The notes beneath the pieces were generated by a model. That model saw only the letters and a list, made by a program, of their open reading frames with translations. It ran no database searches and was not told the origin of the DNA. From NCBI GenBank assembly GCA_020348925.1, contig CP070758.1, positions 3,650,539 through 3,668,165 of the forward strand: a stretch of 17,627 nucleotides of DNA, read 5' to 3'. Shown piece after piece: positions 1 to 17,627 of the stretch; position 1 is the stretch's first letter, and each line of letters begins with the position of its first letter. This stretch comes from Gemmatimonadota bacterium. GTDB taxonomy: Bacteria; JBHIER01; G020348925. Both the position numbers and the translations under genes were made by a program.

Positions 1-2403
1 GATGGAAGTGTCCCCATCTTCGGTGTATATGAGCTTATAATCGGAGGGAACAGGGGTAAAGGGTGAAGCGAAAAAATCCATATTGGTCGTAACCGTATTG
101 TCCCCGAGAACCATGTAACTGGAATCGGCCCAGAAATCGACACCATCCCAGCTTCTGATGCTCAGTCGCAAACCATCAAAGAATGGCCCTTCAATCTCGG
201 GGCCACATTCGGTGGCTATCTCATCTCTATGCTCTAAAACATATATGCCTCTGTCCTCATCGAAAACATCGTAGAGGAGCATGTCAAACATGGTTGAATC
301 ATCGAAGGAGATAATGTAGCGATGCCCGGTTACTACTGTTGAGTCGATGACAATAGCTCTGATGAATCCATTGCCCAATGAACCGGGCAGAGGAGTTACC
401 GCTATGGTCGCCCTTCGCTCATTGTATAGTGTGAATATCGTGTTCGACTGATCTTCCCCCATGAGGGATGTCGGATCTTGTGCGTTCACTCGAATCAGTC
501 CGAAGTTAGTGTTGGCGAAAGATCTCGTATCCCACATGTAGCTGCCGCTGTTCTCCTGTCCGGAAACGACGAACTCCCAGAATCCGCCCCCGTTGGCGCT
601 GTACTCAATTGAAATGGTGATGATATCCCCGTCGGCATCTCCAGCGTCCCATGTGATTTCGTACACACCACTGATATGTTCTCCGCCGTTGGGTGATAGC
701 ACCATCACCTCCGGTGCCACTTCTCCAGGATTGTCGATCGCAAAGAAGCCGTCGGAGATATCCTCGCCGCACAGTTCACCCCCGCTGACAATCCTGATGA
801 GATAAAAAACGCCATCAGGAACATCTGCCGTGTTCCAACTGTATACTCCGTCGTTTTCTTCATCAACTGCTATGATCTCCCATGTTCCACCAGCATTGCG
901 ACTGAAAGAGATATCCACTTCAGAAATCGGCTCTCCTGTAATGCTCTGGGTCTCCCATGTTATCTCTTGAATACCACTACAGATCTCCCCTCCGTTAGGA
1001 GATAGAACGGTTACTTTTTGGTGCTGATAATGAGTATTATACATACCTTGCGCGATTCGGGCATTGTATTTCAGATCCTCACGATCGTCACCCATGATCA
1101 GGCAGAATGAGAAAGCTGTGGTCTCATGAGGAGCCCATTCGAAAGGGCCTGAACTCATGATGAACACACAATCGGTCCCGTTGGGATACATCGTTCGAAT
1201 TTTTTCCGGAGAATCGAAATGGGGATCGAGATTACTCTCTGGATCCGGATGGAAATAGGCCATATCTTCCTCAGGTCTCAGGTCGGTAGTGTCACCACTC
1301 ATCACTTTATATTGTATCAGCTCCTTACGTTCCTCTATAACCATACCGGGTCTGTTCTCCCACTCGAACCAGTGCCAGTCGGTTAGACCTAACTCCCTGC
1401 CATTCGATCCATTGGGGGTCTCCAGTAATTTTACTCCAACATAGGGTCTCCAGTTGGGCGCCGGCCTGTAGTCATAGATAAAAGCCATGTTATAGTGGAC
1501 CGTATCCTGCAGATCCTCGTCCCATTCTTTTTTGATCAAGTCCATCCAATCCATTCGATCATTAATAATACCATTCACATCGTATGTTTCCACGTCTGCG
1601 TCGAAATAGAATCCTGCATAGACGCCAGTGTAATACCAGTCGCTGTCGTTGATCAGCTTGCAGGTGTAGAAGAGAAAATCCTCCGCGCAAAATCCTTCGT
1701 AGGAGAGAACCTGGATGTCCACTTGAGCTCCAATGGGGAATCCCTGGTCGGGCAGCTCATCCCGGCTGGCGAAAGGGTCGTCGGTGATACTGAAGAAAAC
1801 CTCTTTATCAGCCGTAAAAAGGCCTTCTATTTCCTCTCCGGTTATCGGGTCTTTGGCCCAAAAACCCGGCCAGCATCTATTGCCGTCCCGATCCCAAGGC
1901 CAGGTTTCCGGAATGGTGCTGGTAGCCACGAGAGAAAGACTCGAAAGTGGTGCACCGGCAATCACGTCACCAACAGTCACATCCCCCGAGTGATACTTAC
2001 CCAGGGAACCCGGGGTCGGATCCCAATCGGATTGAACAGTTCCCCCATGAAGCTGTGCTTCGGAAACGGTCGGACCTGGAATCCCCGGAGGATTCCACGA
2101 CCCCTCCGGGATTCCAATCCAGAGGTTAAAGTCAGGGATATATCCGTATCCCTTATACCATCCGGCGGGCAATTCAGGAACGATATATCCTGACCATCCC
2201 GATGTCGCCAGAAGTCCGTTATTATAGACCGAGTTTTGCAGTTCACCGGAATCCAGAATCCCGGCCGCCAAATCGATGCTTGACTGGGAAGAAGATGTTT
2301 TGTCCGAGGTTCTGTCTGCGGCGATTGTCTCTGGGACTGGAACGAACGTATTGACTCCAATCGCCAGGAGTAATACTGTGACGAACAACACAACCTGTCT
2401 CAT
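1..2403 (-). CDS. Large exported surface protein with SPNGGE Ig-like repeats, 3' part beyond the left edge
   Basis: The minus-strand frame opening at ATG 2401-2403 stays open for all 801 codons to the window edge, so the C-terminus is missing. GGAGGTG precedes the ATG. The N-terminus (MRQVVLFVTVLLLAIG) is a signal peptide. Residues about 30-460 are rich in Trp, Gly and Asp, with no family I recognise. Two tandem repeats follow at about 462-560 and 566-660. Each begins V(T/M)VLSPNGGE and has G-x(3)-EITW soon after and an Asn-Gly-Gly or Ala-Gly-Gly turn, which resembles the Kre9/KNH-like Ig fold common in secreted proteins of FCB bacteria. The start lies 71 bases after the stop of the T9SS propeller gene, so co-transcription is likely. 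By analogy with both neighbours I expect a T9SS sorting tail beyond the edge, but cannot see it. The exact role is unknown; a cell-surface or extracellular location is inferred. Confidence 0.85.
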   Translation of the reverse strand, partial: MRQVVLFVTVLLLAIGVNTFVPVPETIAADRTSDKTSSSQSSIDLAAGILDSGELQNSVYNNGLLATSGWSGYIVPELPAGWYKGYGYIPDFNLWIGIPEGSWNPPGIPGPTVSEAQLHGGTVQSDWDPTPGSLGKYHSGDVTVGDVIAGAPLSSLSLVATSTIPETWPWDRDGNRCWPGFWAKDPITGEEIEGLFTADKEVFFSITDDPFASRDELPDQGFPIGAQVDIQVLSYEGFCAEDFLFYTCKLINDSDWYYTGVYAGFYFDADVETYDVNGIINDRMDWMDLIKKEWDEDLQDTVHYNMAFIYDYRPAPNWRPYVGVKLLETPNGSNGRELGLTDWHWFEWENRPGMVIEERKELIQYKVMSGDTTDLRPEEDMAYFHPDPESNLDPHFDSPEKIRTMYPNGTDCVFIMSSGPFEWAPHETTAFSFCLIMGDDREDLKYNARIAQGMYNTHYQHQKVTVLSPNGGEICSGIQEITWETQSITGEPISEVDISFSRNAGGTWEIIAVDEENDGVYSWNTADVPDGVFYLIRIVSGGELCGEDISDGFFAIDNPGEVAPEVMVLSPNGGEHISGVYEITWDAGDADGDIITISIEYSANGGGFWEFVVSGQENSGSYMWDTRSFANTNFGLIRVNAQDPTSLMGEDQSNTIFTLYNERRATIAVTPLPGSLGNGFIRAIVIDSTVVTGHRYIISFDDSTMFDMLLYDVFDEDRGIYVLEHRDEIATECGPEIEGPFFDGLRLSIRSWDGVDFWADSSYMVLGDNTVTTNMDFFASPFTPVPSDYKLIYTEDGDTSI

Positions 2404-2474
2404 TTTCCGTCACCTCCTTGAAAGATCTGGAAAGCGTTTGAAAAAACGTTCTAAATTTATGAAACATGAAAACA

Positions 2475-4706
2475 TTACTTCAAAAGTACCATGCGTTTGG
2501 TGTACGTGAAATCAGAAGTAGAGAGCCGGAAAAAATACACACCGCTGGCTACATCTTTACCGAATTGATCGCGGCCATCCCAGGTCACCGTGTAATACCC
2601 CGGCTCCTTAACCTCATCCACCAACGTCCTCACCTCCTGCCCCAAGATATTGTAAATCTTAAGAGTGACGTGGGGTGGGGACTGATCACTGACCACTGAA
2701 TACTGAATACTGGTTGTTGGATTAAACGGGTTCGGGTAATTCTGGGCCAGGTTACAACCCTCTGGCAATTCGACAAAATGATTGTTATCTTCTCCTATTG
2801 AAGTAGTACCGCCAGTTGTTGTATGTAAGATTGTGCCACCTTTTCCCACAACCCAACCTGAATTGGAATTAGTAAAATAGATACAATTAAAACTATTGAG
2901 CGTTCCACTTTTTTGACTCGTCCAACTTGTCCCACCATCCGTAGTCTTGAGGATTGTACCATAATCTCCAACCGCCCAACCCGTGTTTGAATCAATGAAA
3001 TAGACAGAATTCAAATCCCATGACGTTCCGCTTGTTTGACTTGTCCAGTTTGTTCCACCGTCCGTTGTTTTGAGAATCGAACCATAATAGTTTTCACCGT
3101 CGTAACAGCCACCAACTGCCCAACCTGTGTTTGAATCAATGAAATAGACAGATCCTAAAAAGCTGGATATTCCACATACGTAATGTTGTACATCCCAGTT
3201 GGTTCCGCCGTTTGTAGTTTTGAGAATCATACCATGGTTGCCTTCATCGTCGTAATAACGCCCAACTGCCCAACCTGTGTTGGAATCCGTAAAATAGACA
3301 GAACCCAGCCAGTTGTATGTTCCCTCTACAAAGTGTTGTACATCCCAATTTGTCCCACCATCTACAGTTTTGAGAATTATTTCACTACGACCTCCAACTG
3401 CCCAGCCCGTGTTGAAATCTATAAAATTGATAGACTTCAAATTGATTGGCATTCCGCTTATCTGGGTTGTCCATTTTGCCCCACCATCTGTTGTTTTGAG
3501 AATAACACCATAATCTCCAACCACCCAACCTGTGTTTGAATCAGTGAAAAAGACAGAATTTAACGTGTATGAGTCACTGATTGGTTGGGAAATCCAGTCT
3601 GTTCCACTATTTGTGGTCTTGAGAATTGTACTGGAGACATCAGAATATCCACCTACTGCCCAACCATTATTGCCATCGATGAAATAGACAGACCTCAAAG
3701 ATCCTGTTATCCCATTCGTTTGAGGTCTCCAGCTTGTTCCACCATTTGTGGTTTTGAGAATAGTGCCCCGCGCTCCAACCACCCAACCGGTGTTAACATC
3801 CGCGAAATGGACGGTTTCCAACCACAGTGATGTTCCACTTGACTGAATTGTCCAGTTTGTTCCCGCATTTGTAGTTTTGATAATCGAGCCTTGGATTGAA
3901 ACTGCCCAACCCGTATTGCTATCAGTGAAATAAACAGATCTAAGATTTTCCAAAAAAGGTTTCCATACAGTTCCAGCCGTCTGACTTATCCAGTTTGTAC
4001 CGCCATCTTTGGTGTGGAGAATTGTGCCGTAATTCCCAACCGCCCACCCCGTGTTGGGATCGATGAAACAGGCGGAATTCAAACCCTCTGATGTTCCGCT
4101 GGTTTGAGAAGTCCAGTTTGTTCCGCCACCCGTCGTTTTTAAAATTGTCCCGTATCCTCCAACAACCCAACCTGTGTTCATATTTGCGAAACAAACGGTA
4201 CTCAACCATTCTGTTGTCCCACTTGTCTGGCTCGTCCAGTTTGTTCCACCATTCGTAGTCTTAAGAATTGTTCCATCGTCTCCAACTGCCCAACCTGTTG
4301 TAGAGTCGATAAAATAGACCGAAAGCAACCAATGTGATGTTCCACTTATCTGACTCGTCCAGCTTACTCCGCCATTTGTGGTCTTAAGAATTCGACCATA
4401 AATATTAGTGTTGTAGTAGTAGACCCCAACTGCCCACCCTATGTTGGAGTCTGTAAAATACACTGATTCCAACCCGCTTATTACTCCTATTGTGTAGTTC
4501 TGCACATCCCAGTGTATTCCACCATCAGTAGTTTTAATAATTGTACATCCATCTCCAACTGCGACTGCTATATTTTGGTCAAAAACATAAATGGCTCTTA
4601 GTGAATTCCCCTGCGGTAAAGGATTTTGCCAGTACCAACCTTCCTGGGCATAGTTTGCAACTGCTACAAGCATCAAGCCTAAAACGATAGAGAATCTCTT
4701 ATACAT
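2475..4706 (-). CDS. Secreted YCF48-like 14-repeat beta-propeller protein with T9SS sorting domain
   Basis: The product is 743 residues. I chose ATG 4704-4706 (MYKRFSIVLGLMLVAVANYAQ, a signal peptide) because AAGGAGG sits 7 bases before it; an ATG eight codons upstream lies above that site. About 14 repeats of 40-50 residues fill residues 30-650, each built on SVYF(I/T)DSNTGWAVG, then GTILKTT(N/D)GGTNW. This is the YCF48/HCF136-type (BNR-like) propeller blade. Fourteen blades would make two seven-bladed propellers, which is an inference. The C-terminal 85 residues (NYPNPFNP, IYNILGQEV, VTWDGRDQFGKDVASGVYFF, terminal LLK) form a T9SS type A sorting/FlgD-like Ig domain, so export through the outer membrane and surface attachment or release are expected. 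YCF48 proteins of phototrophs help photosystem II assembly; that job should not be carried over, since in FCB bacteria these repeats occur in surface proteins of unknown ligand. An extended -10 promoter lies upstream. Confidence 0.93.
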   Translation of the reverse strand: MYKRFSIVLGLMLVAVANYAQEGWYWQNPLPQGNSLRAIYVFDQNIAVAVGDGCTIIKTTDGGIHWDVQNYTIGVISGLESVYFTDSNIGWAVGVYYYNTNIYGRILKTTNGGVSWTSQISGTSHWLLSVYFIDSTTGWAVGDDGTILKTTNGGTNWTSQTSGTTEWLSTVCFANMNTGWVVGGYGTILKTTGGGTNWTSQTSGTSEGLNSACFIDPNTGWAVGNYGTILHTKDGGTNWISQTAGTVWKPFLENLRSVYFTDSNTGWAVSIQGSIIKTTNAGTNWTIQSSGTSLWLETVHFADVNTGWVVGARGTILKTTNGGTSWRPQTNGITGSLRSVYFIDGNNGWAVGGYSDVSSTILKTTNSGTDWISQPISDSYTLNSVFFTDSNTGWVVGDYGVILKTTDGGAKWTTQISGMPINLKSINFIDFNTGWAVGGRSEIILKTVDGGTNWDVQHFVEGTYNWLGSVYFTDSNTGWAVGRYYDDEGNHGMILKTTNGGTNWDVQHYVCGISSFLGSVYFIDSNTGWAVGGCYDGENYYGSILKTTDGGTNWTSQTSGTSWDLNSVYFIDSNTGWAVGDYGTILKTTDGGTSWTSQKSGTLNSFNCIYFTNSNSGWVVGKGGTILHTTTGGTTSIGEDNNHFVELPEGCNLAQNYPNPFNPTTSIQYSVVSDQSPPHVTLKIYNILGQEVRTLVDEVKEPGYYTVTWDGRDQFGKDVASGVYFFRLSTSDFTYTKRMVLLK

Positions 4707-4810
4707 AACTACCTCCTTTCTTAATGCCATCTTTAGAAATAGTGAAATTGTCTATTAATCTCCAAAGCCATGTAATTCTCAACGAAGCAAATGGATCAAA
4801 TAAACATATG

Positions 4811-4819
4811 ATTATAGCA
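4811..4819 (-). promoter_or_regulatory. Extended -10 promoter upstream of the propeller gene
   Basis: Read leftward the sequence is TGCTATAAT: a perfect TATAAT at 4811-4816 with the TGn extension at 4817-4819. No good -35 hexamer is visible, which fits an extended -10 promoter. Transcription would begin near 4804, giving a leader of about 100 bases before the ATG at 4706. It lies between the stop of the gene at 4847 and the propeller gene. Confidence 0.5.
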
Positions 4820-4846
4820 TCAATTCCTCCCAAGATTTGAAAAGAC

Positions 4847-6580
4847 TCACTTCAGAAGTAACATCCGCCTGCTCTGGGTAAATGTTCCTGCTTTCAACCT
4901 ATAGAAATAGATCCCGCTGGCCACGTCCTTGCCAAAGTGATCCCACCCATCCCAGGTAACAGTATAATACCCAGCATCCTTGGGCTCATCCACCAAGGTT
5001 TTAACCTTCTGACCGAGAACGTTGTAGATCGTCAGACGGACCTTACATGCTCTGGTTAGTTCATAACCTATCGTTGTCCGAGCATTAAACGGATTCGGAT
5101 AATTCTGATAGAGGATGAAGGTTCTCGGAATTCCCGACGATCCCACCTCTTCCTCAACAGCAGTGGAGATGTCTATTGTGATGTTTTTGATCATGTCCTC
5201 TTCGACTACGACATTTTCGATATATTGTTCTGTAGATTCGCCTCCCGGAAGAAAAGAGACGAGGGTAAAGGAATAAGTCCCTGCTGGCAAAACAAGCCAG
5301 TACATGCCCAGGTAGGTGATAATGCAAGAGAAGTTGCCCGTTGTTGACTCGTAAGCACTGATGTAGACCTCAGACATGGGCTGTCCATAATTATCCCTGA
5401 TGATTCCCCGAACTTCAAACGACTCGTACAGAGGCGCGAGCGTTATGTCCAATGTCCTATCTTGGTCCATCTCGATATTCGAAACCCTCCGACCGGAGAG
5501 AACTCCGTCATCACCAATATACGTACCGAAGGTCACATCATACGTGTTCCCTTCAATCACCATGAGTTGATAGGTTCCATCCGATGCCGTCTCGGTCATA
5601 AATGTCCCCCAAGGCCAGTGAACATTCGTTGGCAGTTTGTGGGCCGTGACTAAAAATCCCTCCAATGTCTCTCCGTCGGTGTCGGAGACGCAGCCCGAGA
5701 GAACAACACCCGCCTTCAACTCTACATCCAACGTAGTGTCGCCGGTGACCTGAACAGTACTGATACTTTGTCGGGGCAAACCACTTTCCTCAGGTGGGAA
5801 AATATCTAATTCGTATGTGCCTGCTGCCAGATTTATGACGTAGTTTCCATCGATCGAAGTACAACTATTCCCTGAGGGATGGACTGTCGCTCGACCCAAG
5901 GCATTTTCATCCCAGACGGTTACAGAAACATCGGCAACCGGCTCCCCTTCAGGATCAGTAACCCATCCGGAGACGGAGACCCCAATCCTCAGCGTAATAT
6001 TCAGAGTGATGTCTTCACTGACGTTCACATCGGTAATGGTCTGACAAGGAAATCCACTCTCCTCAGCGGGATTGATTTCCAATATATAGGTTTCAGGTTT
6101 GAGTCCGGTGAAGCCATAGGCTCCAGTAGAGTCTGATGAGGCACTGCTCTGCCACGTTCCCGTCCCGAGCCACAGGTGAACGTCTGCCGCAGGGTCGCTA
6201 TCGGGATATGTAATGCGCCCAGCGAGTGTCAATCCGGTTTCCAACACGATGTCCAAGTTTGTATCCGACGGAACCTCGACGTCAAAAATGGTCCGATCAA
6301 GAAGTTCACTGCCCCAGGGTGACGAAACCTCAAGTATATAGGTGCCTCGTGCCAGAGTGATCCTATAGATGCCATCTTCGGTAGTGGCCCCATATCCTTG
6401 CCGATTGTTCAACCAATCCGTGGCCCTTATGGAAACGCCTTCCACTGGATTTCCTCCTGGATCGGTAACCTGTCCAGAGAGGAAGACTGTAGTATCAGAG
6501 GTGGCCGATTCAACGTTGACCGGAACAACCACTGTCGACAAGGCTACTAAGGACATCATGAGTATCGATACTTGCTTCAT
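4847..6580 (-). CDS. Secreted protein with five carboxypeptidase-regulatory-like domains and a T9SS sorting domain
   Basis: The product is 577 residues. The start ATG 6578-6580 follows AAAGGAGTGAG, and residues 1-25 (MKQVSILMMSLVALSTVVVP) are a signal peptide. Five tandem beta-sandwich modules of 80-90 residues follow at about 33-115, 118-198, 201-290, 293-380 and 388-470. Each opens with (L/V)SG.V(T/S)D.(G/E)G.P(V)., has G.Y.(I/L) with (A/P)GTY in the middle and ends with T.L(D/N)I.L. This is the CarboxypepD_reg-like (transthyretin-like) fold, usually a structural or adhesive spacer in exported proteins. Residues about 490-577 are a T9SS type A sorting domain (NYPNPFNARTTIGYEL, IYNVLGQKV, DVASGIYFYRL, RRMLLLK) very close to that of the next gene. 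No catalytic domain is present. The gene is first in the run of three surface-protein genes. Its leader carries the 24-base element shared with the leader at 10361. Confidence 0.92.
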   Translation of the reverse strand: MKQVSILMMSLVALSTVVVPVNVESATSDTTVFLSGQVTDPGGNPVEGVSIRATDWLNNRQGYGATTEDGIYRITLARGTYILEVSSPWGSELLDRTIFDVEVPSDTNLDIVLETGLTLAGRITYPDSDPAADVHLWLGTGTWQSSASSDSTGAYGFTGLKPETYILEINPAEESGFPCQTITDVNVSEDITLNITLRIGVSVSGWVTDPEGEPVADVSVTVWDENALGRATVHPSGNSCTSIDGNYVINLAAGTYELDIFPPEESGLPRQSISTVQVTGDTTLDVELKAGVVLSGCVSDTDGETLEGFLVTAHKLPTNVHWPWGTFMTETASDGTYQLMVIEGNTYDVTFGTYIGDDGVLSGRRVSNIEMDQDRTLDITLAPLYESFEVRGIIRDNYGQPMSEVYISAYESTTGNFSCIITYLGMYWLVLPAGTYSFTLVSFLPGGESTEQYIENVVVEEDMIKNITIDISTAVEEEVGSSGIPRTFILYQNYPNPFNARTTIGYELTRACKVRLTIYNVLGQKVKTLVDEPKDAGYYTVTWDGWDHFGKDVASGIYFYRLKAGTFTQSRRMLLLK

Positions 6581-6629
6581 TGATGCTCACTCCTTTGTTT
6601 AGAATTGAAGAGCTATTCTGGGAAAAGAC

Positions 6630-6682
6630 AAAAAAACGCCCCCTTACTCATTAATCTATCAAACGAGCGTAAAGAAGGCGTC
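6630..6682 (-). terminator. Attenuator or terminator hairpin in the leader of the five-domain surface protein
   Basis: Read leftward, GACGCC near 6682-6677 and CTTTACgCTC at 6674-6665 can pair with GAGTAAGG and GGCGT, ending at a run of seven T (6636-6630). The stem is long, with one bulged C and a loop of about 15 bases, which is the shape of an intrinsic terminator. Half of the stem is supplied by the 24-base repeated element. It lies 50 bases before the start codon at 6580 and 131 bases after the stop of the TPR gene (6813). It could therefore end the envelope operon, or act as an attenuator for the surface-protein gene. Confidence 0.5.
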
Positions 6683-6687
6683 GTGAC
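6664..6687 (-). repeat. Copy A of an exact 24-base leader element
   Basis: These 24 bases recur without a mismatch and in the same orientation at 10361-10384. Read leftward the element begins GTCACGACGCC and ends TTACGCTCG. In both copies a run of seven T follows about 27-31 bases further on, and a minus-strand gene start follows after that. This copy forms the 5' arm of the hairpin listed at 6630-6682. I do not recognise it as a known riboswitch. Confidence 0.75.
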
Positions 6688-6812
6688 ATCGACGAAAAAA
6701 ATGGCAATAGAAACAACATTATCGTCTATTCCTCAGCCGTAAAATTTCCTGAACCAAACCTCCACCTGCCATGGTAATGCGCTCTTTCAAAGGTCAATCC
6801 ACTGCTGATCGA

Positions 6813-7733
6813 CTACTTGTAAGCACTCGCTGCCTCCATCTTCAATCTGCTCTGAAATTGCTCAACATTCCTGGAGTTGTATTTTCTGGCCGAGTTGACC
6901 GCACCATAAATGTTTCCTGTGTAAAAGGAGAATCCCAAGAAACCAAGAAAGCAGGCTGATGTTTTTTTGTCATCCTGATACGACTTTATTGCAAAATACG
7001 TAAACGTACCCGTCAGCAGGAGTGAGAAGAATCCATCCGCCACTCTCCCACACCAAACCTGGCCTGCTCCTGGAATAACCGCCGAAAGTATACCAGAGGC
7101 GACAGCTGAACGATGAGGCAGTTGACTACCACTTGCCGATTCCAAGGCCAATCTTTCAGCCAGCGGTACGAATGGACTCTGGGGAAATTTCCTGGGTAGA
7201 TTCATAAACTCATCGGCAGCCTCCAACCAGAGACAATCATCTATGTAGGTCAGTGCTAACATAAATTGTGCATCATCCGCCAATTCACTTCGGGGAAACT
7301 CTCCAATCACTTTATGGTACTGAATTCGAGCAAGATCGAACTCCCCCTTCCGGGAAAAGCAAGAGCCGCTGCTAAAAAGGGAAACCTCAACAAACTTATT
7401 TCGTTCCTCCTCATCAGTTATTTGTTTGAAGACCTTTAGGGCTTGATCCCATTTCTCACATCCCATGTAGCAAAGCCCCAGCTTATATTTAGCCAGAGTT
7501 GCCAATGAGTCCATGGGGAAATTGAAAAGAAAACGTTGATACTCCAATACAGCTAAGTTGTAATCCTCCTGTGCAAGAAGCCTGTCGGCAAAAGCCAACT
7601 GTCTTCCCCGCATCTCACAAATCGGCATGTTCTGCTCTTGTCCATTCCCGGTGAGGGGAACAAATACAAATACAAGTAATGCCACAGTCACGAGCACAAC
7701 GAATTTAACTCTTTTCAATTCACATGAATTCAT
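6813..7733 (-). CDS. Exported TPR protein with GAGQ-type membrane tail (BamD/DUF5683-like arrangement)
   Basis: The product is 306 residues. An N-terminal hydrophobic stretch (about 10-28, FVVLVTVALLVFVFVPL) is a signal peptide or anchor. Residues about 46-205 are TPR-like helical pairs (AVLEYQRFLFNFP, YKLGLCYMGCEKWDQALKVF, ARIQYHKVIGEFPRSELADDAQFMLAL), similar to the helical repeats of BamD/YbgF-type envelope proteins. Residues about 207-295 are a small membrane module opening SAVIPGAGQVWCGRVADG, with hydrophobic helices after it. That resembles DUF5683-type tails; the family name is tentative. Its ATG (7731-7733) overlaps the TGA of the YidD-domain gene by four bases (ATGA), so the two are translationally coupled. 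A role in envelope protein assembly is inferred from the fold and the neighbour. The partner is not identifiable from sequence. Confidence 0.87.
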   Translation of the reverse strand: MNSCELKRVKFVVLVTVALLVFVFVPLTGNGQEQNMPICEMRGRQLAFADRLLAQEDYNLAVLEYQRFLFNFPMDSLATLAKYKLGLCYMGCEKWDQALKVFKQITDEEERNKFVEVSLFSSGSCFSRKGEFDLARIQYHKVIGEFPRSELADDAQFMLALTYIDDCLWLEAADEFMNLPRKFPQSPFVPLAERLALESASGSQLPHRSAVASGILSAVIPGAGQVWCGRVADGFFSLLLTGTFTYFAIKSYQDDKKTSACFLGFLGFSFYTGNIYGAVNSARKYNSRNVEQFQSRLKMEAASAYK

Positions 7734-8230
7734 TTTCTGTAGTGATTCCCTCTGTTGTTTTTGAAGATATAAATATCTTCAACTGGATCAAGAAAACGTC
7801 CATTTTCATCCCTGGGATATCCCCCGAAGGGGATGAAGCCGTGGTCTCTGCTCAATCGGTCAGCAGTCATCATGGTGCCAATCAGAAAACCGTACTTTCT
7901 GTAAGCTTGAAACCCGAATTCCGAGCAACTTGGATAAAAATTGCATCGCGCTCCCAAAAACGGCGAGACAAATACCTTATAGAGGTGAATCGTAACCAGG
8001 GGTATTATTTGTACAGTTGAGACACAAAGTTCATCGGTTCGCTGATATTCACTTTCAAAATAATAGAAGACGGGAATCCCGTTGATGTCTCGTACAAGAG
8101 GCTTTGATCTTAGTGATAGTTCACTATCACACGTCACACCCTTGCCCTGAGCTTGAACCGGAGGAGCGGATAAGATCCAAACCAGGACTGTGACAAACAC
8201 AACCCCGAAGAGAGGAATTCGTGACCCCAA
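7730..8230 (-). CDS. yidD: Exported YidD-domain protein (membrane protein insertion efficiency factor family)
   Basis: The product is 166 residues, roughly twice the usual YidD length of 70-90. The YidD core is at about 81-128 (LYKVFVSPFLGARCNFYPSCSEF), with the family's two cysteines at 96 and 102, followed by GGYPRDENGRFLDP, which matches the usual GGxDP ending. Uniquely placed before it are a signal peptide (about 1-28, FVTVLVWILSAPPVQAQ) and about 50 extra residues. Classical YidD is a small protein on the inner face of the inner membrane that aids YidC/Sec insertion; this version appears to be sent to the periplasm. The start is TTG (8228-8230) behind GGGGAGTGA. An ATG seven bases upstream is out of frame and a GTG at codon 11 would cut into the signal peptide. 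It is coupled by ATGA to the TPR gene downstream. Confidence 0.88.
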   Translation of the reverse strand: MGSRIPLFGVVFVTVLVWILSAPPVQAQGKGVTCDSELSLRSKPLVRDINGIPVFYYFESEYQRTDELCVSTVQIIPLVTIHLYKVFVSPFLGARCNFYPSCSEFGFQAYRKYGFLIGTMMTADRLSRDHGFIPFGGYPRDENGRFLDPVEDIYIFKNNRGNHYRK

Positions 8231-8244
8231 AAAACATCACTCCC

Positions 8245-8261
8245 CTATCTCAATGAGATAG
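8245..8261. repeat. Small perfect hairpin just upstream of the YidD gene
   Basis: CTATCTC and GAGATAG form a perfect seven-base stem around an AAT loop. It ends immediately before the Shine-Dalgarno site of the YidD-domain gene (start 8230). It could affect that gene's translation; no known regulator is recognised. Confidence 0.4.
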
Positions 8262-8275
8262 CATTAAAGAAATAT

Positions 8276-8298
8276 TCAGGACTGATATTCAGTCCTGA
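8276..8298 (-). terminator. Strong hairpin between the anchored zinc-ribbon gene and the YidD gene
   Basis: TCAGGACTGA and TCAGTCCTGA pair perfectly over ten bases around a three-base TAT loop. It lies 50 bases after the stop of the zinc-ribbon gene (8348) and 46 before the YidD start. The bases after the stem on the minus strand (ATATTTCTTT) are T-rich but not a clean run, so termination may be partial. It could instead be an RNA-processing or mRNA-stabilising structure within one operon. Confidence 0.55.
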
Positions 8299-8347
8299 CA
8301 GTAAAAGTGTTTTGATTATCTCACGGTAATATCATGTACAGCAATTA

Positions 8348-8974
8348 TTAATCAGCTTGCGATACAATGAGCACTAACAACAGGAGTGCTGCCGCTACTC
8401 CTGCGCAGCCGCCCAAGAAACCTGCTGCAAAAGGGTCACCTTTACCCTTTTCCTTTTCCTTTCCCTTCTCCTGTTCTGCCTTCAGTCTTTTTTCATACAT
8501 GTCCATTTTAATGCACGCTTTGATCATTTGAGAAGCAACTTCGGCGTAAAAGGTCGAAGGAGCATCTCTGGCTACTTTCCGGAATTGAACAACAGCTTCA
8601 TGGTAAGCTCCGTTCTCAAACAACACTATCCCATAGTCGTAGAGGACCTTAATTTCAAGTTCCTCATCTGTTTCAGGTGCAACTTCCTCTGTCGTCGCAG
8701 GTTTAACGTCACTTTCAGGTTCAGAAGGTTCCTCCTGGGGAACCGCGGGCTCAGTTTCCGGAATTTGCTTCTCAGGCTCAGGTTGTGTGACCTTCTCAGG
8801 CAATTTGTACCCACACTTGGAACAAAACTTAGCTCCAGCCGGGTTTTCGGTACCACAATTGAGACATTGAACCGTCTCCTGTTTTTGCTTCTCCTGAGCA
8901 AATGAGGGTGAGACAAACATCAAAATCAAAGAGAAGATGAGAACATACGAAATATTTCTATTTATAAAAATCAT
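8348..8974 (-). CDS. Exported zinc-ribbon protein with Pro/Glu linker, helical repeat and C-terminal membrane anchor
   Basis: The product is 208 residues from ATG 8972-8974, chosen because AAGGGGGGTGAT lies just before it. An ATG eleven codons upstream is above that site and would spoil the signal peptide. Residues 1-26 (ISYVLIFSLILMFVSPSFA) are a signal peptide. A double CxxC zinc ribbon follows at 37-54 (CLNCG, then CSKCG; Cys37, 40, 51, 54). Residues about 60-115 are a Pro/Glu-rich linker. Residues about 118-165 look like one or two TPR-like helices (YDYGIVLFENGAYHEAVVQFRK). Residues 170-185 are Lys/Glu-rich and 188-205 (FLGGCAGVAAALLLLVLIV) are a transmembrane helix. Zinc ribbons of this type normally sit in the cytoplasm. 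The upstream gene has the same N-terminal plan with cysteines at identical residue numbers. Function is unknown; an envelope scaffold role is a guess. Confidence 0.88.
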   Translation of the reverse strand: MIFINRNISYVLIFSLILMFVSPSFAQEKQKQETVQCLNCGTENPAGAKFCSKCGYKLPEKVTQPEPEKQIPETEPAVPQEEPSEPESDVKPATTEEVAPETDEELEIKVLYDYGIVLFENGAYHEAVVQFRKVARDAPSTFYAEVASQMIKACIKMDMYEKRLKAEQEKGKEKEKGKGDPFAAGFLGGCAGVAAALLLLVLIVSQAD

Positions 8975-9086
8975 ATTATCACCCCCCTTATTTTTCAAAA
9001 AATACAAAATGAGAATCGTCCTTTAATGCGAACAAAAAATGAACTAAGATGTGACCAACTGGCCTCTGAAGAGTTAAGTGGCTTTG

Positions 9087-10208
9087 CTATTTCGCCCGCC
9101 GGGCCTTCACTATTTTCGGTAATGGCAAGTTGATATTGACACCGGCATGAATGTGCATATCACCGATGCCATGATAGTCACCTCGATACATTACGCCGCT
9201 GTCAAGAGGCAACCAATCAAAAGCAAAGAATCTTAGCCCAGCTATCACCATCCATACTGCCTCAATTTGCTCTCGAGTGACAGTCGGATCCTCTTCGTCG
9301 AAATCATATTCGGGGATATACTCAAATTCAATCATCAGCAAAGTTTTAGGATTCGCTTCTACCCGCAAACCCGCAAATGGACGAGTGATGTTTTTATTCA
9401 CGTATTCCTTGTCCCAAGCCTCTACCTGTTCAGGAGTTGGAGAAAGAAGCGCATTATTATGTCTGTATTTCGTCCTGATACGCAAGTCGCTGATGCTGGT
9501 TCCTAAGTGCAGGCTTAAAGCCCCAAAAGTCTTAGATCCCACGAAATAGAGTGTGGATACTCTCTTCTGGAATTTGACCGTGTCACGCTCCTCTGAATGC
9601 CAAAGGGAGCTTCGCAGTGCACCGGCAAAGCCAACATAGGGAAATGTGTCTCTCTCAGGTAGAATTTTCAGCTTAAAGGCAGCGGTTGGGATGGCGGCGG
9701 ATCCCTTGGCAAGACCGCTGATCATCCCGATGGTACTGGCTTCGATTTCGGCTACATCTCCTAAGCCAATACTGGCACGTCCCAAAAAGGGTCTCTTCTC
9801 CTCCTTCATTTCACCAATGATACTACCCCCACCCAAACTGATTTCGAGTGAATTGAGCACCTCAGCAGTGGGGATGAGAAAGAGGCGACAGGGATCAATC
9901 GGACCCTCATAGATTTTTACCGATGTTTCCTTCGGTTTTTCCTCCTGAAGTTCAGGAATTAGCGCCTTTTTTGCCGTGCGCTCGGCCTCCAAATTTTCCT
10001 CTTCGGCCTTCTTCTTTGTTGCTTTGGCCTCTTTCAGAGAATATCCACAGTTAATACAGAAATCATTGGACCAATCGTTGGTGTGCCTACACTTAGGGCA
10101 TGTGATGGTTTCTTTTGCTGCTTCTTGAGCCGAAGAGCTTAATACAAAGGTGAAAAGGAGCCCTCCAACAAAAAAGACCACGCCCATTTTTTTTAAAATG
10201 TTCACCAT
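9087..10208 (-). CDS. Exported protein with N-terminal zinc ribbon and outer-membrane-barrel-like domain
   Basis: The product is 373 residues from ATG 10206-10208, eight bases after AAAGGAGG. A GTG three codons upstream overlaps that site and is unlikely. Residues 1-27 (MGVVFFVGGLLFTFVLSSSA) are a signal peptide. A double CxxC zinc ribbon follows (CPKCR and CINCG; Cys37, 40, 51, 54), then a Lys/Glu/Ala-rich linker to about 100. From about 105 on, alternating beta-strand patterns (LEISLGGGSIIGE, RASIGLGDVAEIEAST, FKLKILPERDTFPYVGFAGALRSS, LSLHLGTSISDLRI, FAGLRVEANPKTLLMIEFEYIPEYDFDE, HIHAGVNINLPLPKIV) suggest an outer-membrane beta-barrel of about 12 strands, or a YjbH-like one. Without structure prediction the strand count is a guess. 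It heads the envelope group and is transcribed from the promoter at 10703 through a leader of about 490 bases. It could be an OM protein that holds the second zinc-ribbon protein. Confidence 0.85.
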   Translation of the reverse strand: MVNILKKMGVVFFVGGLLFTFVLSSSAQEAAKETITCPKCRHTNDWSNDFCINCGYSLKEAKATKKKAEEENLEAERTAKKALIPELQEEKPKETSVKIYEGPIDPCRLFLIPTAEVLNSLEISLGGGSIIGEMKEEKRPFLGRASIGLGDVAEIEASTIGMISGLAKGSAAIPTAAFKLKILPERDTFPYVGFAGALRSSLWHSEERDTVKFQKRVSTLYFVGSKTFGALSLHLGTSISDLRIRTKYRHNNALLSPTPEQVEAWDKEYVNKNITRPFAGLRVEANPKTLLMIEFEYIPEYDFDEEDPTVTREQIEAVWMVIAGLRFFAFDWLPLDSGVMYRGDYHGIGDMHIHAGVNINLPLPKIVKARRAK

Positions 10209-10702
10209 CAAAATCACCTCCTTTGAACAACAAAATCACCAGAAACTGTTTTAGATCTGTGTAGAATCACTAAGAAGGAACCTACACTTCACTCGTTTAG
10301 AACAGGAAAACGATTAATTTTCAAAAAAACATCCACCTCCACATTTATGTATTTTTCAACCGAGCGTAAAGAAGGCGTCGTGACCAACTCCACGCACGTT
10401 TTTTGGCGTGGCTGCAAACTCCAAAGGTGTGAAGTCTAAATACCGGACCTATTCAATTTTAGAGTGGGAACGGTTTCTTATTCTGAACAGAGTGACTCTA
10501 TTCGGGGGTTCTCAGTCCCACGGCCGAAAGCAGCGTCGTGACCGCTTTCGCATCCCACGAACAATTATCATGTGGAAAATCAGAACCAGGACATTGAGAT
10601 TGAAGTGGATGGATAAGGAGTGTATGTGCTTAGCCAACAATTTTTGAGAGACACCACCTCCCTGTTTAATTTCACAGGTGAACATTCAATAAATATGCAT
10701 CG
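10209..10702 (-). promoter_or_regulatory. Long structured 5' leader (about 490 bases) of the zinc-ribbon/barrel gene
   Basis: No convincing gene is present in this gap. Read leftward from the promoter, the leader has a hairpin with CACC/GGTG arms near 10680-10656 and a seven-base hairpin CGAAAGC/GCTTTCG (10550-10544 with 10531-10525) whose 12-base loop contains GGTCACGACGC. A six-base hairpin CCACGC/GCGTGG follows (10411-10406 with 10395-10390). Then comes copy B of the 24-base element (10384-10361) and seven T (10329-10323) before the start at 10208. So the motif GGTCACGACGC occurs twice in the leader. Length, hairpins and a repeated motif suggest a cis-acting RNA. The known riboswitch cores I checked (c-di-GMP-I, TPP, cobalamin, ZTP) are absent. 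Confidence 0.5.
10361..10384 (-). repeat. Copy B of the exact 24-base leader element
   Basis: These 24 bases are identical, in the same orientation, to 6664-6687. Here the element is followed leftward by a G-rich stretch (GGAGGTGGATG) that can pair in part with GCCTTC inside the element, then by seven T. The terminator-like pairing is weaker than in copy A. A shorter relative (GGTCACGACGC) is at 10533-10543. Confidence 0.75.
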
Positions 10703-10731
10703 AATATAGCACGTTCCGATCCTACTGTCAA
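10703..10731 (-). promoter_or_regulatory. Near-consensus sigma70 promoter for the envelope operon
   Basis: Read leftward, TTGACA (10731-10726) and TATATT (10708-10703) are separated by exactly 17 bases. The -35 is perfect and the -10 has one mismatch. Transcription would start near 10695, 66 bases past the stop of the second kinase gene (10797), and proceed through the long leader to the zinc-ribbon/barrel gene. Confidence 0.8.
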
Positions 10732-10796
10732 GTATTTTTGTGAACAACACGCCCCCTCAAACTATTTCGCAAGAAATATTTAGGAATTTCTGAAAT

Positions 10797-12920
10797 TTAA
10801 TATGATTCCCCCGTTTCACCTCGATCGGCTGGTAATACGATCGTGAAGGTGCTGCCCTTGCCAACCTCACTCTCAACTTTGATTTCACCACGGTGGTTTT
10901 GAAGTATGTTATAACTGATGGATAAACCGAGGCCCGTGCCCACACCTACACCTTTGGTGGTAAAACCCGGATTGAAAATCTTATTAATATTTTCAGATTG
11001 AATCCCACACCCGTCGTCCGCAATTTTTACAATGACGTCGGTATCCTGGAAGGCCGTTTTGATCGTTATCGTCCCTTTCTCTTCAATAGCTTGTACGGCA
11101 TTCATCAATACATTCATGAAAACTTGATTCAACTGATTCAGGGAGCAGTGTATTTCAGGAATCTCCCCATAGTTTCTGACAACGGTTATTCGGTCCTTCA
11201 GTTCGTGTTCAACCAACGTCAGGGTACTCTCCAGACCTTCGTGAATATCCGCCTGTTGGTATTCAGCTTCGTCCAGGCGAGCAAATGCCTTCAGACTTCT
11301 GACTATTCTTGCTATCCTTTCGCTTGCCGTAATGGTGACTTTGTTATTGTCCTCGAGTATTGCAATCGAGTTTTGGAACTGCTTGCTGCTTTTGACTTCA
11401 TCCAAGTCCCTGCTGGATGTCAGGACACTTTTTATTTTTTCAATACAGCGTTTTGTGACATCGGCTGCACTATGGACGGCCCCGATAGGGGTGTTCACTT
11501 CATGGGCAACTCCGGCAACCAAATTTCCCAATGATGCCATTTTCTCTCTCATAATGAGCTGGTCCTGTGCTTCCCTGAGTTCTCTGGTCCGTTCCTCAAC
11601 TTTCTGTTCCAGTGTCTGGCTGTATTCCTGCAAAGCTACGTTCGATTTTTCAAGCTCAACGGCATACTGTTGGAAACGGCGCTCCAGAACAAATCCCAAA
11701 GAGACGATAAAAAAGAACATGCCCCACTGGTACGTATTCTTGGACCAGGGAACAACTTTGAAGACTCCACCCAGAATATCATAGATGCCGAAGACGCAGA
11801 GGGCAGCTAATCCTTTTGTTATAATTTTAGCCTCTTTATTTCCACGAAGGGCTGCTGCGAGACTGGTGCCGAACAAAACAAGGATCGCCGCTCCGAAGAA
11901 GGCAAAAAAGATCATCAGAATTGTCAGGAGTGTACGCAGAGGCAAGAGACTTGTGTATGTTAACAGCAGGGCAACAACCATATATAAAAGAAAGAATTGC
12001 CACATCCGCCTCAGTATCGCCTTCCGTCCGGCGCCGAAGATTTGCTCAAAATAGGCACAGAGCGTGACAGCCGTAAGAAACGGAAGTGCCGTCGAAAAAG
12101 AAAACCAAAACCTGGAAGCAGTGAAAAAGTACTGATCCATGGGGGTTCCTGCTACCGACCACAATCCAAAACTAAAGCAGAGGGAAGCGAATATAAAATA
12201 CGTTTTCCCCTTTCGCCTGGTGATAAAGAGCATGAGTGGTATGAGCCCTGTGGACAGAAACAAAAACCCGAAAATAATTCCCATGGAACTCTCTTTAACG
12301 AGGAGGTGTATGATATCCGCATGAGAACCGATAAGCACCTTTTGGAGGCCTACAAATGAAAGATCTTCAGAATATATTCGGAAGTACAAAACTTTCTTCT
12401 GGAAATCACTGTCAATCGGAAACAGGTGAAAAGGATCCTCGGTGAATCTGCCTTGCCCCGAAACATTTACTGATTTAAAGCGATACAGAAGTTTGCTCTC
12501 GAGATATACTTCACCGGCAAATCTCAGATTTCTGATAAAAATCTGCGGGTCCCGCCAGGTTTTTTCAGGCAGAGGAACTCGCAACCACAGAATTTTACGG
12601 TCCTGACGGTCCGGAGGATTGACGATGCCTTTTGCGTAATCAATCCGTCTCCAATGAGAGTCCTCGCTTTCCTCTGACGTCCAAACAGGCACGCGGTCTT
12701 TGTCGAAGGGAGAATCTCCCCAGCGATATTGCCAACCTTCGGTTATCTCAAAAGGAAGTGAAGGGTTCTTGTGTTGGAAATCGGAACGACTCAATTTCGA
12801 ATGGCGGGAGGTGCATCCGGAAAGAAAACCGACTGCAAGAACGAAAATGAATATGAGTATCATTACAATTAGGGTCCGTTGGCAGCATCCTCGAAACTTG
12901 AACTTTTTCTCATGGAGCAT
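10797..12920 (-). CDS. 7TMR-DISM-type membrane sensor histidine kinase
   Basis: The product is 707 residues. A first membrane segment (about 17-37) ends LSGC, resembling a lipobox. An extracellular beta-rich sensor follows at about 50-195 (WQYRWGDSPFD, ILWLRVPLPEKTW), like the jelly-roll 7TMR-DISMED domains. Seven membrane helices lie at about 205-415 (7TMR-DISM), then a coiled coil at about 420-465 ending EEKVEERTREL-type heptads. The dimerisation/H-box is VAHEVNTP with phospho-acceptor His473. The ATPase domain has the N-box (Asn607), DDGCG, FNPGFTTKG and GTGLGLS, all intact. It should autophosphorylate on sensing an outside ligand, possibly a carbohydrate by fold analogy, and pass phosphate to a response regulator that is not in this window. 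Its ATG shares one base with the TAA of the preceding kinase (TAATG), so translation is coupled. The kinase halves are close paralogues. Confidence 0.93.
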   Translation of the reverse strand: MLHEKKFKFRGCCQRTLIVMILIFIFVLAVGFLSGCTSRHSKLSRSDFQHKNPSLPFEITEGWQYRWGDSPFDKDRVPVWTSEESEDSHWRRIDYAKGIVNPPDRQDRKILWLRVPLPEKTWRDPQIFIRNLRFAGEVYLESKLLYRFKSVNVSGQGRFTEDPFHLFPIDSDFQKKVLYFRIYSEDLSFVGLQKVLIGSHADIIHLLVKESSMGIIFGFLFLSTGLIPLMLFITRRKGKTYFIFASLCFSFGLWSVAGTPMDQYFFTASRFWFSFSTALPFLTAVTLCAYFEQIFGAGRKAILRRMWQFFLLYMVVALLLTYTSLLPLRTLLTILMIFFAFFGAAILVLFGTSLAAALRGNKEAKIITKGLAALCVFGIYDILGGVFKVVPWSKNTYQWGMFFFIVSLGFVLERRFQQYAVELEKSNVALQEYSQTLEQKVEERTRELREAQDQLIMREKMASLGNLVAGVAHEVNTPIGAVHSAADVTKRCIEKIKSVLTSSRDLDEVKSSKQFQNSIAILEDNNKVTITASERIARIVRSLKAFARLDEAEYQQADIHEGLESTLTLVEHELKDRITVVRNYGEIPEIHCSLNQLNQVFMNVLMNAVQAIEEKGTITIKTAFQDTDVIVKIADDGCGIQSENINKIFNPGFTTKGVGVGTGLGLSISYNILQNHRGEIKVESEVGKGSTFTIVLPADRGETGESY

Positions 12921-14389
12921 TACACTTCTCTCTCATTTTCGAAATCCGTCGGTAACATGACAGTAAACAGACTGCCCTTTCCAACTTCACTTTCTACCTT
13001 TAATTGTCCCTTGTGCTTCCGTACGATGTTATAACTTGTAAAGAGTCCCAATCCCGCCTTCACCCTCGATCCGTTCCTCTCAAAGCTCGGATCGAAAAGT
13101 TCTTGAATCCTGTCCGGCGACATACCAACTCCGGTATCAGCAATCTGAATATGCACAGTTCCTTTTTCGACAAACGTGCGGATTCTGATGTTCCCTTCCC
13201 TTTCAATCGACTGGAAGGCATTCGTCAACAGGTTCATAAACACCTGGTTTAACTCTGCCGGATAACAGGCAATCGCGGGAACATCCCCATATTCTTTGAC
13301 GATATGTATCCCATCTTTCATTTCATGCTGAATCACAGTCAGGGTATTGTCAAGACCCTCATGAATATCGACTTTCCCAAACTCAGCTTCATCCAAGCGG
13401 GCAAAATGTATAAAGCTGCTCACCGTATTTGCAACCCTATCACTGGCGGATGAAAAAATTCGGCTGTTGTCTTTAAGGATTTGAAAGAATTTCTGAAAAT
13501 CGATATCTTTCTCAATCTCGGAAAATCTCTCGTTTCTTTTGAAATAGTGCTCCATCTTCGAAAAACATTTGGCCGTAATATCTGCGGCACTTTTGAGCGC
13601 ACCAATTGGATTGTTGATCTCGTGAGCGATACCTGCAGCCAGCTTTCCCAAAGAAGCCATTTTTTCGGAGTGGACCAATTCTATTTGAGTTTCTTTCAGC
13701 TCGGTCAGCGTCGCTTCAAGTTCGCTGTTTGTTTCTGTTACGTCAAGTACTAATTGCTCGGCCCGGGCGTGCTCTTTTTGAAAAGCGTTGACAAAATAAC
13801 GCATGGAGATAAATATGATTATCGACAGCACAATTATAGTTATTCCATAACTCACCATTAAGTCACCATGGGAAGGGGTTAATTCTGAAAATGATATGGG
13901 AAAATCTGCAAATCGTGCAAAATGTTGGTCTAGAGACAGAAAAAGAAAAACCAGTACAAGATAGGCAACGAACCACCAGGTCGCTTTTCGGGTGTCCTGA
14001 AACATCAATGAACCAAAGGGAGCTAAGATTGACCAGAATATGATGGGAACAGAACCTTGTCCTGAGAAACCGCCGATACTGATCTGGAAGAAAACGGGAA
14101 TAAACAGGATCATAATTAAGAAGGGATAAAGAAGATGAGGGAATCGTTTGGTCCGGAAATAAAAGAATAAAGCAGTTCCAACAACAATGGTAAATAGAAG
14201 AGGCATTAAAATTTCAACCAAAGGACGTGAATTACGTATACCCTGTGCAATAGATATGACGCCGGTCAGGCAGCAGAACAGCGCAATCATAACCAAAATG
14301 ACTTTCTGTCGCCTCTGAGCAGGAGAATCTGTGTCCAAGACACTGATCCTTTCCAAACGATTCCACAACGTGTAGAAAACGCGTTTCAT
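12920..14389 (-). CDS. Membrane histidine kinase with six-helix N-terminus, paralogue of the next gene
   Basis: The product is 489 residues; ATG 14387-14389 follows AGGAGG. About six membrane helices occupy residues 28-205 with only short loops, the longest outside segment being near HFARFADFPISFSELTPSHGD. A coiled coil follows (about 205-245). The H-box is GIAHEINNPIGA with His256, and the N-box is NLLTNAFQSI (Asn390). IADTGVGM is normal, but the last glycine box reads KAGLGLF where GTGLGLS is usual, and the lid is shortened in Gly/Thr content (FERNGSRV). ATP binding may be altered though not clearly lost. By eye the last 225 residues align without a gap to the following kinase at about 48% identity. 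It is first in a two-gene operon with the 7TMR-DISM kinase. The signal is unknown; it may sense membrane state or a small molecule. Confidence 0.92.
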   Translation of the reverse strand: MKRVFYTLWNRLERISVLDTDSPAQRRQKVILVMIALFCCLTGVISIAQGIRNSRPLVEILMPLLFTIVVGTALFFYFRTKRFPHLLYPFLIMILFIPVFFQISIGGFSGQGSVPIIFWSILAPFGSLMFQDTRKATWWFVAYLVLVFLFLSLDQHFARFADFPISFSELTPSHGDLMVSYGITIIVLSIIIFISMRYFVNAFQKEHARAEQLVLDVTETNSELEATLTELKETQIELVHSEKMASLGKLAAGIAHEINNPIGALKSAADITAKCFSKMEHYFKRNERFSEIEKDIDFQKFFQILKDNSRIFSSASDRVANTVSSFIHFARLDEAEFGKVDIHEGLDNTLTVIQHEMKDGIHIVKEYGDVPAIACYPAELNQVFMNLLTNAFQSIEREGNIRIRTFVEKGTVHIQIADTGVGMSPDRIQELFDPSFERNGSRVKAGLGLFTSYNIVRKHKGQLKVESEVGKGSLFTVMLPTDFENEREV

Positions 14390-14492
14390 ATTGCCTCCTG
14401 GAGCTATTCCTGATTCAAATTGTATCGATGTATGTCTACCAGACTATGAGTCTCTTTTCTGATGTCTGCCCTTAAACCGGCCATATTCTCCT

Positions 14493-14519
14493 TTTCCCAG
14501 AGGGAAATTGAGAGGGGGT
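14493..14519. repeat. Palindromic repeat, copy 1
   Basis: TTTCCC (14493-14498) and GGGAAA (14502-14507) form a six-base stem with an AGA loop, followed by TTGAGAGGGGGT. It aligns with the copy at 14546-14580, which has the same order CCCTTT-like arm, loop, complementary arm, then TGAGAGGG. No terminator T-run follows on either strand. Confidence 0.55.
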
Positions 14520-14545
14520 CAATAAAATAATTCCTTCCATTGACA

Positions 14546-14580
14546 TCTCCCTTTCTTAAAGGGAGAATGAGAGGGATTTA
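14546..14580. repeat. Palindromic repeat, copy 2 (perfect nine-base stem)
   Basis: TCTCCCTTT (14546-14554) pairs perfectly with AAAGGGAGA (14558-14566) around a CTT loop, followed by ATGAGAGGGATTTA. A half copy lacking the stem (ATTGAGAGGGATTAAAA) is at about 15295-15313, and a CTCTCTC/GAGAGAG hairpin with a similar centre is at 16129-16155. This suggests a dispersed hairpin repeat family in intergenic DNA. Confidence 0.6.
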
Positions 14581-14700
14581 TAAATGGTATGTACTAATTT
14601 TTTAAATTTTGAAGGCTTGATCCGCGTAGACTTCAACTTCGTAACTTTTTGACCTTTCGACTTTTAGATCTTTGGACTATTTGATGAATAAAGGTTTGAC

Positions 14701-14728
14701 CCCGATTGTGAACTTGGGGTGAATCGGG
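14701..14728 (-). terminator. Hairpin after the hicB stop
   Basis: CCCGATT (14701-14707) and AATCGGG (14722-14728) form a seven-base stem with a 14-base loop, 24 bases past the hicB stop codon in the direction of transcription. No long T-run follows, only TCAAACCTTTATTC, so termination is weakly supported. Confidence 0.35.
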
Positions 14729-14751
14729 AGAAGATGGGATATTGTATGTCA

Positions 14752-14946
14752 TTAAGGAACTTCCACCAGTTCCAACTGCCCGTCCGGTGGTACTTCAACC
14801 TCAGTTTTTAGCATATCTTCCGCACCGATTCGGAGAGATTCCAGCAATTTCTCTTTTGTTTTCTCCTGAGCATTAACCCCAGGCAAATCTACTAACCAGC
14901 CGATCCACCACTCAGCACTTTGTTTTATGATTGCTCGATATTTCAT
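14752..14946 (-). CDS. hicB: HicB-family antitoxin (partner toxin gene is broken)
   Basis: The product is 64 residues, in the range of the short HicB (UPF0150) form that lacks an added DNA-binding domain. MKYRAIIKQSAEWWIGWLVD is followed by LPGVNAQ.KTKEKLLESL..., the family's beta-beta-alpha pattern with Trp-Val-(D/E)-Leu-Pro-Gly-Val and a helix of Leu/Ala heptads. The ATG (14944-14946) lies four bases after the toxin frame's stop (14951-14953), with AGAGG before it. In intact systems HicB masks HicA, an mRNA interferase related to dsRNA-binding folds. Because the toxin frame next to it carries an internal stop, this is likely an orphan antitoxin, or one kept for protection against related toxins. 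Small HicB-like proteins of this size are easily confused with other UPF0150 members, but the adjacent HicA-like remnant supports the call. Confidence 0.85.
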   Translation of the reverse strand: MKYRAIIKQSAEWWIGWLVDLPGVNAQEKTKEKLLESLRIGAEDMLKTEVEVPPDGQLELVEVP

Positions 14947-14950
14947 ATAA

Positions 14951-15133
14951 TTACCTCTGGTATGGAATATCCAAATCTTTACAGATTTTCATCGCCAATT
15001 GGTCAAGTATTTCATTATGGCGAGGAATCTCACTCCTTATCTTACCTTTTTAAACAATCGTATGTCGCCTTCCTTCTCTGATGACCTTGTCACCATGCAA
15101 AGTAAGATGCCTTATCAATTCCTTTCTCTTCAT
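14951..15133 (-). pseudogene. hicA: Broken HicA-family toxin gene with an in-frame stop
   Basis: The frame opens at ATG 15131-15133 and reads MKRKELIRHLTLHGDKVIRE, then GRRHTIV and a TAA stop at 15050-15052. Past the stop the same frame continues for 32 codons (KGKIRSEIPRHNEILDQLAM, then KICKDLDIPYQR) to TAA at 14951-14953. The two halves together match the HicA plan: an N-terminal (K/R)DLIRHL-like helix, EG..H(T/S)I with the catalytic-type His, and PRH.EI...LA.KICKDL.IP at the end. Total length (60 codons plus stop) equals an intact HicA. The break is a single nonsense codon next to a run of A on the coding strand, and the frame is otherwise preserved, so decay is recent or the stop is a sequencing error. 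A leader peptide of 27 residues is the only product expected if real. Confidence 0.8.
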
Positions 15134-15347
15134 ATGCAAATCACAATCTAATCCGGAGTCATCTCATTGTCAACGGACAAAGCTATGGACACTCTATTCC
15201 CCTCAATTTTCCTCAATCCTCGCCTTTCAGACTTTGCTGCTCAGCAATTCAGCAACCAAGGAACTAAGAAACTTTATAAGCATGCAGACATAGAGATTGA
15301 GAGGGATTAAAAATAGGAGCTTAACATCATGGATTGCAATCAACTAT

Positions 15348-15353
15348 AAGGAG
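15348..15353 (+). promoter_or_regulatory. Shine-Dalgarno site facing a non-standard start (GTT)
   Basis: AAGGAG is followed by exactly eight bases and then the codon GTT at 15362-15364, the first codon of the conserved DUF4321-like frame. Spacing is ideal for initiation, but GTT is not a start codon. The next GTG in frame (after ...SAVGE) would delete half of the first membrane helix. Confidence 0.45.
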
Positions 15354-15361
15354 TATACCCG

Positions 15362-15589
15362 GTTCCTTACATCGTCGTAAGGCTTATCATCGGCAGCGCC
15401 GTCGGTGAAGTGCTGGCTTTTATTCTTCCCCAGGGGAGTCTTGTCGAAATGTTCTTCACGCATCCCATTGTCCGGTCGGAAGTTGGTCCGGCCACACTCA
15501 ACCTCATCGTTGCCACGATCACTTTCGGATTTTCTCTGAAGGTGAACAGTATCATTATACTGGGTATTATTTTTTTGTTGTTTTATTGA
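15362..15589 (+). CDS. DUF4321-like small membrane protein lacking a standard start codon
   Basis: The frame gives about 75 residues: VPYIVVRLIIGSAVGEVLAF, then ILPQGSLVEMFFTHPIVRSE, VGPATLNLIVATITFGFSLK, VNSIIILGIIFLLFY, ending TGA at 15587-15589. It has two membrane helices and the pattern typical of DUF4321: a (L)IIG..VGE(V/L)L helix, and L.(L)....TFGFSLK.N..G(I/L)LG. No ATG, GTG or TTG lies in frame between the upstream stop (15347-15349) and the conserved part. An ATG at 15329 is in frame but is cut off by that stop after six codons. It may be a start lost by mutation, an error in the assembly, or real use of a rare start. It precedes tatA by 61 bases on the same strand. The function of DUF4321 is unknown; association with the Tat or Sec membrane machinery is only a guess from position. 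Confidence 0.7.
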   Translation, partial: VPYIVVRLIIGSAVGEVLAFILPQGSLVEMFFTHPIVRSEVGPATLNLIVATITFGFSLKVNSIIILGIIFLLFY

Positions 15590-15649
15590 GAAGATATCTT
15601 TTCTTTTATAGATGAAAAAAAGGTGTATTGAGTAAAGGAGGTGTACACA

Positions 15650-15874
15650 ATGTTTGGTGGCGCCATCGGACCAGGAGAGATATTGATAGTTTTGTTTGTG
15701 ATATTACTCCTCTTTGGAGCAAAACGATTGCCAGAACTCGCCCGGGGTATGGGCAAGGGAATACGGGAGTTCAAGAAAGCAACCAGTGGTATTGAAGAGG
15801 AGATGAAGCTGGAGGAGAAGACGAAGGAGAAGACGGAGGAGAAGACGAAGGAGAACGAAAAAAAGGCAGGCTAA
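15650..15874 (+). CDS. tatA: Sec-independent protein translocase TatA/TatE
   Basis: The product is 74 residues. The start ATG 15650-15652 is chosen over a GTG three codons upstream because AAAGGAGGTG ends just before the right spacing, and because MFGGAIGPGEILIVLFV is the normal TatA N-terminus. One membrane helix (about 10-23, EILIVLFVILLLFG) is followed by the FG..(R/K)LPEL hinge and the amphipathic helix ARGMGKGIREFKKA, all diagnostic of TatA/B-type proteins. The C-terminal 25 residues are a Lys/Glu repeat (EEKTKEKTEEKTKENEKK) encoded by a near-exact 15-18-base repeat. TatA forms the variable ring of the twin-arginine pore that exports folded proteins across the inner membrane. No tatC or tatB is in the window. 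It is one of the few rightward genes and follows the DUF4321-like frame. Confidence 0.95.
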   Translation: MFGGAIGPGEILIVLFVILLLFGAKRLPELARGMGKGIREFKKATSGIEEEMKLEEKTKEKTEEKTKENEKKAG

Positions 15875-15902
15875 CGAGATCGCCATGTGTGGACAGAGAT
15901 GT

Positions 15903-15945
15903 GCGGGTTGGATCGGACACTGTATCGCAGTGCTCTCCAACCCGC
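15903..15945 (+). terminator. Long compound hairpin after tatA
   Basis: GCGGGTTGGA (15903-15912) pairs perfectly with TCCAACCCGC (15936-15945) over ten bases. An inner CACTG/CAGTG stem (15918-15922 and 15928-15932) sits inside. It begins 29 bases after the tatA stop. The bases after it (TGTACTCTTCGACTTTTTGAC) hold a short T-run 15 bases on, so it may end tatA transcription, but it is not a textbook intrinsic terminator. Confidence 0.6.
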
Positions 15946-16128
15946 TGTACTCTTCGACTTTTTGACTTAAAAAGGTCCCTTTCACCTTCTCCTTCCCACA
16001 AAGCAGCCTGTCCCCTTTTCCTCTCCAAAATTAAATCTTCTTTAACAATCAAAAGCAAAATTGCAAAACCCTGGTCAAGATTAAGGCGATGGTTCACTTT
16101 TAATAAAAGGAGTTGAAATTTTTTTTCT

Positions 16129-16155
16129 CTCTCTCGGAAAGGGGCATAGAGAGAG
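16129..16155. repeat. CTCTCTC/GAGAGAG hairpin downstream of the PIN toxin gene
   Basis: CTCTCTC (16129-16135) pairs with GAGAGAG (16149-16155) across a 13-base loop GGAAAGGGGCATA. Eight T precede it on the plus strand (an A-run follows on the minus strand), so it is not in terminator orientation for the toxin gene that ends at 16188. It may be a divergent member of the palindromic repeats near 14493-14580. Confidence 0.4.
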
Positions 16156-16187
16156 CATTTAGAAACAAGATTTTTTCTTAAGGTTGA

Positions 16188-16697
16188 CTATATACTTGGC
16201 TTCCAAATATGAAGAACGGGAATTCTGTCGAAATCAGTGTCGTTCGTTGCAAGGTTCTTAATCCCGTTCCTATCCATCAGCGCTGCGGTAATCGAGTCGT
16301 TCACCATCAAACCATAATTCTCGCGCCAAGTTTGACTATCCAAGATTGTTTGATAGGAGATGGTGAAAATTTGAGTGCCAAAATCCAAGATTCTTTGAGG
16401 GATTGTTGAATATTGAGTGAGATTTTGTATGAACTCAGGATTCTTCTGTAATTTGTGCATCGCACCCTTTGGTTCTAATCCTGCTTTTTCTGTGGCCTCG
16501 TAAATCATCGCCCTATGTAACGTCTCCAAAACAACAGACGTGGAAGTGAATGCTTGAACTACACCACTTTCTACTTTTTGAAGAAATTCAGTACACCTAT
16601 CATCGATTGAATCGGCAGTCATACAAAAATGGTACACAAATATATTAGCGTCGATAAAAACAGTTTCCTCGGTTGGTATATTAACTAAAGGTTCCAT
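16188..16697 (-). CDS. PIN-domain (VapC-like) ribonuclease toxin
   Basis: The product is 169 residues, slightly longer than the usual 130-150 of VapC. The four acidic positions of PIN nucleases are visible: Asp16 in VFIDANIFVYHF, Glu58 in VVLETLHRA, Asp134 in LMVNDSITAA and Asp153/155/157 in LATNDTDFDRI. A metal-dependent RNase is therefore expected, with tRNA or rRNA as targets in studied relatives; the target here is unknown. The central part (about 75-120) holds the extra helices typical of archaeal-type PIN proteins. The ATG (16695-16697) lies inside the antitoxin gene, a 13-base overlap that keeps the toxin translated after the antitoxin. Catalytic residues look intact, so the toxin should be functional. 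Confidence 0.92.
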   Translation of the reverse strand: MEPLVNIPTEETVFIDANIFVYHFCMTADSIDDRCTEFLQKVESGVVQAFTSTSVVLETLHRAMIYEATEKAGLEPKGAMHKLQKNPEFIQNLTQYSTIPQRILDFGTQIFTISYQTILDSQTWRENYGLMVNDSITAALMDRNGIKNLATNDTDFDRIPVLHIWKPSI

Positions 16698-16888
16698 TCA
16701 TCAAACTCCTTGCTCTCGGCAACCTCTTTGATGAATTTGGGATTTCCCTTAACCATCCCTTTTGTTTCTAAAACCGTGCTTTTTTCATTCACGACTTTTA
16801 GATTTACTTTTTCGTGTTCCTTGAAGTCTACAGGTGTTAAAGGTTTTAATATGCCATCCTCATAGACTGCAATGAAACTGTCTCTCAT
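16685..16888 (-). CDS. DUF104/AF2212-like antitoxin of the PIN toxin
   Basis: The product is 67 residues. AVYEDGILKPLTPVDFKEHE, with a following VNLKVV strand, is the short beta-barrel signature of the DUF104 (AF2212-like) antitoxin family, which is paired with PIN toxins in archaea and many bacteria. Residues about 40-67 (GMVKGNPKFIKEVAESKEFDEWNL) form an acidic helix that would wrap the toxin. The ATG (16886-16888) follows GGAGGGAA. It overlaps the toxin by 13 bases. The gene is preceded by a palindrome (16907-16920) and inverted repeats, the expected place for an operator where the toxin-antitoxin complex represses its own promoter. DUF104 proteins lack an obvious DNA-binding domain, so how repression would work is unknown. 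Confidence 0.9.
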   Translation of the reverse strand: MRDSFIAVYEDGILKPLTPVDFKEHEKVNLKVVNEKSTVLETKGMVKGNPKFIKEVAESKEFDEWNL

Positions 16889-16906
16889 GAGTTCCCTCCT
16901 CTTCGA

Positions 16907-16920
16907 TCAGCTATAGCTGA
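16907..16920. promoter_or_regulatory. Perfect 14-base palindrome upstream of the antitoxin gene
   Basis: TCAGCTATAGCTGA is its own reverse complement. It ends 18 bases before the antitoxin start codon, next to the Shine-Dalgarno site GGAGGGAA. In toxin-antitoxin operons this is a usual place for the autoregulatory operator. It also contains a -10-like TATAGC. Confidence 0.55.
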
Positions 16921-16929
16921 ACAGAACAT

Positions 16930-16983
16930 GAAATTTACACATATGAATTTACCCATCGAGCATACAAAAATCAAGTAAATTTC
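16930..16983. promoter_or_regulatory. Inverted and direct GAAATTTAC repeats upstream of the antitoxin gene
   Basis: GAAATTTAC (16930-16938) is perfectly inverted at 16975-16983 (GTAAATTTC), and a near copy GAATTTAC sits between (16945-16952) in direct orientation. The array is AT-rich and lies 42-95 bases upstream of the antitoxin start, so it may be a second operator or part of the promoter. I see no clear -35/-10 pair. Confidence 0.4.
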
Positions 16984-17105
16984 ACTATACCCGAAGTCGT
17001 TATAAACAGGGTCACACCCCATTTAAAAGAACGAAAGCGGTTTATGATGCCTGTACTCCTTTTAGCACATTGACTCCCCGTCAGTCATCCGGACTTCGAT
17101 GGAAG

Positions 17106-17255
17106 CTAACCTCCTCCTGAACCAAATCCCCCTCCCAAATCATCCCATTCTTTCTCAAAGTCGATGAGCATCAATCCTTTAAAATCAATATTAAAATTTA
17201 CGGGTTGACCCTCTCCGACACTGTCCTTCGATATCTTTAATGAAAAATGGAACAT
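17106..17255 (-). CDS. Possible 49-residue small protein downstream of hsdR, Gly-rich tail
   Basis: The frame from ATG 17253-17255 to TAG 17106-17108 gives MFHFSLKISKDSVGEGQPVN, then FNIDFKGLMLIDFEKEWDDL and GGGFGSGGG. It has alternating hydrophobic residues suggestive of beta-strands, then an acidic helix and a glycine tail. It resembles no family I know. An in-frame TAA lies nine bases upstream, and only AAAAGG precedes the ATG, at short spacing, so initiation would be weak. A second frame at 17275 (MQFAIKGYVPFFIKDIEG) overlaps it, and the two could be one gene split by a frameshift. It lies 66 bases after hsdR on the same strand. Coding status is uncertain. Confidence 0.3.
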   Translation of the reverse strand: MFHFSLKISKDSVGEGQPVNFNIDFKGLMLIDFEKEWDDLGGGFGSGGG

Positions 17256-17278
17256 AACCTTTTATGGCAAATTGCATT

Positions 17279-17299
17279 GTAAAGAGTGTTCCTCTTTAC
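17279..17299 (-). terminator. Perfect hairpin after the hsdR stop
   Basis: GTAAAGAG (17279-17286) and CTCTTTAC (17292-17299) form an eight-base perfect stem with a five-base loop, starting 21 bases after the hsdR stop codon in the direction of transcription. There is no T-run after it, so it may stabilise or slow transcription rather than end it. Confidence 0.4.
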
Positions 17300-17320
17300 T
17301 TTTCTGATCTCTCCAATACA

Positions 17321-17627
17321 TCATGCCGCCTGCACATAAACACTCTTCCCCTCCCCGTAATAGGAATCATAGATATGCTGATAAACAGCATCACACTTCC
17401 GACTGTAAATGTCTGGTGTGAAGATACGGGGAAGTTCGTCGAGCATTAGCTCAATAGTTAACTTAACATCTGCTCTCGTTTGCTGATGTTTCCGCCAATC
17501 TAGAACCAATTTTTCATCTTTCAACTTTTCAAGTAACTCCTTTGCCACTTTCTTAACTTTAGATTTATCTTTCCGAGTCAAATCCATCTCGGGTTTGGTA
17601 AGAATATCAAATAAAGAAAGCTCTTCC
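17321..17627 (-). CDS. hsdR: Type I restriction enzyme R subunit, C-terminal end (5' part beyond the right edge)
   Basis: The frame is open from the window edge to TGA 17321-17323, giving the last 101 or so residues: EELSLFDILTKPEMDLTRKD, a Lys-rich helix (VKKVAKELLEKLKDEKLVLD), WRKHQQTRADVKLTIELML, LPRIFTPDIYSRKCDAVYQH and YDSYYGEGKSVYVQAA. This is the C-terminal region of HsdR (DUF3387-type), whose helices dock the motor subunit to the methylase complex. In the holoenzyme HsdR cuts unmethylated foreign DNA after ATP-driven translocation. The nuclease and helicase parts and hsdM/hsdS should lie to the right. The internal methionine 14 codons into the visible part is not a start. The gene is truncated by the window only. 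Confidence 0.88.
   Translation of the reverse strand, partial: EELSLFDILTKPEMDLTRKDKSKVKKVAKELLEKLKDEKLVLDWRKHQQTRADVKLTIELMLDELPRIFTPDIYSRKCDAVYQHIYDSYYGEGKSVYVQAA

Follow-up and report, generated by a model that had tools for sequence, protein, structure and literature searches.

Two copies of a 24-base element belong to a family of putative attenuator leaders

The 24-base element that occurs twice in the window, i.e. the whole analysed stretch of 17,627 nt (positions 3650539-3668165 of a single-contig genome of 5.04 Mb), is the core, and the best-conserved part, of a larger family of leaders. With covariance models and inspection, at least about 18 members were found in this one genome. 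Judged from sequence, the members are likely to be paralogous leader RNAs that attenuate transcription in cis, and they probably act as RNA on/off switches; actual termination, switching, a trigger and co-regulation of the genes are what we infer for them.

The two copies are identical, lie in the same orientation at 6664-6687 (copy A) and 10361-10384 (copy B), and by simple arithmetic the chance expectation for an exact 24-mer pair in 17.6 kb is <1e-6. The genes concerned are located on the minus strand, so that the element reads GTCACGACGCCTTCTTTACGCTCG in the transcript. It is followed by 27 bases and then seven T in copy A (A run at 6630-6636 of the plus strand), and by 31 bases and seven T in copy B (A run at 10323-10329 of the plus strand). 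The sequence-only reading had reported this repeat and a gap of 27-31 bases, and the coordinates, the identity and both distances were verified. It had also placed each copy on the 5′ side of a minus-strand gene for an exported protein; open reading frames were indeed found at both places, and their N-termini look exported by eye.

The leader that carries copy B (leader 2, locus L026) is encoded on the minus strand. A promoter-like site, TTGACA-17-TATATT, at 10703-10731 matches 11 of 12 consensus bases with a 17-nt spacer, which none of 200 shuffles equalled. The hairpin of module A at 10525-10550 has a 9-bp stem by sequence and is matched by the hairpin model R3 (see below) at 10524-10551 with 21.6 bits; its loop, UCACGACG, contains GGTCACGACGC at 10533-10543, which is the shortened relative of the element that had been described earlier as lying in a hairpin loop. 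Module B at 10322-10461 comprises the conserved AAUUGAAUAGG, stem P2, hairpin B and the terminator, and is matched by model R1 with an E value of 1.3e-25, this copy being part of the seed. Hairpin B (GUGGAGUUGGUCACGACGCCUUCUUUAC, 10366-10393, R3 score 23.8 bits, −8.2 kcal/mol) is the minimum free energy (MFE) state of the truncated leader and a candidate antiterminator. The terminator-like structure at 10323-10379 has a weak stem (−10.1 kcal/mol) and a U7 run that can be read directly. The gene behind it (9087-10208, ATG at 10208 after AAAGGAGG) encodes an exported protein with a zinc-ribbon-like CxxC pattern, for which a Pfam search gave no match. Leader 2 heads the zinc-ribbon, YidD and TPR genes.

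The copy A unit (locus L033, 6630-6727, minus strand) sits between the TPR gene and a CarboxypepD_reg gene. It consists of a degenerate hairpin H and a terminator, matched by model R2 at 6631-6727 with 79 bits (a copy in the seed). The terminator-shaped stem proposed for this copy does fold, at −20.3 kcal/mol; the intrinsic-terminator-like stem and the U7 that follows it (6630-6682) lie ~50 nt ahead of the ATG of the gene downstream. That gene (4847-6580, minus strand) encodes an exported CarboxypepD_reg-repeat protein (PF13620, E 1.4e-44) with a type IX-like sorting tail (PF18962, E 1.4e-6). A promoter scan revealed no clear promoter of copy A's own, and copy A could be an internal attenuator of the leader 2 gene cluster.

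Members and anatomy of the leader family

With two mismatches allowed, the 24-mer has four exact and two near copies (two mismatches) in the genome, and the identical search with a reversed control pattern gave 0 matches. It is flanked by a conserved module B of ~135 nt (AACAAUUGAAUAGGCUUGG...CCAAGCCAAAAGCGUGUUGUAGAGCUGGUCACGACGCCUUCUUUACGCUCG...AUGAGUGAGGGGGCGUUUUUU), and in several copies a module A hairpin with a similar loop type is located upstream of module B. In each search, 150 candidates were scored, so that the family may have further members. Model R1, representing module B, recovered the known copies and pointed to L029, L030, L032 and L034-L037; several of its candidates had weak scores (E 0.004 to 4) and were taken in on layout, and most were found again by other searches. 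Model R2, which covers hairpin and terminator, added L057, a locus that was not in its seed, at E 1e-10. As R2 matched the A module of L032 too, the A and B modules are probably related. Ten sites were found for the 3′ arm of the terminator with three mismatches, all within leaders, and L046 and L047 were new. Model R3, which covers a hairpin of 29 nt, led to L079 (E 0.04) and L086 (E 0.3), which were accepted because a promoter and tandem loop hairpins are present. The loop pattern alone was found at 23 sites, i.e. 7 in leaders and 16 within long open frames, the latter having no promoter match and mostly no stems. Inspection of the weak model matches at L038, L063, L066-L068 and L089-L091 showed no leader layout, and they were discarded.

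In a typical leader, a sigma-70-like promoter is followed by one, two or three hairpins, whose loops are closed by GG/CC, and then by a long intrinsic terminator. Promoters with at least 10 of the 12 consensus bases precede 9 of the 18 leaders, compared to an expectation of 2.1; L036, L037, L057 and L086 have TTGACA with weaker −10 boxes, and a convincing promoter was not found in L025, L027, L029, L030 and L033. The loops follow the pattern GG-UYAYGRC(N)G-CC in the A, the B and some of the H hairpins and are diverged in the L037/L047/L057 group. The terminators fold stably in most copies, and neither a clear U run nor a clear terminator was found in L027, L079 and L086.

A predicted switch between hairpin B and the terminator

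In L024, L025, L026 and L028, the 24-mer region provides the 3′ arm of hairpin B as well as the 5′ arm of the terminator. As the last hairpin and the terminator have these bases in common, either one or the other can form, and the overlap has the predicted logic of an attenuator. Such a double duty would account for the exact conservation of these bases. Hairpin B is the MFE state when transcripts of L024, L025 and L026 are truncated. When the 3′ arm of the terminator is added, L024 folds into the terminator, whereas full-length L025 and L026 stay in hairpin B (MFE), suggesting that the two states are near in energy. In the class C leaders, to which copy A belongs, a hairpin closely precedes the terminator, and their MFE folds contain no consistent antiterminator.

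The proposed mechanism is as follows. Transcription would start at a promoter ~200-360 nt upstream of the terminator, and the leader RNA would form between one and three hairpins. Their loops are closed by GG/CC, and many have the pattern UYAYGRC(N)G. The 24-mer would be the 3′ arm of the final hairpin in the B-type copies. As long as hairpin B is held, the terminator would not form and RNA polymerase would read into the gene; otherwise, the 24-mer would pair with GAGGGGGCGU and transcription would end at the U run. The likely controller would be a ligand or protein with specificity for the conserved loops and the segments left unpaired. Owing to the overlap of hairpin and terminator, the predicted switch lends itself to a clear test, and the ligand or protein could be sought with the conserved loop as bait.

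Genes behind the leaders

The leader and the gene after it share a strand in 16 of 18 cases, and in 11 cases the gene starts at a distance of 400 nt or less. No sense gene lies behind L027 and L030, and five leaders are separated by 550-770 nt from theirs. A dispersed repeat of the form GGGTTCGAGGATTCGAGG directly follows the U run in L024, L030, L034, L037, L047 and L057, and may account for the long gene distance in several leaders.

Most of the downstream products are exported proteins, judged by eye from the N-termini, and signalling regulators. According to Pfam, they comprise CarboxypepD_reg (with a type IX-like tail), beta-lactamase-fold, esterase, Lcl_C, LNT_N and UPF0150 proteins, an AraC-type response regulator, a response regulator-GGDEF protein and a sigma-54 activator. 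One further product is FecR-like, with a Pfam score under the curated cut-off, and the PHP-like protein behind L024 has no Pfam match. At L079:1301-1810, ~0.8 kb past the right end of the window, and at L086:1100-1700, two to three tandem loop hairpins precede the genes for the sigma-54 activator and the response regulator-GGDEF protein, respectively, so that regulators, and not surface proteins alone, lie behind leaders of this family. The leader family thereby names its own candidate targets, i.e. surface proteins, a diguanylate cyclase and response regulators.

The units might instead encode sibling small RNAs that act in trans, through their hairpin loops or by binding of a protein, so that the genes behind them would be neighbours and not cis targets. 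They are complete from promoter to terminator and would yield transcripts of 200-400 nt, and for 7 of the 18 the sense strand either has no gene at all or has none at a distance of 500 nt or less. Nevertheless, the excess of same-strand genes and the 11 short distances given above are not in favour of mere neighbourhood, four of the units precede genes for paralogous exported proteins (32-40% identity), and a plain small RNA has no need for a switch-like overlap of hairpin and terminator. We therefore regard small RNAs as an unlikely explanation, even if it is the strongest of the alternatives.

Comparison with known classes of leader RNAs

The second alternative is that the attenuator leaders are targets of an ANTAR protein that holds the antiterminator hairpin, as EutV or NasR do. 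The genome encodes a single REC-ANTAR protein, and the ANTAR targets of EutV, NasR and AmiR share with the leaders small tandem hairpins of which the last overlaps an intrinsic terminator (PMC3369931). The rule for such targets is a hexaloop with A1 and G4 (PMC3369931), and the corresponding pair of two hexaloop hairpins, with the second overlapping the terminator, was not found in the leaders. The terminator-overlapping hairpin has the loop CACGAC, with no A at position 1, and the loops are instead of the type UYAYGRC(N)G. The leaders are also larger and have extra conserved segments. One of these, AUUGA-AUAGGC-UUGGU, could give an A1/G4 hexaloop in several copies, but the resulting hairpin is weak (G-U rich), clashes with P2 and is missing from most class C leaders. 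Control by the ANTAR protein thus appears improbable, and the leaders are read as antiterminator-like, yet outside the ANTAR, LoaP and Rfam riboswitch classes.

The attenuator leaders also resemble other systems in part. A BglG/SacY-type RAT antiterminator likewise uses one hairpin that excludes the terminator, but RAT is a single element of 29-30 nt (PMC3369931), whereas the leaders have repeated hairpins plus P2. Processive antitermination by LoaP/RfaH similarly involves a leader RNA element before terminators; in contrast, a NusG paralog was not found in this genome, which has a single PF02357 match and thus just one NusG-family gene. c-di-GMP-I (GEMM) riboswitches are alike in their structured leaders, terminator platform, tandem modules and many copies before membrane, surface and signalling genes, but they differ in that the leaders described here match no Rfam family and are thus uncatalogued: Rfam covariance models gave no match in the window, nor at E 5 in the leader loci searched. 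The simple tandem leader hairpins of the pan motif, interpreted as a dimeric protein-binding arrangement (PMC2864571), are comparable in layout, while sequence, structure and target genes all differ. In L037, L047 and L057, the short frames that follow SD-like purine tracts are, as judged by eye, not conserved, and leader peptides were not found there.

Covariation of the stems

The hairpin alignment contained 17 hairpins, with N put into shorter loops to hold the register. Nine of the ten base pairs of the hairpin vary on both sides, and the stems have 31 two-sided changes compared to 10.6 ± 3.1 in shuffles (0 of 500 as high). Shifting the partner by one to three columns reduced the pairing from 86% to 49-65%. 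Stem P2 gave a modest signal, with two-sided changes at three pairs across eight copies. These figures are supportive and are not to be read as probabilities, because the copies are, without exception, paralogs from a single genome and because a visible stem was the reason for picking some of the hairpins.

The earlier suggestion of a cis-acting RNA or attenuator family is thus largely upheld, i.e. by ~18 leaders, the order of promoter, hairpin and terminator, covarying stems and same-strand genes. The co-regulation that it proposed for surface proteins is putative, and the likely targets extend beyond them. The same reading had set against its proposal a placement at random or in coding DNA without stem covariation; no verified copy was found in coding DNA, and the stems covary, as paralogs in one genome.

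The copies could also be dispersed repeats, i.e. REP- or MITE-like DNA that carries terminator hairpins and has no regulatory role, and it is true that every copy is in one genome and that other dispersed repeats adjoin several of them. However, the pairing is kept although flanks and stem sequences differ, the orientation to the next gene is constant while the downstream genes are mostly unrelated, and collections of phage and plasmid records and viral contigs gave no match to the leader family, all of which makes repeats without a role very improbable. A DNA operator, with the quasi-palindrome GTYAYGRC as the site of a dimeric transcription factor, can hardly be the explanation: the loops are near-palindromic, and one of them, GTCATGAC in L025, is perfectly so, but the surrounding arms vary and yet stay complementary, as expected for RNA, and the sites are far downstream of the promoters with irregular spacing.

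A MITE-like insertion of ~190 nt, with the inverted ends TGATTCATTCATGAA...TTCATGAATAATTCA, was seen at L001:1269-1461 inside the loop of stem P2, and part of it recurs just 3′ of the terminator of that leader.

Distribution of the family

A scan of GTDB with the exact pattern gave five matches, about the number expected by chance, none of them with the flanking motif. In 385 genomes outside this phylum, model R2 had five weak matches in four genomes, the best with 3.6e-4; the one of these R2 matches that was viewed as an alignment has a GC-rich stem, looks like an ordinary terminator and was rejected. The simplest reading is a lineage-restricted family.

Beyond the attenuator reading, we tentatively propose, as a possibility with the odds against it, that the leaders form a new class of signal-sensing leader RNAs confined to a phylum-level lineage, whose repeated hairpins have quasi-palindromic loops (GUYAYGRC) that kiss each other or are bound by a dedicated ligand or factor, and whose ~18 copies set a genome-wide programme of surface proteins and signalling. 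Kissing of the loops is possible because GUYAYGRC is quasi-palindromic, and plain conservation of the loops would give the same pattern. An uncatalogued regulatory RNA with ~18 copies would define a regulon in this lineage.

Further features were observed in the window. Just upstream of leader 2, two adjoining histidine-kinase-like genes (10797-14389) have C-terminal halves that are alike, and are probably a tandem duplication. A 751-aa protein with a type IX-like sorting tail is encoded at 2475-4730; it contains ~13 repeats, which resemble those of the Ycf48/BNR type, and a 34-nt core recurs in its DNA every 123-150 bases. A short 12-base tandem repeat (GAAGACGGAGGA) is present at 15805-15852.
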